Positions 1 to 64,000 of a stretch of DNA of 64,000 nucleotides are shown in pieces (the stretch's first letter is position 1; each line of letters starts with the position of its first letter). This DNA comes from Nguyenibacter vanlangensis. Lineage in GTDB: Bacteria; Pseudomonadota; Alphaproteobacteria; Acetobacterales; Acetobacteraceae. A program made the translations under genes and the position numbers. The stretch is taken from the NCBI RefSeq assembly GCF_038719015.1, contig NZ_CP152276.1, positions 248,001-312,000 of the forward strand. The letters are read 5' to 3'. Under the pieces are notes generated by a model, which was given only the letters and a program-made list of their open reading frames with translations, was not told the DNA's origin and searched no databases.

Positions 1-887
1 CCCATGGGGCGGCGCCGAACTATTCCGGCAAATGGTTCCGCGCGGTGCAGTATGGCGTGCGGCGCGAGGACGGACTGCTGGATTACGAGGAGATGGAGCG
101 CCTGGCCCGTGCCGAGAAGCCGAAGCTGATCGTGGCGGGGGGATCGGCCTATCCGCGGACCATCGATTTCGCGCGCTTCCGGGCCATCGCCGATGAGGTC
201 GGGGCCTATCTGATGGTCGACATGGCCCATTTCGCCGGCTTGGTGGCCGCGGGCCTGTATCCGTCGCCGCTGCAATTCGCCCATGTGGTGACCAGCACCA
301 CCCACAAGACCCTGCGCGGGCCGCGCGGCGGGCTGATCCTGACCAACGATGCCGACCTGGCGAAGAAGATCAATTCGGCGGTGTTCCCCGGCCTTCAGGG
401 CGGGCCGCTGATGCATGTGATCGCGGCCAAGGCCGTGGCGTTCGGCGAGGCGTTGCAGCCGGAATTCCGGGCCTATCAGGAAGCGGTGGCGGCCAATGCC
501 CGCGTTCTGGCCGACACGCTGCTGTCGCGCGGCTTCGACATCGTGACCGGCGGCACGGACAGCCATCTGATCCTGGTCGATCTGCGCCCCAAGAAGGTGA
601 CCGGCCGCGCGGCCGAGCGGGCGCTGGAACGCGCCGGCATCACCGCGAACAAGAACGCCGTGCCGTTCGATCCGGAGAAGCCGGCCGTGACCTCGGGCAT
701 CCGGCTGGGCAGCCCGGCGGCGACGGCGCGGGGCTTCGGCGTCGAGGAATTCCGCGCGGTTGGCGAGATGATCGACGAGGTGCTGACCGCGCTGGCCGAG
801 AAAGGGGAGGAAGGCTGCCCCGAGACCGAGGCCGCGGTGCACCGGAAGGTGCGGACCCTGTGCGCGCGTTTCCCGATCTATCGCTGA
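1..887 (+). CDS. glyA: Serine hydroxymethyltransferase, 5'-truncated by the window edge
   Basis: PLP enzyme that interconverts serine and glycine while charging tetrahydrofolate with a one-carbon unit. Only about 294 C-terminal residues are present. The frame is open from base 3 ([19 protein letters not shown]), so the GTG at 45 is internal and the true start lies upstream. Hallmarks seen are [16 protein letters not shown] and [13 protein letters not shown], whose Lys forms the Schiff base with PLP. Compared with the usual length of about 420-430 residues, roughly 130 are missing. Its stop overlaps the stop of the convergent aspartoacylase-like gene by 10 bp, leaving no room for a terminator between them. 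Confidence 0.97.
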
Positions 888-1954
888 TCGGGCTGTCGTC
901 GGACGGCTGAACTCTCGGGGGCCGGAATGCGCATGGCCAGGCGCACGGCCGTCTGGCCTCGTCCGGGGCGCAAATTGGGCATGACCAGCATGCAGTCCGG
1001 GTAGGGCGTGCGGATTTCGTCCGGTCCGTCCTGCGCCAGCAGGGTGCCGCGCCGGCGAATCGTCTCGCCCCCGCGGAACGGCCGGACGAAGCGGAAGCCG
1101 GGGGTCTGGGCCGTGACGATGTCGGTGACCATCATATGCCGGGGCATCGGCTGCGGCGGCGGCGCAGGTGCTTCGTCCCGCGGCGGCAGCAGGCCGGTAT
1201 GGCGCAGCAGGGCGCGGATCGCATGGTCGGTCGCTTCGACCGTCGCGGGGGCCCAATGGGCGCCGGCCTCCAGCAGGCAGGCGGCGCCCGGGCTGTGGGG
1301 ATCGGAAAACCGGACGAAATCGATCAGCCGCGGTCCGGCCCGGTGGCCGTGATCGGAGACGATCAGCGGCGGGTCGCCCACCAGGGCGGATAGCCTGCGC
1401 CCGCTTTCCGCGCCGCCCGCGAGCATCAGCGGCGTGCCCGGCCAGAGCATGGAATGCAGATCCATCAGGATATCGGCGCTGTCGATCACCGGCAGGATCG
1501 CGCGGGCCCGGTCGAGTTCGTGCGAGCGGCGCGCGCTGGAGAGGATCTGCGGGCACCAGAGCCGGTTCATGTCCTCATCGACGAAGCGCGACGCGACGGG
1601 GGAGGCGCGGTCGAAATGCGCGAAGGCGGCGAGATTGGCGAAGACCAGCGACAGGCGGCCGCGCCGGGGGCGGACGGATTCGCGCAGCAGCCGGTCCAGG
1701 GCGATCGCCCCGGCATATTCGTTCCCGTGGATCAGGGCGGTCAGCACCACGTGCGGGCCGGGCCGCGCCGCCTGGTAGTGCATCACGCCGGGAATGCCGC
1801 AATTACCGGCCAGCCAGGGGGAAAGGTCCGGCGGCGGGATATCCACGTCGAAGCGCGGCAGCGGCGCGGGGGGCGGGGGCAGGGTGTCGCTGAATGTCGG
1901 CCGGCCGCGTACGCGGGGCGAGGGGCCGGGGCGCGTCGTGGAACCGCAGCTCAT
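878..1954 (-). CDS. Succinylglutamate desuccinylase/aspartoacylase family zinc hydrolase
   Basis: Zinc-dependent deacylase of the AstE/AspA (M14-like) family, 358 residues. The zinc ligands are visible as HGNEYAG (His76, Glu79) and, further on, DLHSM; DEDMNR is also typical of the family. The open frame runs upstream to 2110, but that extension is Arg-rich and unlike the family, so the ATG at 1954 is preferred. The acyl substrate cannot be told from sequence: there is no astCADB operon nearby, so arginine catabolism is not implied. It lies downstream of rhlE on the same strand across a 259-bp gap in which I see no other gene. The 3' end overlaps glyA convergently. Confidence 0.8.
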
Positions 1955-2213
1955 GGCGCCGCGCCGTCTTCCTGACCGGATGGCGGGCCAGGGACATGTT
2001 CGTCTTTTCCGAAGTCGCCAGCGGCGGTGAAAGGGAGCGGACCGGCCATGGCGCGAGTTTATCGACTCGCCCGGGCGCTGCAATGCCACCCGGCCCATGG
2101 AGGTGGGCACATCGCTGTGTGCTATGCATGGCGCACAGTCGATAGCCGATCGGGGGCAGCCGATCGCCTGCGCCGATGAAGCCCGCGCCTGAATTCCGTG
2201 TCCGAATCCCGCG

Positions 2214-3365
2214 TCAGGGGGCGTCGATCGCGACGATGCGGGCGCCGCTCCGTTTCTCGATCTCGCGCAGCAATTGCCGCTCCGCCGGGTCGCAGAGTGA
2301 CAGGGCCGTGCCCCGGCGGCCGGCCCGCGCGGTACGGCCGATCCGGTGGATATAGGTTTCGGGCTGCTCGGGGATGTCGAAATTCACCACCAGGGCCACG
2401 TCGTCGATATCGATGCCGCGGGCCATGACGTCGGTGGCTACCAGGGCGCGCACCGTGCCCCGGCGGAAGGCCGCCAGCGTGTGGTCGCGCCTTGCCTGTC
2501 CGTGATCGCCATGCAGGGCGGCGGCGGCGATCCCGGCGCCGGTCAGGCTGCGGGCCAGAGAATCCGCGGCCTGCCTGGTGCGGGTGAAGACCATGGTGCG
2601 GCCGGAATCCTGCTGGCGCAGCAGGGCGGCCAGGGTGGCCGGCTTGCGGTCGGCCGGGGTGAAGATCACCTGCTGGCGGATGCGCGGCGGCGGGGCCGAC
2701 TGCTCGGGCGGGGCGACGCGCAGCGGCTTGTGCAGCAACTGGCGCGCCAGGGCCGAGATGGCGGGCGACATGGTAGCCGAGAACAGCAAGGTCTGGTGCC
2801 GGGTCGGCAGGCGGGCGGCGATCGCGCGTACGTCGTCGACAAAGCCGAGATCCAGCATCCGGTCGGCTTCGTCCAGTACCAGGCAGCCCGTTTCCTCAAG
2901 CGTGATCGTGCCGTCGGCCAGGTGGTCCAGCAACCGGCCGGGGGTGGCCACCAGCAGGTCGATGCCGTTCTGCAGGGCGCGTGTCTGGCGGTCCTTGGGC
3001 ACGCCGCCGATCGCCAGGGCGACGGTCAGTCCGCAGCCGCGGATGCAGGTCCGGATGGTGCCGGCGGTCTGGCTGGCCAGTTCGCGGGTCGGCGACAGGA
3101 TCAGGGCGCGTATCCGGCCAGGGGGCTGGGGCGCGGCGGCGGGAGGGACGGCCTGGGCCAGCAGGCGGTGGACGGTCGGCAGGACGAAGGCCGCGGTCTT
3201 GCCGGTGCCGGTGCGGGCCAGGGCCTCGACGTCGCGGCCGTCGCGGATCGGCGGAATGGCCAGGGCCTGGATCGGCGAGGGCGCGGCATAGCCCGCCCGC
3301 GCGACATTGGCGAGAATGCGCGGATCCAGGCCCAGATCGTCGAAGCGGGTGGCTAGCTCGGTCAT
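2214..3365 (-). CDS. rhlE: DEAD-box ATP-dependent RNA helicase, RhlE type
   Basis: RNA helicase of 383 residues with both RecA-like domains. Motifs in order: Q-motif region (F8, Q33), ARTGTGKT (Walker A, 50-57), PTRELA, LDEADRMLDLGF (DEAD box), SATMSP, and the domain 2 motif HRIGRTARAG. It is likely to act in ribosome assembly or mRNA decay. Unlike many RhlE proteins it stops soon after the helicase core and has no long basic C-terminal tail. The ATG starting MTELATRFDDLGL is chosen because this is the canonical N-terminus; the frame stays open far upstream only because it is antisense to the next gene. The neighbouring ELM1-like gene is divergent, 102 bp away. Confidence 0.9.
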   Translation of the reverse strand: MTELATRFDDLGLDPRILANVARAGYAAPSPIQALAIPPIRDGRDVEALARTGTGKTAAFVLPTVHRLLAQAVPPAAAPQPPGRIRALILSPTRELASQTAGTIRTCIRGCGLTVALAIGGVPKDRQTRALQNGIDLLVATPGRLLDHLADGTITLEETGCLVLDEADRMLDLGFVDDVRAIAARLPTRHQTLLFSATMSPAISALARQLLHKPLRVAPPEQSAPPPRIRQQVIFTPADRKPATLAALLRQQDSGRTMVFTRTRQAADSLARSLTGAGIAAAALHGDHGQARRDHTLAAFRRGTVRALVATDVMARGIDIDDVALVVNFDIPEQPETYIHRIGRTARAGRRGTALSLCDPAERQLLREIEKRSGARIVAIDAP

Positions 3366-3467
3366 GATGGGAGGGGAATACCTGTCGGGCCCGGATGGGG
3401 AAAGCGATTCCAGCGCCGTGGACGGTGCGCCGTTGACGGGACGGGTACGCTGTCGGCAGATGGCCGC

Positions 3468-4463
3468 ATGACGAGTCCGACTGCCCCCCGCTCCATGCCG
3501 CCTGCCGATCCTGCGATGGCGCCCCCCCCGGTCGCCGTGGTGGCCGAGGACCTGGCCGGCATGCGGTCGCAGGCTTTCGGACTGGCGGCGCGGGCCGGGA
3601 TGGCGCCGTTTTTCTGCCCGGTACGGGCCCGGGGCCTGTGGCGGCGCCTGCCGGCCGCCTGGTGGCCGGCGCCGCTGCGGGCGATCGACCCGCCGATCGA
3701 TCCCGGGTCGGCCGGCCTGGTCTTCAGCGTCGGCGGGACGGGGGGCGCCGTGGGGGCGGCGCTGCGCGGCGGCGGGCGGCGCGTGGTGCAGATCCAGAAT
3801 CCGCGCATGCGGCTGGACCGGTTCGACCTGGTGATCGCCAACCGCCATGACGAGATCGCGGGGCCCAACGTTCTGCTGTCGCGGACGGCGCTGCATGGCG
3901 TGTCGGCCGAACGGCTGGTTGCGGCGCGGAGCGCATGGCAACCGCGCCTGGCGCACCTGCCGCGTCCGCTGGTGGCGGTGCTGCTGGGCGGGTCGAACGG
4001 GCGGTTCCGGCTGGACGAGGCCGTGGCCCGGGGGCTGGCCGGGCAGTTGGCGGGCATGATGCGGCAGGACCGGGTGGGGGTGGCGGTAACGCCGTCGCGC
4101 CGGACCGGCGTGCATGCGCGCGCGATCATCGGCGCGGCGCTGGAACCGCTGGGCGGCTGGGTGTGGGACATGCAGGGCGACAATCCCTATCTGGGCCTGC
4201 TGGCTTGCGCCGATGCCATCGTGGTGACTCAGGACAGCGTGTCGATGGTCTCCGAGGCCGTGGCGGGCAGCGCGCCGGTCATGGTGGCTGAGTTGCCGGG
4301 CCGGTCGCGGCGGATCGGGCTGTTCCTGCGCGACCTGGCGCAGGCGGGGCGGATCCGTCCCTTTGCCGGCCGGATGCAGGACTGGCCGGTGACGCCGCTG
4401 GACGACACGATCGCGGTGGCCGAGGACATGCGCCGGAAACTGGGGCTGGACGGCGCGGCGTGA
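3468..4463 (+). CDS. ELM1/GtrOC1-like protein (DUF1022, mitochondrial fission ELM1 family)
   Basis: 331-residue protein of the ELM1/DUF1022 family, predicted to have a glycosyltransferase-like Rossmann fold; bacterial members have no settled function and are often found near envelope genes. Recognisable stretches are VVQIQNPRM, the glycine-rich turn AVLLGGSNGRF, and VTQDSVSMVSEA, where a sugar-nucleotide enzyme would bind its donor. No signal peptide or membrane segment is seen. It is divergent from rhlE and precedes a 628-residue orphan on the same strand by about 80 bp, so the two may be co-transcribed. Family assignment is fairly secure; activity is unknown. Confidence 0.75.
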   Translation: MTSPTAPRSMPPADPAMAPPPVAVVAEDLAGMRSQAFGLAARAGMAPFFCPVRARGLWRRLPAAWWPAPLRAIDPPIDPGSAGLVFSVGGTGGAVGAALRGGGRRVVQIQNPRMRLDRFDLVIANRHDEIAGPNVLLSRTALHGVSAERLVAARSAWQPRLAHLPRPLVAVLLGGSNGRFRLDEAVARGLAGQLAGMMRQDRVGVAVTPSRRTGVHARAIIGAALEPLGGWVWDMQGDNPYLGLLACADAIVVTQDSVSMVSEAVAGSAPVMVAELPGRSRRIGLFLRDLAQAGRIRPFAGRMQDWPVTPLDDTIAVAEDMRRKLGLDGAA

Positions 4464-4545
4464 CGGGCGGGCCCGTGCCGATCCCGCGGGGGTTAATCCT
4501 TCGGGAGTGATTTCTGCCCGCCGGATTCTGCGGTATGAACCCCGC

Positions 4546-6432
4546 ATGCTGGACATTCGTACCTATGACGCCCAGGCGGGCGGCAATGTTCTCTACAAGG
4601 CGCTGGCCCATCCTTTGGCGGCCGAGGCGCTGGCCGGGCTGGCGGCCGGGATCCGCGCGGCCGGGCCGGTGGCGGTATATGACCCGGAGGGCATGTTCGC
4701 CATGCTGCGGGCGCTGGGGCCGGATCTGGGCGTGCTGGAGGGCGTGTATGTCCACGACACGCTGCGCGTGGGACAGGAGAGTGCGGCGGGGCCGGCGCGG
4801 GCGCTGACCGACCTGCCGGAATCCGGCGCGGCGGTCGTGCTGGCCGCGACTTTCGACGGGGCGCGGACCGGCGAGCGGATTGCTCATCTGATGCCGCCGG
4901 GGGCGCGTTTCGTGGCGCTGGACGCGCTGCGCCTGCCGGACGGATTGCTGACGGTGCGCGAGCGCTATCTGGACAAGCTGAATTTCGCGACCAATCACGC
5001 CTTCTTCCGCGATGCGGACGGGCTGTCGACGCGGCTGGTCACGGCGAATTACTGGTCGCGCTATGGCGCGGCGGCGGTGCGGCTGTGGCTGCGCCTGTTC
5101 GATGCCGATGGGGCGGTGCTGGCGACGTGGGAGGAGACGGTGCCCGGCGACGAGGCCGCGATCGTCATCGACAGCCGGGCCGTGCGGGCGCGGTTCGGGC
5201 TGAAGCCCTTCGTGGGGCAGCTATTCGTCCACGCCGTGGGGGTGGCGGGCCATGACGTGGTGAAATACGCGCTGGATACCTATGGTACAGACGGCAATCG
5301 CAGCCTGTCGGTGACGCATGACGCCAATGCCTGGCCGTCCGACCGTTATGCCAACCTGCCGGCGCCGGATCGGGGCGAGGACGTGGTGCTGTGGGTGCAG
5401 AACAGCCACGCGGTGCCGATCCCGGCGGGGGCGATGAGCCTGAATCGGATGGGACGCGAGACACATGTGCCGATCGCGCGTGCGGTCGGCCCCTATGAGA
5501 CGGTGGCGATTCGCGTCGCCGACTGCCTGCCGGATCTGGCCTGGCCGGCGCAGATCGAATTCCGGTCCGGCCGCCATGTGGTGCGCCCGCGCTATGAGGT
5601 GACGGGCGGAGGACGGACGCGCATCGCGCACCTGAATGTCGAGCGTGCCGATCTGCGCCCCGATCCGGGAATCCGTGACCTGGCCTCCAGCCTGGGGCGC
5701 GGCTATCTGCTGCCGTTCCCCATTCTGGACCCCGCGCGGTTCCGCACCATCGTCCAGCCGGTGCCGATGGCCGAATCGCAGGCCGATCTGCCGCTGCGGC
5801 TGGATTGCTTCGATGCGGCGGGTCGGCCGACCGGGCAGAAATTCCTGGGCTGCCTGCCGCGTGACCACGACCTGGCGCAGGACCTGGCCGAACTGGGCGT
5901 GCCCGGCGGCCATGGGGAACTGGTCTATGATTTCCGCGACGGCGGCGAGGCCGATGGCTGGCTGCACGCGCTGGTGCGCTTTGTCGCGCGCGATGGCGGC
6001 CATGTGGCGGAAACCAGTTTCGGTGCGCATATCTTCAACACGGTCATGACCTATCGGGGCGAGCCGCAATCCTATTCCGGGCCGCCGCCGGGGCTGACCA
6101 CGCGATTGTTCCTGAAGGGTGGGAACGGGCTGGGCGATGCGTTCTGCTGCCTGATCTATCCGGCGTCGAATCCATGGCGGGCGGAATCGCGGACCGTGCT
6201 GAGCCTGCATGACGCGGCCGGGCGGACGCTGGCCGAGACCGGGTTGCGGATCGCGTGCTCGGGGTCGGCCATGGTGTGGCCGCACATGCTGTTCGCGGCC
6301 GACATGCTGGAGCGCGCGGGGCAGGGCGGATATGTCATGATCCGCGACACGACCTGCCGCCTGTTCGGCTATCACGGCGTGATGCGGGCATCGGACGGCG
6401 CCTTCTCGCTGGATCACATGTTCGGCTTTTGA
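4546..6432 (+). CDS. Uncharacterised 628-residue protein with repeated beta-rich segments
   Basis: I do not recognise this protein. The ATG giving MLDIRTYDAQAGGN is preferred over an in-frame ATG 13 codons upstream. There is no signal peptide or membrane segment, so it looks cytosolic. The sequence is rich in short beta-strand-like stretches with many Trp, Tyr, Gly and Pro. Two parts appear related: residues around 165-215 (TRLVTANYWSRYG then LRLFDADGAVLATWEE) and around 530-590 (TRLFLKGGNGLGD then LSLHDAAGRTLAETG), each a short motif followed by a 'D-AAG/ADG-TLA' hairpin. A middle part (LPLRLDCFDAAGRPTGQ) has the same style. It may be a tandem beta-sandwich protein. It follows the ELM1-like gene and precedes tRNA-Val. 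Confidence 0.7.
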   Translation: MLDIRTYDAQAGGNVLYKALAHPLAAEALAGLAAGIRAAGPVAVYDPEGMFAMLRALGPDLGVLEGVYVHDTLRVGQESAAGPARALTDLPESGAAVVLAATFDGARTGERIAHLMPPGARFVALDALRLPDGLLTVRERYLDKLNFATNHAFFRDADGLSTRLVTANYWSRYGAAAVRLWLRLFDADGAVLATWEETVPGDEAAIVIDSRAVRARFGLKPFVGQLFVHAVGVAGHDVVKYALDTYGTDGNRSLSVTHDANAWPSDRYANLPAPDRGEDVVLWVQNSHAVPIPAGAMSLNRMGRETHVPIARAVGPYETVAIRVADCLPDLAWPAQIEFRSGRHVVRPRYEVTGGGRTRIAHLNVERADLRPDPGIRDLASSLGRGYLLPFPILDPARFRTIVQPVPMAESQADLPLRLDCFDAAGRPTGQKFLGCLPRDHDLAQDLAELGVPGGHGELVYDFRDGGEADGWLHALVRFVARDGGHVAETSFGAHIFNTVMTYRGEPQSYSGPPPGLTTRLFLKGGNGLGDAFCCLIYPASNPWRAESRTVLSLHDAAGRTLAETGLRIACSGSAMVWPHMLFAADMLERAGQGGYVMIRDTTCRLFGYHGVMRASDGAFSLDHMFGF

Positions 6433-6452
6433 CGAATCTATGACGAGGCGTC

Positions 6453-6480
6453 TTGCGATGGGGGAGCGGATCCATTAAGA
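6453..6480 (+). promoter_or_regulatory. Possible promoter of tRNA-Val(CAC)
   Basis: TTGCGA at 6453-6458 and TTAAGA at 6475-6480, spaced 16 bp, end 20 bp before the mature tRNA. The match to consensus is only partial. Confidence 0.35.
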
Positions 6481-6500
6481 GGGCCCCACCGAGCACGGAT

Positions 6501-6575
6501 GGGTGCGTAGCTCAGCGGTAGAGCATCGCCTTCACACGGCGGGGGTCACAGGTTCAATCCCTGTCGCACCCACCA
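6501..6575 (+). tRNA. tRNA-Val (anticodon CAC)
   Basis: Full cloverleaf with encoded CCA. Acceptor stem GGGTGCG (6501-6507) pairs with CGCACCC (6565-6571), discriminator A, CCA 6573-6575. D arm GCTC/GAGC, anticodon stem TCGCC/GGCGG with loop TTCACAC (6531-6537) giving anticodon CAC, T arm ACAGG-TTCAATC-CCTGT. It reads GTG codons. A second valine tRNA of near-identical framework lies 1.9 kb downstream. Confidence 0.95.
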
Positions 6576-6657
6576 TCCGATCTTCCCGGCCGGGCCGGCA
6601 CGGCGTTGAATGATACCCGTGGATCGGCGGCATGCGGCGGGTTGCTGCTACTATTTT

Positions 6658-6687
6658 CTTGACACCAATTTGTGATTCGCGCCATGT
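6658..6687 (+). promoter_or_regulatory. Candidate promoter of a small RNA
   Basis: CTTGACA (6658-6664) matches the alphaproteobacterial -35 element. CCATGT (6682-6687), 18 bp after CTTGAC, matches four of six positions of CTATAT. Transcription would begin near 6694 and run into the intrinsic terminator ending at 6774. Confidence 0.4.
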
Positions 6688-6693
6688 GTGACG

Positions 6694-6774
6694 TGTTGCA
6701 GCGTTGCGTTTGCGGCTGCTTCTTGGACGTTTCCTCCCTAAACTTTCGCGGTGCGGTAGCGCCGCTTTTTTTTT
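6694..6774 (+). ncRNA. Candidate small regulatory RNA (about 80 nt) with a CCTCCC motif
   Basis: No open reading frame of merit lies here, but the segment has the architecture of a trans-acting sRNA: a promoter-like element just upstream, an unpaired pyrimidine stretch TTTCCTCCCTAA (about 6730-6741) complementary to Shine-Dalgarno sequences, and then a terminator hairpin with nine Ts. Anti-Shine-Dalgarno CCUCC motifs are common in loops of alphaproteobacterial sRNAs; family membership is inference only. It sits in the 345-bp gap between tRNA-Val(CAC) and yidB, where nothing else is coding. An alternative is that the terminator simply ends the tRNA-Val transcript. Confidence 0.4.
6748..6774 (+). 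terminator. Rho-independent terminator with nine-T tail
   Basis: Stem GCGGTGC (6748-6754) pairs with GCGCCGC (6759-6765) around loop GGTA, one pair being G-U, followed at once by nine Ts (6766-6774). This is the clearest intrinsic terminator in the window and lies inside a non-coding gap. Confidence 0.8.
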
Positions 6775-6799
6775 GCCATGCGCCATGGCGATGATTCCG

Positions 6800-6808
6800 T
6801 GATAAAAT
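6800..6808 (+). promoter_or_regulatory. Extended -10 promoter candidate for yidB
   Basis: TGATAAAAT combines an extended -10 TG with TAAAAT (five of six to TATAAT). No good -35 is visible, as is usual for extended -10 promoters. It would give a leader of about 105 nt before the yidB start. Confidence 0.4.
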
Positions 6809-6920
6809 ATGTATGTCTGGAGCGGATCGTGACGCGATGGGGTGCATCGCGGCAATCTGCTCGGCGAGATATGGCCTGGGCGTTGTTTGGCCCGGGCCGC
6901 CAGCGAGAGGCAGGTGGGAT

Positions 6921-7280
6921 ATGGCCGGATTGTTTGACGGGCTGCTGAACACGGTGGAGCAACTGGCCGGCCAGGCCGGGCTGGGCGAGATGCTGAACCA
7001 GCATCTGTCCGAGCTGACCTCGGCGCAGGGGATTTCGAACCTGGCGGCGCAGGCCGAGCAGGCCGGCCTGGGGGACAAGGTCCGGTCATGGATCGGCACG
7101 GGCCAGAACCTGCCGATCTCGGTGGATGAATTGCGATCGATCCTGACGAACCAGCAGGTCGAGGCGCTGGTCGATCGGACCGGCTTGCCGGCCTCGACCA
7201 TCCTGCCGGCGCTGGCGCAGTTCCTGCCTGCGGCGGTGGATCAGCATACGCCGTCGGGGCAGGCGCCGAACGCGGGCTGA
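6921..7280 (+). CDS. YidB family protein (DUF937)
   Basis: 119-residue soluble protein of the YidB/DUF937 family. It begins MAGLFDGLLNTVEQLAGQAG, continues with Gly/Ala/Gln-rich helices, and carries the typical second half (SWIGTGQNLPISVDELRSIL, then LPASTILPALAQFLPAAVDQ). Function is not firmly established in any organism. The ATG at 6921 is chosen over an in-frame ATG at 6813 because the family begins here and AGGCAGGTGG lies just upstream; residues encoded before it look random. It is convergent with the N-formylglutamate amidohydrolase gene across 60 bp that hold a small inverted repeat (CGATTCC-AG-GGAATCG near 7310). Confidence 0.8.
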   Translation: MAGLFDGLLNTVEQLAGQAGLGEMLNQHLSELTSAQGISNLAAQAEQAGLGDKVRSWIGTGQNLPISVDELRSILTNQQVEALVDRTGLPASTILPALAQFLPAAVDQHTPSGQAPNAG

Positions 7281-7340
7281 ACCGGGCCGCGCAAGGCGGT
7301 CGAGGGGCGATTCCAGGGAATCGTATCTGGGAAATCGCGT

Positions 7341-8213
7341 CTATGATGTCGTGTCGGCGGAGCGGGCCAAATCCTGGGCCACGCCCGCGAGCGTGCGCAG
7401 CAGGTCGGTCATGGCGGCGCGGATCGCCGTGAATCCCTCATGCGGGACCAGGCGGTTTTCGTCCATATAGAGCGGGCGGCTGATTTCGACCTGCAGGGCG
7501 TGGCGGTGGCGTGCCGGCTGGCCGTAATGCCGGGTGACGTAGCCGCCCGCATAGGGTTTGTTGCGGCTGGTCGCGAAACCCTGGGCGCGGAGCGCGGCCT
7601 CGGCCGCGGCGCTGACGACGGGGGCGCAGGACGTGCCCCACCCGTCACCCAGCACGAAATCGGGCGCATCCGGTCCGGCGATGCCGGGCATGGAATGGCA
7701 ATCGACCAGCAGGCAGGCGCCGTGGGCCGCCACCTGGGCCTGGATCAACGCCGCCAGCGCGGCGTGATAGGGCATCCAGAAATGGCGGATGCGCTCGGCG
7801 GCGTCGGCGAAAGGCAGGCGCGTGCGGTAGAGCGGCGCACCGGCGGCCGAGATGCGCGGAATGACGCCGAGCCCGGCGCGCACGCGGGGCGACGTGCTGT
7901 CGCAGCCGGGCGGCAGGGGCTCGGTGAACATGCCGGGATCCAGTTCGGTGGCGGCGCGATTGGCGTCACAATAGATTCGCGGGAAAGTGGCGCAGAGCAG
8001 GCTGGCCCCCAGGTCCGGCGCGTCGGCCAGCAATTCGTCCAGATGGAAATCCTCGCTGCGGCGCAGGGCCGGCAGGTCCAGCCGGGTCCGCGCCAGGAAA
8101 TCGGGCGGATAGCTCCGGCCGGAATGGGGGGACGCCACGACCATAGGGATCGCTGTCCGGCGGGGCGGAACCAGGATGAAGGGGGCGTCCCGGGACGTTG
8201 AGATCTCGTTCAC
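7341..8213 (-). CDS. N-formylglutamate amidohydrolase family protein (first of two)
   Basis: Metal-dependent amidohydrolase related to HutG2/FGase, which splits N-formylglutamate into formate and glutamate. The metal-site motif is the opening SPHSGRSYP; RRSEDFHLDEL, the later LVDCHSMPG and the conserved RNKPYAGGYVTRHYG with its 'VEISRPLYMDE' end are also typical. The GTG at 8213 (VNEISTSRDAPFIL) gives the usual N-terminus about 15 residues before the metal motif; a TTG at 8261 would add 16 residues. No hutHUI genes are nearby, so histidine degradation is not implied and the physiological substrate is open. The AT-rich stretch at 8260-8330 probably carries its promoter. Confidence 0.8.
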   Translation of the reverse strand: MNEISTSRDAPFILVPPRRTAIPMVVASPHSGRSYPPDFLARTRLDLPALRRSEDFHLDELLADAPDLGASLLCATFPRIYCDANRAATELDPGMFTEPLPPGCDSTSPRVRAGLGVIPRISAAGAPLYRTRLPFADAAERIRHFWMPYHAALAALIQAQVAAHGACLLVDCHSMPGIAGPDAPDFVLGDGWGTSCAPVVSAAAEAALRAQGFATSRNKPYAGGYVTRHYGQPARHRHALQVEISRPLYMDENRLVPHEGFTAIRAAMTDLLRTLAGVAQDLARSADTTS

Positions 8214-8333
8214 CTTGGTGGCTCGTCCACGGATCCGGCGCGGGGCTTCGCGGGGGATCAAGACAATTTAACCCGTATTCTCAATTGCTTAATGAAAACA
8301 GACACGGGATGTTATTTTTTCCGCACGGACGGG

Positions 8334-8362
8334 TTGCGCAACGGGACCAGCCCGGCTAGAAG
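8334..8362 (+). promoter_or_regulatory. Promoter candidate of tRNA-Val(GAC)
   Basis: TTGCGC (8334-8339) and TAGAAG (8357-8362) with a 17-bp spacer, ending 18 bp before the mature tRNA. Confidence 0.5.
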
Positions 8363-8380
8363 CCTGTTCACCGAACGGAT

Positions 8381-8455
8381 GGGCGCATAGCTCAGCGGTA
8401 GAGCACTACCTTGACATGGTAGGGGTCACAGGTTCAATCCCTGTTGCGCCCACCA
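8381..8455 (+). tRNA. tRNA-Val (anticodon GAC)
   Basis: Cloverleaf with encoded CCA. Acceptor GGGCGCA pairs with TGCGCCC, D arm GCTC/GAGC, anticodon stem CTACC/GGTAG with loop TTGACAT (8411-8417) giving anticodon GAC, T arm ACAGG-TTCAATC-CCTGT. It reads GTC and GTT. The D and T arms are identical to those of the upstream tRNA-Val(CAC), which suggests an old duplication. Confidence 0.95.
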
Positions 8456-8501
8456 TCCTTCGGTTCTCCTTCTTTATACTTGCCGTGAAAACATATCGGC
8501 A

Positions 8502-8990
8502 TTATGCCCCATCTTCGCCGTCGGCGGGTCTGGCCGACGCATCCAGCGCGCCCTGCAGCATGTAGGCGGCGGCCAGCTTGTCCACCAGTTCGGCGCGGCG
8601 CCGGCGGCTGATGTCGGCGTCCTGGATCAGCATGCGGTTGACCGCGCTGGAGGACAGGCGTTCGTCCCACATGGCGGCCGGCAGGCCGACCTGTTCCGAC
8701 AGGGTGGCCATCCAGTCGCGCGCCGCCTGCGCCGCGGGGCCGAAACCGCCATCCAGGGACAAGGGCAGGCCGGAGACCAGGGCGCCCACATCCTCGCGCC
8801 GGGCGATCGCGCCGATTTCGGCGGCGACGGCCGACAGCTTGCCGCGGCGCAGCGTGCCGTAGGGCGATGCCAGCATCAGCGACACGTCCGACAGGGCCAG
8901 GCCGATCGTCTTCTGTCCCGGATCGAGCCCCAGCAGGCGCTGGTTGCGGCCCAGCCGGGCGCGGATCTGGTGCATGTTGAACAGGGGCAT
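8502..8990 (-). CDS. ruvX: Putative pre-16S rRNA nuclease / Holliday junction resolvase-like RuvX (YqgF)
   Basis: 162-residue YqgF/RuvX protein with RNase H-like fold, believed to process the 5' end of 16S rRNA and formerly called a Holliday junction resolvase. The first catalytic Asp is in LLGLDPGQKTIGLALSD; other family marks are GLPLSLDGGFGP, WDERLSSSAVNRML and a final DKLAAAYMLQGAL with the last acidic residue. Length is normal for the family (about 140-160). It is divergent from gatC, with 75 bp between starts. In many alphaproteobacteria ruvX and gatCAB are neighbours in this same arrangement. Confidence 0.9.
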   Translation of the reverse strand: MPLFNMHQIRARLGRNQRLLGLDPGQKTIGLALSDVSLMLASPYGTLRRGKLSAVAAEIGAIARREDVGALVSGLPLSLDGGFGPAAQAARDWMATLSEQVGLPAAMWDERLSSSAVNRMLIQDADISRRRRAELVDKLAAAYMLQGALDASARPADGEDGA

Positions 8991-9065
8991 TATCTGGGTC
9001 TATGGTCCGCGCGATATTCTGTACGCAGGATATTCCCCCCAGATCATGATGGAAAGTTATGCTTC

Positions 9066-9353
9066 ATGTCGCTTGATCCCGCGACCGTCCGACGTATCGC
9101 CAGGCTGGCGCGGATAGGTATCGATGAGTCCGATTTGCAGGCCCTGCAGGGGGAATTGAACGGTATCCTCGGCTGGATCGAGCAGTTGAACGAAGTCGAT
9201 GTCGGCGGTGTCGAGCCGATGGTGGGCACCGGCCACGCGGCGCTGCGCATGCGCGAGGATTGGGTGACCGACGGGGAGGCGCGCGATGCCGTCCTGTCGA
9301 ACGCGCCTGACAAGGCGGGGCCGTTCTATACCGTGCCGAAGGTGGTTGAATGA
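9066..9353 (+). CDS. gatC: Asp-tRNA(Asn)/Glu-tRNA(Gln) amidotransferase subunit C
   Basis: 95-residue GatC, the small belt subunit that stabilises the GatA-GatB interface in the enzyme converting Glu-tRNA(Gln) to Gln-tRNA(Gln) (and Asp-tRNA(Asn) to Asn-tRNA(Asn)). It starts [19 protein letters not shown] and ends with the typical [14 protein letters not shown]. The ATG at 9066 is chosen; an upstream in-frame start at 8970 would overlap ruvX and is unlike the family. Its stop overlaps the gatA start (ATGA), so the two are translationally coupled. Confidence 0.93.
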
Positions 9354-10834
9354 TGCTGACCGAACTGACGATCGCTTCCGCCCAGGGGGGGCTGAAGCGG
9401 CGCGACTTTTCCGCCGTCGAACTGACGCAGGCCCATCTGGCCGCGATCGAGGCGCTGAACGGCCGGCTGAACGCCTTCATCACCATTACCGCCGAACGGG
9501 CGCTGGACGCCGCGCGGCGGGCCGATGCGGTCCTGGCGGGCCAGGACGCGCCCGCGTTGACGGGTATTCCGCTGGGCATCAAGGACCTGTTCTGCACCGA
9601 CGGCGTGCGCACCACCGCCGCCAGCCGGATGCTGGAAGATTTCGTGCCGCCGTACGAAAGCACGGTGACGGCGAATCTGCTGCGCGACGGCGCGGTGTTC
9701 GTGGGCAAGACGAACCTGGACGAATTCGCCATGGGGTCGGCCAACATCACCTCGGCCTTCGGGGCGGTGGAAAATCCCTGGAAGCGCACGGGTGAGCCGG
9801 ACACGGTGCTGGTGCCCGGGGGGTCGTCCGGCGGTTCGGCGGCGGCGGTCGCGGCCGGGCTGGCGATGGGGGCGACCGGTACCGATACCGGCGGGTCGAT
9901 CCGCCAGCCGGCCGCCTATTGCGGGATTGCCGGAATCAAGCCGACCTATGGGCGGTGCAGCCGCTGGGGCACGATCGCCTTCGCCAGTTCGCTGGATCAG
10001 GCGGGGCCGATGGCCCGCACCGTCGAGGATTGCGCCATCCTGCTGCAATCCATGGCCGGATTCGACGTGCGCGACAGCACCAGCGTGGACGTGCCGGTGC
10101 CGGAGTACCGCGCCGCCTGCGGCCGCTCGCTGAAGGGCATGAAGGTCGGCATCCCCGCCGAATATCGGGTGGCCGGCATGCCGGCCGAGATCGAGGCGGC
10201 GTGGGAGCAGGGCATCGCCTGGCTGCGCGACGCGGGATGCGAGATCGTGAACGTGTCGCTGCCGCACACCAAATATGGGCTTGCGACCTATTATATCGTG
10301 GCGCCGGCGGAATGTTCGTCGAACCTGGCGCGCTATGACGGCGTGCGCTTTGGCCGGCGCGTGCCCGGCGAATCGCTGGACGCGCTGTACGAGGCGACGC
10401 GCCGCGAGGGCTTCGGGCCCGAGGTCCGGCGCCGGATCCTGATGGGGACCTATGTCCTGTCGGCCGGATATTACGACGCCTATTACCTGCGCGCGCAGAA
10501 GGTGCGCCACCTGATCCGCCGGGATTTCGAGGAGGCGTTCCGCATGGTGGACGTGCTGCTGACGCCGACCGCGCCCTCGCCGGCCTTCGCGCAGGGCGAG
10601 AAGATGGATGACCCTGTACAGATGTATCTGAACGACGTGTTCACCGTGCCGGCCAGCATGGCCGGCGTGCCGGCGATGTCGGTCCCGGCGGGGCTGAGCG
10701 GCAGCGGGCTGCCGCTGGGGCTGCAGGTGATCGGCCGGTCCTTCGACGAGGAAACGGTCATCGCCGCGGGCAGCGCGATCGAGCGGGCGGCGTCCTTCGC
10801 ACATCGCCCCGCCCTGCGGGCGGAGGTGGCGTGA
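9350..10834 (+). CDS. gatA: Asp-tRNA(Asn)/Glu-tRNA(Gln) amidotransferase subunit A
   Basis: 494-residue amidase subunit that hydrolyses glutamine and supplies ammonia to GatB. The Ser-cisSer-Lys triad is complete: Lys78 in [10 protein letters not shown], Ser159 in [12 protein letters not shown] and Ser183 in [13 protein letters not shown]. Length is standard. It overlaps gatC by 4 bp (ATGA) and meets gatB at GTGATG. An operon gatC-gatA-gatB is certain from the spacing, and its presence implies that Gln-tRNA is made by transamidation here. Confidence 0.97.
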
Positions 10835-12282
10835 TGGCCTATGTGATCGAGGGCCGCACCGGCCCGTGGGAACTGGTCGTCGGCCTGGAAGTGCATGCCC
10901 AGGTCATCAGCCGGTCCAAGCTGTTCTCGGGTGCGTCGGCGTCGTACGGCGGCGAGCCGAACACGCATGTCAGCCTGGTGGATGCCGGGTTTCCCGGCAT
11001 GCTGCCGGTCATCAACCGCGAATGCGTGGCGCAGGCCGTGCGAACCGGGCTGGGGCTGAAGGCGCGGATCAACCTGCAGAGCCGCTTCGACCGCAAGAAT
11101 TATTTCTATGCCGACCTGCCGACCGGCTATCAGATCAGCCAGTTCGCCCATCCGATCGTGGGCGAGGGCGCGGTGGAGATCGAACTGGCGGACGGGTCGA
11201 CCCGCACCATCGGGATCACGCGTCTGCACCTGGAACAGGATGCCGGCAAGTCGATGCATGACCAGGACCCGGCACGGTCCTTCATCGATCTGAACCGCGC
11301 GGGCGTCGCGCTGATGGAAATCGTCAGCGAGCCCGATATCCGTTCGCCCGAGGAGGCCGGGGCCTATCTGCGCAAGCTGCGCATGATCCTGCGCTATCTG
11401 GGTACGTGCGACGGGAACATGGAAGAAGGCTCGATGCGGGCCGACGTCAACGTGTCGGTGCGCAAGGCGGGCGAGCCGTTCCGCACGCGCTGCGAGATCA
11501 AGAACGTCAATTCGATCCGCTATGTGATGCAGGCGATCGAGGTCGAGGCGCTGCGCCAGGTCGAGATATGGGAAGATGGGGGCGAGGTCGACCAGGAGAC
11601 GCGCCTGTTCGATCCGGCGCGGGGTGAGACGCGGTCTCTGCGCAGCAAGGAAGATGCGCACGACTACCGCTATTTCCCCGATCCGGACCTGCTGCCGCTG
11701 GTGATCGCCGAATCGTGGGTGGACGAACTGGAATCGGCCCTGCCGGAGTTGCCCGACGCCAAGCGCGAGCGGTTCCAGACCGAATACGGTATTCCACGTT
11801 ATGACGCCGGCGTGCTGGTGGCCGAGCAGGCGACGGCCGATTTCTACGAATCGGTGGCGCGCGGACGCGATCCGCGGCTGGCGGCCAACTGGGTGACCGG
11901 CGATCTGTTCGCCGCGCTGAACCGTACCGGCCGCACGATCCAGGACAGCCCGATCAGTGCCGAGGCGCTGGGCGGCATGCTGGACCTGGTCACGGACGGG
12001 ACGATCAACGGCAAGATCGCCAAGGAAGTCTTCGAGGACATGCTGGAGACCGGTGATTCGGCGGCCGTGATCGTCGAGCGCAAGGGATTGCGGCAGGTGA
12101 CGGATACCGGCGCGATCGACGCGGCGGTGCAGGCCGTGCTGGCCGCGAATCCGGACAAGGTGGCCGAATATCGTGGGGGCAAGGACAAATTGTTCGGTTT
12201 CTTCGTCGGCCAGGTGATGAAGGCGATGGCCGGCAAGGGGAATCCGGCCCTGGTGAACGAGGCGTTGAAGAAAGTTCTCTAG
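10834..12282 (+). CDS. gatB: Asp-tRNA(Asn)/Glu-tRNA(Gln) amidotransferase subunit B
   Basis: 482-residue subunit that binds the mischarged tRNA, activates its side chain with ATP and uses ammonia from GatA. Seen: the GatB N-terminal domain ([54 protein letters not shown]) and a C-terminal YqeY-like helical domain ending [19 protein letters not shown] at 10831 and ATG at 10834 are both in frame; the ATG is favoured because GGAGG ends 7 nt before it. The last 90 bp before tRNA-Ser carry that tRNA's promoter. Confidence 0.97.
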
Positions 12283-12308
12283 CGTTCTGACAGCCATCGG
12301 TTTGGGGT

Positions 12309-12337
12309 TTGACGGCGCTGTGGCGACAGTCTACAAG
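12309..12337 (+). promoter_or_regulatory. Promoter of tRNA-Ser(GCT)
   Basis: TTGACG (12309-12314), a 17-bp spacer and TACAAG (12332-12337) form a good sigma-70-type promoter just after gatB, with a leader of about 33 nt before the tRNA. Confidence 0.55.
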
Positions 12338-12376
12338 CAGCGCTGCAAACGCCGTGTGATGAGCACGCTCTTCGGC

Positions 12377-12469
12377 GGAGGGGTGGCCGAGTGGCTGAAG
12401 GCGGCGGTTTGCTAAACCGTTGTACGGTGTCAAGCCGTACCGTGGGTTCGAATCCCATCCCCTCCGCCA
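12377..12469 (+). tRNA. tRNA-Ser (anticodon GCT)
   Basis: 93-nt class II tRNA. Acceptor GGAGGGG (12377-12383) pairs with CCCCTCC, discriminator G, CCA at 12467-12469. The anticodon loop is TTGCTAA, giving GCT for AGC/AGT codons, and the long variable arm of about 20 nt (TGTACGGTGTCAAGCCGTAC) is typical of serine tRNAs. The T arm is GTGGG-TTCGAAT-CCCAT. Confidence 0.96.
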
Positions 12470-12505
12470 GTTTGAAAAAATTTCCTGAAAAATCAGTTTG
12501 TTGCG

Positions 12506-12524
12506 CGGGCCTCTGAGAGGCCCG
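12506..12524. terminator. Hairpin terminator between tRNA-Ser and the convergent membrane-protein gene
   Basis: CGGGCCTC-TGA-GAGGCCCG. On the minus strand it is followed by a T-rich tract (complement of the A-rich 12474-12502), so it best serves the minus-strand gene starting at 13034; it may also stop readthrough from the tRNA. Confidence 0.55.
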
Positions 12525-12533
12525 TCCCTGTGC

Positions 12534-13034
12534 TTATGCTGGCATGCCGTCCTCTGCTTCGTAACGGCGGCGGAACGCCAGCGCCCAGCCCAGGAAATAC
12601 CCTGCCAGTGCGCCTGAGAGTGCACCGCGCAGCAGGTCCAGTGCGACTCGCCGGTCCGGCATCGCCGCGACTGCGATCGCGATGGCGAATTGCGCGGCGA
12701 ACAGCGTGACGTTGCGGATCAGCGGCCAGGGGCTGCCCTTGCGATGCACGATGCCGCGCGTCCGGTCGATCACCATGCGATTCGGACCGATCCTGTACCC
12801 GACCGGCGCCAGGCACATGGCCGCGATCAGCCAGGCCAGATAGGGCGTTGCCGTGCTCCCCGAATGCGCGACCAGGCCCGACAGCCCCCAGATGACGAAC
12901 ACCAGCGGCAGCAGCGCCACCCGTCGCACCGTTACGGCCGTATCCGACAGAGCGGCGCATCCCTGCCAGACCAGATAGGACAGCAACAGCCAGACCCAGA
13001 GCGGGACGTGTGAAAGGATCATCGGCAAAGACAT
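12534..13034 (-). CDS. Small multi-pass membrane protein, DUF6622-like
   Basis: 166-residue inner-membrane protein with about four to five hydrophobic segments. It opens MSLPMILSHVPLWVWLLLSY, followed by VTVRRVALLPLVFVIWGLSGLV, the pattern I associate with DUF6622 proteins; this family name is from memory and not checked. The ATG at 13034 is preferred to an in-frame GTG/ATG further upstream, since it starts directly before the first membrane helix. It is divergent from a membrane-bound LytTR regulator with a box-rich region between them, so it is a likely target of that regulator, as small membrane partners of LytTR proteins often are. Confidence 0.65.
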   Translation of the reverse strand: MSLPMILSHVPLWVWLLLSYLVWQGCAALSDTAVTVRRVALLPLVFVIWGLSGLVAHSGSTATPYLAWLIAAMCLAPVGYRIGPNRMVIDRTRGIVHRKGSPWPLIRNVTLFAAQFAIAIAVAAMPDRRVALDLLRGALSGALAGYFLGWALAFRRRYEAEDGMPA

Positions 13035-13103
13035 GGCGGGGCATTCCGTTCGGGTTTCGATCGGGTCACCCTGCAAGATCCCAGTAATGCGAGGCAGTGC
13101 CCG

Positions 13104-13175
13104 TTTCGCGAAATGCTCGCCGCTTTCGTGAAACGATGCTTACATGCCGTTCGCGAAGCGTGGGCCGTTCGCGAA
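13104..13175. promoter_or_regulatory. Cluster of four TTCGYGAA palindromic boxes, candidate LytTR operator
   Basis: Four near-identical palindromes lie between two divergent starts: TTTCGCGAAA (13104-13113), TTTCGTGAAA (13124-13133), TTCGCGAA (13150-13157) and TTCGCGAA (13168-13175). Centre spacings are 20, 25 and 18 bp. The last two are inside an exact 18-bp direct repeat (GCCGTTCGCGAAGCGTGG). The position, directly upstream of a DNA-binding regulator gene, argues for autoregulation. Confidence 0.5.
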
Positions 13176-13181
13176 GCGTGG

Positions 13182-14042
13182 ATGGAGGGCATGGAGGACG
13201 CGTTGACCGAGGCGATACGCGACGTGATGCGACGTGGCGGTTTTGTCCTGGCCACCGCCGCCGCCATGACGTTTCTCGCCCCATGGGGCACCCAGGCCAT
13301 TCCTCTGCCCCGCCGTGCCTTCGACTGGCTGGCCTGCGGCGTCATATGGGAAACGGCGATCTGGCTGGCGCGCGACGGCGTGTCGCGGCGACGGCGCGGT
13401 GCGGGCGCCAAAGCGGGCCGTCCGCCGTTTGGGGCCTATCTTCTGACATTGGGCATCGCCTCGATTCCGGCCGTGCCGATCAGCATGCTCATCGTAAACG
13501 GGTCGGTCGGCACTGCCGGTGACTTTGCCGCCTTCTATGCCTACGCGCTGGGGCTCGGATTAATTCTGGCCGCCATCCGGTATGGCCTGCGGTCCGATGG
13601 TGCGGCGCGCGGGCACTTGGCTGCCGGGACCGTCGGAAGCGGCCCGCCGACCGCGTTGCCTGTCCCCGCCGCGAGCATGCCGGCACGCGATTTCCCGGCA
13701 CGCGATTTCCCGGTGGGCGATTTCCCGGTGCGCGATTTCCTGGCGCGTCATGCGCCGGATCTGGCCGGGGCGACCCTGCTGGCGCTTGCGGCCGAGGACC
13801 ATTACCTGCGCATTCATACCGACCGGGGGCAGGCGCTGATCCTGCTGCGTCTGCGTGATGCGATCGACAGCCTGGGAGAGGATGCGGGCCTGCAGGTGCA
13901 TCGCTCGTTCTGGGTGGCGATGGATGCGGCTCCCCGGGTCGCGCGCCGGGGCCAGTCCTGGCAGTTGGAACTGCCCACCGGCCTGAATGTCCCCGTCAGC
14001 AGGGCCAATGTCCCGGCCTGCCGGGCCGTCGGCTGGCTGTAG
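13182..14042 (+). CDS. Membrane-anchored LytTR-family transcriptional regulator
   Basis: About 286 residues: an N-terminal membrane region with roughly four helices (FVLATAAAMTFLAPWG, RAFDWLACGVIWETAIW, LTLGIASIPAVPISMLIV, FYAYALGLGLILAAI), a flexible linker, and a C-terminal LytTR DNA-binding domain (LLALAAEDHYLRIHT, LQVHRSFWVAM, VPVSRANVPACRAV). No histidine kinase or receiver is attached, so sensing is probably by a partner, plausibly the divergent small membrane protein. The frame is open to an ATG at 13113, but those residues merely translate the repeated TTCGCGAA boxes (AVREAW twice); ATG 13182 or 13191 is more credible. The linker contains a 5-residue tandem repeat. Confidence 0.8.
   Translation: MEGMEDALTEAIRDVMRRGGFVLATAAAMTFLAPWGTQAIPLPRRAFDWLACGVIWETAIWLARDGVSRRRRGAGAKAGRPPFGAYLLTLGIASIPAVPISMLIVNGSVGTAGDFAAFYAYALGLGLILAAIRYGLRSDGAARGHLAAGTVGSGPPTALPVPAASMPARDFPARDFPVGDFPVRDFLARHAPDLAGATLLALAAEDHYLRIHTDRGQALILLRLRDAIDSLGEDAGLQVHRSFWVAMDAAPRVARRGQSWQLELPTGLNVPVSRANVPACRAVGWL
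13680..13739 (+). repeat. Four 15-bp tandem repeats in the LytTR linker
   Basis: Units 13680-13694 and 13695-13709 are identical (CCGGCACGCGATTTC); 13710-13724 and 13725-13739 differ at a few bases; a decayed fifth copy follows. They encode PARDF-PARDF-PVGDF-PVRDF between the membrane and DNA-binding domains. The unit keeps frame, so copy number could vary without breaking the protein. Confidence 0.85.
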
Positions 14043-14097
14043 CCGTCCAGGGACGGAACGATGCGCGGTCGGTGCCTTTCTTCATGCAAAGCGGCTC

Positions 14098-14958
14098 TTA
14101 TGCAAAGCGCCGGGCACCGGCGACGCAAAGCATGACCAGGCCGGTCACGGCGAGCATCGTCCAGGCAACCGGCTCGTCGAGCAGGAAACCGGAAAGTGCG
14201 AGTCCGAAGAAGGGCTGGACCAGTTGCAACTGTCCAACCCCCGCGATGCCGCCGCGTGCCAGGCCGTGATACCAGAAGACGAAGCCGATCAGCATGCTGA
14301 AGACGGAGACATAGGCGAGTCCGATCCAGGCCGAGGGCGCAATCCCGCGCCAGGTGGCGGGAAGGGTCGCCAGGGCGACGGGCGCCATGACCGGCAACGC
14401 CAGCAACAGCGCCCAGGAAATGACCTGCCAGCCGCCGAGCCGTCGTGACAGCGTGGCGCCTTCGGCATAACCGAGCCCGCACAGGAGGATGGCGGCGACC
14501 ATCAGAAGATCGCCGCTCAGCGTTGCAGGCCCGCTTTCGGTCAGGGCGAAGCCGGCGACCAGAAAGCTGCCTGCGATCGAAAACAGCCAGAAGGCCGGCC
14601 TCGGCCGCTCCCCGCCGCGCAGCACGCCGAAGATCGCGGTGCAGAGGGGGAGAAGACCGATGAAGACGATCGAATGCGCCGAGGTGACGTGCCGCAGCGC
14701 CAGCGCCGTCAGCAGCGGAAAGCCGGCCACCACGCCCAGCGCGACGAGGGCGAGCGCGCCCATGTCGCGCCGCCCTGGCCGTGTCTGCCGGAACGTCCGG
14801 AGCAGGACCAGCCCGAGCAGCGCCGCGATCACCGCGCGGGCCGAGGTCAGGAACAAGGGCGAGAAACCGCCGATCGCCACCCGCGTCGCCGGCAGGGAAC
14901 CGCTGAAGATGATGACGCCCAGGAGGCCGCTGCCCCATCCGTCGGTCGTTGCTTTCAT
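14098..14958 (-). CDS. EamA (drug/metabolite) family transporter
   Basis: 286-residue inner-membrane exporter of the DMT superfamily with ten hydrophobic segments in two EamA repeats. The first starts GLLGVIIFSGSLPATRVAIG and the second LLMVAAILLCGLGYAEGATL. The ATG at 14958 has an excellent ribosome site (GGAGGCAAC directly upstream on this strand). It is divergent from a MocR-type regulator 130 bp away, an arrangement in which the PLP-binding regulator commonly controls the exporter; the substrate may therefore be an amino acid or amine, but this is inference. Confidence 0.85.
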   Translation of the reverse strand: MKATTDGWGSGLLGVIIFSGSLPATRVAIGGFSPLFLTSARAVIAALLGLVLLRTFRQTRPGRRDMGALALVALGVVAGFPLLTALALRHVTSAHSIVFIGLLPLCTAIFGVLRGGERPRPAFWLFSIAGSFLVAGFALTESGPATLSGDLLMVAAILLCGLGYAEGATLSRRLGGWQVISWALLLALPVMAPVALATLPATWRGIAPSAWIGLAYVSVFSMLIGFVFWYHGLARGGIAGVGQLQLVQPFFGLALSGFLLDEPVAWTMLAVTGLVMLCVAGARRFA

Positions 14959-15053
14959 GTTGCCTCCGCTTTCGGGCGGATCGTTATCCGGCGGCGGCTG
15001 GCAGGGACAGGGACAATCCAATACGATATGGCCGAACTGTATGGGTAAGGACT

Positions 15054-15063
15054 ACCGTACGGT
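15054..15063. promoter_or_regulatory. Palindrome ACCGTACGGT in the EamA-MocR divergent region
   Basis: A perfect 10-bp palindrome 29 bp before the preferred start of the MocR gene and 95 bp before that of the exporter. It is the only clear symmetric site in this intergenic region and a candidate operator. Confidence 0.35.
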
Positions 15064-15091
15064 CCGAGAAGATCGCATTGGTATAGGAATG

Positions 15092-16558
15092 ATGACGCAA
15101 GGGCGATCGGGAACGCGTACGGCCGACGTGATGGCTGCGATCCGCGCGAAGGTGGCCAGCCGTGTACTGATCACCGGCGACCGGCTGCCGTCCATCCGCC
15201 GTTTCGCCGGCGTCATGGGCGTCTCGCCTTCGACGGTGGTCGAAGCCTATGACCGCCTGGTGGCCGAAGGGGTGATCCAGGCGCGGCCGGGTTCCGGCTT
15301 CTATGTCGCGCGCGCCGCGCCGCCGCTGGTGCTGGCCGATATCGGTCCGAAGCGCGATCGGGCGATTGATCCCTTATGGGTCTCGCGCCAGTCGCTGGAC
15401 GCCGATGGCGCCGTGGCGAAGCCCGGGTGCGGCTGGCTGCCGGCCGACTGGATGCCCAATGCTGCGATCCGCCGCGCGCTGCGCGCCCTTGCCAGAGCCG
15501 ATGACGCGGTGCTGTCCGATTATGGCGCGACGCGCGGTCTGCCCGCGCTGCGTCGTCTCCTTGCCCGTCAGTTCGCCGGCGAAGGGCTCGACGTGGGGCC
15601 GGAGCAGATTCTCCTGACCGGATCGGGCACGCAGGCGATCGATCTGATCTGCCGCTTCATCGTCAGGCCCGGTGACACGGTGCTGGTGGACGATCCATGC
15701 TATTTCAATTTCCAGGCGTTGCTCCGCGCCCATCAGGCAACGATCCTTGGTGTGCCCTATACGCAGGGCGGGCCGGATATGGAGCGTTTTGCCGAAATGG
15801 CGGCGACGCATCGCCCAAGGCTCTATATTACCAACTCTGCCCTGCATAACCCCTCGGGCGCGACGCTGACGCCGCAGGTCGCCCATCGCCTGCTGAACGT
15901 CGCTGCTTCATCCGGCATGACGATCGTCGAGGATGACATCTTCGGCGATTTCGAGCCCGAATCGTCGCCGCGTCTTGCCGTGCTCGATGGGCTCGCGCGT
16001 GTGATCCGCATCGGCAGCTTTTCGAAAACGCTCTCGGCTTCGATCCGTTGTGGCTATATCGCGGCGCGCCCGGACTGGATCGACGCGCTGATCGATCTGC
16101 AGGTCGCGACAAGTTTCGGCGGCGTCAGTCCGGCCACGGCCGAGCTGGTTTTCGCGGTGTTGAACGACGGTGGTTACCGCAAGCATATGGAGGCGGTGCG
16201 GCGACGGCTTGTCCGCGCCCGACGCGATACGGCCGTGCGGCTTGAGGCACTGGGCATCACGCCCTGGCTTATGCCGCGCGGCGGGTTCTACCTTTGGTGC
16301 GCCCTGCCCGCCGGCCAGGACGCCACGACGCTCGCCCGGGCGGCGCTGTGCGAGGATGTCGTGCTGGCGCCCGGCAATGTTTTCAGCGTCTCGCAGAGCG
16401 CCTCGGGCTTCATGCGATTCAACGTCGCACAGATGGGCGAGGCACGCATCTTCGACGTACTGGAACGCGCTCTGGCATCCGGCCGCTGTCGCGAAAAAGG
16501 TGGAGGTCGTCTGGAAACGTTATCTGCGGAAGATGGATCGATCCGCGCAACGATGTGA
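15092..16558 (+). CDS. MocR-family regulator: GntR helix-turn-helix fused to PLP aminotransferase fold
   Basis: 488 residues. Residues 1-75 form a winged helix (ITGDRLPSIRRFAGVMGVSP then VVEAYDRLVAEGVIQARPGS) and the rest an aminotransferase class I/II fold with the PLP lysine in IGSFSKTLSASIRCG and the conserved SALHNPSGATL. Such proteins are transcription factors that sense PLP or an amino-compound aldimine; examples are PdxR, GabR and TauR. No pdx or gab genes are adjacent, so the likely target is the divergent EamA exporter. The start is uncertain: ATG 15089/15092 have AGGA too close, while ATG 15041 is also in frame. Codon use (more CTT, ATT, TAT) seems slightly less GC-biased than in neighbours. 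Confidence 0.85.
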   Translation: MTQGRSGTRTADVMAAIRAKVASRVLITGDRLPSIRRFAGVMGVSPSTVVEAYDRLVAEGVIQARPGSGFYVARAAPPLVLADIGPKRDRAIDPLWVSRQSLDADGAVAKPGCGWLPADWMPNAAIRRALRALARADDAVLSDYGATRGLPALRRLLARQFAGEGLDVGPEQILLTGSGTQAIDLICRFIVRPGDTVLVDDPCYFNFQALLRAHQATILGVPYTQGGPDMERFAEMAATHRPRLYITNSALHNPSGATLTPQVAHRLLNVAASSGMTIVEDDIFGDFEPESSPRLAVLDGLARVIRIGSFSKTLSASIRCGYIAARPDWIDALIDLQVATSFGGVSPATAELVFAVLNDGGYRKHMEAVRRRLVRARRDTAVRLEALGITPWLMPRGGFYLWCALPAGQDATTLARAALCEDVVLAPGNVFSVSQSASGFMRFNVAQMGEARIFDVLERALASGRCREKGGGRLETLSAEDGSIRATM

Positions 16559-16684
16559 CCCTGCCGGCGTTCAATAGGATTGCGCCAGGTTTCCGGGGCA
16601 CGCAACAGGATGGGCGCGCCCTGCCGCGCCGGCCTGATTCTGTCCGAGATTTCTCTCATCCTGTGTCCAAAAAAGGGGAATTGG

Positions 16685-17281
16685 TTGGCTGACGGGTTTT
16701 TGGCGCTCCCTTACGCCAAGGAGGTGGCGGAAGCCGGTCTGGTGGAAGCCGATCTGGCGCGGGCTGGTGCGCTGGTTTCGATCATCGGAGTGAGGGAGAA
16801 GCCCGCGCGGATTGACGAGAGGCGCTTCGCGTATGGCGTGCTGCGGGTAAGCTTTGATGATATTCCGGTTCCGGAATGGGTGGCTGCGAACGGATCGCGC
16901 TGGTTTGGCCCGTATGAGGAGCAGGTGCGCGACGTGCTGGCGTTCGGGCGCCATGTGCGTGCGGCCGGCTGCGACCATGTCGCGGTGCATTGCCTGCATG
17001 GCCGCAGCCGGAGCCCGGCCGTCGCCGTTGCCATGATGGCCGACGCGCTGGGCCCCGGGCGGGAGGCCGAGGCAGTGTCGCGCCTGATGACCCGGTCCGC
17101 GCGTCCCGGGGCGGCCCCCGATCCTGACTCGGTCCGGCGCATATTGTGCAATCCGGGGGTGATTCGCCTTGCCGACGGCATCATGGGCCGTGGCGGCGCG
17201 CTGGAACGTGCGGTTGCCGCGGGGGTGCCGCTCTATGCCGCCTGGGCGGGGTTCTGGCAGGCGCAATGCCTGGTTCCCTGA
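16685..17281 (+). CDS. Protein tyrosine / dual-specificity phosphatase-like protein
   Basis: About 198 residues, with the cysteine phosphatase signature HCLHGRSRSP (the CX5R loop). A general-acid candidate is the Asp in FDDIPVP. It probably acts on phosphotyrosine or another phosphoester in the cytosol. The start is not certain: a TTG at 16685 follows AGGGGA by 5 nt and gives LADGFLALPYAKEVAEAGL; an in-frame ATG at 16580 would add 35 residues that look non-conserved. It stands alone between the MocR gene and the O-antigen ligase-like gene. Confidence 0.65.
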   Translation: MADGFLALPYAKEVAEAGLVEADLARAGALVSIIGVREKPARIDERRFAYGVLRVSFDDIPVPEWVAANGSRWFGPYEEQVRDVLAFGRHVRAAGCDHVAVHCLHGRSRSPAVAVAMMADALGPGREAEAVSRLMTRSARPGAAPDPDSVRRILCNPGVIRLADGIMGRGGALERAVAAGVPLYAAWAGFWQAQCLVP

Positions 17282-17350
17282 CCGGCCGGTGAGGTGGGGC
17301 CGGTAACGTGGCCGTTCCGCGCGGGGTCGCCACTCGAGGGTCGTGCCTGT

Positions 17351-18682
17351 ATGGATGAGCGCCGACAGAGCAGGGACGACAAAGGCGCAATGACGGCGGA
17401 TATGGCGACGCGGCGCAGCCGGGTCTTGGCGGCGGGCCTGTGGTGGATCGCGCTGGCCTTGACGATGGCGCTGCCGCTCTTTCAGTTGCGCGGCCGGGCG
17501 ATCGGCGACGGGATCATGTCCGCCGTGGGGATTCTGTTCCTGGTCCAGTGCCGGATCGAGCGTGCCGGGACGTGGTGGCGGCGCGGGTGGTTTCCGTTCG
17601 CGCTGGCTTTCTGCGGCCTGGCGGTCCTGTCATCGCTGCTGCATGGATCGCGCCATGCGGTGGGGGAGGCCGCGGTTCTGGTCCGGTTCTTTCTGTTCGC
17701 CGCGGCGCTGGAGCATTGGGTGCTGCGGGGCGCGGCGGCGCGGCGGCGGCTGGGGACGGTGCTTGGGCTGGTGGCGGCGTGGCTGGTGGTGGAATGCTGG
17801 CAGCAATATCTGCTGGGCCATAACCTGCTGGGCTATCCGCGCTGGCCGGACGGCGCGCTGACCGGCCCGTTCTACGAACCCCGGGCCGCGACGCCGCTGC
17901 TGATGACGGCATTTGCCGGCGCCATGCCGGTGGCGCTGCGCTGGATGACGGCGCGGGGCTGGCCATGGCGCGCCGCGGGGGCGGCAATCGTCATGCTGCT
18001 GGTGCTGACGATGGTGCTGATCGGCCAGCGCATGCCCGCGCTGCTGTTCGGGCTGGGCCTGGCGCTGACCGCCCTGTTCGTGCGCTGGGCGCGCCTGCCG
18101 GTGCTGCTGGCGGCCGTCGCGGGCGGGGTGGGGCTGGCCCTGCTGCCGGTGCTGTCGCCGCCGGCCTATGCCAAGCTGGTGGTGCATTTCCTGCAGCAGA
18201 TCCGCCATTTCTCGGACAGCGCGTACGGGCAGATCTATATCCGCGCGGCGGCGATCGTGCGGGACCATCCCTGGCTGGGGCTGGGCGCGGACGGATTCCG
18301 CGATTTCTGCGCCGATCCGGCCTATGTCCACGGGGTGCGCCTGTTCGGCTTGGACCTGCCGGCGCGCGGCGCCGCGGAAGGATGCAATATCCACCCGCAC
18401 AATATCTACCTGGAGGTCGCGACGACGGCGGGCCTGCCCGGGCTGGCCTGTTTCATGGCGATGGCGGCGCTGTGGCTGGGCCGGATGATCCGGGCCCTGG
18501 ACCCCGGCGCGGCGCCGCAGCAGGCCATGCTGTGCGTGATCTGCTGCGTGGTGCTGTGGCCGGTGGCGTCCAGCAGCGCGCTGTTCTCGGCGCGGACGGC
18601 GGGTTGGATCTTCCTGCTGGTCGGCTGGGGGCTGGCGGCCGCGCGCGACGTGGCGGGCGAGGCGCGGCTGCGGCGCGTCTGA
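17351..18682 (+). CDS. O-antigen ligase family membrane protein (WaaL/Wzy-like)
   Basis: 443-residue polytopic membrane protein with about eleven hydrophobic segments. The typical large periplasmic loop lies late in the sequence and contains the family motif HPHNIYLE (with ADGFRDFC and GCNIHPH before it). Such proteins join undecaprenyl-linked glycans to lipid A core or polymerise them in the periplasm. Starts at 17351 (MDERRQSRDDKG) or 17390 are both possible. It is not in a polysaccharide cluster here, and its stop lies only 5 bp from the stop of the convergent cdd. Confidence 0.75.
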   Translation: MDERRQSRDDKGAMTADMATRRSRVLAAGLWWIALALTMALPLFQLRGRAIGDGIMSAVGILFLVQCRIERAGTWWRRGWFPFALAFCGLAVLSSLLHGSRHAVGEAAVLVRFFLFAAALEHWVLRGAAARRRLGTVLGLVAAWLVVECWQQYLLGHNLLGYPRWPDGALTGPFYEPRAATPLLMTAFAGAMPVALRWMTARGWPWRAAGAAIVMLLVLTMVLIGQRMPALLFGLGLALTALFVRWARLPVLLAAVAGGVGLALLPVLSPPAYAKLVVHFLQQIRHFSDSAYGQIYIRAAAIVRDHPWLGLGADGFRDFCADPAYVHGVRLFGLDLPARGAAEGCNIHPHNIYLEVATTAGLPGLACFMAMAALWLGRMIRALDPGAAPQQAMLCVICCVVLWPVASSSALFSARTAGWIFLLVGWGLAAARDVAGEARLRRV

Positions 18683-18687
18683 TCCGT

Positions 18688-19104
18688 TCAGGCTTTCGTC
18701 AGGTCCTCGGGCAGATCCTCGGGGCCGAACGCGTCCGGCAGCAATTCGCCCAGCGTCCGCACCAGCAGCACGGCGCCCGTCGGGCCGACCATGCGGATGC
18801 GCAGGTCCGGCGCGCCGAATTCGCGGATCTTCTGTCGGCAGCCGCCGCAGGGGGCGCAGGGCCGGTCGCCGCCGCCGCAGATCACGATGTCGGTGATGCG
18901 GCGCTGGCCGGCCGCCACCATGGCCGAAATCGCCCCGCCCTCGGCGCAGATGCCCTGCGGATAGGCTGCGTTTTCCGTGTTGCAGCCTGCGAAGATCCGG
19001 CCGTCCGCGCCGCGCAGCGCCGCCCCGACATGAAAGCGCGAATAGGGGGCGTAGGCATTGGCGCGGACCGCGACGGCGGCGTCGATCAGCGGATCACCGG
19101 ACAT
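18688..19104 (-). CDS. cdd: Cytidine deaminase
   Basis: 138-residue homotetrameric-type cytidine deaminase converting (deoxy)cytidine to (deoxy)uridine in pyrimidine salvage. Zinc ligands and catalytic Glu are in GICAEGGAI (Cys53, Glu55) and CAPCGGCRQ (Cys86, Cys89). Substrate-binding residues GCNTENAAYPQG are also present. The ATG at 19104 has AAGGAGAG upstream at a good distance. It is divergent from lysA across about 100 bp. Confidence 0.93.
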   Translation of the reverse strand: MSGDPLIDAAVAVRANAYAPYSRFHVGAALRGADGRIFAGCNTENAAYPQGICAEGGAISAMVAAGQRRITDIVICGGGDRPCAPCGGCRQKIREFGAPDLRIRMVGPTGAVLLVRTLGELLPDAFGPEDLPEDLTKA

Positions 19105-19206
19105 GTCTGTTCTCTCCTTGCTCGGTTCCCGTCGCTCTATCGGATCGGCGGGGGGAAGGATAGCGCGGCGCTTGGAAGCAGGGGCGGGAACCGGTATCCT
19201 GATGAG

Positions 19207-20565
19207 ATGACCGAACCATCTTCTTCGCCCATGGGGCAGGACCCGACCGTCGCGGACATGCTGGCCGGCCGGCCGCATCTGTCGATGCACGCGCTCGACG
19301 GGCTGGTCCTCGAGGACGTGCCGCTGACCGCCATCGCCGATGCGGTGGGCACGCCCACCTGGGTCATGGGCGCGGGCACGCTGCGCGCCCGCTATCGCCG
19401 CCTGACCGGTGCCATGGCCGGGGCCGGGCTGTCGCCCTCGGTGCATTTCGCGGTGAAGGCGAACGACCATCTGGCGGTCCTGCGCGTGCTGGCGCAGGAA
19501 GGCGCGGGGGCGGATGTCGTCAGCGGCGGCGAGTTGCTGCGGGCCCGGGCGGCCGGCATTCCGGCGTCGCGCATCGTCTTTTCCGGCGTCGGTAAATCCC
19601 ATGACGAGCTGGGCCTGGCCCTGGCCGAGGCGATCGCTCATATCGCGGTGGAAAGCGCCGAGGAACTGGAGATCCTGTCCGCGGTGGCCGCGGCGGCCGG
19701 GCGCGTGGCGCGGATCACCCTGCGGGTGAATCCCGATGTCGATGCCGGCACGCACGAGAAGATCACGACCGGCCTGTCCACCAACAAGTTCGGCATCGCC
19801 TATGCCCGGGCGGTGGAGCTGTATGCCCGCGCCGCCGCGTTGCCCGGTCTGCATCCGCTGGGCTTTTCGCTGCATATCGGCAGCCAGATCACCTCCATGG
19901 CCCCCTATCGCGCCGCCTTTGCCCGCGTGGCCGACCTGGTGCGCGCCGTGCGGGCGCGCGGCCTGGCGGTGTCGCTGGTGGATTGCGGCGGCGGACTGGG
20001 CATCTGCTACCGCGACGAGGGCGAGGGCGCGCCGGCGGCGCTGGCCGGCGCGATCCGGGCCGAGCTGGGCGCGCTGGACGTGCGCCTGGCGATCGAGCCG
20101 GGGCGCTGGCTGGCCGGTCCGGCCGGGGTGCTGCTGTCGCGCGTGATCCTGCGCAAGGCGGGCGAGGACGGGTTGCCGCCTTTCCTGATCCTGGACGCGG
20201 CGATGAACGACCTGATGCGGCCCAGCCTGTACGATGCGTGGCATGGCATCCTGCCGCTGTCGGCGCGCGATGCGGTGCAGCCGCCGGAGGCGGTGAACGT
20301 GGTCGGGCCCGTATGCGAAAGCGCGGATTCCTTCGCCCGCAACCGCATGCTGCCGCGCCTGGGCGATGGGGCGGCCGTGGCCCTGCTGGATACGGGGGCC
20401 TATGGGATGGTCATGAGTTCGACCTATAACGGGCGGCCGCTGGCCGCGCAGGTCCTGGTCGATGGCGGGCGCTGGAGCGTGATTCGCCCACGCCAGCCGG
20501 TTGCCGAATTGTGGGCGGCCGACCGCGTTCCGGACTGGATCGCTCCCGCGCCGGTCGGCGCCTGA
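19207..20565 (+). CDS. lysA: Diaminopimelate decarboxylase
   Basis: 452-residue fold type III PLP enzyme that decarboxylates meso-diaminopimelate to lysine. PLP Lys84 is in VHFAVKANDH; further marks are GAGADVVSGGELLRA, LHIGSQI, DCGGGLGI, the phosphate-binding EPGRWLAGPAG and the active-site GPVCESAD near the C-terminus. The start MTEPSSSP at 19207 gives a slightly long N-terminus compared with the family. The downstream DUF4175 gene begins 4 bp after the stop, so they are likely co-transcribed; the same order occurs in related alphaproteobacteria. Confidence 0.95.
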   Translation: MTEPSSSPMGQDPTVADMLAGRPHLSMHALDGLVLEDVPLTAIADAVGTPTWVMGAGTLRARYRRLTGAMAGAGLSPSVHFAVKANDHLAVLRVLAQEGAGADVVSGGELLRARAAGIPASRIVFSGVGKSHDELGLALAEAIAHIAVESAEELEILSAVAAAAGRVARITLRVNPDVDAGTHEKITTGLSTNKFGIAYARAVELYARAAALPGLHPLGFSLHIGSQITSMAPYRAAFARVADLVRAVRARGLAVSLVDCGGGLGICYRDEGEGAPAALAGAIRAELGALDVRLAIEPGRWLAGPAGVLLSRVILRKAGEDGLPPFLILDAAMNDLMRPSLYDAWHGILPLSARDAVQPPEAVNVVGPVCESADSFARNRMLPRLGDGAAVALLDTGAYGMVMSSTYNGRPLAAQVLVDGGRWSVIRPRQPVAELWAADRVPDWIAPAPVGA

Positions 20566-20569
20566 GCCC

Positions 20570-23488
20570 ATGACGGGCGGGACCGCTTCCCCCCAGGAGA
20601 TGGCCGGGCACATGGCCGGGCAGGGCGCGGTGCCGGCGTCGTTTCCGGCCCGGCTGGCCGCGGCGCGGCATCGGGCGCGCGCCGTGCTGTGGATCGAGGC
20701 CGTGTGGCCGGTGCTGCTGCCGGTGCTGGGCGGGGTGCTGGCCTATATGATCGCGGGCCTGCTGGGCCTGCCGCAGGGCTTGCCGGACGGGTGGCATGTC
20801 CTGCTGCTGCTGGTGCTGGCGGGGGCTGCCGTGGCGTGGCTGGCCTGGCGCGGGCGCCGTATCGTGCCGCCCGCCGCGCGCGGGATCGACCGGCGGATCG
20901 AACTGGCGTCGGGCCTGGCGCATCGGCCGTTGCAGGCCCTGTCCGACCATCCGGCGGAAGCGGGGGCCGGGCAGGCCGCGCTGTGGGCGCAGCATCTGCG
21001 CCGGACGGGGCAGGCGATCGGCCGCCTGCGCGCCGGCTGGCCGCGCCTGTCGGTGGCGGCGCATGACCGGTGGCGGCTGGGGATGATTCTGGTGCCGGGG
21101 CTGCTGGCCGCGCTGCTGTGGGCCGGCGGCGACGCGCCGGGGCGGCTGGCGGCGGCGTTCTGGCCGGGGCTGGACGATCCGGGGGCGCCGCGTCCGCATA
21201 TCCAGGCCTGGATCACCATGCCGTCCTATGCGCCCGGGGCGCCGGTTTTCCTGGACGACCGTGCGGGAACGGCGGTCGTGCCCGAGGGCGCGGTGCTGAG
21301 CATCAGCGTGACCGATCTGCGCGGCCGGCCGTCGCTGCGCGTGGCGGCCGACGGAGAGGGCGCGGCGGCGAGAGGCGGCGCAGTGGCGGGGGCAGTGACC
21401 GGGCCAGTGACCGGGCCGGGCCGGTTCCGCCCGCTGGGCCCCGGTAGCTGGTCGGCCGACATAAAGTTGCTGGGCAGCGCGAGCCTGACCCTGCGCGGCC
21501 GTGGGCGGTCCTTCAGCCGGTGGAATGTGACGATCCTGCCCGACGCCGCGCCGGCCGTGTCCTGGAGGGCGGGGGCGGGCAGCATGCCGGGGGAATGGCG
21601 GACACGCCTGCCCTATAGCGCGCGGCAGGCCTATGGCATCGCCACGTTGCGGGCCGAGCTGCATCTGATTCGGCCGGGCAGGGAGCAGGCGCAGGGCCAG
21701 GGGGAGCGGGTATTATCCGTGCCGATCCCGGTGGATGGCCGGCCCAAGGAGGTGACGGGCACCGCCCTGCCGGACCTTTCCGCCGATCCCTGGGCGGGCG
21801 AGGAAGTAGCCGGGCGCCTGGTGGCGACCAGTGCCAGCGGGCGCGAAGGGCGCAGCGACGAGATCCGCTTTCGTCTGGGGGCGCGGCTGTTTCGCAATCC
21901 GATGGCCAGGGCGGTGCTGGATGTGCGCCGCCGGGTCGCCGTGGGACGGGAGAGCCGCTTTACGGCGGCGAGCGACCTGCTGGCGCTGGGCGAGACGCCC
22001 GATCCGTTCGCGCATGATGCCGGAATGCTGCTGAACCTGACCAGTGCCGCAGCCCTGCTGGAAAGCCGGGACGTCGAGGCCGGCGCGGCGACCGCCCGGG
22101 CCGTCGACCAGGCGCTGGCGCGGCTGTGGTACCTGGCGCTGGATATCGAGGACAGTGCGCAGGGCGGGCGCGCCGGAGCGCAGGCTGCGCTGGATGTCCG
22201 GGCGGCGCAGGAGGCCGTGGCCGCCCAGTTGAACCATATGCGGGCATTGGGCGCGCAAGGGCAGTCCCCGGCCGAACAGGCCGAATTGCAGCGCCGGGTC
22301 GAGGCGCTGCGCCAGGCGATCATGCGCCGCATGCAGGCCCTGACGCAGCAGGCCGTGCGGTCGCACACCGCCATTCCCGCCCTGCCGGGCCTGGCGCAGG
22401 ATGGCGACAAGGCGTTGTCGCACATGATGCAGCAGATGCAGGATGCCGCCCGGAACGGCCGGTCGGCCGAGGCCATGCAGGCCCTGCAGCAGATGGAAGA
22501 CATGCTGGAGCGCATGCGCTCGGCCACGCCGCAGGACCTGGCGGCCATGGCGCGGCAGATGCAGGCCCGCCAGCAGGCGCTGGAACAGCAGCAGGCGCTG
22601 CAGGACCTGATCCGCCGCCAGTCCGGCCTGCTGGACCACAGCCAGTCGCGGCTGGACCGGGCGCGCCGCGCCCAGGAGCGGGTCGAGGAGGCGCGGCGTG
22701 CGGCCCAGGGGGATCGTGCGCCCGACACGGATCGCGACCTGGCATCGATGCCGACCGCCGAATTGCTGCGCCAACTGGGGCTGAAGCCGCCGCCGGACAT
22801 GCCGCCGGACGAAACGGACGGGCAAGAGGATCACCGGACGCCCCAAGGCGCCGACAGCCGGGAGGCGGACGGAAAGAGCGGTGGGACGGGGGATCAGCCC
22901 GCCCCGCACGATGCGGCCGATGGCGAGGCCCGGCATCAGGATCGCGCCGTGCAGCATGCGCTGGACCGTGCGCTGGACCAGTTGGGCAGCGAGTTCAAGG
23001 ACCTGACCGGAAAGGGCGCGCCCGGCGGGTTTTCCGATGCGCGGGGAGCGATGAAGGCGGCCCGGTCCGCCCTGTCCGCCGGCAGCGATGCCGATGCGGC
23101 CGACGCGCAGCGCAAGGCCCTGGCCGACCTGCAGAAGGGCGCGCAGCAGATGCGTCAGGCCATGAAGGGTTCGGGCGGCGGAGCCGGCAGCTTGCTGCCG
23201 GCCATCGGCGGCGGATCGGGCGCGGGCGGCCCGGGTGACGGCAGCCAGGGCGATGGCGGGCAATCCGGTGACGATGCGCAGGCGGACGACCGCGGCGGGG
23301 ACCGCGATCCGCTGGGCCGCCGCACCGGCGAGGGCAAGGACGGGCTGGATGCCGACACCCATGTGCCCGACACGATGTCGCGCGAGCGTGCCCGGGACAT
23401 CGAGCAGGAATTGCGCCGCCGCGATTCCGACCGGACCCGCCCGCGTGAAGAGCTGGATTACCTGGACCGGCTGCTGAAATCCTTCTGA
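20570..23488 (+). CDS. TIGR02302/DUF4175 family membrane protein with long coiled-coil, Gln-rich C-terminus
   Basis: 972 residues. Two N-terminal membrane helices (about residues 43-65 and 75-95), a further hydrophobic stretch near 180, then a beta-rich periplasm-like part (PHIQAWITMPSYAPGAPVFL). The second half is a long, Met/Gln/Ala-rich helical region, the source of the 'low-complexity' label for this alphaproteobacterial family, and the tail is highly charged (RERARDIEQELRRRDSD then ELDYLDRLLKSF). No enzymatic motif is visible; the role is unknown. Coupling to lysA hints at an envelope job, since diaminopimelate is a peptidoglycan precursor, but that is only context. Confidence 0.85.
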   Translation: MTGGTASPQEMAGHMAGQGAVPASFPARLAAARHRARAVLWIEAVWPVLLPVLGGVLAYMIAGLLGLPQGLPDGWHVLLLLVLAGAAVAWLAWRGRRIVPPAARGIDRRIELASGLAHRPLQALSDHPAEAGAGQAALWAQHLRRTGQAIGRLRAGWPRLSVAAHDRWRLGMILVPGLLAALLWAGGDAPGRLAAAFWPGLDDPGAPRPHIQAWITMPSYAPGAPVFLDDRAGTAVVPEGAVLSISVTDLRGRPSLRVAADGEGAAARGGAVAGAVTGPVTGPGRFRPLGPGSWSADIKLLGSASLTLRGRGRSFSRWNVTILPDAAPAVSWRAGAGSMPGEWRTRLPYSARQAYGIATLRAELHLIRPGREQAQGQGERVLSVPIPVDGRPKEVTGTALPDLSADPWAGEEVAGRLVATSASGREGRSDEIRFRLGARLFRNPMARAVLDVRRRVAVGRESRFTAASDLLALGETPDPFAHDAGMLLNLTSAAALLESRDVEAGAATARAVDQALARLWYLALDIEDSAQGGRAGAQAALDVRAAQEAVAAQLNHMRALGAQGQSPAEQAELQRRVEALRQAIMRRMQALTQQAVRSHTAIPALPGLAQDGDKALSHMMQQMQDAARNGRSAEAMQALQQMEDMLERMRSATPQDLAAMARQMQARQQALEQQQALQDLIRRQSGLLDHSQSRLDRARRAQERVEEARRAAQGDRAPDTDRDLASMPTAELLRQLGLKPPPDMPPDETDGQEDHRTPQGADSREADGKSGGTGDQPAPHDAADGEARHQDRAVQHALDRALDQLGSEFKDLTGKGAPGGFSDARGAMKAARSALSAGSDADAADAQRKALADLQKGAQQMRQAMKGSGGGAGSLLPAIGGGSGAGGPGDGSQGDGGQSGDDAQADDRGGDRDPLGRRTGEGKDGLDADTHVPDTMSRERARDIEQELRRRDSDRTRPREELDYLDRLLKSF

Positions 23489-23507
23489 ACGCGCCCGATT
23501 CCGGCCG

Positions 23508-23678
23508 TCAGTCGGGGGCCGGATAGGTCCGCGGATAGGTGATGTGCGAGGCCGGGCCGGGGGCGGAGGGCCCCCCCTTCTTGCCGCAGGCCGCAAGGCC
23601 GCCCGCCAGGGCGCCCAGCAGCAGCAGCGTGCCCAGCAGGCGGGTCGCGCCCTTCGTCATGCCGCCCATGCTTCTCAT
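23508..23678 (-). CDS. lptM: LptM-like small lipoprotein
   Basis: Short lipoprotein of 56 residues (50 if ATG 23660 is used). A hydrophobic signal peptide ends in the lipobox LAAC, directly followed by GKKGGP, the LptM (YifL) signature; LptM assists maturation of the LptD/LptE outer-membrane LPS translocon. The start at 23678 overlaps the argH stop as ATGA, suggesting translational coupling; two in-frame ATGs lie 9 and 18 bp later. The position immediately behind argH, often followed by lysA, is a widely conserved arrangement in proteobacteria. Confidence 0.8.
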
Positions 23679-25108
23679 GCCGCGGGCTCTCCGAGGGCGG
23701 CCAGCCAGCGCGCGGCCTGGGCGCGGACATTGGCCGGCGCGGTGCCGCCTTCGCTGGTGCGCGAGGCGATCGAGGATTCGACGGTCAGCACCGAGAAGAT
23801 TTCGGCGGTGATGCCGGCTTCCTCGGCCTGCATTTCTTCCAGCGTCAGGTCCGCCAGGTCGACGCCCCGCTTTTCGGCCAGGCCGACCAGGCGGCCCGTG
23901 ACGTGGTGGGCGGTGCGGAAGGGCAGTTTCAGGACGCGTACCAGCCAGTCGGCCAGGTCGGTGGCGGTGGAGAAGCCCGACCCGGCATAGGTGCGCATCC
24001 GTTCGGTATGGGGCACCAGGTCGCGCACCATGCCGTCGCAGGCCGCCAGCGACAGGGCGGCGGCGTCGGTCGCGGCGAAGACCGGTTCCTTGTCCTCTTG
24101 CGTGTCCTTGGCATAGGCCAGCGGCAGGCCCTTCATGACCGTCAGCAGCCCGACCAGCGCGCCGCTGATGCGGCCGATCTTGGCGCGCACCAGTTCGGCG
24201 GCGTCGGGGTTGCGCTTCTGCGGCATGATGGACGAGCCTGTGGTGAAGGCGTCGGACAGGCGCACGAACGAGAACGGCGCCGAGCACCAGATCACGATTT
24301 CCTCGGACAGGCGCGACAGGTGCATGGCCAGGATCGAGAGCGCCGAGAGATATTCCAGCGCGAAATCCCGGTCGGACACCGCGTCCAGCGAATTGGCGGT
24401 GGGGCGGTCGAAGCCCAGGGCTGCCGCCGTCATCCGCCGGTCGATGGGAAAGGACGTGCCGGCCAACGCGGCCGAGCCGAGCGGGCATTCGTTCAGGCGC
24501 CGGCGCGTGTCGGCCAGCCGCCCGCGATCGCGCGCCAGCATTTCGACATAGGCCATCAGATGGTGGCCGAAGGTCACGGGCTGGGCGGTCTGCAGGTGGG
24601 TGAAGCCGGGCATCGGCGCATCGGCATGCTCCAGCGCGCGGCGGCTGAGCGCGCGCATCAGCGACGCCGCCTGCGCGTCCAGCCCGTCGATGGCATCGCG
24701 CACCCACAGACGGAAATCGGTGGCGACCTGGTCGTTGCGCGAGCGCGCGGTATGAAGCCGCTTGCCGGCCTCGCCGATCCGTTCGGACAGGCGGGCCTCG
24801 ATATTCATGTGGATGTCTTCGAGCGCGGTGCTGAACGTGAACCGGCCGGCGGCGATCTCCGCGCCGATCTCGGTCAGGCCCCTGCGGATTTCGGCCTCGT
24901 CCGCTTCGGAAATGATGCCGGTCCGAGCCAGCATGGCGGCATGGGCCAGCGAGCCCGCGATGTCCTGCCGCCACAGCGCCTGGTCGAAGCCGATCGAGGC
25001 ATTGATGTCCTGCATGATGGCCGACGGGCCACCGGCGAACCGCCCGCCCCATTGAGCGTTGGCCAGCGCACCGTCCTTGCCCGTTTGCTGTTCTTCGTTC
25101 ACAGACAT
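23675..25108 (-). CDS. argH: Argininosuccinate lyase
   Basis: 477-residue member of the fumarase/aspartase superfamily; it splits argininosuccinate into arginine and fumarate. Motifs: [14 protein letters not shown] at the N-terminus, [21 protein letters not shown] and the signature [19 protein letters not shown] 25108 is used here, but a GTG two codons later has GGA at a better distance. Only 3 bp separate this start from that of the divergent TlpA-like gene, so each promoter must lie within the other gene. Confidence 0.95.
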
Positions 25109-25111
25109 TCC

Positions 25112-25702
25112 ATGCCCCAGATCTTGTCGAAACCCGTCGATCGCCGCGCCCTGCTCGCGAATGGCGGCACCCTACTGGCCGCATGGCTCGGGTGCAAATC
25201 CATCCTTGCGCCGTGCCGGGCGGCGGCGGAAGACGGGCCGGTCGCCGTGCCCTTGTCCAGCCTGCGACCGCATGCCCCGCGCGCCGTGCCGGACATGCGC
25301 TTCGCGGACGGGACCGGCGCGGTGCGGACGCCGGCCGACTGGCGGGGACGGATCGTGGTGCTGAATCTGTGGGCCACCTGGTGCCAGCCCTGCGTGGCCG
25401 AAATGCCGGCGCTGGCGGCGCTGGCCCGGCATGCGGCGCCCGGCGGCGACATCGCGGTCCTGCCGGTATCGGTGGATCACGGCGGGGCGGCGACCGTGCG
25501 CCGCTTCTATGCCGCTCACGGCGTGGCCGGCCTGCCGATCCTGTGCGATCCGCAGATGGCGATTCCGGCGGCGCTGCACGAGGACGGCGTGCCCGTGACC
25601 CTGGTGCTGGATCGCAGGGGGCGGGAAATCCTGCGGATCGGCGGTCCGGTCCTGTGGGATGCGCCGGATGTGCCGGCGCTGCTGCGCCGCATGGCGGGGT
25701 GA
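25112..25702 (+). CDS. TlpA-like exported thioredoxin-fold protein
   Basis: 196 residues. The N-terminus has a twin-arginine-like export signal ([19 protein letters not shown]) and a thioredoxin domain follows with LWATWCQPC (Cys91, Cys94), typical of periplasmic TlpA/ResA/CcmG disulfide reductases used in cytochrome maturation or redox repair. Cys28 after WLG could in principle be lipidated but the lipobox is poor. The start is uncertain: no ribosome site is visible upstream of ATG 25112 and it abuts the argH start. A tight downstream gene (24 bp) encodes an amidohydrolase. Confidence 0.8.
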
Positions 25703-25726
25703 GAGGATTGGAACGAGGCGGGCGGG

Positions 25727-26569
25727 ATGAGGCCGGCGGAATTCGGGGGCACGGTGCGGGACGATAATCTTTCGGGCCACGGTCTTTCCAGTCCGGGTCC
25801 TTCAGGACGAACGGGGTTGCTGGGGCCGCATGACCCGGCGCCCGTCATGATCCATGGGCGGGCGGGCGCGTCGCCCTTCGTCCTGGTCAGCGACCATGCG
25901 GGGCGCGCGGTGCCGGCCGGCCTGGGCGACCTGGGCGTGCCGGCGGCGGAGTGGGAGCGCCATATCGCCTGGGATATCGGCATGGCCGGCATGGGGCGGC
26001 ACCTGGCGGGGCTGCTGGATACGATCCTGATCGAACAGGCCTATTCCCGGCTGGTGATCGACTGCAACCGCGCGCCGGGTCATCCGACCTCGGTCGTGCG
26101 GGTCAGCGACGGGACGGCGGTGCCCGGCAACCTGGACCTGGATGACGACGACGTGGCGGCGCGGGTCGCGGCGATCTTCCGTCCCTATCACGACCGGATC
26201 GCCGCCGAACTGGCCGGGCGGCCGGCGGACTCCACGATCGTGGTGGCGCTGCATAGCTTCACTCCGGAAATGGGCGGAGTGGCGCGGCCCTGGCATGCCG
26301 GCATCCTGCACAACCATGCGCCGCGTTTCGGCCTGATGCTGAAGGCGCTGCTGGAGGAGGAGACCGGGCTGCTGGTGGGGGACAACGAGCCCTATGCCTT
26401 GACCGATACCAGCGACTACACGATTCCCACACATGCCGAGGCGCGGGGGCTGCCGCATGTCGAGCTGGAGATCCGCCAGGACCTGGTGGCGGATGCGGTT
26501 GGCCAGCGGGAATGGGCGGAACGGCTGGCGCGGCTGCTGCCGCTTGCATGGGAGCGTTATCGGGCATGA
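25727..26569 (+). CDS. N-formylglutamate amidohydrolase family protein (second of two)
   Basis: 280 residues. Family marks are FVLVSDHAGRAVP, EWERHIAWDIG, YSRLVIDCNRAPGHP, VALHSFTPEM and GDNEPYALTDTSDYTIP. It belongs to a subgroup different from the paralogue at 7.3-8.2 kb, which has SPHSGRSYP instead of SDHAGRAVP. The first 35 or so residues are low-complexity and may not all be translated, but the segment GLLGPHDPAPVMIHG is typical of the subgroup. Its stop overlaps the start of aroE (ATGA), beginning a tight run aroE-coaE-dnaQ. Confidence 0.8.
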   Translation: MRPAEFGGTVRDDNLSGHGLSSPGPSGRTGLLGPHDPAPVMIHGRAGASPFVLVSDHAGRAVPAGLGDLGVPAAEWERHIAWDIGMAGMGRHLAGLLDTILIEQAYSRLVIDCNRAPGHPTSVVRVSDGTAVPGNLDLDDDDVAARVAAIFRPYHDRIAAELAGRPADSTIVVALHSFTPEMGGVARPWHAGILHNHAPRFGLMLKALLEEETGLLVGDNEPYALTDTSDYTIPTHAEARGLPHVELEIRQDLVADAVGQREWAERLARLLPLAWERYRA

Positions 26570-27453
26570 CCGGAACGAGCATGCCGCCGCCGGGGTGGCG
26601 GCCCATCGGCGGCGCCACCCTGCTGGCGGGGGTGATCGGCTGGCCGGTCGCGCATTCGCGCTCGCCCCTGCTGCATAATTTCTGGCTGGCCCGGCATGGG
26701 ATCGACGGGGCCTATGTGCCGCTGCCGGTGCGGCCGGGAGATTTCGCGGCGGCGGCGCGCGGCCTGGGCGCGGCCGGATTCCGCGGGGCGAACGTGACCA
26801 TTCCGCATAAGGAAGCGGCCTTTGCGATCGCGGACGACCTGCATCGTTCGGCGCGGCGCTCGGGGTCGGTCAATACGCTGGTCTTTGGCGTGGACGGACG
26901 GATCGCGGCGCGTTCGACCGATGGCGACGGATTCGTCGCCAGCCTGCAAGGCAAGGGCGTGGACGTGGACCGGGGGCCGGTGCTGCTGCTGGGGGCAGGA
27001 GGGGGCGCGCGGGCGATCGCGGCCAGCCTGCTGGACCGGGGGATCGCGGTGTCGATCGCCAATCGCACCCGGGCGCGCGCCGAATCCCTGGCGGAGGCGC
27101 TGGGCAGCGAGGGAGGGCGGATCGCCGTGATCGACTGGGAACGCTGGGCGGACAGCCTGGCGGACCATGCGCTGCTGGTGAACACGACGTCGCTGGGCAT
27201 GCATGGCGGGCCCGACGGCCCGTTCATGCCCGACCTGTCGGCGGCGGCGCCCGATCTGGTGGTCAGCGACATTGTCTATGTCCCGCGCAGGACGCCGCTG
27301 CTGTGCGCGGCGGCGGCGCGGGGCCTGACGGCGGTCGAGGGGGCGGGCATGCTGCTGCATCAGGCGCGGCTGAGCTTTCACGCCTGGTTCGGGGTCGACC
27401 CGGTGGTGGATGCCGAGATCGAGGCGCTGCTCGACGCCGATCTGGCGCGATAG
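26566..27453 (+). CDS. aroE: Shikimate dehydrogenase (NADP+)
   Basis: 295 residues; reduces 3-dehydroshikimate to shikimate in aromatic amino acid synthesis. Substrate-site residues are in GWPVAHSRSPLLHN and NVTIPHKEAAF (catalytic Lys); the partner Asp is in TDGDGF. The NADP site is LLLGAGGGARAIAASLL followed by ANRTRARAE, with the Arg expected for NADP. The end is the normal GAGMLLHQARLSFHAWFG. It starts on the ATGA overlap and stops 1 bp before coaE. Confidence 0.94.
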   Translation: MTGTSMPPPGWRPIGGATLLAGVIGWPVAHSRSPLLHNFWLARHGIDGAYVPLPVRPGDFAAAARGLGAAGFRGANVTIPHKEAAFAIADDLHRSARRSGSVNTLVFGVDGRIAARSTDGDGFVASLQGKGVDVDRGPVLLLGAGGGARAIAASLLDRGIAVSIANRTRARAESLAEALGSEGGRIAVIDWERWADSLADHALLVNTTSLGMHGGPDGPFMPDLSAAAPDLVVSDIVYVPRRTPLLCAAAARGLTAVEGAGMLLHQARLSFHAWFGVDPVVDAEIEALLDADLAR

Positions 27454-27454
27454 G

Positions 27455-28057
27455 ATGCGCGTCCTGGGCCTGACGGGCGGGATCGGCATGGGCAAGTCGA
27501 CCGTGGCCCGGCTGCTGGGCACGGCGGGCTTTGCGGTGTTCGACGCCGATGCGGCGGTCCATGCGCTGCAGGCGCCGGGGGGGCGGGCCCTGCCCGCCAT
27601 CGCGGATCTTGTGCCCGGGTCGGTGCGCGACGGGGTCCTGGACCGCGCTGTGCTGCGCCGCGCGGCCCTGGCCGATCCCCAGATCATGCGGGGTCTGGAG
27701 CGGATCATCCATCCGATGGTGCGGCAGGAGCGCATGCGGTTTCTGGCGCGGGCCAGGCGGCGCGGCCGGTCCTGGGCGGTGCTGGATATTCCGCTGCTGT
27801 TCGAGACCGGGGGCGATCGGGCCTGCGACCGGGTGGCGGTGGTGTCGGCGCCCCGGGATGTGCAGATCAGCCGGATCGCCAGGCGGCGCCACGTTTCGGC
27901 CGACCAGGCGGCGGCGCTGATCGCCCGGCAGATGCCGGATCGCGAAAAGCGGCGGCGGGCGGATGATGTCATCCTGACCGGCCTGTCGCGCGGGGATACG
28001 GTGCGGCGCGTGCGGCGGCTGGTCGCCCGCCTGCGCGCGGAGGAGAGGAAGAGATGA
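27455..28057 (+). CDS. coaE: Dephospho-CoA kinase
   Basis: 200-residue P-loop kinase catalysing the last step of coenzyme A synthesis. Walker A is GLTGGIGMGKST near the N-terminus; the DADAAVHAL segment and VLDIPLLFETGG are typical substrate-site motifs, and RARRR-type basic residues form the lid. It lies between aroE (1-bp gap) and dnaQ (ATGA overlap), the usual alphaproteobacterial aroE-coaE-dnaQ order. Confidence 0.94.
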   Translation: MRVLGLTGGIGMGKSTVARLLGTAGFAVFDADAAVHALQAPGGRALPAIADLVPGSVRDGVLDRAVLRRAALADPQIMRGLERIIHPMVRQERMRFLARARRRGRSWAVLDIPLLFETGGDRACDRVAVVSAPRDVQISRIARRRHVSADQAAALIARQMPDREKRRRADDVILTGLSRGDTVRRVRRLVARLRAEERKR

Positions 28058-28734
28058 AGCGTTCGATCCTGTTCGATACGGAAACGACCGGCCTGGACCC
28101 TGCGAACGGGGACCGGGTGATCGAAATCGCCGCGCTGGAACTGATCGACGATCTGCCGACCGGGCAGCATTACCATGTGCTGATCCATCCCGATCGGGAC
28201 ATCCCCGAGGAAGCGTCGCGGGTGCACGGCTTTACACTGGCCGACCTGGAGGGCAAGCCGCGCTTTCACGAGGTCGCGGCTTCATTCCTGGACTTCATCG
28301 GCCAGGACGACATGATCGCCCATAACGCGCGCTTCGATTTCGGCTTTCTGAACGCCGAGCTGCAGCGCGCGGGCCTGCCCGTCCTGGCGCTGGAGCGGAT
28401 GGTCGATACGCTGGATATCGCGCGCGAGCGGTTTCCGGGCCTGCCGAACAGCCTGGATGCGCTGTGCCGCCGCTTTTCCATCGACCTGTCGGCGCGCACC
28501 ACCCACAACGCGCTGCTGGACTGCCGGCTGCTGGCCGACGTCTATCTGGAACTGAGGGGCGGCCGGCAGCGCGGGCTGGGGCTGACGGTCGAGGATGGCG
28601 GCGCGGTCCAGGCGACGTACAGCTATGCCGGGGCCGCGGCGCGCATGCCCCGCCCGATCGTACCGAGCGAGACGGAACTGGCGGCGCACGCGCGTTTCCT
28701 GGAGAAGATCAAGGACCCGATCTGGTTGGCGTGA
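28054..28734 (+). CDS. dnaQ: DNA polymerase III epsilon subunit (3'-5' proofreading exonuclease)
   Basis: 226-residue DEDDh exonuclease of the replicative polymerase. Exo I: LFDTETTGLD (Asp8, Glu10). Exo II: AHNARFDFGFL. Exo III: THNALLDCRLLADVY with the catalytic His and last Asp. The C-terminal part, which in other bacteria binds the alpha subunit, ends FLEKIKDPIWLA. It is the last gene of the aroE-coaE-dnaQ run; a possible promoter for the next operon follows. Confidence 0.94.
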   Translation: MKRSILFDTETTGLDPANGDRVIEIAALELIDDLPTGQHYHVLIHPDRDIPEEASRVHGFTLADLEGKPRFHEVAASFLDFIGQDDMIAHNARFDFGFLNAELQRAGLPVLALERMVDTLDIARERFPGLPNSLDALCRRFSIDLSARTTHNALLDCRLLADVYLELRGGRQRGLGLTVEDGGAVQATYSYAGAAARMPRPIVPSETELAAHARFLEKIKDPIWLA

Positions 28735-28777
28735 ACGGGCCAGGGGACGGCCACGGGGCCGGTGGGACACGGCGGTC

Positions 28778-28807
28778 TTGGCGCTTGCGTTTCCAATGGC
28801 CTATGGT
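28778..28807 (+). promoter_or_regulatory. Promoter candidate for the sensor-MCE operon
   Basis: TTGGCG (28778-28783), 17-18 bp spacer and CTATGGT (28801-28807), about 47 bp before the TTG start of the first gene of the operon. Confidence 0.35.
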
Positions 28808-28853
28808 CGTACCATGACGGGGCGCGGCGCCATGGTAGACCAGGAAGAGAGCA

Positions 28854-31193
28854 TTGTCCGCTGACGAGATCGTGGATCCGGCCGATGCACGGTCGGACCA
28901 AATGCGGCGTGTCCTGCTGCAGGTCGGCGTGCCCATCCTGGGCGTGGCGCTGGTCATCGCGGTCATTGCCGCGATCGGGGTGCATTCCTATCGCGTCATC
29001 CGTGACGGCGCGCTGTCGCTGACCCACGACCTGCTGGTCAGCCAGCAGGATTACATCGCGCAGGAAGTCGGGGATTATCTTTCGCCCGCGTCCGCCGGGA
29101 CGGTGATCGCCCGCGACCTGCTGGAGCATGGCGCCCAGGACGTGACCGGCAGGATCTTCAATTCCTATGGCGGCAGCATGCTGCGCCACGTGCCGCAGAT
29201 CCATTCCTTCTACCTGGCCGACGCGGATGGGCATTTCGCGCTGGTCGAGCGCGATCCCAAGGGGCAGGGGCTGGAAACCACGGAACTGACGGGACTGGGG
29301 GCCGGTGCGCAGTTCGTGCATCAGTTCCGTGACGCGCAGGACCGGCCGCTGCGCACCGAGAGCAACCCGACCGGCGGCTTCGACCCGCGGACGCGCCCGT
29401 GGTATCGGGGCGCGGTGCGGTCGGGGCAGCTTTACTGGTCCGACCCCTATCTGATTGCGCAGACCGGCCAACTGATCATCACGGCTTCGATCGCATTCCA
29501 GACCCTGGACGGGCGGCATTATGTCTTCGCGGTCAATCTGTCGCTGAACGAACTGACCAATTTCCTGGATTCGCTGAAGATCGGACAGAGCGGGCACGCG
29601 CTGATCCTGGACCAGGACGGGCACCTGCTGGCGGGCCGCCATATGGTGGACGTGGCCAAGAAGGCCGGCTGGGACCCGGCGAAGATGGTGCTCGACCCCG
29701 GGACCTATCCGATCCTGGCGCAGGCTTTCGACGTATATCGCGTGGAAGGATACGGGCCGCATACGGTCCGAAGCGGCAAGCGCAACTTCATTTCCATCGC
29801 CGCTCCCCTGCCGGTGACTGCGCGGAAATGGGTGCTGCTGCTGGTCGCGCCCGAGAGCGATTTCGCGAATTTCGCCCTCGCCGACGGGCGGCAGAACCTG
29901 GTGTTCTCGCTGGTGATCGTGGCGCTGGCCGGCGTGCTGGGGGTATTGCTGTTCCGCCAGGGGCGGCGCGGCGACCGGCTGGCGGAACAGCTTGAGCAGG
30001 CGCGTGCCGCGTCGGGACGCGAGAGCCAGGCGCTGCAGGCGGTGGCCGGCTATCCCAACCTGTTCGACCCGACGGACGACGCGCTGATCCTGACCCATGG
30101 CATGGCCGAACTGTCGCACGCGCGACGGGTGGCGATCTGGCGGCTGATGCATGACGGAGGGACGCTGCTGTGCGTCGATTCCTACGATTCGCGGCAGGAT
30201 GCGCATTCCGGCGGGTTCGAACTGTCGCGGAGCCAGCTTGAACCCTTCTTCGACGCCGTGGCGCATGGCGATGCGATCCATGTCGCCGATGCGGCGGCGG
30301 ATGCGCGCACCGCCAGTTTCCACCTGCTGTTCATGCGGGCCTTCGGCAGCCGCGGCCTGTCGCTGGTGCCGGTGCAGGGGGCGTCGGGACCGGTCGGGGT
30401 GATCACGCTGGAGGACGCGCCGCGTGCCGTCGCCGCATCGCATTTCATCGCCACGATTGCCGGGATCGTGGCCGCGCGTTTTTCGGCGCAGCGTTATGGC
30501 GCCGTGGCGGCGGCCGCTGCCGAACTGGCATCCGGCGAACGGACCGGCGGATCGTCCGCCGAGGAAGCGGATCATGCATTCGGCAGCGGCTTCCTGGTCC
30601 CGCCGGGCGGCGCTGTTCCGGTGGAGGGGGAGGCCATGCCGGCCGGGCTGTTCCCGGCGGTGGCGGTCATGGTCATCACGTTTTCTGACTTGATCGTGTC
30701 GGCGCGCGCCGATCCGGCGAAAATGATGGCGCTGGTCGAGACGCTGGCGGTGCGCCTGCAGGACGTCGCGCATCGCTGCGGCCTGTACGCGATCAAGATG
30801 CTGGGCCACCGGCTGGTCTGCGTCGCCGGCTGCAGCCGGACGCCCGATCCGGGGGCCGCGGAGCGGATGGCCAACGCCGCCCTGGCGATGCGCGAGGCCG
30901 CGTTGTCGGTCCTGGCCGAGGCGGACCTGGAGCCCGTGTTCCGCATGGGGATCGATGTCGGACCGGTCTTCGGCGGATTGCTGGGGCAGGAGCCGCGGGC
31001 CTTCAACATCTGGGGCGATGCCATCGGCATGGCCGAAATGATGGCCTACGGTGCGCCGGAAATCGGCACGATCCAGGTGACCGAGACGGTCTATCACCTG
31101 CTGCGGCAGCGTTTCCTGTTTCGTGAGCGCGGCAGTTTCTTCATGCCGCAGGCGGGGGTTACGCGCACCTATGTCCTGGCGGGGCGCCGATGA
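28854..31193 (+). CDS. Membrane Cache-GAF protein with a degenerate class III cyclase domain
   Basis: 779 residues. Layout: membrane helix about 19-43, periplasmic dCache-like sensor about 45-340 (including RPWYRGAVRSGQLYWSDPY), second membrane helix about 347-367, coiled coil, GAF-like domain about 395-545 and a class III nucleotide cyclase homology domain about 598-779. The first metal Asp remains (TFSDL, Asp612), but the second is His652 (KMLGHRL in place of K-IGD), and the transition-state Asn and Arg of WGDxVNxAxR are Gly725 and Met729, so cAMP or cGMP synthesis is unlikely. The TTG start has AGGA 8 nt upstream. The gene overlaps the MlaE-like permease by 4 bp, so it appears to be a receptor for that transporter. 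Confidence 0.8.
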   Translation: MSADEIVDPADARSDQMRRVLLQVGVPILGVALVIAVIAAIGVHSYRVIRDGALSLTHDLLVSQQDYIAQEVGDYLSPASAGTVIARDLLEHGAQDVTGRIFNSYGGSMLRHVPQIHSFYLADADGHFALVERDPKGQGLETTELTGLGAGAQFVHQFRDAQDRPLRTESNPTGGFDPRTRPWYRGAVRSGQLYWSDPYLIAQTGQLIITASIAFQTLDGRHYVFAVNLSLNELTNFLDSLKIGQSGHALILDQDGHLLAGRHMVDVAKKAGWDPAKMVLDPGTYPILAQAFDVYRVEGYGPHTVRSGKRNFISIAAPLPVTARKWVLLLVAPESDFANFALADGRQNLVFSLVIVALAGVLGVLLFRQGRRGDRLAEQLEQARAASGRESQALQAVAGYPNLFDPTDDALILTHGMAELSHARRVAIWRLMHDGGTLLCVDSYDSRQDAHSGGFELSRSQLEPFFDAVAHGDAIHVADAAADARTASFHLLFMRAFGSRGLSLVPVQGASGPVGVITLEDAPRAVAASHFIATIAGIVAARFSAQRYGAVAAAAAELASGERTGGSSAEEADHAFGSGFLVPPGGAVPVEGEAMPAGLFPAVAVMVITFSDLIVSARADPAKMMALVETLAVRLQDVAHRCGLYAIKMLGHRLVCVAGCSRTPDPGAAERMANAALAMREAALSVLAEADLEPVFRMGIDVGPVFGGLLGQEPRAFNIWGDAIGMAEMMAYGAPEIGTIQVTETVYHLLRQRFLFRERGSFFMPQAGVTRTYVLAGRR

Positions 31194-32068
31194 GCGAAAG
31201 AGTGGGGAGCGAAAGAGCCGGGAACGACGGGGCGGAGGCGCTGCCCGGGCCCTGGAGGGCGCGACTGGCCGCGCTCTTGGGGCGCGTCCGGCCGCCCCTG
31301 GCCGCGATCGGGCGGCTGACGCGGCATCAGGTCCGTTTCGCGCTGGTGCTGGTCGGGGCGGGCTGGGGCGTGCTGCGCGAAACCCTGCGGCCTTATACCT
31401 GGCGCCGGACGGTCCGGCAGGAATTCCGGCTGTGCCTGCGCCAGGTCGTGGGCGGCGGTTTTCTGAGCGTGCTGGTGACCGCGACCCTGGCCGGCCTGAC
31501 CGTGGTGTCGCAGGCGGCGTACTGGCTGGGCTTCGCCGGCATGGCGCAGATGACGGGATCGATCCTGGTGTCGGTCCTGGTGCGCGAGATCGCACCGGTG
31601 CTGGTGGGCGTCATCCTGCTGGGGCGCAGCGGCATGCTGAGCCTGACGGAAATCGGCATGCTGACCCTCGGCGGGCAGATCCGCGCCATGGAGGCCCAGG
31701 GCCTGGACCCGTTCCTGCTGCTGGTCCTGCCGCGCACCTTCGCCTTTACGGTAGGCGGGTTCACGCTGGGCATCATCTTCGCGACCGTGTCATTGCTGAT
31801 GGGGTTCATCGTCACCCACACGGCGGGCGTGATCAGCACGTCGGTCTGGACCTTCTTCTCGAACGTGCTGAGGGCGATGTCGGCGTGGGATTTCCTGATC
31901 ATTCCGCTGAAATTCGTCCTGGTCGGCTATTGCATCGGGCTGGGGTCCTGTCTGACCGGGCTGCTGGTCGACCGGGACGATACGATCGCCACCCTGATGC
32001 CGCGCGGCTTCGCCCGGGGGATATTGCTGGTGCTGGGGGTCAATATCGTGTTCAGCCTGGGGTTCTGA
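31190..32068 (+). CDS. MlaE-family ABC transporter permease
   Basis: 292 residues, about five to six membrane helices after a basic, amphipathic N-terminus. The MlaE signature is present as VREIAPVLVGVILLGRSG, followed by GQIRAMEAQGLDPFLLLVLP, the coupling-helix region. Such permeases sit in the inner membrane and, with an MlaF-like ATPase and an MlaD-like MCE ring, move phospholipids or other lipids between inner and outer membranes. The start overlaps the upstream sensor gene (ATGA) and the stop is 3 bp from the ATPase-like gene. Confidence 0.87.
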   Translation: MSERVGSERAGNDGAEALPGPWRARLAALLGRVRPPLAAIGRLTRHQVRFALVLVGAGWGVLRETLRPYTWRRTVRQEFRLCLRQVVGGGFLSVLVTATLAGLTVVSQAAYWLGFAGMAQMTGSILVSVLVREIAPVLVGVILLGRSGMLSLTEIGMLTLGGQIRAMEAQGLDPFLLLVLPRTFAFTVGGFTLGIIFATVSLLMGFIVTHTAGVISTSVWTFFSNVLRAMSAWDFLIIPLKFVLVGYCIGLGSCLTGLLVDRDDTIATLMPRGFARGILLVLGVNIVFSLGF

Positions 32069-32071
32069 GCG

Positions 32072-32767
32072 ATGGCGAGCCGTGGCCCGATGCTGGAACT
32101 TCGTGCGGCGCGACCCTCGTTCGAGGAAAGCGGCATGGCGCCGGTGCCGATCGACCTGCGGCTGATGCCGGGCGATTGCGCCGTCATCGAATGCCGCGAT
32201 CCCGGGCGCGCCACCCTCTTTGCCGATCTGTGCTCGGGTATGGTGAATCTGACGGCGGGTTCGGTCCGCTTCATGGGGCTGGACTGGCGCGAACTGGGCG
32301 ACCGGCAGGCCAATGCGCTGCGCGGGCGGATCGGGCGGATCACGCAGCGCGCATCCTGGCTGGATCTGTTCGGCACGCACTTGAACATCATGCTGCCGCA
32401 ACTGCATCATACGCGCCGTCCGGCGAGGGAACTGGTCGAGGCGTCGATCGCGCTGGGTCATGCGTTCGGCCTGCCGGGTATGCCGCTTTCCGGCCCGGGG
32501 CGGCTGTCGGCGGCCGACCTGGCGCGCGCGGCCTGCGTGCGCGCCTTTCTGGGCCGGCCGGACCTGCTGCTGCTGGAGGACGTGTCCGACACGCTGCCGC
32601 CGGACGCTGCGCCGGCGTTTTTCGCGGCCGTGACGGCGGCGCGGGATCGCGGGGCCTCGGTGTTGTGGTTTGCGCGCGACGCTGCGGCGTGGCGGGATTA
32701 TCGCCGGGCGGTCAGCGCCCAAATGCGCCTTCTGGACGAAGGCCTGTTTCCGATACGGAGGGGATAG
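32072..32767 (+). CDS. Degenerate ABC ATPase-like subunit of the MCE transporter
   Basis: 231 residues in the place of MlaF, recognisably an ABC nucleotide-binding domain but with nearly every catalytic motif altered. Walker A reads ECRDPGRATLF (the invariant Lys is Arg46; two glycines lost). The Q-loop Gln92 is kept. The signature is RLSAADLARA instead of LSGGQ. Walker B ends LLLLEDVSD, so Asp-Glu is reversed to Glu169-Asp170. The H-loop His is Arg202 (WFARD). It is unlikely to hydrolyse ATP normally, though binding is possible. It is intact, in frame and tightly spaced in the operon, which argues against simple decay. Confidence 0.75.
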   Translation: MASRGPMLELRAARPSFEESGMAPVPIDLRLMPGDCAVIECRDPGRATLFADLCSGMVNLTAGSVRFMGLDWRELGDRQANALRGRIGRITQRASWLDLFGTHLNIMLPQLHHTRRPARELVEASIALGHAFGLPGMPLSGPGRLSAADLARAACVRAFLGRPDLLLLEDVSDTLPPDAAPAFFAAVTAARDRGASVLWFARDAAAWRDYRRAVSAQMRLLDEGLFPIRRG

Positions 32768-33736
32768 ATGGCCCAAGGCCGGACAATGGGTCAGACGGCC
32801 GATCCGTCGCGCCAACTGGTGCGCGTGCGCTATGCTGACGAATGGGTGGGGCTGCTGGTGCTGGTCTCGCTGGCGATCTGCTTCGCCGCGATCGTCGAGG
32901 CCGGGGTGCTGCGCGATTGGCTGACCCCGGCCGGGCAGTTGCAGATCGTGCTGCCGGATGTGGGGGTCAGCGGCCTGGCGATCGGGGACGATATCGAGGT
33001 CGTGGGCATCCATGCCGGGACGATCCGGCGCATCCGCATCAACCCGTCGGGCGGGATGTATGCGATCGCCGACATCGATCCGCAGCTCGAGACCTATATC
33101 CGCCGCGACAGCACGGCCACCATCCGCCGGCGCTTCGTGGTGGCGGGGGCCGATTACGTGGACATCACGCGCGGGACCGGTGAGCCGATGGATTGGCATT
33201 ACGCCGTGATCACCGCGCAGAACGCCCCGAATCCGGCGGACATGATCACCCAGACCTTCGCCGATATCCGCGCGCGCATCCTGCCGGTGCTGGACAGTTC
33301 CCAGCATATGATGTCGATGCTGGACGCCACCATCACGGACCTGCATGCCGGCAAGGGAACGGTGGGCCAGTTGATGACGAACGACGCGCTGATCCGCCAG
33401 GCGGACCAGTTGGTCGAATCGCTGAACGCCGCCGTCGCCCAGTTGACGCCGATCGAGCATCAACTGTCCGGGGTCATGACCAAGGCCGACGGCGGCATGG
33501 CCAATATGCGCGCGGTGACGGCGGACCTGCGCAAGGCCAGCCCGCGTCTGCCCGAGATCACCCGCAATCTGCAGGAGACGTCGTCCGAACTGCCTGCCCT
33601 GCTGACCCAGGCGCAGATCACGGCGACCAGCCTGCAGAAACTGACGGACCAGTTGCGCGGCCTGTGGCTGCTGGGCGGCGGCGGCACGGCCCAGCCGCCG
33701 CAACGGCGCCTGCCGGCGGAGAGAATCCAGCCATGA
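32768..33736 (+). CDS. MlaD-family MCE domain protein
   Basis: 322 residues: one N-terminal membrane helix (about 26-47, GLLVLVSLAICFAAIVEAG), an MCE domain (about 55-150, with LPDVGVSGLAIGDDIEVVGI and the YIRRDSTATIRRRFVVAG strand region) and a long helical C-terminus (about 165-305) that in related proteins makes a periplasmic tube. It should form a hexameric ring that conveys lipid from or to the permease. The start follows the ATPase-like stop directly; the stop overlaps the lipoprotein start (ATGA). Confidence 0.88.
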   Translation: MAQGRTMGQTADPSRQLVRVRYADEWVGLLVLVSLAICFAAIVEAGVLRDWLTPAGQLQIVLPDVGVSGLAIGDDIEVVGIHAGTIRRIRINPSGGMYAIADIDPQLETYIRRDSTATIRRRFVVAGADYVDITRGTGEPMDWHYAVITAQNAPNPADMITQTFADIRARILPVLDSSQHMMSMLDATITDLHAGKGTVGQLMTNDALIRQADQLVESLNAAVAQLTPIEHQLSGVMTKADGGMANMRAVTADLRKASPRLPEITRNLQETSSELPALLTQAQITATSLQKLTDQLRGLWLLGGGGTAQPPQRRLPAERIQP

Positions 33737-34650
33737 AGGGCATGGCCGCCCGTCTGGCGGTGCTTCTGATGGTGCCGGCCCTGGCGGGATGCGGCGGCGG
33801 GCGGGCCGGGCCGCAGGACGACATGCTGGACCAGGCGATGGAGACCGGCCGCCAGGCCGTGGCGCTGGATCGGCTGGAACTGGCGGAAATCCAGTATCGT
33901 CTGGCCGGGCGGCGGGCGATGGCGCGCGACGATGCCGGAGCGATCGGCGATGCGGGCTATGACCTGGCCGTGGTGCAACTGGATCAGGGACGTGCCGCCG
34001 ACGCGCTGCGCACGCTGTCCGCCACGCGTGGTGCCATGGCGGTACGGGGCTGGGGCGGCCCGGATGCGGCGCTGGATCTGGTCCAGGCGACGGCGCTGCA
34101 CCGGCTGAAGCGCGACGACGAGGCCGCAGCGCCTGCCGGCAGGGCGATGGGCAGCGCCGATCCCGCCACCGCCGAGCATGCGGCCCTGCTGAGCGGGTTG
34201 ATCGCCGATGCGCGCGGGGACCGGGCCGGGCTGTCGGCCGCCCTGGAGCATCTCGCCCGGGAGCACACGGCGCCCCGCCGGCCCGTCACGCCGAAATGGC
34301 AGGCGGATGAGGACGAATTGCGGGCCCGCCTGCTGCTGGCGTCCGATCCGCTGCGCGCGCGCGACCTGGCCCGTGCTGCGGCCGATCGGCGCCGGCAGAT
34401 CGTGGATTATCGTGGCATGGCGCGCGCGCTGGTGCTGGCAAGCCACGCCGCGGCGCAGGGCGGCGACGGGCAGGGGGCGTCGTCCCTGGCAATGCAGGCC
34501 GCGCAGAGCACCGCCGCCCAGGGCGAGAAGCCGCGGAACGTGATCGCCCAGGGCGCGGTGTCGGTCACGGTCGAAGGCGTGCCGGCGGAGGACGCCGCGA
34601 TCGCGGCGCATGGACCCGATCCGTTCGCCGAGCCATCGCCGGGCCGGTAG
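33733..34650 (+). CDS. TPR-like lipoprotein of the MCE operon
   Basis: 305 residues with a lipoprotein signal peptide (MKGMAARLAVLLMVPALAGC; lipidated Cys20) and Ala-rich helical repeats resembling TPR/Sel1-type folds (for example AVALDRLELAEIQYRLAGRR and ALRTLSATRGAMAV). No enzyme motif is seen. As last gene of the operon with MlaE-, MlaF- and MlaD-like proteins it may be the outer-membrane-facing partner, taking the place of PqiC- or MlaA-like proteins, though it resembles neither in sequence. Confidence 0.7.
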   Translation: MKGMAARLAVLLMVPALAGCGGGRAGPQDDMLDQAMETGRQAVALDRLELAEIQYRLAGRRAMARDDAGAIGDAGYDLAVVQLDQGRAADALRTLSATRGAMAVRGWGGPDAALDLVQATALHRLKRDDEAAAPAGRAMGSADPATAEHAALLSGLIADARGDRAGLSAALEHLAREHTAPRRPVTPKWQADEDELRARLLLASDPLRARDLARAAADRRRQIVDYRGMARALVLASHAAAQGGDGQGASSLAMQAAQSTAAQGEKPRNVIAQGAVSVTVEGVPAEDAAIAAHGPDPFAEPSPGR

Positions 34651-34667
34651 GACGCCGGCGCGACGGG

Positions 34668-35195
34668 TCAGAGATCAGCGATGCTGTCATCCGCCCGGCG
34701 CCACCAGCATTGCGCGGGCGGGCGTGGCGCGGGCAGGACCTCCAGCGGGTCGCCCGTATACTGGACGGTGTTGGTCGGGGTTTCCTGCAGGGTGATCTCG
34801 GCACAGACCAGATGGCCGCCATCGTCCGCCAGCAAAGCGTTCAGCTTGGCCATCATCAGGCAGGCCATCAGTTCCGTCGTCGGGTCGCCCGGGGTGACCA
34901 CGATGCGCCTGGCCCGCTCGGGTTCATGCGTGCCGAACCAGGCCAGCAGCGGGTCGTCTTCGGCCAGTTGCAAGGCATGGTCCAGCCGTTCGTCGACGAA
35001 ACGATGCCAGCGTCCCTTGGCGCGCTGGAAGGACACGACCATGTTGCCGGCCCCGTCCAGCGCGCGTGGCGCGGTGGGGCGCAGGCGCACGGTGACGAAT
35101 TCGTTGTGGCCGTGGGGCAGGGCGCAGCTTTCGCTGGCGCCGTGGATCAGCCGGTGCCCCATCGAGAACCGGCGGGTGAAGACCAGGTCAAGCAT
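34668..35195 (-). CDS. queD: 6-carboxy-5,6,7,8-tetrahydropterin synthase
   Basis: 175-residue T-fold enzyme that makes carboxytetrahydropterin from dihydroneopterin triphosphate, an early step to queuosine. Zinc ligands are His14 (SMGHRL) and His28/His30 (PHGHN); Cys24 (ESCALPHGH) is the catalytic Cys, and [13 protein letters not shown] and [11 protein letters not shown] complete the active site. It is some 50 residues longer than the E. coli enzyme, with extra sequence mid-protein. It overlaps the end of queC by 8 bp. Confidence 0.87.
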
Positions 35196-35961
35196 TGGCG
35201 GGTCCGGTCCCCGAGCCCGTCGCGGGGTGTATCGCGGGCTGCGCGACATAGCGTTCCCACCCCGCGCGGCGCAGCATGCAGGCCGGGCAGGTGCCGCAGC
35301 CATGGCCCCAGGGATGCATCACGTCGCGTACGCCCAGATAGCAGCTATGGCTTTCGCGGTTGATCAGGTCGACCAGTGCCGGGCCGCCCAGCGATTCGGC
35401 CAGGCGCCAGGTGTCGGCCTTGTCGATCCACATCAAGGGTGTGTGCAGGACGTAGCGGCTGTCCATGCCCAGGTTCAGCGCCACCTGCAGCGCCTTGATC
35501 GTGTCGTCGCGGCAGTCCGGATAGCCCGAATAGTCGGTTTCGCACATGCCGCCGACAATGTGCCGCGCACCGCGCCGCGCGGCCAGGGCGGCGGCGAAGG
35601 TCAGGAAGATCAGGTTGCGGCCGGGGACGAAGGTGCTGGGCAGGCCGTTCTCGCCCATCGTGATCGCGGCGTCCCGGGTCAGCGCGGTTTCCGAGACCGC
35701 CCCAAGCGCGTCCAGCGCCAGGGTGTGGTCCTGGCCCAGCCGGGTCGCCCAGTCGGGATTCAGGCCGGCCATGCCGGTGCGCAGCGTGGCGCGGCAGGCC
35801 AGTTCCACGGCATGGCGCTGGCCGTAGTCGAAGCCGAGCGTTTCGACCCGGCCGAAGCGCGACAGCGCCCAGGCCAGGCAGGTCGCGGAATCCTGGCCGC
35901 CGGAAAACAGCACGATCGCGGTTTCCCGCGTCGGGTCGGCGGGGGTCTGGAACGCGGTCAT
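35188..35961 (-). CDS. queC: 7-cyano-7-deazaguanine synthase
   Basis: 257-residue ATP-dependent enzyme converting carboxydeazaguanine and ammonia to preQ0. The PP-loop ATP site is [12 protein letters not shown] near the N-terminus; zinc cysteines are in ESHSCYLG and [11 protein letters not shown] near the C-terminus. It is the middle gene of a minus-strand queE-queC-queD operon with 1-bp and overlapping junctions. Confidence 0.94.
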
Positions 35962-35962
35962 G

Positions 35963-36598
35963 TCAGGGAATTCCGATCAGCTTGTGGGTCTGCAGCGACA
36001 GGCGCCAGCGCGGATTCGCCTGGCAATAGGCGACGGCGGCCCGGATATTCTCGCCCTGGGCGGGGCCGTCCATCGGCTGCAACCAGAATTGCTGGAAATC
36101 CAGCCCGGCCACGGAGTCGGGCGGCAGGGCGGGCTGCGGATAGACCAGTTTCAGCTCCTGCCCCGATCGCTGAACCAGGTCGGCCCCGGCCTTGGGGCTG
36201 ACGCAGATCCAGTCCACTCCGGGCGGGACCGGCAGGGTGCCGTTGGTCTCGATCGCGATCGAAAAGCCGCGCGCATGGACCGCGTCGATCAGGGCGCGAT
36301 CCAGTTGCAGCAGCGGCTCGCCGCCCGTGAAGACGACGAAAGCCTGCGTGCGGTCGACGGCGGGCCAAGTGGCGGCGATGGCGTCGGCCAGCGCCGCGGC
36401 GTCGGCGAAGCGGCCGCCGCCCTGGCCGTCGGTGCCCACGAAATCCGTGTCGCAGAACCGGCAGACCGCCCGCGCGCGATCGGCCTCGCGCCCCGACCAG
36501 AGATTGCATCCGGCGAAGCGGCAGAACACGGCGGCACGGCCCGCCTGCGCGCCCTCTCCCTGGAGAGTCGCGAACATCTCCTTGATGGCATACGACAT
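35963..36598 (-). CDS. queE: 7-carboxy-7-deazaguanine synthase (radical SAM)
   Basis: 211 residues; contracts carboxytetrahydropterin to 7-carboxy-7-deazaguanine. The iron-sulfur motif is the QueE variant CX14CX2C: Cys in AGCNLWSG, then [10 protein letters not shown]. An earlier Cys (FCRFAGC) is not part of it. GGEPLLQ is the SAM-binding GGE motif. The ATG at 36598 begins [18 protein letters not shown], the normal N-terminus. No preQ1 riboswitch is visible in the short leader, which lies downstream of the bioB terminator. Confidence 0.93.
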
Positions 36599-36642
36599 GG
36601 CGGTGATTTCGGGCACCGCGCCCGTCCGCGCAAGTCCTAAAT

Positions 36643-36666
36643 GCCCGCGCGGCATGCCGCGCGGGC
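36643..36666. terminator. Perfect 24-bp palindrome, probable bioB terminator
   Basis: GCCCGCGCGGCATGCCGCGCGGGC can form a 10-12 bp GC stem 14 nt beyond the bioB stop. The following minus-strand bases are ATTTAGG, so the U-tract is weak. It separates bioB from queE. Confidence 0.6.
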
Positions 36667-36680
36667 CGGATGGGCGGAAT

Positions 36681-37700
36681 TCAGCCCTGGATTTCGCCCT
36701 GGGTGATGCTGGTATGCATCCCCAGCCGGGCCAGCAGGCGGGCGTCGCGGCTGGCTTCGGGGTTGGGGGTGGTCAGCAGCTTCTCGCCATAGAAGATCGA
36801 GTTCGCCCCGGCCAGGAAGCACAGGGTCTGGGCTTCGTCCGTCATGTCCTCGCGCCCGGCGGCAAGGCGGACCCGGCTGGCGGGCATGGTGATGCGGGCC
36901 GCGGCGATGATGCGGACGAAATCGATCGGGTCGACCGTTTCAGCCTGGGCCAGCGGCGTGCCGGCGACGCGGACCAGCAGGTTGATGGGCACGCTTTCGG
37001 GGTGTTTCGGCAGGCTGGCCAGGCTGGCGATCAGCCCGGCGCGATCCGTCTCGTCCTCGCCCATGCCCACGATGCCGCCGCAGCAGACATTGATCCCGGC
37101 GTCGCGCACATGCGACAGCGTGTCCAGCCGGTCCTGGTAGGTGCGGGTGGTGATGATCGCCCCGTAATGCTCGGGCGAGGTGTCCAGGTTGTGATTGTAG
37201 TAATCCAGCCCGGCATCGCGCAGGCGACGGGCTTGGCGATCATCCAGCATGCCCAGGGTCACGCAGGTTTCCATGCCCAGCGCCTTGACGCCCTCGACCA
37301 TCGCGCAGACCGTCTCGAGGTCGTGGTCCTTGGGCGAGCGCCACGCGGCGCCCATGCAGAAGCGCGCGGCCCCGGCGTCGCGCGCCGCGCGGGCTTCCTT
37401 CAGCACCGATTCGACCGCCATCAGGCGGGTGGCCTTCACGCCGTCCTCATGCTTCGCGCTCTGCGGGCAATAGGCGCAATCCTCGGGACAGCCGCCGGTC
37501 TTGATCGACAGCAGGGTCGAGATCTGCACCTCGGTGGGATCGAAGCGCGCCCGGTGCACGCTCTGCGCCCGGAACATCAGTTCGGGGAAGGGCAGGGCGA
37601 TCAGCGCCGCCACCTCGTCACGCGTCCAGTCGGTGCGCACGGGCGGCAGGGGCGAGGGAGCGTGATACGGCGATGTGGCCGTGATGACACCATCGGGCAT
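36681..37700 (-). CDS. bioB: Biotin synthase
   Basis: 339-residue radical SAM enzyme that inserts sulfur into dethiobiotin. The SAM cluster is [14 protein letters not shown] (CX3CX2C); the [2Fe-2S] ligands are in [19 protein letters not shown] and the later GGIVGMGE region. [14 protein letters not shown] residues near the end carry the conserved Arg. The start [13 protein letters not shown] is chosen; an upstream open frame to 38309 is antisense to nothing conserved and overlaps sucD. The other bio genes are not adjacent. Confidence 0.94.
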
Positions 37701-37825
37701 CGGGCGGGTTCCTGGTATTCGTGACGTCGGTAGCGAGTCACGCTGTGCCACAGAAGCGGGGAGACTGTCACCCGTCCCGACCCCTTCAGGCCCCCTTCGA
37801 GCCCCGTCGGGATCGGGCGGGGCGT

Positions 37826-38704
37826 TCAGCGGGACGCCAGGATGCCGGCCAGGGTCCGGCCCAGCAGGGCCGGGCTGGGGGCGATGTGGATTCCCGCTTC
37901 CCGCATCGCGTCGATCTTGGCCGCCGCCGTTTCGTGCCCGCCGGTGATGACCGCGCCGGCATGGCCCATGCGCCGCCCGGGCGGGGCGGTGGCGCCGGCG
38001 ATGAAGCCGACGACGGGTTTCCTGGTGCCGCTGGCGCGGATCAGGTGGGCGGCTTCGATTTCGGACGTGCCGCCGATCTCGCCGATCATGATGATCGAAT
38101 CCGTATCCGGATCCTCGATGAAGCGGGTCAGGACATCGGTGAAATCCAGCCCCTTGACCGGGTCGCCGCCGATTCCCACGCAGGTGCTCTGTCCCAGCCC
38201 GGCTTCGGTCGTCTGGGCCACGGCCTCGTATGTCAGGGTGCCCGAGCGCGAGACGATTCCCACATGGCCGCGCCGGTGGATCGCGCCGGGCATGATCCCG
38301 ATCTTGCATTCATCCGGCGTGATGATGCCCGGGCAGTTGGGGCCGATCAGCAGGCTGTTCGAGCGGACCAGCACCTGATGCACGCGCACCATGTCCAGCA
38401 CCGGAATCCCCTCGGTGATGCAGACGATCAGCGGGATCTCGGCGGCGATCGCCTCCAGGATCGCGTCGGCGGCGCCGGCGGGCGGCACATAGATCACGCT
38501 GGCATCGGCCCCGGTGGCCGCCCGGGCCTCGAGGACCGTGTCGAAGACCGGCAGGCCCAGATGGGTGCCGCCGCCCCGGCCCGGAGTCACGCCACCCACC
38601 AGCCTGGTGCCGTAGGCGAGCGCCTGTTCGGAATGGAAGGTGCCCTGCGCGCCGGTGAAGCCCTGGGTCAGGACGCGGGTGCCGCGATGGACGAGGATGG
38701 ACAT
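37826..38704 (-). CDS. sucD: Succinate-CoA ligase (ADP/GDP-forming) subunit alpha
   Basis: 292 residues; with SucC it interconverts succinyl-CoA and succinate with substrate-level phosphorylation. The CoA-binding N-terminal fold ([19 protein letters not shown]) and the phosphohistidine loop [13 protein letters not shown] are present, as is [10 protein letters not shown]. The start overlaps the sucC stop (ATGA). Malate-CoA ligase MtkB is a close homologue; no serine-cycle genes are seen, so SucD is the better call. Confidence 0.9.
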
Positions 38705-39930
38705 CAGGCCGCTCCTTCCGCGCCGGTCGCCGGGGTGGTTTCTCCGCGGACCGCAGCGACGATCTTGCGTGCCGCGTCGCCCAGATCCTCGGCCGGGATG
38801 ATGCGCAGGCCGGATCGCGACAGGATGTCGCGCCCCTGCGCGACATTCGTGCCGGCCAGCCGCACCACCAGCGGCACGTGCAGCCCGGTATCGCGCGAGG
38901 CGGCGACGATCGCCTCGGCGATGATGTCGCAGCGCATGATGCCGCCGAAAATGTTCACCAGGATGCCGCGCACCTTGCTGTCGGACAGCAGGATGCGGAA
39001 GGCCGCGGCCACCCGTTCGCGCGTGGCGCCGCCGCCGACATCGAGGAAATTGGCCGGTTCCTCACCTTCCATCTTGATGATGTCCATCGTGGCCATCGCC
39101 AGCCCGGCGCCGTTGACCATGCAGCCGATGGTGCCGTCCAGGCCGACATAGGCCAGGCCGTGGCGCGCGGCCTCGCGCTCGCGGGGGTCTTCCTCGTTCT
39201 CGTCGCGCAGTTCCTCGAGTTCGGGGTGGCGGAACAGGGCGTTGTCGTCGAAGCTCATCTTCGCGTCCAGCGCCACCATCTCGCCCGTGCCGGTCACGAC
39301 CAGCGGGTTGATTTCGACGATCGCGGCGTCCAGGGCGGTGAATGCGTCATAGGCCGCGCGCAGCACCGCGGTGAAGGCGCGGATCGACTTGCCGTGCAGG
39401 TCCAGCCGGGCCGCCAGGTTGCGGGCCTGGTAGTCGGACAGGCCGGTGGCGGGGTCGATCGGTTCCTTCAGGATCCGTTCGGCGGCGGCGGCGGCCACGT
39501 CCTCGATCGCCATGCCGCCGTCCTGCGACGCGACGATGACGATCCGGCCGTCGGCGCGGTCGACCAGCAGGGAAAGATACAGTTCTCGCGCGATGTCGCA
39601 TCCGGCCTCGACATACAGGCGGCGCACGATGCGGCCGGCCGGCCCGGTCTGGCGCGTGACCAGCGTGTGGTCCAGCATGGCGCTGGCCGCCTGTTCGGCT
39701 TCCTCGGGCGTGCGGGCCAGGCGCACGCCGCCCTTGCCGCCGGGATCGTCGGCGAAATGCCCCGCGCCGCGGCCCCCGGCATGGATCTGCGCCTTGACGA
39801 CCACCAGCGGGGCCCGCAGCGCGCGGGCCGCCGTCACGGCTTCGTCCGGCGAACGGGCGACGCGGCCGTCCAGTACCGGCATGCCGAAACCCTTGAGCAG
39901 GGTCTTCGCTTGATATTCATGTATGTTCAT
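38704..39930 (-). CDS. sucC: Succinate-CoA ligase (ADP-forming) subunit beta
   Basis: 408 residues, slightly longer than the usual 388-398. ATP-grasp domain with [19 protein letters not shown] at the N-terminus, [16 protein letters not shown] (nucleotide site), [19 protein letters not shown] (metal site) and [20 protein letters not shown]. The final third is the CoA-ligase flavodoxin-like domain ([34 protein letters not shown]). The pair is isolated from sucAB in this window. About 200 bp upstream, shared with the divergent ferritin-like gene, hold its promoter; an inverted repeat GGCATAA/TTATGCC lies near 40016-40038. Confidence 0.9.
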
Positions 39931-40135
39931 ACGGTGTGATCCGCGTTCGTTCTTGTTGCGCCGTCCGGCGAACGGGCCGCACGCTGGGGAACGCGCGAGG
40001 GCCGATCAGGACTGCATGGCATAATCGAGGCTTTTATGCCATCTCGGAAGCCGAAAACCATTTGTGCGTGGTCCGGGCGGGGGCCGGCATGGGCGCGCGC
40101 CGGGGAGACCGGGTATTGATGAAAGACGGGGTACG

Positions 40136-40963
40136 ATGAAGCATTGGCGCATTGAACAGATGGATTGGGACAGTTTCGACCCTGCGCGCGTGGACCCCGA
40201 CATCATTCCCGTGGTCAAGGCGGCCTCGGTCGTCGAGCGCAACGGCGTCGACTATGCGACCTATCTGAACAATGTGTTCTCCGACGATCCGGCTTTTCGC
40301 GATGCCGCGGACAATTGGGCGGTCGAGGAAGTGCAGCATGGCGACGCGCTGGGGCGCTGGGCGATGCTGGCCGACCCCGAATGGAACTATCCCGAGGCGT
40401 TCGCCCGCTATCGCGAGAGCTATAAGCTGGATCTGGACGTCGATCGTTCGGTACGCGGGTCGCGCACCGGCGAGTTGATCGCCCGTTGCATGGTCGAGAC
40501 CGGGACCTCGTCCTTTTATACCGCGCTGGCCGACGCGACCGAGGAGCCGCTGCTGAAGGCGATCTGCCAGCAGATCGCCGCCGACGAATACCGGCATTTC
40601 AAGCTGTTCTACGACCATATGCACCGCTATCTGAAGCGCGAGCGCCTGGGTGTGTGGCGGCGCACCCGCATCGCCCTGGGCCGCGTGACCGAAAGCGAGG
40701 ACGACGAACTGGCCTCGGCCTATCACACGACCAACGAGCCGGTCGGCCGGCCCTATGACCATCGGCGCTGTATCGCGGCCTATATGTCGCGGGCGATGCG
40801 CTATTATCAGCCCAAGCACACGATCCGGGTGACGGGCATGATCCTGAAGACCATCGGGGTATCGCCTCATGGCTGGGTGCATGGGGTGATCGCCCGCGTC
40901 GTCTATCGGCTGATCCGCATGCGGCAGAGAAAATTCGCCCGCCTGGCCGCGCTGGCGTCCTGA
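40136..40963 (+). CDS. Ferritin-like di-iron domain protein
   Basis: 275 residues with a ferritin-like four-helix signature: two ExxH motifs, VEEVQHGDAL (about residue 65) and AADEYRHFKLF (about residue 150), plus further Glu residues in MVETGTSS. These are the ligands expected for a di-iron centre as in rubrerythrin or bacterioferritin-like proteins, but no rubredoxin domain follows. The C-terminal 50 residues are basic and amphipathic. The function (oxidase, peroxidase or iron handling) is unknown. Start at 40136 with GACGGGG upstream. Confidence 0.7.
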   Translation: MKHWRIEQMDWDSFDPARVDPDIIPVVKAASVVERNGVDYATYLNNVFSDDPAFRDAADNWAVEEVQHGDALGRWAMLADPEWNYPEAFARYRESYKLDLDVDRSVRGSRTGELIARCMVETGTSSFYTALADATEEPLLKAICQQIAADEYRHFKLFYDHMHRYLKRERLGVWRRTRIALGRVTESEDDELASAYHTTNEPVGRPYDHRRCIAAYMSRAMRYYQPKHTIRVTGMILKTIGVSPHGWVHGVIARVVYRLIRMRQRKFARLAALAS

Positions 40964-41075
40964 TCGTCCGGCCCTGGCTGAAAAAGGTAAAACGGAATCA
41001 ATATTTAATGGCCTGATGTCCCGCTTCGTTCTTTCATGACACCATCAGGAATGCAGCAGCGCGCGGGAGCGGTTC

Positions 41076-41717
41076 ATGGTCAGACGTTTCGGTAGTGTCG
41101 GTTCGGGCGTCGCCTGGGCGGGGCTCGGCCTCGCGGCGGCGATGGCCGCGCCGTCCGTGCCGGCGTTGGCCCGGCCTTATTCGCTGCCGATCGCCAGCTC
41201 GCCGCCCGCCCTGCCGGCCCCCGACGCCGCGGCCGTGGCCGCGCAGCAGGAACTGGCGCAGGTCGGGGCCGCCGCCTTTACCGCGCCCGGGTTCCGGCCG
41301 GGGCTGGTCCGGCATGTGGTGCTGTTCCGTTTCCTCCGCGGCGTCACGCCGTTCCAGAAGGCCGAGATTGCCCGCCGGTTCCTGGAGCTGGCGGTCGATT
41401 CGCGCCGCCCGGATGGCCGGTCCGTGGTGCGGTCGATCGAAACCGGCCTGCAGAATGGCGGCGAAGGACAGGATGACGGGTACGAGATGGGGTTCCTGGT
41501 GACCTTCGGGTCCGAGGGGGACCGCAATTACTATGTCGGCCGGCCGGTCGTGACGCGGCCCGGCTTCTTCGACCCCGCGCATGACGCGTTCAAGACTTTC
41601 GTGGCGCCCTATCTGGCCGGGGTCTTGTCGTTCGATTATCGGGTGGCGGCCGAATCGCAGCCGCCTTCGGCATCGCCGCCGAAGAGCGTGAAGCACCATG
41701 CCAGGCGCCGGAAGTGA
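41076..41717 (+). CDS. Exported Dabb (stress-responsive A/B barrel) domain protein
   Basis: 213 residues. A signal peptide of about 33 residues (VAWAGLGLAAAMAAPSVPAL then ARP) precedes a short Pro/Ala linker and a ferredoxin-like Dabb domain: LVRHVVLFRFLRGVTPFQKA, the strand YEMGFLVTF and the FFDPAHDAFKTFVAPYL helix with final VLSFDYRV. Dabb proteins form dimeric barrels that sometimes bind small ligands; exported ones are uncommon. It ends in a basic tail and lies 41 bp before the M13 peptidase gene, with which it is probably co-transcribed. Confidence 0.75.
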   Translation: MVRRFGSVGSGVAWAGLGLAAAMAAPSVPALARPYSLPIASSPPALPAPDAAAVAAQQELAQVGAAAFTAPGFRPGLVRHVVLFRFLRGVTPFQKAEIARRFLELAVDSRRPDGRSVVRSIETGLQNGGEGQDDGYEMGFLVTFGSEGDRNYYVGRPVVTRPGFFDPAHDAFKTFVAPYLAGVLSFDYRVAAESQPPSASPPKSVKHHARRRK

Positions 41718-41758
41718 CCGGTTCGCGACCCATGCAGGCAGGAGACGAAGGAAGCAGC

Positions 41759-43900
41759 ATGTCTGATATCGGAACAACCGGGGGAACAGGCGGGGAAACA
41801 GCCCGGGCGCGCTGGCGGGGCGGCCTTGCGCGGATGGCGCTGTCGTGCGGGACGGCGGTCCTGCTTGCCGCGGGGCCCGCGGCGCGCGCGGCGGATCCCG
41901 TGCCGGCCTATGGTGCCGCGACGGATGCCGCGCCGTCCTACGGTTCGTGGGGCTTCGACCTTGCGGGCCGGAACCCGGACGTCACGCCGGGGAATGATTT
42001 CTTCGGCTATGCCAACGGCCGCGCCGTGCATGACATCGTGATTCCGCCCGACATGACGGCCTATGGGCCGTTCAACATGCTGTTCGAACTGTCGCGCAAG
42101 CGGGTGCAGGCCATCCTGCAGGCGGTTTCGGCCCATCCGGTGGCGGAACCCGTGACGATCGACCAGAAGCTGGGCACGTTCTATGCGACCTTCATGGATG
42201 AAGGCGCGATCGAGGCGCTGGGGACCCGTCCGCTGGCGGCCGGGCTGGAGGCGATTCGCGCGGTGACGGACCGGTCGGCCTTCGCCAGGCTGCTGGGGCA
42301 GGGGCAGACGGGCTTTCAATATTCGCTGTTCGGGCTGGCGATCCAGCCGGACGCCAAGGACCCCACGCGCTATGCCCTGATGCTGGACCAGGCGGGCATC
42401 GGCATGCCGGACCGCGATTATTACCTGAAGCCCGGCCTGGCGGCGAAGAAGACGGCCTATCAGGCCTATGTGCGGCAGGTCCTGACCATGATCGGCTGGC
42501 CTGACGCCGACCGGGCGGCGCCGGCGATCGTGGCGTTCGAGACGCGCCTGGCCGGCGTGCATTGGGCGCGGCAGGATATGCGCGACCCGGATCGCATCTA
42601 TAACCCGATCAGCGTGCCCGACCTGCGCAAGCGCGCCCCCGGCTTCGACTGGGCGTCCTATCTGGCCGGGGCGGAACTGCCGCCGGCGATCGTGAAATCG
42701 GGCACGCTGATCGTGGGTGAGCCCGACGCCATCGTGGGGGAGGCGCGGATCGCGTCCGAGACCGGCCTGGACACGCTGCGCGCCTGGCTGGCCTTTCACC
42801 TGGTGGACAATTCCGCGCGCGACCTGCCGCGGGCGTTCGTGCAGGCATCGTTCGATTTCAACGACAGGATCCTGTCCGGCCAGCCCCAGTTGCCCGAACG
42901 CTGGAAGCGCGCGGTGTCGGCCACCAGCGGCGCGATGGGCATGGCGCTGGGCCAGTCCTATGTCGCGCGCTATTTCCCGCCCGCCTACCGCGACACGATG
43001 CGCGACCTGACCGGCGAGCTGAAGGCCGCCTTCCGCGTGCGGTTGCAGCATAATGGCTGGATGGAGCCGAAGACCCGCGCCGCGGCCCTGCAGAAGCTGG
43101 ATCATTTCACCATCCAGATCGGCTATCCGAACCGCTGGCGGGATTATTCGACGCTGCGGATCCGCCTGGACGATGCCTATGGCAATGCGGAACGCGCCAT
43201 CGGCTTCGAATGGCGCTACTGGCTGGGCCATCTGGGGCACAAGGTGGATCGCGACGAATGGGACATGACCCCGCAGACGGTCAATGCCTACAACAACCCG
43301 GTGTTCAACGAGGTCGTGTTCCCCGCCGCGATCCTGCAGCCGCCCTTCTTCAACCCGAAGGCCGATCCGGCCGTCAATTACGGCGCCATCGGCGGCGTGA
43401 TCGGGCACGAGATGACGCATTCCTTCGACGACGAGGGGCGGAAGTTCGATTATCTGGGCCGGCTGAAGGATTGGTGGACCAAGGACGACGCGGCGCGTTT
43501 CGACGCGCTCTCGGCGAAGTTCGGAGCGCAATATGACGCCTTCCAGGTGCTGCCCGGCGTGCATGTGAACGGCAAGCTGACCATGGGCGAGAACATCGCC
43601 GACCTGGGCGGCCTGACCCTGGCGCTGGATGCCTATCATGCCTCGCTGCACGGCAAGCCGGCGCCGGTGCTCGGCGGGCTGACCGGCGACCAGCGGGTGT
43701 TCCTGGGCTGGGCGCAGGTGTGGCGGCAGAAGCTGCGCGACGACATCATACGGCAGCGGATCATGACCGACCCGCATTCCCCGCCGCAGGCTCGCGTCAA
43801 TATCCCGATGCATAATATCGATGCCTGGTACCGGGCCTGGAGCGTCACCCCGGGCGAGGCGCTGTATCTGAAGCCCGAGGCGCGCGTGAAGATCTGGTAG
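41759..43900 (+). CDS. Exported M13-family zinc metallopeptidase (neprilysin/PepO-like)
   Basis: 713 residues with a signal peptide (MALSCGTAVLLAAG to AARAADP). The zinc site is GHEMTHSFDD (His550, Glu551, His554) with the third ligand Glu611 in GENIADLGGL; NAYNNP is the substrate-binding NAYY/NAFY-type motif and the C-terminus PEARVKIW is the family ending with the conserved W. It should degrade peptides in the periplasm. ATG 41759 has GAAGGA upstream. A GC-rich hairpin follows the gene at 43944-43975. Confidence 0.92.
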   Translation: MSDIGTTGGTGGETARARWRGGLARMALSCGTAVLLAAGPAARAADPVPAYGAATDAAPSYGSWGFDLAGRNPDVTPGNDFFGYANGRAVHDIVIPPDMTAYGPFNMLFELSRKRVQAILQAVSAHPVAEPVTIDQKLGTFYATFMDEGAIEALGTRPLAAGLEAIRAVTDRSAFARLLGQGQTGFQYSLFGLAIQPDAKDPTRYALMLDQAGIGMPDRDYYLKPGLAAKKTAYQAYVRQVLTMIGWPDADRAAPAIVAFETRLAGVHWARQDMRDPDRIYNPISVPDLRKRAPGFDWASYLAGAELPPAIVKSGTLIVGEPDAIVGEARIASETGLDTLRAWLAFHLVDNSARDLPRAFVQASFDFNDRILSGQPQLPERWKRAVSATSGAMGMALGQSYVARYFPPAYRDTMRDLTGELKAAFRVRLQHNGWMEPKTRAAALQKLDHFTIQIGYPNRWRDYSTLRIRLDDAYGNAERAIGFEWRYWLGHLGHKVDRDEWDMTPQTVNAYNNPVFNEVVFPAAILQPPFFNPKADPAVNYGAIGGVIGHEMTHSFDDEGRKFDYLGRLKDWWTKDDAARFDALSAKFGAQYDAFQVLPGVHVNGKLTMGENIADLGGLTLALDAYHASLHGKPAPVLGGLTGDQRVFLGWAQVWRQKLRDDIIRQRIMTDPHSPPQARVNIPMHNIDAWYRAWSVTPGEALYLKPEARVKIW

Positions 43901-43943
43901 CGGACGTGCTGTCGGCCTCCGTCGCCGGGTGGCGGGCCGGGGG

Positions 43944-43975
43944 AAGGGCCGGCGTTTTTTGCGGCGCCGGCCCTT
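43944..43975 (+). terminator. Long GC hairpin after the M13 peptidase gene
   Basis: AAGGGCCGGCG pairs with CGCCGGCCCTT around a T-rich loop (TTTTTTGCGG). There is no T-run after the stem, so it may act as a pause or processing site rather than a classical terminator. Confidence 0.45.
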
Positions 43976-44027
43976 GCGCAATCTTGCGTCACCTGCTGGA
44001 ACGACCCCGCTATCGGGGAGAGACGAG

Positions 44028-44786
44028 ATGACGACGGTGACGCTGGGCCATCCGGATTCCATCCTGCACGCGGCGGAGGCTGCATCCGTTGTGCGCGTGC
44101 TCGAGGCCCATGAGCTGGAAGTCGCCTATGTGACCGGCGGCAAGGCCGAACTGGCCGCCGCCATGACGGCGGGCCGGATCGATCTGTTCGTTTCGGCCTG
44201 GCTGCCGGACATCGATGCCGCCTGGGCGTCCGGGCTGCCGGGCATGGAGGCGTTCGGCCAGTTGTACAAGCCTGTCTTCGGCTGGTCGCTGCCCGAGGGG
44301 GCCGCCCCGCAGGTCGCCGGAATCGGCGATCTGGCGCATGACGAGACGGTCAGCCGCAACATTGTGGCGGCGGAGTCGGTGCTGGAGCATGTGCGCCAGG
44401 CCGTGGCGGCCTATGGGCTGGCGGCGCGCGGTTTCACCATCGAGGCGCGGCCGGACGACGAGGCTTACGACCATGCCGGGAGGGCGATCGCGTCCGGCGA
44501 GGCGGCCATCCTGCCCCTGTGGCAGCCGAATTTCCTGCATCACGGCAGCCGCCTGCGCACGCTGGGCGACCCGAAGGGGGCGCTGGGGAGCGAGCAGCAT
44601 GCGCGCATGCTGCTGCGCCGTGCGGCCCGGGAGGATGTGCTGGATTCCGACCTGCTGGACGAATTGGACGAACTGACCCTGGGTAACAAGGTGGTCAACG
44701 CCCTGGATTATGCCATGCGCCGCGAGGGCATGAGTGCCGATGAGGCCGCCGAGGCGTGGCAGCGCGGCAAGCTGCTGCCGCGCTGA
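44028..44786 (+). CDS. Cytosolic glycine betaine-binding-like (OpuAC domain) protein
   Basis: 252 residues resembling the substrate-binding domain of glycine betaine/proline betaine ABC transporters: TVTLGHPDSILHAAEAASVV at the start, then GGKAELAAAMTAGRIDLFV, SAWLPDID and a late LPLWQPNFLHHGSRLRTLGD. There is no signal peptide, lipobox or fused permease, and no opuA/proVW genes are near, so it is not an ordinary periplasmic binding protein. It may be a soluble ligand sensor or a domesticated relic. The ATG at 44028 has GGGGAGAGACG upstream, and an earlier exported start is excluded by the hairpin and stops upstream. Confidence 0.65.
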   Translation: MTTVTLGHPDSILHAAEAASVVRVLEAHELEVAYVTGGKAELAAAMTAGRIDLFVSAWLPDIDAAWASGLPGMEAFGQLYKPVFGWSLPEGAAPQVAGIGDLAHDETVSRNIVAAESVLEHVRQAVAAYGLAARGFTIEARPDDEAYDHAGRAIASGEAAILPLWQPNFLHHGSRLRTLGDPKGALGSEQHARMLLRRAAREDVLDSDLLDELDELTLGNKVVNALDYAMRREGMSADEAAEAWQRGKLLPR

Positions 44787-44811
44787 CCGCGCGGCCTTTC
44801 GTCCCGTGACG

Positions 44812-45321
44812 ATGCGGCCCATCGTGATCTTCGGTGCCGGGGTGCGTCCCGACGGCACGCCGACCGCGACCCTGCGCCATCGGGTGGCTGCCGCCGCGTC
44901 CTATGGCCTGGCGCGGCAATCGGTCCTGTTCATCCCGACCGGCGGCACGCCGGACGGCCGCCCGGCCGAGGCCGCGATCATGGCGGACCTGCTGCGCGCC
45001 GCCGGGGTGGCCGAGGCCGCGATCCTGCGCGAGGAAACCGCGGGCGATACGCTGGACTCGGTTCTGGCCGTATCGGCCATGCTGCGGCGGATGGGACATC
45101 ATGGCCCGGTCGCGGTGGCGAGCAGCGCCTATCACCTGCCGCGCTGCCTGGCGCTGATGCGGCTGGCGGGCTGGAAGGTGGTGCGGGTGCCCCCGCCCGA
45201 CGTGCCGGCGTCGCGGCGCTTCGCTCGGCGCTGGTACTGGCGGCTGCGGGAAATTCCGGCCGTGCCGTGGGACCTGCTTCTGCTGGCCCGCCGACGCAGG
45301 GGCGGCGGCGCGGGCGATTGA
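44812..45321 (+). CDS. YdcF family protein (DUF218)
   Basis: 169 residues of the DUF218/YdcF fold. Typical segments are IVIFGAGVRPDGTPTATLRH, LFIPTGG, AAIMADLLRAAGV, EETAGDTLDSV and ASSAYHLPRCLALMRLAGWK, a set of polar residues that form a SAM- or nucleotide-like pocket; SanA and YdcF are distant relatives with envelope-linked roles. Unlike many relatives it lacks N-terminal membrane helices. The start at 44812 follows the previous gene by 25 bp. Confidence 0.75.
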   Translation: MRPIVIFGAGVRPDGTPTATLRHRVAAAASYGLARQSVLFIPTGGTPDGRPAEAAIMADLLRAAGVAEAAILREETAGDTLDSVLAVSAMLRRMGHHGPVAVASSAYHLPRCLALMRLAGWKVVRVPPPDVPASRRFARRWYWRLREIPAVPWDLLLLARRRRGGGAGD

Positions 45322-45383
45322 CAGCGGCGGCGCGCTGCCGCCATGTCGCCCGGCATAGGAATCATCTGGATGGCGAGGACGCG

Positions 45384-46355
45384 ATGCCTGTTCATGCTTT
45401 TATCTTCCCCGGTCAGGGCAGCCAGTCCGTCGGAATGGGCAGCGAACTGGCGGCGGCCTTCGCGCCGGCCCGCGAAGTCTTCGAGGAAGTCGACGACGCG
45501 CTGGATCAGAAGCTGTCCGCGCTGATGTTCGGCGGGCCGATGGAGGACCTGACCCACACCGAAAACACCCAGCCGGCGCTGATGGCGGTGTCGCTGGCCG
45601 TGTTGCGCGTGCTGGAGAAGGAAGGCGGGCTGGAACTGAAGCGTACGGCGGCGCTGGTCGCGGGCCATTCGCTGGGCGAATATTCGGCGCTGGCGGCGGC
45701 CGGCGCGTTCGGCATCGCGCAGACGGCGCGGCTGCTGCGGCTGCGGGGCAGCGCGATGCAGAAGGCCGTGCCGGCGGGCGAGGGGGGGATGGCCGCCCTG
45801 ATCGGCGTCGATCTGGACCTGGCGCGGGAGATCTGCGCGGAAGCCGCGATCCTGCGCGCCGAGGGCCAGCCGGACGTGCGCGAAACCATCGAGGTCGCCA
45901 ATGACAATGGCGGCGGTCAGATCGTCGTGTCCGGCCGCATCGGCGCAGTGGAGCGCGCGGTCGCGGCGGCGAAGGCGCGCGGGGTGAAGCGCGCCGTGAT
46001 GCTGCCGGTCTCCGCGCCCTTCCATTGCTCGCTGATGGCGCCGGCGGCCGATGCGATGGGCGAGGCGTTGGAACGGGCCGAGATCGCGCCGCCCGTGGTA
46101 CCGGTAATCGCCAATGTCTCGGCGGCGAAGGTGACCGATCCGCAGGCGATTCGCGACCTGCTGGTGCGTCAGGTCACCGGGACCGTGCGCTGGCGCGAGA
46201 GCGTGGAGGCGATGGCGGCGATGGGCGCCGACAGTTTCGTCGAGCTTGGAGCCGGGAAGGTGCTGTCCGGACTGGTGCGGCGGATCGTGCCTGATGCGGC
46301 TGCCCGTTCGGTCGGAACGCCCGCCGATATCGAGGCGTTCCTGGCGACCCTGTGA
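45384..46355 (+). CDS. fabD: Malonyl-CoA:ACP transacylase
   Basis: 323 residues; loads malonate onto ACP for fatty acid synthesis. Nucleophile Ser96 is in GHSLGEYSA, the partner His is in SAPFHCSLM, and FPGQGSQSVGMG is the N-terminal oxyanion loop. First gene of the fabD-fabG-acpP-fabF-mltG block. Confidence 0.95.
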   Translation: MPVHAFIFPGQGSQSVGMGSELAAAFAPAREVFEEVDDALDQKLSALMFGGPMEDLTHTENTQPALMAVSLAVLRVLEKEGGLELKRTAALVAGHSLGEYSALAAAGAFGIAQTARLLRLRGSAMQKAVPAGEGGMAALIGVDLDLAREICAEAAILRAEGQPDVRETIEVANDNGGGQIVVSGRIGAVERAVAAAKARGVKRAVMLPVSAPFHCSLMAPAADAMGEALERAEIAPPVVPVIANVSAAKVTDPQAIRDLLVRQVTGTVRWRESVEAMAAMGADSFVELGAGKVLSGLVRRIVPDAAARSVGTPADIEAFLATL

Positions 46356-46437
46356 CGGAGCGGCCATGTGACGAGACGGAATGACGGATCGAGAGAATGA
46401 TGGGCGAGAGAACGACGGACGGGGAGTGGATGGGCTG

Positions 46438-47187
46438 ATGTTCAGTTTGGATGGCAAGACCGCGCTGGTCACGGGAGCATCGGGGGGAATCGGCGCGGCG
46501 ATCGCGCGGGCCCTGCATGCCCAGGGGGCGCGCGTCGTCCTGTCCGGCACGCGGGAGACGGTGCTGAACGGGGTCGCATCCGAGATCGCGCCCGATGGCG
46601 AGCGGGTGCATGTCTGCGTGGCCGACCTGTCCGACCCGGCGGCGTCCGACGCGCTGGTCGCCGCCGCGGAAACGGCGGCGGGCGCGCCGCTGGACATCCT
46701 GGTCAACAATGCGGGGCTGACCCGCGACGGACTGGCGATTCGTATGAAGGACGAGGACTGGAACCGGGTGCTGGAGGTCGACCTGGCTGCGCCCTTCCGC
46801 CTGTGCCGCGCCGCGCTGAAGGGCATGCTGCGCCGGCGCGCCGGCCGCATCGTCAGCATCGCCTCGATCGTCGGGGTGACGGGCAATGCGGGGCAGGCCA
46901 ATTATTCGGCGGCCAAGGCCGGCATGATCGGCATGAGCAAGTCTCTGGCGCAGGAAGTCGGCTCGCGCGGGGTGACGGTCAATGTCGTGGCGCCCGGTTT
47001 CGTGCAGACCGCGATGACCGACGTGCTGCCCGAGGCGCAGCGCGAGAAGCTGCTGGGCGGCATCCCGCTGGGCCGGATGGGCCGGCCCGAGGATATCGCC
47101 GCCGCCGTGGTCTATCTGGTCTCGGACGAGGCGGGCTGGATCACCGGGGCGACGCTGAACGTCAATGGCGGGATGGCGATGCCGTAG
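46438..47187 (+). CDS. fabG: 3-oxoacyl-ACP reductase
   Basis: 249-residue short-chain dehydrogenase. The cofactor motif is TGASGGIG (13-20), NNAG is at 90-93 and the catalytic Tyr156 and Lys160 are in NYSAAKAG. It reduces 3-oxoacyl-ACP with NADPH. The ATG at 46438 is preferred; an in-frame ATG at 46381 would add 19 residues containing a RENDG-RENDG duplication unlike the family. About 290 bp separate it from acpP and hold that gene's promoter. Confidence 0.94.
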   Translation: MFSLDGKTALVTGASGGIGAAIARALHAQGARVVLSGTRETVLNGVASEIAPDGERVHVCVADLSDPAASDALVAAAETAAGAPLDILVNNAGLTRDGLAIRMKDEDWNRVLEVDLAAPFRLCRAALKGMLRRRAGRIVSIASIVGVTGNAGQANYSAAKAGMIGMSKSLAQEVGSRGVTVNVVAPGFVQTAMTDVLPEAQREKLLGGIPLGRMGRPEDIAAAVVYLVSDEAGWITGATLNVNGGMAMP

Positions 47188-47329
47188 GGCGCCGCGGGAT
47201 GGGATCGCGATTGATTCCGCCCGACCGATTCCGCTGGACGAGGCGGGGGATATCGCGGAAAACGGGGTGATTTTGTCGGATTCGTTCCGGTGCCGCGGCG
47301 CGGATTGTGGCGGAAACACGATCCCTGCC

Positions 47330-47358
47330 TTGGCGACGACCGAGGAACCGTGCTAATC
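47330..47358 (+). promoter_or_regulatory. Candidate promoter of acpP
   Basis: TTGGCG (47330-47335), 17-bp spacer, CTAATC (47353-47358), within the 294-bp gap between fabG and acpP where no gene is seen. A separate acpP promoter is expected since ACP is needed in excess. Confidence 0.4.
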
Positions 47359-47481
47359 CGCCGCTGCTTCGTCCGAGGCGGGCTGGACGCGTTCTCGCGG
47401 CTCCGGTTTGCGGGACGTCAGACAGGACGAATGATTTTCGAACCGCCCGTATCTCATGGGGCACACAGGAAGCGAAGACAG

Positions 47482-47721
47482 ATGAGCGAAATCGCCGACA
47501 AGGTTAAGAAGATTGTGGTCGAGCACCTCGGGGTCGAGGAAAGCAAGGTCACCCCGGAGGCCTCCTTCATCGACGACCTCGGCGCCGACAGCCTGGACAC
47601 GGTCGAGCTGGTGATGGCCTTCGAAGAGGCGTTCAGCGTCGAGATTCCGGAAGATGCGGCCGAGAAGATCGCCACCGTGAAGGACGCGATCGACTATATC
47701 GAGAAGCAGAAGGCCGCCTGA
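47482..47721 (+). CDS. acpP: Acyl carrier protein
   Basis: 79-residue acidic four-helix carrier of fatty acid synthesis. The phosphopantetheine attachment Ser37 is in [18 protein letters not shown] upstream supports ATG 47482. It is the housekeeping ACP; a second, divergent ACP adjoins serine palmitoyltransferase at the right end of the window. An 11-bp direct repeat TCGGCATCGCC follows the stop. Confidence 0.96.
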
Positions 47722-47784
47722 ATTCGGCATCGCCAATCGGCATCGCCGGATAATCGGTTTTCGTCATCTAGGGAGCAGAGCGGG

Positions 47785-49071
47785 TTGGTACAGTCTACCG
47801 GAGTGGCGTCGGGAGCCCGTCGCGTTGTTGTCACCGGTATGGGCATTGTCAGCCCGCTCGGGCTTGGGCTCGAACATAACTGGTCGCGCCTGATCGCCGG
47901 GGAAAACGGTTTTGGCCGGATCACCTCGTTCGACCCGTCCGACCTGCCCGCCCAGGTGGCGGGCGAGGTTCCTGCCGGACCGACCGACAGCGGTGGCCTG
48001 ACCTTGTCCGACTGGGTGTCGGTCAAGGACCAGAAGAAGATGGACCGGTTCATCCATCTTGGCCTGGTGGCGGCGACCGAGGCGGTGGAGGATTCGGGCT
48101 GGACGCCGGAATCCGAAGAAGAGCGTTGCCGGACCGGGGTGATGATCGGCTCAGGCATCGGCGGCCTGCAGACGATCTATGACGCATCGATCACGGTTCA
48201 TGAAGGACGCGCGCGGCGCCTGTCGCCCTTCTTCATTCCGTCGGCGCTGATCAACCTGGTTTCGGGCCACGTCTCCATCAAATACGGCTTCAAGGGACCG
48301 AATCACTCGGTGGTCACCGCCTGCGCCACGGGCGTGCACGCGATCGGCGATGCGTCGCGCCTGATCATGCTGGGCGACGCCGACGTCATGATCGCCGGTG
48401 GCGCCGAGGCCGCGGTGTGTCCGCTGGGGATCGCCGGATTCTGTTCGGCCCGCGCGCTGTCGACCAGTTTCAACGACACTCCCGAAAGGGCCTCGCGCCC
48501 GTGGGATCGTGATCGTGACGGGTTCGTGATGGGCGAGGGCGCGGGTATCGTGGTGCTGGAAGAATACGAGCACGCCAAGGCCCGTGGCGCGAAGATCTAT
48601 GGCGAGATCGTCGGGTACGGCCTGTCGGGCGACGCCCATCACATCACGTCGCCCGCCGAGGGGCATGAAGGTGCGTATCGCGCCATGCAGGCGGCGGTGC
48701 GCAATGCCGGCATCGACGTGACCGATATCGGCTACGTCAACGCCCATGGCACCTCGACCATGGCCGACGATCTGGAGTTGCATGCGGTCGAACGCCTGTT
48801 CGGCGATCATGCCGGCGCGCTGGCCATGTCCTCGACCAAGTCTGCCATCGGCCATCTGCTTGGGGCGGCCGGCGCGGTCGAGGCGATCTTCTCGATGCTG
48901 GCGATCCGCGACAATGTCGCGCCGCCGACGCTGAACCTGGACAACCCGTCCCGCGAGAGCGTCATCGACCGGGTTGCGCATGAGGCTCAGCGCCGCAAGA
49001 TCGACATCGCCTTGTCCAACAGCTTCGGCTTCGGCGGCACCAACGCCAGCGTCATCATGCGCCGCGTCTGA
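47785..49071 (+). CDS. fabF: 3-oxoacyl-ACP synthase II
   Basis: 428 residues; condensing enzyme of fatty acid elongation. The triad is Cys180 (TACATGVHAIGDA), His in NAHGTSTM and His in AIGHLLGAAGAVE. The TTG at 47785 is the annotated start with GGGAG upstream; a GTG at 47803 (VASGARRVVVTG) is an alternative. A strong terminator follows. Confidence 0.95.
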   Translation: MVQSTGVASGARRVVVTGMGIVSPLGLGLEHNWSRLIAGENGFGRITSFDPSDLPAQVAGEVPAGPTDSGGLTLSDWVSVKDQKKMDRFIHLGLVAATEAVEDSGWTPESEEERCRTGVMIGSGIGGLQTIYDASITVHEGRARRLSPFFIPSALINLVSGHVSIKYGFKGPNHSVVTACATGVHAIGDASRLIMLGDADVMIAGGAEAAVCPLGIAGFCSARALSTSFNDTPERASRPWDRDRDGFVMGEGAGIVVLEEYEHAKARGAKIYGEIVGYGLSGDAHHITSPAEGHEGAYRAMQAAVRNAGIDVTDIGYVNAHGTSTMADDLELHAVERLFGDHAGALAMSSTKSAIGHLLGAAGAVEAIFSMLAIRDNVAPPTLNLDNPSRESVIDRVAHEAQRRKIDIALSNSFGFGGTNASVIMRRV

Positions 49072-49117
49072 GGACGCTGCCCGAGCGGCTTGCCGGGCGG
49101 CCAGTCAGCTTTTTCTG

Positions 49118-49156
49118 ATGGGGCGCGTGATTGGGTGAACCGGTCACGCGCCCCAT
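49118..49156 (+). terminator. Rho-independent terminator after fabF
   Basis: ATGGGGCGCGTGA pairs with TCACGCGCCCCAT (13 bp, loop of 13 nt), followed by TTCTTTTGCT. It would end the fab operon before mltG. Confidence 0.75.
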
Positions 49157-49223
49157 TTCTTTTGCTCCATCGCCTTTGCAGCGCGGCATGGCCGCGCGAT
49201 GCGATCTTGCCCGGATATGCAGG

Positions 49224-50216
49224 ATGGTCAGACGCCTTGTCACCCTGATGGCAGTGTTGTTGATGCTGGCGGCCGGTGCCGGCATCGGTGTCGCCGGCTG
49301 GGGCTGGTGGGCCTATCGCGCGCCTGGCCCGGCGGCGGAGGCCCGTGCGGTGGTGGTGCCGCGCGGCGGGATCGGCAGCACGATCGCCGCCTTGCAGCAG
49401 GCCGGCGTGCTGGCCGGCGGCCAGGCTCGGGCGCTGCTGTTTCGCGCCGCGGTTCATCTGACGCGCCGCGACGGCGTGCTGCATGCGGCGGAACTGGAAT
49501 TTCCGGCCCATGGGTCGATGGCCGACGTGCTGTCCGTGCTGCGCCATGCGCATCCGGTCCTGCATTGGGTGACGGTGCCCGAAGGGCTGTCGTCACAGCA
49601 GGTCGCCGATATCCTCGATCGCGCGCCGGTACTCAGCGGCGCCTTGCCGACGCTGACCGAGGGCGGAATCCTGCCGCAGACCTATGATTACGAATGGGGC
49701 ACGCCGCGCGCGGCACTGCTGGCCCGGATGCGTTCGGCGATGAATGCCGCGCTGGATACCGTTTGGCGAGACCGGGAGGTCGTGGCCGAAATCCCCGATC
49801 GCCGGACGCTGCTGATCCTGGCCTCGATGGTCGAGCGGGAAACCGCCATCCCGGCGGAACGCAGGATGGTGGCCCGTGTCTTCATCAACCGGCTGCGGCA
49901 GGGGATGCGCCTGCAATCCGATCCTACGGTGGTGTACGGCATCAATCGCGGGGCGGGGCCGCTGGGACATGCGCTGACGCGGGCCGAACTGGAAACGCCC
50001 AGCGCCTATAACACCTACACGCTGCCCGGCCTGCCGGCGGGGCCGATCTGTTCGCCGGGGCTGGTGTCGCTTCAGGCCGTGGCGCACCCTGCCGGCGGCG
50101 ATGCGCTCTATTTCGTGGCGGACGGGAATGGCGGCCACATCTTCGCCGACAGCCTGGCGGATCATAACCGGAATGTCGCGGTCTATCGGGCGCACCGGCA
50201 GGGCATGCCCCGCTGA
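49224..50216 (+). CDS. mltG: Endolytic murein transglycosylase
   Basis: 330 residues with one N-terminal membrane helix (LVTLMAVLLMLAAGAGIGV) and a YceG/MltG domain. It cleaves nascent peptidoglycan strands at the membrane. The catalytic Glu is in LASMVERETAI; other marks are QSDPTVVYGI, SAYNTYTLPGLPAGPI and the ending DALYFVADGNGGHIFA. ATG 49224 is chosen because it precedes the membrane helix and has AGGA just before it; an upstream in-frame ATG overlaps the fabF terminator. The position after fabF is conserved in alphaproteobacteria. Confidence 0.92.
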   Translation: MVRRLVTLMAVLLMLAAGAGIGVAGWGWWAYRAPGPAAEARAVVVPRGGIGSTIAALQQAGVLAGGQARALLFRAAVHLTRRDGVLHAAELEFPAHGSMADVLSVLRHAHPVLHWVTVPEGLSSQQVADILDRAPVLSGALPTLTEGGILPQTYDYEWGTPRAALLARMRSAMNAALDTVWRDREVVAEIPDRRTLLILASMVERETAIPAERRMVARVFINRLRQGMRLQSDPTVVYGINRGAGPLGHALTRAELETPSAYNTYTLPGLPAGPICSPGLVSLQAVAHPAGGDALYFVADGNGGHIFADSLADHNRNVAVYRAHRQGMPR

Positions 50217-50228
50217 GGCGCGTCTTTA

Positions 50229-50256
50229 CCCGTTCAAACGATTCCGTTTGAACGGG
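50229..50256 (+). terminator. Rho-independent terminator after mltG
   Basis: CCCGTTCAAAC pairs perfectly with GTTTGAACGGG (11 bp, loop GATTCC), followed by GTCTATATTATTTT. Confidence 0.8.
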
Positions 50257-50287
50257 GTCTATATTATTTTAGTGGCCTGCTGATCCG

Positions 50288-50309
50288 AGAAATTCTCACA
50301 AGAATTTCT
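50288..50309 (-). terminator. Hairpin that was the SYLF-gene terminator before the IS insertion
   Basis: AGAAATTCT-CACA-AGAATTTCT, a 9-bp stem. Without the IS it would lie 12 nt after the SYLF stop, convergent to the mltG terminator; the IS now separates it from that gene. Confidence 0.5.
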
Positions 50310-50323
50310 TGGGCAGGGCACTA

Positions 50324-50339
50324 GGGTCTGTGGGGATTT
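50324..50339 (+). repeat. Left inverted repeat of the IS
   Basis: GGGTCTGTGGGGATTT, identical to the reverse complement of the right end. Confidence 0.93.
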
Positions 50340-50378
50340 GGGATTCCTATTTTAGCGGAGATGTGATTCACCCACTGG

Positions 50379-51130
50379 ATGGATCGCTTAGTACTGACCG
50401 ATGCCCCATGGGCGAAGATAGAACCGCATTGCCTGGGTAAGCTGTCTGATCCCGGACGCAGTGGCCGCGACAACCGGCTATTCATTGAGGCGGTTCTTTG
50501 GATTGTCCGAACAGGCAGCCCATGGCGGGACCTTCCTGCCACATTCGGCAACTGGAATACGGCATTCCGCCGGTTTCGTGATTGGCGCGAAGCTGATGTT
50601 TTCAAGCGGATTTTTGATGCCTTGTCGGGAGACCCCGACATGGAATACGCCATGGTTGATGCCACTATCGTCAAGGTCCACCGGCACGGCCAAGGCGCAA
50701 AAGGGGGACTCAGAGCCAGGCCATTGGTCGTTCCAAAGGCGGGATGACGACCAAGATCCTGGCCCTGACCGATGCCTTGGGTAACCTTGTTCGCTTCAAA
50801 CTGCTACCGGGGAACCGCTACGACACGATCGGCGTCGCCCCTTTGATCGATGGCATCAACTTCGAAGCCCTGCTGGGCGACAAGGCCTTTGATGCCAACT
50901 GGATCATCGAAGAACTCGACCAGCGAGGCGCGAAAGTCGTCATCTCACAACGGTCACAGCGCAAGAACCCGCGCGCCATTGACGAAGAGATATACAAATG
51001 GCGTCACCTGATCGAGAACTTCTTCTGCAAACTCAAGGAGTTCAAGCGCATCGCCATGCGAGCCTGCAAAACCGACCGGAGCTTCGAGGCGATGATATAT
51101 CTCGCCGCAGGTGTCATCAACTCACGCTAA
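50379..51130 (+). CDS. IS5-family DDE transposase, two frames joined by probable -1 frameshift
   Basis: Frame A (50379-50747, 122 residues) has the N-terminal part and the first catalytic Asp94 (YAMVDATIVKVHRHG). Frame B (from about 50705 to 51130) has the second Asp (LLGDKAFD) and the Glu/Lys motif (WRHLIENFFCKLKEFKRIA). Slipping back one base at AAAAGGGGG (50699-50707) joins them as GAKGGTQSQAIGRSKGG, the unbroken sequence seen in intact members of the group, so this is likely programmed frameshifting and not decay. The stop codon overlaps the right inverted repeat. Confidence 0.88.
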
Positions 51131-51144
51131 ATCCCCACAGACCC
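51129..51144 (-). repeat. Right inverted repeat of the IS
   Basis: AAATCCCCACAGACCC on the plus strand; perfect partner of the left repeat. The transposase stop TAA ends within it and the SYLF stop codon takes its last base. Confidence 0.93.
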
Positions 51145-52022
51145 TAGCGCGGTGCGCCCAGGGGCTGGCTGCTGACGGTGCCGGTGGGTGCCGGGGCGAC
51201 TTGCATCGGCTCGGCGCCCTGCGGGCCATAGGATTGGGCGCCATAGGCGGCCGACGCGCCCATGGAGGATTGCCCATAGGCTCGCGCTCCCAGGCCGGGC
51301 TGATAGGCGGCGCCGCCCGACGCCGTGGCCTGGGCCTCGCTGAGCGCGCTGCGCAGCGGATCGGCCCCGGGATTGTTGACCCGCATCGAGATCACGATGT
51401 CTTCCGGCCCGACGATCTGGCTGTAATAGGCCCGGTTGGCGCCGCTGTTGACCGACAATTTCGACCCGCCAAGCGCCGCGCCGGCGAACAGGCCCTTGGA
51501 TTTCTGCAACGCCATGATGTCGGTGTTGCTCTCTCCGGCCGTGCCGCTTTCGATCCCCGAGCCCATGGTGGCGAAGGATGCCGACGCGTCAGCCCCCAAC
51601 TGGAATTGATTGTCCAGCAATGCCTGAAGGCCGCGATCGGTCATGATGAAGAAGATGACCTCGGAATCCTGCATGCCGAGCTGGATGCCGATATTGGCCG
51701 AGCTGAGCGTATAGAAGGCCGGGTCGGACCATGAGCCGCGCGCGTCGCGCGACAGCAGCACGCAGCCGCCGCCCGAGCCGCCGATGCCGATCGACATGCG
51801 GAAGATCGACGGACAGACCATGACCGCTCGGGCGCGGACCATATAACGGGTGATCTTGCTGTCGGGTCGGGCACCGGCGAACATGTCGCGCACGGTCAGG
51901 GTCGCGCGGTCTATCAGGGATTGCTGCGACTCGCCGGCGGCAAGGGCCGGCGCCGAGGACAGCGCCAGGGACGCGGCCAGAAGGGCGGGCACCCCGCGGG
52001 AAAGACCGTTCGGCAAAGCCAT
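51144..52022 (-). CDS. Exported SYLF-domain (YSC84-like) lipid-binding protein
   Basis: 292 residues: signal peptide of about 29 residues (LLAASLALSSAPALAAG), then a SYLF/Ysc84 domain (MVRARAVMVCPSIFRMSIGI, GGGCVLLSRDARGSWSDPAFYTL, FFIMTDRGLQALL, NTDIMALQKSKGLFAG, LSVNSGANRAYYSQ) known to bind phosphoinositides in eukaryotes and membranes in bacteria. A Gly/Tyr/Pro-rich low-complexity tail follows. ATG 52022 has AGGAG upstream. The TAG stop is made of the TA target duplication and the terminal G of the IS, so the reading frame end is unchanged by the insertion. Confidence 0.82.
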   Translation of the reverse strand: MALPNGLSRGVPALLAASLALSSAPALAAGESQQSLIDRATLTVRDMFAGARPDSKITRYMVRARAVMVCPSIFRMSIGIGGSGGGCVLLSRDARGSWSDPAFYTLSSANIGIQLGMQDSEVIFFIMTDRGLQALLDNQFQLGADASASFATMGSGIESGTAGESNTDIMALQKSKGLFAGAALGGSKLSVNSGANRAYYSQIVGPEDIVISMRVNNPGADPLRSALSEAQATASGGAAYQPGLGARAYGQSSMGASAAYGAQSYGPQGAEPMQVAPAPTGTVSSQPLGAPR

Positions 52023-52121
52023 GCTGCGTGTACTCCTGGCCGGTGGCTGCTGCGGGGCGGACTGTGGCCGGTCCATCCCGGTTCCGATAGTGATGTTTTG
52101 TGTTCTAACCATGGCCGCCGG

Positions 52122-52910
52122 TCAGTCCAGCGATACCGCCAGGGCGGCGGACAGATCGTCGGCGATTCCCGGAGCGGCGGCAAGCAGCGTGGCGCCGCCC
52201 TCCAGCCCGCCGTCGCGCAGGAAGGGCGAGACCCGGGCCCCGGCTTCCTCCAGGATGGCGAGCGCTGCCGCGACGTCCCACAGATTGATGACCATTTCCA
52301 GATATCCGTCCAGCCGGCCGCAGGCGACATCGGCCAGGGCCAGCGCGCCGGACCCGCCGGAACGCGGCATGGCGCCGAGACGCAGGATGGCCGCGACCTT
52401 TTCCTCGAACACACCTTTGGGGACGCGGTTGCTCCATCCCATCTCGACCATGGCCGAGCGCGTATCCGTGACGGGCGAAGCCTTGATCGGCCGTCCGTTC
52501 AGGACGGCGCCGCGGCCGCGCACGGCAGTATAGACCTCGCCCAGCGCCGGGGCATGGATGATGCCCGCCACCGGCAGGTCGCCATCCAGCAGGCCCAGCG
52601 AGATGCACCAGCGATTGCGCCCGCGGGCGAAATTGGACGTGCCGTCGATCGGATCGACGACCCAGCGCAGGCGGCCGGTGCGGGTGCGGCCTTCTTCCTC
52701 GCCCTGGAAGCCGTCTTCAGGGAACAGGGCCCCGATCCGGGCGGAAATCAAGGCTTCTACGGCGCCATCGGCCTCGGTCAGCCAGTCCTGGGCGCTTTTC
52801 AGCGTGGCGGCCGGTCCGCCGGAAGGCGGGCGCATGGACATGGCGAGGTCGGCGGCATCGCCGACGATGGATCGGGCGGCTTCGAACCGGCACAGGATGG
52901 CGTCGGACAT
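52122..52910 (-). CDS. Inositol monophosphatase family protein (histidinol-phosphatase/IMPase-like)
   Basis: 262-residue Mg2+-dependent, Li+-sensitive phosphatase fold. Motifs: GEEEG (metal Glu), WVVDPIDGTSNFARG (Asp86, Asp89) and the C-terminal WDVAAALAILEEAGA. Members hydrolyse inositol phosphate, histidinol phosphate or 3'-phosphoadenosine phosphate; SGGSGALALADVACGRLDGY is typical of the HisN/IMPase side. The exact substrate cannot be fixed. An inositol link would be interesting next to the sphingolipid locus, but the neighbours in between do not support it directly. Confidence 0.78.
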   Translation of the reverse strand: MSDAILCRFEAARSIVGDAADLAMSMRPPSGGPAATLKSAQDWLTEADGAVEALISARIGALFPEDGFQGEEEGRTRTGRLRWVVDPIDGTSNFARGRNRWCISLGLLDGDLPVAGIIHAPALGEVYTAVRGRGAVLNGRPIKASPVTDTRSAMVEMGWSNRVPKGVFEEKVAAILRLGAMPRSGGSGALALADVACGRLDGYLEMVINLWDVAAALAILEEAGARVSPFLRDGGLEGGATLLAAAPGIADDLSAALAVSLD

Positions 52911-52996
52911 CGGGGGCCTCTCTTGGGGCGGGTGACAGATGTGCATGGCGCATATCGTGGCGCCTGTCAGCCCCGCCCGGGCTTGCAATGCGCCAC

Positions 52997-53512
52997 TCAT
53001 TCCACGCGGCGCGCCGCGCGCAGTGCGGCTGTGATCGCCGGGTCATTCAGCCGTGCGAGCCGCTCGGCGGCCTGCATGGCGAACAGATGGGTCAGTTTCC
53101 GCCGGCGCGCCGGCGCCAGCGTGTTCTGCGGCGCATCGCGCAGGATGGCAGATTCGGCGATCACCTCCAGCCCGGTCGGCAGCAGGCCGGTATCGGCGAC
53201 CATGATTCCCGCGGTCTCGGGCAGCAATGCCAGGGGAAATCCATGGTCGACCGCGAAGAAAAGCTGGTCGCTCCACTCTTGATAGGTTTCCCATTTGCCG
53301 TCGGCCAGGAAGTCGCGCGGACCGGATTTGATCTCGATGCATACAAGGCCATTGTCCGGACGCAAGGCCATGATGTCGGCGCGCCGCCCGTCCGGCAGAA
53401 CCAGCTCGTTCAGGGTGGCCCAGCCCAACTGGCCGCAAAGATGCAGGATGGCGCGGCGGATGGCGAACTGGTTTTCCGCAAGGTCGGTCGGCATGGCCGG
53501 GCAGGGTGCCAT
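52997..53512 (-). CDS. mmcB: MmcB family DNA repair protein
   Basis: 171-residue protein of the alphaproteobacterial MmcB (formerly DUF2 nuclease-like) family with a restriction-endonuclease-like fold: ELVLPDGRRADIMAL then VCIEIKSGPRDFLADGKWE, the D...ExK arrangement of such nucleases. In Caulobacter MmcB is an SOS-associated repair factor. Start at 53512 or at ATG 53494 cannot be decided. It stands alone on the minus strand, divergent from the next gene. Confidence 0.82.
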   Translation of the reverse strand: MAPCPAMPTDLAENQFAIRRAILHLCGQLGWATLNELVLPDGRRADIMALRPDNGLVCIEIKSGPRDFLADGKWETYQEWSDQLFFAVDHGFPLALLPETAGIMVADTGLLPTGLEVIAESAILRDAPQNTLAPARRRKLTHLFAMQAAERLARLNDPAITAALRAARRVE

Positions 53513-53630
53513 GATCGGGCGGCCCCGTCACGGCGGCCGTTTGCGATCGCCGCGGGATCGGGTAGGCGTGGACGAACCGGGGCGTGCCAGGGCGGGATGC
53601 CGGACAGACGAAAGGCGGGCGGAAGACGGT

Positions 53631-54539
53631 ATGGGATTGCTGCGGACGGATATCTGGCGGACCGGCATCATTGCCCGTCCGATGTCCGACATCCTGGCGC
53701 GCGGGACGGTCGAGGGGTTGCCCGTGACATGGCTGCCCGACCAGGGCGCGTTCCGTTTCCTGGCCGATCCATTCGGGCTGTGGCGGGACGACCGGCTGCA
53801 CGTCTTCGTCGAAGCCTATGATTATCGTGACCGGATCGGCCGGATCGAGATGTTCGTCCTCGACCGGGCCCTGCGCCTGCTGGACAGCAGGCCCGTCCTG
53901 TCCGAGCCGTGGCATCTGTCCTATCCGGTGGTGATCGAGGACGGCGATGCGGTCTATCTGCTACCCGAGGCCCATCGATCGGGGCGGTTGAGCCTGTATC
54001 GTGCGGTCTCGTTTCCCGATCGGTGGATGCGGGTGGAGGATTTCGCCTTTCCGGTGGCGGCGATCGATGCCTCGCCGCTGCGGGTCGGCGACCGCTGGTG
54101 GATCTTCTTCAGTCCGCCCGGGGGCAGCCCGGCGGACCGGCAGAGCCTGCTGCATGCCGCCTTCGCCGACAGCCTGCTCGGCCCGTGGCGGCTGCATCCG
54201 GCCAATCCGCTGCGCTGGGACCGCAGCGCAGCGCGCCCCGGCGGCACGCCCGTGATCGTCGACGGGCGGATCATCCTGCCGACGCAGGATTGCAGCGCCA
54301 CCTATGGCGGGGCGATCACTCCGCTGACCGTCACCGAACTGGGGATGGCGCGCGTCATGACCCGGCCCGGGCCGCAGATCCGTCCGCCATCGTCCTGGAC
54401 GCCGTTCACCGACGGGCTGCACAGCCTGTCGGCGGCGGGGGACGTGACGCTGCTGGACGCCAAGACGATCACCCGCTCGCCGCGCCGGATTGCGATCGAA
54501 CTGGCGCGGCGTGGGCGGCGGCTTATCAGGAACGGGTAG
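53631..54539 (+). CDS. Beta-propeller-like protein resembling the N-terminal domain of plant GINT1 glycosyltransferases
   Basis: 302 residues, no signal peptide. The style (FRFLADPFGLWRDDRLHVFV, IGRIEMFVL, WHLSYPVVIEDGDAVYLLPE, WWIFFSPPGG, LGPWRLHPANPLRWD, RPGGTPVIVDGRIILPTQDC) matches five-bladed propeller proteins related to glycosyl hydrolase family 43 folds, and the ADPF...EAY and SYP...LPE blades recall the N-terminal domain of glucosamine inositolphosphorylceramide transferase 1. No catalytic glycosyltransferase domain is attached. It is convergent with, and overlaps by 14 bp, the GT4 gene of the lipid locus. Role in sugar decoration of lipid is inference. Confidence 0.55.
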   Translation: MGLLRTDIWRTGIIARPMSDILARGTVEGLPVTWLPDQGAFRFLADPFGLWRDDRLHVFVEAYDYRDRIGRIEMFVLDRALRLLDSRPVLSEPWHLSYPVVIEDGDAVYLLPEAHRSGRLSLYRAVSFPDRWMRVEDFAFPVAAIDASPLRVGDRWWIFFSPPGGSPADRQSLLHAAFADSLLGPWRLHPANPLRWDRSAARPGGTPVIVDGRIILPTQDCSATYGGAITPLTVTELGMARVMTRPGPQIRPPSSWTPFTDGLHSLSAAGDVTLLDAKTITRSPRRIAIELARRGRRLIRNG

Positions 54540-55620
54540 GGCGCGAAGCGGGCTGTACCCGATCCAGGATCGCCCGGCCGGCGGCGGCGAACCGCTCCGG
54601 CGCGAATCGGTCCAGCACTTGCGTGCGCGCGGCTTGCCCCATGCTGGCCAGCCGGTCCGGCCGGCGCAGCGCCCGTGCCAGCGCAGCCGCCAGCGCCGGC
54701 GGGTCCCTGGGCGGGACCAGCCAGCCGGACATGCCGTCCTGCACCGTATAGGGGATTTCTCCCACGGCCGAGGCGATCGGCGCCAGGCCGGCCTGCATGG
54801 CCTGATGCACGCCGATGCACAGCCCCTCGTGCAGCGAGGGCTGGACGTAGCCATGTTGCGTCGCCAGGAAGGGCGGCACCGCGTCCTGGAACCCGGCCAG
54901 ATGCAGGTTGGTCAGCCCGTATTGCCGGATCAGCGATTCGAGGTGGGGCCGTTCCGCGCCCTCGCCGGCGATGGTGATTTCGAACGGCGGCAGCGTCGTG
55001 TCGGCCTTCAGTATCGCCAGAGCGTGGCACAGGTGATCATAGCCCTTGACAGGATGCAGGCGCCCCAGCGAGCCGATGCGCACGGGTTCACCCGCTTGCC
55101 AGGGCCGTGCGACCGGGCAGCCCGGATCGGCGCGGAAGATCGGCCACAGCATGGCGCGACTGGGCGGAACGGCCAGGCGATCGTGCATGAAGGCCAGCAC
55201 GCATCGCGAATCGGCCACCCAGAGGCGGCTGAGTCCGCGCAGGGCGCGCAGCAGGCCCGTATTGGCAGGGCTGAGTCCCGCCGAATGCTGCCAACTGACT
55301 ACCGGGATGCGCCGTTTCAGCCCGATCATCTGCCCCATCACCGTGGCGCGGGTCAGCGATGTCCAGATCAGGTCCGGACGCCAGGAAGCGACCTGGCGGT
55401 CCAGCCAGCGCAGGGCGGCGACATGGTCCTGCCTGCTGCCCGCGCGCACCGCCGCTTGCAGGCCGCTTGCGGTGATCGCCGGCAAAGCGCGGCCGTCGCG
55501 GCGCAGCAGCGCGAAGAGCGCGACCTCGTGCCCGCCATCGCGCATCAGGCGGGTGATGTCGGGTACCGGAAAGGCGGCGCCGCCGCCCTCGACCGAATTG
55601 ATCACATAGGCGATGCGCAT
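54526..55620 (-). CDS. Glycosyltransferase family 4
   Basis: 364-residue GT-B glycosyltransferase. N-terminal acceptor side begins MRIAYVINSVEGGGAAFPV, and the donor-binding half shows ITIAGEGAERPHLESLIRQ then PSLHEGLCIGVHQAMQAG, an EX7E-like motif of GT4. It probably transfers a hexose from a nucleotide sugar in the cytosol. It is the last of six minus-strand genes with overlapping junctions, so the acceptor may be the (phospho)ceramide or other lipid made here. Confidence 0.83.
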   Translation of the reverse strand: MRIAYVINSVEGGGAAFPVPDITRLMRDGGHEVALFALLRRDGRALPAITASGLQAAVRAGSRQDHVAALRWLDRQVASWRPDLIWTSLTRATVMGQMIGLKRRIPVVSWQHSAGLSPANTGLLRALRGLSRLWVADSRCVLAFMHDRLAVPPSRAMLWPIFRADPGCPVARPWQAGEPVRIGSLGRLHPVKGYDHLCHALAILKADTTLPPFEITIAGEGAERPHLESLIRQYGLTNLHLAGFQDAVPPFLATQHGYVQPSLHEGLCIGVHQAMQAGLAPIASAVGEIPYTVQDGMSGWLVPPRDPPALAAALARALRRPDRLASMGQAARTQVLDRFAPERFAAAGRAILDRVQPASRPTRS

Positions 55621-56429
55621 GATTCAGCCCCGGTGCGGGCCCCAGTGCGGGCCCCGGTACGGGTCCAGGCGCGGGACAGGATCGCCTCGGCCTGCGCCAG
55701 GTCGGCGGGCTTGTCGATATCGACCGCGGCGCGCCCGTCCGGCAGCGGGACCAGCCGGACCGTGGCGTGGCTCAGGACTCCGATCCGTGCGCACAGCGCC
55801 GCCCGGGTCAGCCGTCCGGTCGCGTAGCGCAGCAGGAGCATCGGCCCCAGCAGGCGGGCCATGCGCAACGGGTGCTTGCGCTGTCGTTCGATCCGTTGCC
55901 ACAGCCGCACGACGCCCAGGGCGGCCGGGGTGCGGAACAGGAACAGGTTGCAGCCGGAAAAGGCGCCGTCCGCCAGGCGGATCAGCGTACGCCTGCCGCC
56001 CGGCGCATCGCGGGCGATATCGCCGGCCATGGCGATGGCGGCCGCCATGTCGCACTGGGTGCCGGCCGAGGCCAGGAACGCATCGATCCATTCGGGGCGA
56101 AGCAGCGCGTGGTCGGCCGTGGTGACCAGCAGGGGCGTGCCCAGCGTCGACAGGGCCTCCATGACGCTGGCGCTGGGTCCTGGCGCCGGGGGCAGGACGC
56201 CGACCGGGTGGTCCAGGACCCCGTCCAGGATTTCGGGTCTTTCGATGCTGACGACGATCCGGCCGACGCGTGGATGGGCCGCCAGCGCGTCCACCACCCG
56301 GGCGATCATCGGACGGCCGGCGACGGGCAGGATCGCCTTGTGCGACACGCCGGCGGCCCGGGCCATCGGGTCGGACGTGCCGGCGCGCGTGCCTGCCAGG
56401 ACCAGGACGGTCAGCAGGCCGTTCGTCAC
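55602..56429 (-). CDS. NTP-transferase domain protein (MobA/GlmU-like nucleotidyltransferase)
   Basis: 275 residues of the nucleotidyltransferase-A fold: VLVLAGTRAGTSDPMARAAG (phosphate loop), HKAILPVAGRPMI (KxxxP...GRPM), and a DHALLRPE metal-binding motif with the Asp in TTADHALLR; DIDKPADL close to the end is the second acidic motif. Such enzymes activate sugar phosphates, polyols or cytidylyl groups. GTG at 56429 overlaps the stop of the hydroxylase gene (GTGA). The C-terminus carries a duplicated ARTG motif from a 12-bp DNA repeat, and the 3' end overlaps the GT4 start by 19 bp. Confidence 0.75.
   Translation of the reverse strand: MTNGLLTVLVLAGTRAGTSDPMARAAGVSHKAILPVAGRPMIARVVDALAAHPRVGRIVVSIERPEILDGVLDHPVGVLPPAPGPSASVMEALSTLGTPLLVTTADHALLRPEWIDAFLASAGTQCDMAAAIAMAGDIARDAPGGRRTLIRLADGAFSGCNLFLFRTPAALGVVRLWQRIERQRKHPLRMARLLGPMLLLRYATGRLTRAALCARIGVLSHATVRLVPLPDGRAAVDIDKPADLAQAEAILSRAWTRTGARTGARTGAESCASPM
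55628..55675. repeat. 12-bp tandem repeats at the 3' end of the nucleotidyltransferase gene
   Basis: Units CCCCGGTGCGGG, CCCCAGTGCGGG and CCCCGGTACGGG (55628-55663) followed by a decayed fourth (TCCAGGCGCGGG). They encode the TRTG-ARTG-ARTG tail on the minus strand, just before the next gene's start. Confidence 0.8.
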
Positions 56430-57208
56430 GCCGCGTTCCGCTGGGGCGGCGCGCCGTCCGGCTTCTCGCGCGGCGGCGCGCCGGTCAGGTCCATCACCCA
56501 GGGATAGAGGGTGGCTTCCTGGAGGTCGTAACCCAGGTTGAAGACATGGGCGCTGCGCGGCCGCGCGCGGGCGTCGGCGTAGTAGCTGCCGAACAGGCGG
56601 TCGACGAAGAAGCTGGTGATGCCGTAATTGCCGTCCTCGTGATGGAAATGATGCAGGACGTGGCGCTGCTTCATCTTCTGGATCCAGCGCATGCGCGGCT
56701 TGTAGTTCAGATGCTGGATGCAGTGGAAGAATTCGTAGATGCAGGTGACGGTCAGCCCGGTCCCCATCGCGGCGGCGGCCCCGCCGAGATGCCCGATCGA
56801 ATAGCCGACGGGCAGGGTGATGAGCGCGATCGTCGGCAGGGTGTTCAGCGGCGAGCCGAACAGCACGTCCAGCAGATGCGGATCCTGATGATGGTCGAAA
56901 TGGATGCGCTTCCACAATGAAGCGGTCCATTTCATCCGGTACAGGAAGCGCCCGTGCAGGATGAAGCGATGGATCAGGTACCACGCGACCGGATAGATCG
57001 CGATGACGGCGCCCATGGCGACCGCGGTAGGCAGGATGCCCGGGAAATGGCGGCCCAGCATCGCGAAGCTGGCCACGGCCAGCGCGATATAGAGCAGGAT
57101 GGTCGGATAGGTCAGGTAGGCGATCCACAACTGGCGGAGATCCATCTTGCCCAGATCGAAGCTCCGCCCGGTGCGGAGGGACCCATTGCGCAATGTCGAG
57201 CCGATCAT
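56426..57208 (-). CDS. Fatty acid hydroxylase / sterol desaturase family membrane protein
   Basis: 260 residues with about four membrane helices and the histidine clusters of membrane di-iron oxygenases: HRFILH (80-85), HFDHHQDPH (103-111), FHCIQH (162-166) and HHFHHED (186-192). Family members hydroxylate or desaturate lipid chains, in sphingolipid synthesis the sphingoid base or the amide-linked acid. The start overlaps the LptG-like stop by 4 bp. Confidence 0.85.
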   Translation of the reverse strand: MIGSTLRNGSLRTGRSFDLGKMDLRQLWIAYLTYPTILLYIALAVASFAMLGRHFPGILPTAVAMGAVIAIYPVAWYLIHRFILHGRFLYRMKWTASLWKRIHFDHHQDPHLLDVLFGSPLNTLPTIALITLPVGYSIGHLGGAAAAMGTGLTVTCIYEFFHCIQHLNYKPRMRWIQKMKQRHVLHHFHHEDGNYGITSFFVDRLFGSYYADARARPRSAHVFNLGYDLQEATLYPWVMDLTGAPPREKPDGAPPQRNAA

Positions 57209-58320
57209 CTCTCTTCTATCCTCAGCATCACGACGCCGACCGCGCACGTGAAGATCACGACGCCTGGCAGGGTCGCCAACAGTGCCGGCAGCGTGCCGGC
57301 ATTGCCCAGGGCCCGCAGCAGTCCCTGGAACACCACGAACAGCAGGCCAGCCCCCAGGCACCAGACGGGCAGCCAGCTTCGCGTACCCGTCCGCGGTGGG
57401 ATATAGACCACCGGCAGCGCCAATAACAGCATGACGACGAAAGTCAGCGGGGTTAGCGCGCGATCCAGCAATGCGGTCCGAAGATAGCCCGGCGGCTGGC
57501 TGGATGGCGCGCGGCCCTGCAGCATGGAAATCGCCGCCGCGGCCGATAGCGGCGGCGTATCGGCCGCCAGGCGCATCACCTGCGCCGGGGTCAGCGGATC
57601 CGGCCCGTCCAGGTCCCGTATCGGGCCGGATGGCAGAGCGGCGGGCCGGACCGATACGGAGGCGACATGCAGCCCGCGGCCGAGGCCGCCGATCCAGTGT
57701 CCGTGTGCGTAACGGGCCGAATCGAGATGGCTGGCTTGCGTCAGCCGCCCGGCCGCGTCGCGCCGATACAGATCCACCTTGCAGAGCAGCCGCCCGCCCT
57801 CTGCCGCATAGCCGACATCGACCAGCGTCGCGCCGCTACGGAACCAGAATCCGTGCCCGGCTTCGGGATGGGGGTCGGTTTCGTTCCACCATTGCGCCAG
57901 CACCAGTTCGGTGCGCGGCGTGACCTGGTCGTCCAGCACCATGTCGGCCAGACCCAGCCCCAGGACGGCCGGCAGGCACAGCGCGACCAGACCGGGCGTC
58001 GACAGGCCCGCCGCCCGCAGGATGGCGATTTCGCTGTTCGTCGTCATCTGGACCAGCAGGAGCAGCGCGCCGATCAGGACGGCCAGCGGACAGATGGTGC
58101 CCAGCAGCATCGGCGCGCGCAGGAGCGTGAAATAGAGCACGCCGCCGAGCCCGAGATGCCGTTCCAGGATCGGGGTCAATTGTTCCAGCAGCGCCAGGAT
58201 TTCCATCAATGCAACCAGGATCGCGCCCGTAGTGGCGACGCGCAGCACCAGCTCGCGCGACAGATAGAAGAGCAGGACGCGGGACCTGCGCGACGACGTG
58301 GGGACCGTGGCGTGCCGCAT
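57205..58320 (-). CDS. LptG-like permease of the YjgP/YjgQ family
   Basis: 371 residues with three hydrophobic helices at each end and a beta-jellyroll periplasmic domain between (about 150-280), as in LptG of the LPS transporter LptB2FG. Marks: SRELVLRVATTGAILVALME, LLRAPMLLGTICPLAVLIG, SEIAILRAAG and a final LLALPVVYIPPRTGTRSWLP. The start is at the TGATG junction with the LptF-like stop. Its sequence lies among lipid genes and not next to lptD-surA-pdxA, the usual alphaproteobacterial site, so it may be a paralogue for another lipid; whether a housekeeping copy exists elsewhere cannot be seen here. Confidence 0.82.
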   Translation of the reverse strand: MRHATVPTSSRRSRVLLFYLSRELVLRVATTGAILVALMEILALLEQLTPILERHLGLGGVLYFTLLRAPMLLGTICPLAVLIGALLLLVQMTTNSEIAILRAAGLSTPGLVALCLPAVLGLGLADMVLDDQVTPRTELVLAQWWNETDPHPEAGHGFWFRSGATLVDVGYAAEGGRLLCKVDLYRRDAAGRLTQASHLDSARYAHGHWIGGLGRGLHVASVSVRPAALPSGPIRDLDGPDPLTPAQVMRLAADTPPLSAAAAISMLQGRAPSSQPPGYLRTALLDRALTPLTFVVMLLLALPVVYIPPRTGTRSWLPVWCLGAGLLFVVFQGLLRALGNAGTLPALLATLPGVVIFTCAVGVVMLRIEER

Positions 58321-59534
58321 CAGGACGGGCCGGTGGCGGGACGCCGCCGCCATGTCCATGCCCATATCCATGCCTGGCCGGCCCCCGCCGATCCTGCGCG
58401 GCGTAGCGCCAGCCAGGTGCAGGCGCAGCAGAACAGGGCATAGGGGCCCCAGATCGCCGGCCATGGCGACAGGCCGCGGCTGGCGACCAGGCTCTGCCCC
58501 AGTTGCAGCGCGTGGTCGAACCCGACCAGGCTGACCGCCGCGATCGCCAGGCCCAGATTCTGCCGCTGCCGCTTGGCCAGGCCGGCCAGGGCGCAGGCCA
58601 GAAGCGGGATGAACGGAATGGCCATGGCGCGCGCAAGGCGGAAATGCAGCTCGGCCAGCAGGTGGGACCGCCGGATGGCGGGATCATGGCCGCGGATCGC
58701 CCGGCGCAGTTCGGGCACGGTCAGTTCCCGCTCGTCATTGCCGCGCGGGCGGAAGGCGCGGGCCGTGTTGCGCGTGCGGAACAGGCGGGTCGTGCTGTCG
58801 AAGAGCGTCAGGGTCGGCCGGCCGTCGTCCCGGTCGGTGACGATGATGCCGTGCGCCAGGTCCAGGCGTACGACGTCGTTGTCGCCAGTCATGAGCAGCC
58901 GGCCGGCGGCGGCGGTGATATCGCGCTCCAGCCCCGGGCTTCGTTCGCGCAGGAAGACGTGGAACAGGCGGGTACCGGCCCCTTCGACCTGGTCGGCGGT
59001 CAGCATCAGCGTGCCGCTGGGCGTGGCGAACATCCGGCTTTGCAGGTGCGGCGCCCACCCGGCATGGCTGGCCAGGTACAGCGCCTGACGGAAATCGTAG
59101 CGGGCATAGGGCTGGATGAAGCCATACAGCGCGAAGCTGATCGCCGCCAGTGCCAGGCCGGAGGCGACGAAGGGACGGGCGATGCGCAGCAGGGACGTGC
59201 CGCCGGCCATCAAGGCGTCGATCTCGTTGTTCTGGCTCATTCTCCGTACGACGGAAAACACGCTGACGCAGATCGCGGCCGGCAGCGCCAGCCCCAGATA
59301 ATGCGGCACCAGGTCGGCCAGCAGGCCCGCGAAGACCTTCAGCGTCCCGCCGTCGGCTGCCAGGACGTCGAACAGGACCAGCAGCCGTTCCAGGAGCAGC
59401 GCGGTCATCACGACGCCCAGCGAGATCGAGAAAGGGGGAAGCATCTGCGCGATCAGGTACCGGTCCAGCGTTCCCGGAAGGATTCGCCGGACGGAAGGAG
59501 GCCAGGACGGAGGAATGAGAGACGCGCGCATCAT
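58320..59534 (-). CDS. LptF-like permease of the YjgP/YjgQ family
   Basis: 404 residues. N-terminal helices (DRYLIAQMLPPFSISLGVVM, LLADLVPHYLGLALPAAICV), the conserved NNEIDALMAGGTSLLRIARP coupling helix, a periplasmic jellyroll domain (about 175-300) and C-terminal helices with AMAIPFIPLLACALAGLAKR. Together with the LptG-like protein it would form the membrane part of an export ABC transporter served by an LptB-type ATPase, which is absent from the window. A C-terminal tail is rich in Trp and Gly. Start 59534 has GGA 6 nt upstream. Confidence 0.82.
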   Translation of the reverse strand: MMRASLIPPSWPPSVRRILPGTLDRYLIAQMLPPFSISLGVVMTALLLERLLVLFDVLAADGGTLKVFAGLLADLVPHYLGLALPAAICVSVFSVVRRMSQNNEIDALMAGGTSLLRIARPFVASGLALAAISFALYGFIQPYARYDFRQALYLASHAGWAPHLQSRMFATPSGTLMLTADQVEGAGTRLFHVFLRERSPGLERDITAAAGRLLMTGDNDVVRLDLAHGIIVTDRDDGRPTLTLFDSTTRLFRTRNTARAFRPRGNDERELTVPELRRAIRGHDPAIRRSHLLAELHFRLARAMAIPFIPLLACALAGLAKRQRQNLGLAIAAVSLVGFDHALQLGQSLVASRGLSPWPAIWGPYALFCCACTWLALRRAGSAGAGQAWIWAWTWRRRPATGPS

Positions 59535-59591
59535 GGCGTCCAACACATACGCGCCGCGTTCAACGGACTCAAATCGCACCGGGCTCAAAAC

Positions 59592-60500
59592 TCAAAATCG
59601 CACGCGGGCGGCTCTTTCCGTCTCGATCGACCAGCAGGGCAGTTCGCGTACGACGTGTCCCGAGGTGACGATGCGGCGGTGGATCTCGGCCCGGTAGCCC
59701 CGGGTGGTGGCGGTGACGGCGATCCGGTGCCATGCCGCCGCCCGTTCCTGGCGCCTGGCGTGCATCGATGCGGAGGCGATGCCCAGGACCGGAACCAGCC
59801 CCTCGGGCCCGGGCAGGGTGGACATGCAGGATATGTGCGCATGGCCGTGCAGGACCATTTCGGCGCCCGTCCTGGCGATCGCGGCGGCGAACAGGCCGGC
59901 ATCCAGCAGCGACTTGCGGTGCGATACCAGGCCGGTGATGGGCGGATGATGGATCATGACCACGCGGAAGCGGCCCTGCCGCCCGGCTTCATGCAGGATA
60001 TCGGCCAGGCGGGCCGCCTGCCTGGCGCCGATCCGTCCGGCGGCGGAGAACCAGGCCATCGGCCGTGCCGAATTGACGCCGATCAGCGCCAGCGGGCCGA
60101 TATGGCGCAGGTAAGGGAAACCGTCGGCGTCCGCTGCCATCCACGGGGCCCACTGGCCCAGCGTCTCGGACCACGATTCGCGGACCAGCATGTCGTGATT
60201 GCCGGGAATGGCGCAGATCGGACCCGGCAGGCGCGTATGCAGCCATTCGGCCGCCTGCCGGCATTCGGCCGGCAGGCCCAGATTGGTCAGGTCGCCCGTC
60301 AGCGCCACGACATCCGGAGCCATCGCACGGATATCGGCGGCAACGGCGTCCGCCACCGCGCGGACATGCAGGAAGCGCCGCTTGCAGCGCCAGGAGATCT
60401 GACTGGTCATCCGCTTGTTCAGCAACGCCCTGGCCGGAATGCGCAGCCTGTCATGCGGCAGATGCAGGTCTGAGAGATGGGCCAGCGTGATCTCGGGCAA
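59592..60500 (-). CDS. Metallophosphoesterase (calcineurin-like)
   Basis: 302 residues with the five blocks of the calcineurin-like fold: SDLHL (Asp11, His13), LTGDL (Asp70), PGNHD (101-103), MIHHPP and LHGHAH. The TTG start at 60500 is supported by AGGAG (60509-60513, minus strand) 8 nt upstream. It is a hydrolase of unknown phosphoester; within the lipid locus it may remove a phosphate from a lipid head group. First gene of the six-gene minus-strand operon; divergent from the lipid kinase across about 140 bp. Confidence 0.85.
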   Translation of the reverse strand: MPEITLAHLSDLHLPHDRLRIPARALLNKRMTSQISWRCKRRFLHVRAVADAVAADIRAMAPDVVALTGDLTNLGLPAECRQAAEWLHTRLPGPICAIPGNHDMLVRESWSETLGQWAPWMAADADGFPYLRHIGPLALIGVNSARPMAWFSAAGRIGARQAARLADILHEAGRQGRFRVVMIHHPPITGLVSHRKSLLDAGLFAAAIARTGAEMVLHGHAHISCMSTLPGPEGLVPVLGIASASMHARRQERAAAWHRIAVTATTRGYRAEIHRRIVTSGHVVRELPCWSIETERAARVRF

Positions 60501-60508
60501 GCAAAGCA

Positions 60509-60513
60509 CTCCT
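60509..60513 (-). promoter_or_regulatory. Ribosome-binding site fixing the TTG start of the metallophosphoesterase
   Basis: AGGAG on the minus strand, 8 nt before TTG 60500. It overlaps the alternative upstream GTG, which therefore cannot be the start. Confidence 0.65.
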
Positions 60514-60568
60514 GTGGCCGGCGCAGGCGGGCGCGGGGCTTCGTGGACGGGGCATCGATGTTCCCGCC

Positions 60569-60597
60569 TTGCAATGGCGTCTGGAACGCGGCTTATG
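60569..60597 (+). promoter_or_regulatory. Promoter candidate of the lipid kinase operon
   Basis: TTGCAA (60569-60574), 17-bp spacer, CTTATG (60592-60597), 42 bp before the GTG start of the kinase gene. Confidence 0.35.
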
Positions 60598-60638
60598 AGC
60601 CTACGAATGTACGACGCACAGAAAAAGGCCGGCGCGGC

Positions 60639-61622
60639 GTGAGCGAACCGTTTGCCCTGATCCATAATTCGCGCAGTCGGCGCAATGGGGTGGAGGATGG
60701 CAGTTTCCGCAAGCGGGCGGCCCGCGCGCTGGGGCCGCTCTTCTTCCATTCCACCAGCCGGACCCTGCTGCCCGAAGCGGTGGCTGAACTGGCGCGGCGC
60801 GAGGTCGGGGTCATCGCCGTCGATGGCGGGGATGGCACGGTCAGCGACGTCATGTCGGCCATCCATCGCTTCTACCCGACGGATGCGCTGCCGGCGCTGG
60901 CGGTCCTGCCGTCGGGCAATACCAACCTGATTGCCGCCGATGTGGGGTTCGGCCTGCGCGGCCGCGCGGCGCTGGAACGCCTGACGGTCATGGCGCGCGC
61001 GGGCACGCTGCGCAGCACGGTCGCCCGGCGCGACGCGCTGGCCATTCGATGGTCCGATTCTACGCGCCCGGTAGCCCTGGGCATGTTCCATGGGGCGGCG
61101 GCCTTCACAAAGGGGGTTCGCATCGCCCACCGGCCGGCCATCCTGAACCGGTTCTCGCACGATATCGCGGTCGCCGTGGCCATCGCGTCGTCGTTGGGAC
61201 GTCTGATGTTCCGCTCCACACGCCGCAAATGGCTGGCTGGGAATCCGGTCACCCTGGCCGTCGGGGCGGAGGCGCCGCGGACGATGGATTGCTTCCTGTT
61301 CATGGCCACGACCCTGCGTTGCCTGCCGCGCGGCATGTGGCCTTTCGCCGCGCGGCAAGGGGCGGACGACGGAGCAGGATTGGCCTACTTGAACGTGCGG
61401 GCCTTTCCCGAGCGGCTGCTCGCGGCGACATGGGCTTCGCTGCGGGGCGAGACGCCGGCCTGGCTGGACAGTGCGCCGGCCTATGAACGGGGGCGGGCCG
61501 ACTGCCTGTCGCTGCGGATCGACGGGTCCTTCGTTCTGGACGGCGAAATCTGGGATTCCGGCCCGGATGGGCGAACGATCCTGACGGCCGGCCCGCGTTT
61601 CGATTTCATCCGGGGGGCGTGA
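60639..61622 (+). CDS. Diacylglycerol/ceramide kinase-type lipid kinase
   Basis: 327 residues of the DAGK/LCB5 (COG1597) family: opening FALIHNSRSRRNG, the nucleotide-binding VDGGDGTVSDVM and LPSGNTNLIAADVG, then a C-terminal beta-sandwich (LRIDGSFVLDGEIWDSGPDG). Members phosphorylate diacylglycerol, sphingosine or ceramide; in Caulobacter a member of this family in the sphingolipid locus (CpgB) is a ceramide kinase. Given the neighbouring serine palmitoyltransferase, ceramide is the likely substrate. GTG start. The stop shares one base with the next start (TGATG), so the two proteins probably act together. Confidence 0.83.
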   Translation: MSEPFALIHNSRSRRNGVEDGSFRKRAARALGPLFFHSTSRTLLPEAVAELARREVGVIAVDGGDGTVSDVMSAIHRFYPTDALPALAVLPSGNTNLIAADVGFGLRGRAALERLTVMARAGTLRSTVARRDALAIRWSDSTRPVALGMFHGAAAFTKGVRIAHRPAILNRFSHDIAVAVAIASSLGRLMFRSTRRKWLAGNPVTLAVGAEAPRTMDCFLFMATTLRCLPRGMWPFAARQGADDGAGLAYLNVRAFPERLLAATWASLRGETPAWLDSAPAYERGRADCLSLRIDGSFVLDGEIWDSGPDGRTILTAGPRFDFIRGA

Positions 61623-62602
61623 TGGGGTCCGATCATTCCGCCATGGCGGCGGCAGGGCGGGTGGGGCACCTGCTGGCCGGTGAACTGATCCAGTCGGTCG
61701 ACCCTGCCGTCACCGATTTCGTGGCGCGGCTGGTGGGCGACGCGCCGGTGCTGGGGGTCCTGTTCTATGGCTCGGCATTGCGGCAGGCAGATCCGGACGG
61801 AGTCCTGGATTTCTATGTGGTGGTGGCGCGCCAGGCCGACTGGCCGCGCGGCCGTGCGGCCAGGGTGGCCAACGCTTTGCTGCCGCCGAACGTGGAATAT
61901 CATGAAGCGACGGCCGGTGGTCGGTTTCTGCGCGCCAAGGTCGCGATCGTCACGCTGGCCCAGTTCCGGGCGCTGACCGGTCGCGGCACGCTGGACACCA
62001 CGATCTGGGCCCGGTTCTGTCAGCCGGCGCGGCTGGTGTGGGTGCGGGATGCCGATGCCGCCGATGCCATTCTGGGCTGCCTGATCCGGGCGATTGCGGT
62101 GGCGTCGTGGTGGGCGGCCTGTCTCGGCCCCGTGCAGGGAACGGCGGAACTGTACTGGGATGGGCTGTTTGCCCGGACATACGGTGCCGAACTGCGCGTC
62201 GAAACGGCGGCCCGGGCCCGCAGCCTGCTGGACGGCCGGGTGGCGCGCTACCGCGCCCTGCTGGAGGCGGCATGGCAGGCATCGGGCCTGTCCTTTACCC
62301 AGACGGGTGACCAGTTTCGTCCCGCGCTGCCGGACGCGGTCCGGGCGCGGGCATGGCGGAGGTGGGCGCTGCGCAGCCGGCTCGGGCGTCCGTTGAACGT
62401 GGCGCGCCTGGCCAAGGCCGTGTTCACCTTCGCCGGGGGGGCGCGCTATGTCGCTTGGAAGATCCGCCGCCATTCCGGGGTCGAACTGCGGCTGACGCCG
62501 TTTGCCGAGCGCCATCCGCTGCTCTGCCTGCCCCGGCTGTTATGGTCGCTGCACCGGGCGGGATTGTTTCGGCGGACGGAACAGCGGGACGGCAGCCCCT
62601 GA
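61622..62602 (+). CDS. Tam41-like nucleotidyltransferase (phosphatidate cytidylyltransferase-like)
   Basis: 326 residues. The N-terminal half resembles the nucleotidyltransferase core of mitochondrial CDP-diacylglycerol synthase Tam41/Mmp37: GVLFYGSALRQADPDGVLDF holds the YGS loop (49-51) and Asp63, followed by FYVVVARQADW. The rest (for example WWAACLGPVQGTAELYWDG, a Trp-rich helix) is also Tam41-like. Together with the lipid kinase it could turn a phospho-lipid such as ceramide phosphate into a CDP-lipid or add another head group. The reaction is inference. Confidence 0.7.
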   Translation: MGSDHSAMAAAGRVGHLLAGELIQSVDPAVTDFVARLVGDAPVLGVLFYGSALRQADPDGVLDFYVVVARQADWPRGRAARVANALLPPNVEYHEATAGGRFLRAKVAIVTLAQFRALTGRGTLDTTIWARFCQPARLVWVRDADAADAILGCLIRAIAVASWWAACLGPVQGTAELYWDGLFARTYGAELRVETAARARSLLDGRVARYRALLEAAWQASGLSFTQTGDQFRPALPDAVRARAWRRWALRSRLGRPLNVARLAKAVFTFAGGARYVAWKIRRHSGVELRLTPFAERHPLLCLPRLLWSLHRAGLFRRTEQRDGSP

Positions 62603-62614
62603 CCAGGCTGTGCC

Positions 62615-63811
62615 TTATTGCCGCAGGCCCAGTTCGCCGGCCACGGTGGCGAAGACGTCCACCGCGCGGTCGATCTGCGCGGCACTGTGCGTCGCCATCA
62701 CCGAACTGCGCAGCAGAGGATGCTGGTCCGGCGTCGCGGGCGGCAGGCTGAGATTCACGTAGACACCCAGATCCAGCAGCCGGTTCCAGAACCGTACCGC
62801 CTGCGCGACGTCGTCCAGCACTACGGAGACCACCGGGCTGGCCTGCGGGCCGGTACGTAGGCCGGCGGCATTCAGCCCGGCATGAAGCCGGCGTGCATTG
62901 TCCATCAGAGCGTGGCGCAGTTCGGGCCGGCTTTCCAGTTCGCCCAATGCGGCCATCGTCGCCGCGATGACGTCGGGCGGCAAGGATGCGGTGAACATGT
63001 AAGGGCGCGAGCACAGGCGAATCAGGTCCAGCCCGTCATGGTCCGATACGCAATAGCCGCCGACCGTGCCCAGGCTTTTGGAAAACGTGCCGACCACGAA
63101 GTCGACATCGGCTTCGACGCCGTCGGCTTCCGCCACGCCGCGGCCGTGTGCGCCCATGACGCCGACCGAATGGGCCTCATCGGCCAGCAACCATGCGCCG
63201 GTCTCGCGTTTCACGGCGGCGAATTCGGCCATCGGCACGACATCGCCCATCATGGAATAGATGCCTTCGACCACGATCAGCTTCGCTCCCGGCGTGCCGT
63301 CCAGGCGGCGCAGGCGCTTGCGCAGGTCCTCGGGATCATTATGGCGGAACCGAATCACCTGCGCATGGCCCAAGCGGCTGCCGTCATAGATGCTGGCGTG
63401 GCTGTCGGCATCCAGCAGCAGGTAGTCGTCCTTGCCGGCCAGGGCGGAGATCACGCCCAGATTGGCCTGGTATCCCGTCGAAAACACCATGCAATGGCGT
63501 CGCCGGAAGAACCGGGCGATGCGCTCCTCCAACTGGCGGTGCAGGCCCTGGGTCCCGTTTGCGATCCGTGACCCGGTGGTGCCCACGCCGTGGGTGCGCA
63601 ACGTGTCGATCGCGGCCGTGACAGCGGATTCGGACTGGCTGAGGCCCAGATAATTGTTGGTGCCGAACAGCAGCGTCTCGCGTCCTTCGATCAGCCCGAC
63701 GGTCGAGGAGACCGGCCGCTCGATCACCACGGCAAACGGATTGCGGCCGCCACCCGCAGTGACGGCGGCCAGCGAACGGGCCAGCCCGTCATACTTGCTG
63801 AAAATCGACAT
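62615..63811 (-). CDS. spt: Serine palmitoyltransferase-like alpha-oxoamine synthase
   Basis: 398 residues of the PLP alpha-oxoamine synthase family. PLP Lys245 is in GTFSKSLGTVGGY; His138 (ADSHASIYDG), Asp211 and His214 (ADEAHSVGVMG) complete the cofactor site, and TNNYLGLSQS and GTTGSRIANGTQGLH are family hallmarks. Similar enzymes are KBL, AONS (BioF) and ALAS. Serine palmitoyltransferase is favoured because an adjacent ACP gene lies 5 bp upstream, as in Caulobacter and sphingomonads, and no bio or hem genes are present. It makes 3-oxosphinganine from serine and an acyl thioester. It ends convergently 12 bp from the Tam41-like gene. Confidence 0.82.
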   Translation of the reverse strand: MSIFSKYDGLARSLAAVTAGGGRNPFAVVIERPVSSTVGLIEGRETLLFGTNNYLGLSQSESAVTAAIDTLRTHGVGTTGSRIANGTQGLHRQLEERIARFFRRRHCMVFSTGYQANLGVISALAGKDDYLLLDADSHASIYDGSRLGHAQVIRFRHNDPEDLRKRLRRLDGTPGAKLIVVEGIYSMMGDVVPMAEFAAVKRETGAWLLADEAHSVGVMGAHGRGVAEADGVEADVDFVVGTFSKSLGTVGGYCVSDHDGLDLIRLCSRPYMFTASLPPDVIAATMAALGELESRPELRHALMDNARRLHAGLNAAGLRTGPQASPVVSVVLDDVAQAVRFWNRLLDLGVYVNLSLPPATPDQHPLLRSSVMATHSAAQIDRAVDVFATVAGELGLRQ

Positions 63812-63816
63812 CGGGA

Positions 63817-64000
63817 TCAGCCGCCGTGTTTCAGCGACACGATGCAGGCGGCCAGGTCGTCGATGGTCCGGATATCGGCAAGCCGGTCGAGCGGCACGGA
63901 GACGTCGAGCGAATCCTCGATCTCCATCACGAAATTCATGACCGCGAGTGAATCGAACGCCAGGTCCTCGACGATCTTGCTGCCGCCATCGATGTCCCGG
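63817..64000 (-). CDS. Acyl carrier protein of the sphingolipid locus, 5'-truncated by the window edge
   Basis: The last 61 codons of a small acidic carrier are visible: VEDLAFDSLAVMNFVMEIED holds the phosphopantetheine Ser (FDSLAVM) and the end is ACIVSLKHGG. It differs from the housekeeping acpP ([10 protein letters not shown]). It lies 5 bp before the serine palmitoyltransferase gene, so the two are co-translated and this ACP should present the acyl chain to that enzyme. Not listed in any frame with a start because the window ends first. Confidence 0.87.
   Translation of the reverse strand, partial: RDIDGGSKIVEDLAFDSLAVMNFVMEIEDSLDVSVPLDRLADIRTIDDLAACIVSLKHGG

What the first reader, a model, noticed from the sequence alone, without database searches (positions are those of the whole stretch)
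54526..64000. Sphingolipid locus containing its own LptF/LptG-like permease pair
Serine palmitoyltransferase and a dedicated ACP lie next to a lipid kinase, a lipid hydroxylase, a glycosyltransferase and a pair of YjgP/YjgQ permeases in one overlapping operon. LptF/LptG normally export LPS and in alphaproteobacteria usually adjoin lptD-surA-pdxA. Their position inside a sphingolipid locus suggests a second Lpt-type machine that extracts glycosylated or phosphorylated ceramides from the inner membrane, using a shared LptB ATPase. The export role is inference; the synthesis role is well supported by family membership.
Basis: partly seen in the sequence, partly recalled or inferred. Interest (0 to 1): 0.8.

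Follow-up and report, generated by a model that had tools for sequence, protein, structure and literature searches.

The report
Second Lpt pair for sphingolipid export
An acetic acid bacterium carries, inside its sphingolipid gene cluster, its own copy of the membrane extractor pair that normally exports lipopolysaccharide; genome comparisons suggest that it ships sphingolipids to the cell surface, an idea already proposed in print for a relative but not yet tested.

Summary
In detail: window 57205-59588 encodes an LptF/LptG pair beside serine palmitoyltransferase (SPT), an acyl-carrier protein, a lipid kinase, a hydroxylase and a glycosyltransferase. It is not one operon; kinase and p327 run the other way. 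The genome (Gluconacetobacter, by kinship) has three LptFG pairs: beside lptD-surA (A), beside inositol-lipid genes (B), and this one (C); one LptB, LptC, LptA and LptD were found. A, B and C are separate clades. In 193 alphaproteobacterial genomes C-type LptF occurs in 28, all with SPT; 3 more have SPT without it. In 17 of the 28, LpxC is missing (no LPS inferred), the C pair is by copy count the only complete LptFG pair, and LptD is kept; the other 11 have at least 4 LptF/G copies. Against: 3 genomes without LpxC or SPT also keep LptFG and LptD. Best reading: a sphingolipid extractor driven by the shared LptB and feeding the LptA-LptD bridge. Olea-Ozuna et al. 2024 proposed this for Caulobacter LptC2/F2/G2, so the kind is known. 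The class-wide pattern and the inositol-linked lineage were not seen in the papers found. Function is untested.

The parts
54526..55620 (-). Glycosyltransferase group 1 (GT4-like)
   Evidence: PF00534 1.1e-28
55602..56429 (-). MobA/IspD-like nucleotidyltransferase
   Evidence: PF12804 3.7e-15
56426..57208 (-). Fatty-acid / sphingolipid hydroxylase
   Evidence: PF04116 3.9e-19 on the frame 56426-57310; ATG at 57208 overlaps the LptG stop as ATGA
57205..58320 (-). LptG2-like permease (C type)
   Evidence: PF03739 6.5e-49; ORF runs to 58464 but ATG at 58320 overlaps the LptF stop as TGATG
58320..59588 (-). LptF2-like permease (C type; start uncertain)
   Evidence: PF03739 2.1e-55; C group in the LptF tree
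59592..60473 (-). Calcineurin-like metallophosphoesterase (start uncertain)
   Evidence: PF00149 1.6e-9
60477..61622 (+). Lipid kinase, DAGK family, candidate ceramide kinase (start uncertain)
   Evidence: PF00781 1.3e-10
61619..62602 (+). p327: conserved protein without a Pfam family, nucleotidyltransferase-like motif
   Evidence: no Pfam or NCBIfam match; 36-row alignment with invariant Y50, G51, D64; AF2 model mean pLDDT 91.1
62615..63811 (-). Serine palmitoyltransferase
   Evidence: NF047599 637.7 bits, cut-off 500; PDB SPTs
63817..64000 (-). Acyl-carrier protein, cut by the window end (whole in L008:11818-12060)
   Evidence: PF00550 1.8e-9

Best explanation
The pair is a sphingolipid-dedicated extractor (LptF2G2). 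Ceramide is made by SPT, ACP, the acyl-AMP ligase and enzymes not located here, then hydroxylated, phosphorylated and given a head group by the kinase, p327, NTP transferase, phosphoesterase and glycosyltransferase. [quoted passage not shown] Shown by sequence: the gene set, three LptFG lineages, one copy each of LptB, LptA, LptC and LptD found, coupling glutamates, co-occurrence with SPT, and being the only complete LptFG pair (by copy count) in C-type genomes without LpxC. Inferred: the lipid carried, the order of its synthesis, use of LptB, LptA and LptD, and direction of transport.
For: Three pairs in one genome; canonical pair beside lptD-surA-ksgA. One LptB, LptC, LptA and LptD. C-type LptF (219 bits or more; next score 116) in 28 of 193 genomes from 18 families, SPT in 31, overlap 28 (Fisher 1.1e-30, genomes not independent). 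In 5 families the class sample has both states and SPT and LptF2 switch together (f19, f23, f36, f68, f94). 17 of 28 lie within 20 kb of SPT; of the 26 whose LptD position was listed none lies within 15 kb of LptD. LpxC absent: 17 of 17 have LptF and LptG side by side, 2 copies in all (G239 has a third), and LptD; LpxC present: 11 of 11 have at least 4 copies. Clade support: LptF C 97, A 98, B 100; LptG C 94, A 100, B 100, SH-aLRT from quick trees. Coupling Glu in 42/42 C LptF and 42/42 C LptG (role from passages of PMC5082905). Published: Caulobacter CC_1156 mutant has cofitness 0.60 with CC_1159 (PMC11324152, section 8).
Against: No transport experiment exists in what I read. Three SPT genomes lack C-type LptF: G115 (LpxC present, two LptF/G copies), G240 (has B-type instead) and G106 (no LptFG, LptD or LpxC match), so two further families (f48 with G106, f12 with G240) do not switch together. 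Of the 26 genomes without LpxC, 3 (G100, G103, G159) keep two LptF/G copies and LptD without SPT or C-type LptF, so keeping Lpt without LpxC does not need a sphingolipid, or LpxC was missed there. 21 of the 80 best C-type loci in named genomes have none of seven sphingolipid-locus markers nearby, 16 of the 21 titled Parvularculaceae, Parvularcula or Marinicaulis; whether those genomes have SPT elsewhere was not tested. Caulobacter's proposed LptC2 has no counterpart found here (one LptC). LpxC absence was taken as absence of LPS; no chemistry.
Confidence: 0.75

Rival explanations
1. The pair is a spare or modified LPS exporter that merely sits in the sphingolipid locus.
For: Same Pfam family; some named proteins that match the C-type profile are called 'lipopolysaccharide export'; C-type proteins from two genomes without LpxC pass the LPS-export NCBIfam cut-offs.
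Against: A separate pair adjoins lptD; C type is by copy count the only complete pair in 17 of 17 C-type genomes without LpxC; separate clade; window pair scores below both LPS-export cut-offs, 181.5 against 230 and 181 against 240.
Confidence: 0.07
2. The pair moves ceramide or its derivative across or within the inner membrane (flippase-like) and does not hand it to the LptA-LptD bridge.
For: CerR acts in the periplasm in Caulobacter, so a flipping step is needed (PMC11087976 passages); no second LptA or LptD was found in the window's genome.
Against: Known LptFG are extractors with a periplasmic bridge contact; LptD is kept in 17 of 17 C-type genomes without LpxC, most easily explained if a lipid still travels to it. 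But 3 genomes without LpxC or SPT keep LptD too, so this is not compelling.
Confidence: 0.1
3. It exports some other lipid made by the locus enzymes; the tie to SPT is indirect.
For: Kinase and p327 are near C-type LptF more often (50 and 48 of 80) than SPT is (35 of 80); 16 Parvularculaceae-type loci lack all seven markers nearby.
Against: 28 of 28 C-type genomes in the class sample have SPT even when it lies on another contig or further than 20 kb away (11 of 28).
Confidence: 0.08

Closest known systems
Caulobacter crescentus LptC2/LptF2/LptG2 (CC_1168, CC_1156, CC_1155), Olea-Ozuna et al. 2024, PMC11324152 (outline, sections 8 part 1, 9 and 13, and passages seen)
   Same: Second LptFG pair in the SPT locus with kinase, acyl-AMP ligase and nucleotidyltransferases; proposed to export phosphosphingolipids; orthologues of the gene set noted there in Hyphomonas, Sphingomonas wittichii, Zymomonas, Nitrosomonas, Azotobacter and Pseudomonas luteola
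   Different: Here no LptC2 was found (section 9 says that Nitrosomonas, Azotobacter and P. luteola lack it too); this locus has a glycosyltransferase and a hydroxylase; the genome holds a third, inositol-linked pair. Direct sequence comparison with Caulobacter was not made
LptB2FGC-A-DE LPS exporter (E. coli)
   Same: PF03739 pair, coupling-helix glutamates, single LptB, LptA, LptC and LptD found
   Different: Separate clade, not beside lptD, below the LPS-export equivalog cut-offs, the only complete pair in C-type genomes without LpxC
Bacteroides BT1522-1526 inositol phosphoceramide operon (PMC8791184, passages)
   Same: Inositol-phosphate synthase and head-group transfer genes, as at the B-type locus
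   Different: No Lpt or permease word in that paper's main text (0 occurrences); the B locus here has its own LptFG pair

Membership tests
LptF/LptG permease family (PF03739) | Family profile over nearly full length | tested here: met
   6.5e-49 and 2.1e-55, profile 2-352 and 1-353 of 353
LPS-export LptF/LptG (TIGR04407/TIGR04408 equivalogs) | Curated cut-offs 230 and 240 bits | tested here: not met
   181.5 and 181 bits; the A and B pairs of this genome pass, and so do C-type pairs of two genomes without LpxC, so the cut-off is not diagnostic
LPS-export LptF/LptG | Neighbourhood of lptD-surA | tested here: not met
   Met by another pair at 4.43 Mb, not by this one
Sphingolipid-locus LptF2/LptG2 (Caulobacter type) | Extra pair inside an SPT locus while a canonical pair exists elsewhere | tested here: met
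Sphingolipid-locus LptF2/LptG2 (Caulobacter type) | Same clade as CC_1156/CC_1155 | not tested
   Caulobacter sequences were not obtained; no record titled Caulobacter was among the 80 loci kept of 309
Sphingolipid-locus LptF2/LptG2 (Caulobacter type) | Companion LptC2 (present in Caulobacter; by section 9 of PMC11324152 absent from three of six other genomes with the set, so not defining) | tested here: not met
   One PF06835 match in the genome; a very diverged LptC2 could be missed
LptB-driven ABC extractor | Conserved coupling-helix glutamate in both permeases | tested here: met
   42/42 and 42/42 C-type rows, the window's included
LptB-driven ABC extractor | Physical complex with LptB | not testable with these tools
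   No complex prediction or experiment available
Serine palmitoyltransferase (NF047599) | Curated cut-off 500 bits | tested here: met
   637.7 bits

The most novel reading that the evidence does not exclude
Lpt is a modular lipid-export platform: one LptB motor and one LptA-LptD bridge served by interchangeable, lipid-specific LptFG extractors, here three in one cell (LPS, ceramide-based lipid, inositol lipid). In alphaproteobacteria without LPS the same bridge and LptD become a sphingolipid translocon driven by the C-type pair alone.
Probability: 0.45. Interest if true: 0.85.

Novelty: new member of a known kind. Interest (0 to 1): 0.62.

Why it matters
How bacterial sphingolipids reach the outer membrane is stated as not known in two 2024 papers (PMC11324152 and PMC11087976, passages). 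A pair that tracks SPT across 18 families, and that is by copy count the only complete LptFG pair in C-type genomes without LpxC, turns this into a direct genetic test. It would also mean that some proteins labelled 'LPS export' in bacteria without LPS are misnamed.

Tried and rejected
Considered and rejected: spare LPS exporter (contradicted by three pairs and the C-type genomes without LpxC); chance neighbourhood (conserved core order in the family, class-wide co-occurrence). The NCBIfam LPS-export cut-offs looked like a test of membership, but C-type pairs from two genomes without LpxC pass them, so I do not use them as proof. Inositol-phosphate synthase does not predict a B-type pair: 15 of 193 genomes have it, 2 of 193 have B-type LptF. 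The named-genome scan did not return Caulobacter among the 80 loci kept. Promoter and terminator scans were uninformative.

Limits. The ten library searches were seen as listings; I opened six papers, in passages or sections. Among these I recognised one that proposes LptF2/G2 for sphingolipids (PMC11324152) and none on an inositol-linked LptFG or on a sphingolipid-type pair as the only LptFG in genomes without LPS genes. Most subscription journals and preprints are not held, and supplementary files were not open to me, so the supplement of PMC11324152 may say more. The trees (69 and 68 rows) are quick trees with SH-aLRT only; the LptG tree carries a long-branch warning for A with B. Group labels were not independent of sequence: B rows by best match or locus, C loci because they matched the C-type profile or lay in the sphingolipid locus, A loci among the remaining matches, so the clean split is partly built in; for some A loci (such as L067, L069, L066) lptD is on another contig. 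Copy counts come from a search that scores at most 10 first-look candidates per genome in the class run; none of the 17 C-type genomes without LpxC exceeded that.
Full report
What is there. The minus strand from 54526 to 59588 carries a glycosyltransferase, a MobA-like nucleotidyltransferase, a fatty-acid hydroxylase and an LptG-LptF pair, followed by a metallophosphoesterase; a lipid kinase and p327 lie divergently on the plus strand; then SPT and an ACP on the minus strand, the ACP cut by the window end, and a fatty-acyl-AMP ligase outside. SPT passes NCBI's SPT model (637.7 bits, cut-off 500) and its nearest solved structures are SPTs. The LptF stop and LptG start overlap as TGATG, the LptG stop and hydroxylase start as ATGA.

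Three LptFG pairs. PF03739 finds six copies in three pairs in the 4.75-Mb genome. Pair A adjoins lptD, surA and ksgA (gene names from the translations; LptD confirmed). Pair B adjoins inositol-phosphate synthase, a nucleotidyltransferase and a CDP-alcohol transferase. Pair C is the window's. Against these stand one LptB over its cut-off (373 bits, next 139.7), one LptC, one LptD and, besides LptD, one LptA-like protein with two matches. The genome is a Gluconacetobacter by inference: a same-genus genome has a contig of exactly the length recorded for a G. takamatsuzukensis protein, and the nearest named proteins are from that genus.

Family level. Of 60 Acetobacteraceae genomes, 32 have 2 copies, 3 have 3, 22 have 4, 2 have 6 and 1 has 8. 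I looked at extra pairs in 20 of the 25 genomes with 4 or more. In 18 of the 20 a C pair has the same core order (p327-kinase-phosphoesterase-LptF-LptG), the outer genes varying; SPT is in the fetched stretch in 16 of the 18, once at only 33% identity. G037 gave a B pair; for G054 the stretch fetched was the canonical pair.

Class level. In 193 genomes of at least 95% completeness drawn across the class, C-type LptF (219 bits or more; the next score is 116) is in 28, SPT in 31, both in 28. The 28 fall in 18 families. Within five families the sample contains both states and the two genes switch together; in two further families (f48, f12) an SPT genome lacks C-type LptF. SPT is within 20 kb in 17 of 28, further off on the same contig in 3, on another contig in 8, so the link is not only neighbourhood. 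LpxC is missing in 26 of 193. Among the 28, the 17 without LpxC have LptF and LptG side by side and 2 copies in all (G239 has a third, not placed), and all 17 keep LptD; the 11 with LpxC have at least 4 copies. Of the 156 LpxC genomes without C-type LptF, 144 have 2 copies, 5 have 3, 2 have 4, 4 have 1 and 1 has none. This reads as: an A pair goes with LPS, a C pair goes with sphingolipid. The other 9 genomes without LpxC are a mixed lot: G064, G106, G125, G133, G141 and G220 have neither LptF/G nor LptD, while G100, G103 and G159 keep 2 copies and LptD without SPT or C-type LptF. So without LpxC, Lpt is kept in 17 of 18 SPT genomes and in 3 of 8 others; the three weaken the argument or reflect a missed LpxC. 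Rhodothalassium salexigens shows that an alphaproteobacterium with dihydroceramides and without LPS is a chemical reality (PMC11762602 passages); whether it is in my sample I do not know.

Counter-cases. G106 has SPT but no LptFG, LptD or LpxC match. G115 has SPT, LpxC and two LptF/G copies, without C-type LptF. G240 has SPT and no C-type LptF, but a B pair beside SPT, acyl-AMP ligase and the CDP-alcohol transferase, with inositol-phosphate synthase next to SPT on a second contig; the SPT matches on both contigs are cut by the contig ends. I read G240 as an inositol-sphingolipid version of the same arrangement; that is inference. Among the best 80 of 309 C-type loci in named records, SPT is within the fetched flank in 35, the kinase in 50, p327 in 48, none of seven markers in 21, lptD in none; flanks differ in length (46 of 80 loci are over 20 kb).

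Lineages and mechanism. LptF of types A (22), B (5) and C (42) each form one side of a branch (98, 100, 97), LptG likewise (21, 5 and 42 rows; 100, 100, 94); the labels were partly chosen by sequence, so this shows that the types are distinct, not how they arose. The glutamate that couples LptF and LptG to LptB in E. coli (PMC5082905 passages) is present in 42/42 C LptF, 42/42 C LptG, 5/5 and 5/5 B, 22/22 A LptF and 20/21 A LptG. So C and B pairs should be driven by the one LptB. The rest of the route (LptC, LptA, LptD) is inferred from single copies and from LptD being kept in the C-type genomes without LpxC.

What is known. Olea-Ozuna et al. 2024 (PMC11324152; outline, sections 8 part 1, 9 and 13, and passages seen) name LptC2, LptF2 and LptG2 in the Caulobacter sphingolipid locus, list orthologues of the gene set in six other proteobacteria and suggest that they export phosphosphingolipids, without testing it; they report cofitness of CC_1156 with CC_1159 of 0.60. 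What I did not see in the papers found is the class-wide profile, the pair as the only complete LptFG in genomes without LPS genes, and the inositol-linked third lineage. p327 is probably the counterpart of CC_1161, which that paper describes as having a CDP-diacylglycerol-synthase domain; this rests on gene order and on a motif recalled from memory, and its fold was not compared.

Noticed in passing
G000:C1:4021204-4027907 (L009:5205-11908): Third LptFG pair (B type) beside inositol-phosphate synthase, a nucleotidyltransferase, a CDP-alcohol transferase and a glycosyltransferase; among the best 120 of 637 relatives of its LptF are proteins named from Gluconacetobacter, Aliidongia and Nitrospirillum.
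   Followed up: partly
   Followed up: partly
   Followed up: partly
   Followed up: no
   Followed up: no
   Followed up: no
window 61619-62602: p327, a conserved protein without any Pfam or NCBIfam match, found in the fetched flank in 48 of the 80 best C-type loci; confident AF2 model, no fold comparison made.
   Followed up: partly
window 50379-51130: Transposase-like frames (IS5-like by eye) split into two ORFs, about 3 kb from the end of the locus.
   Followed up: no
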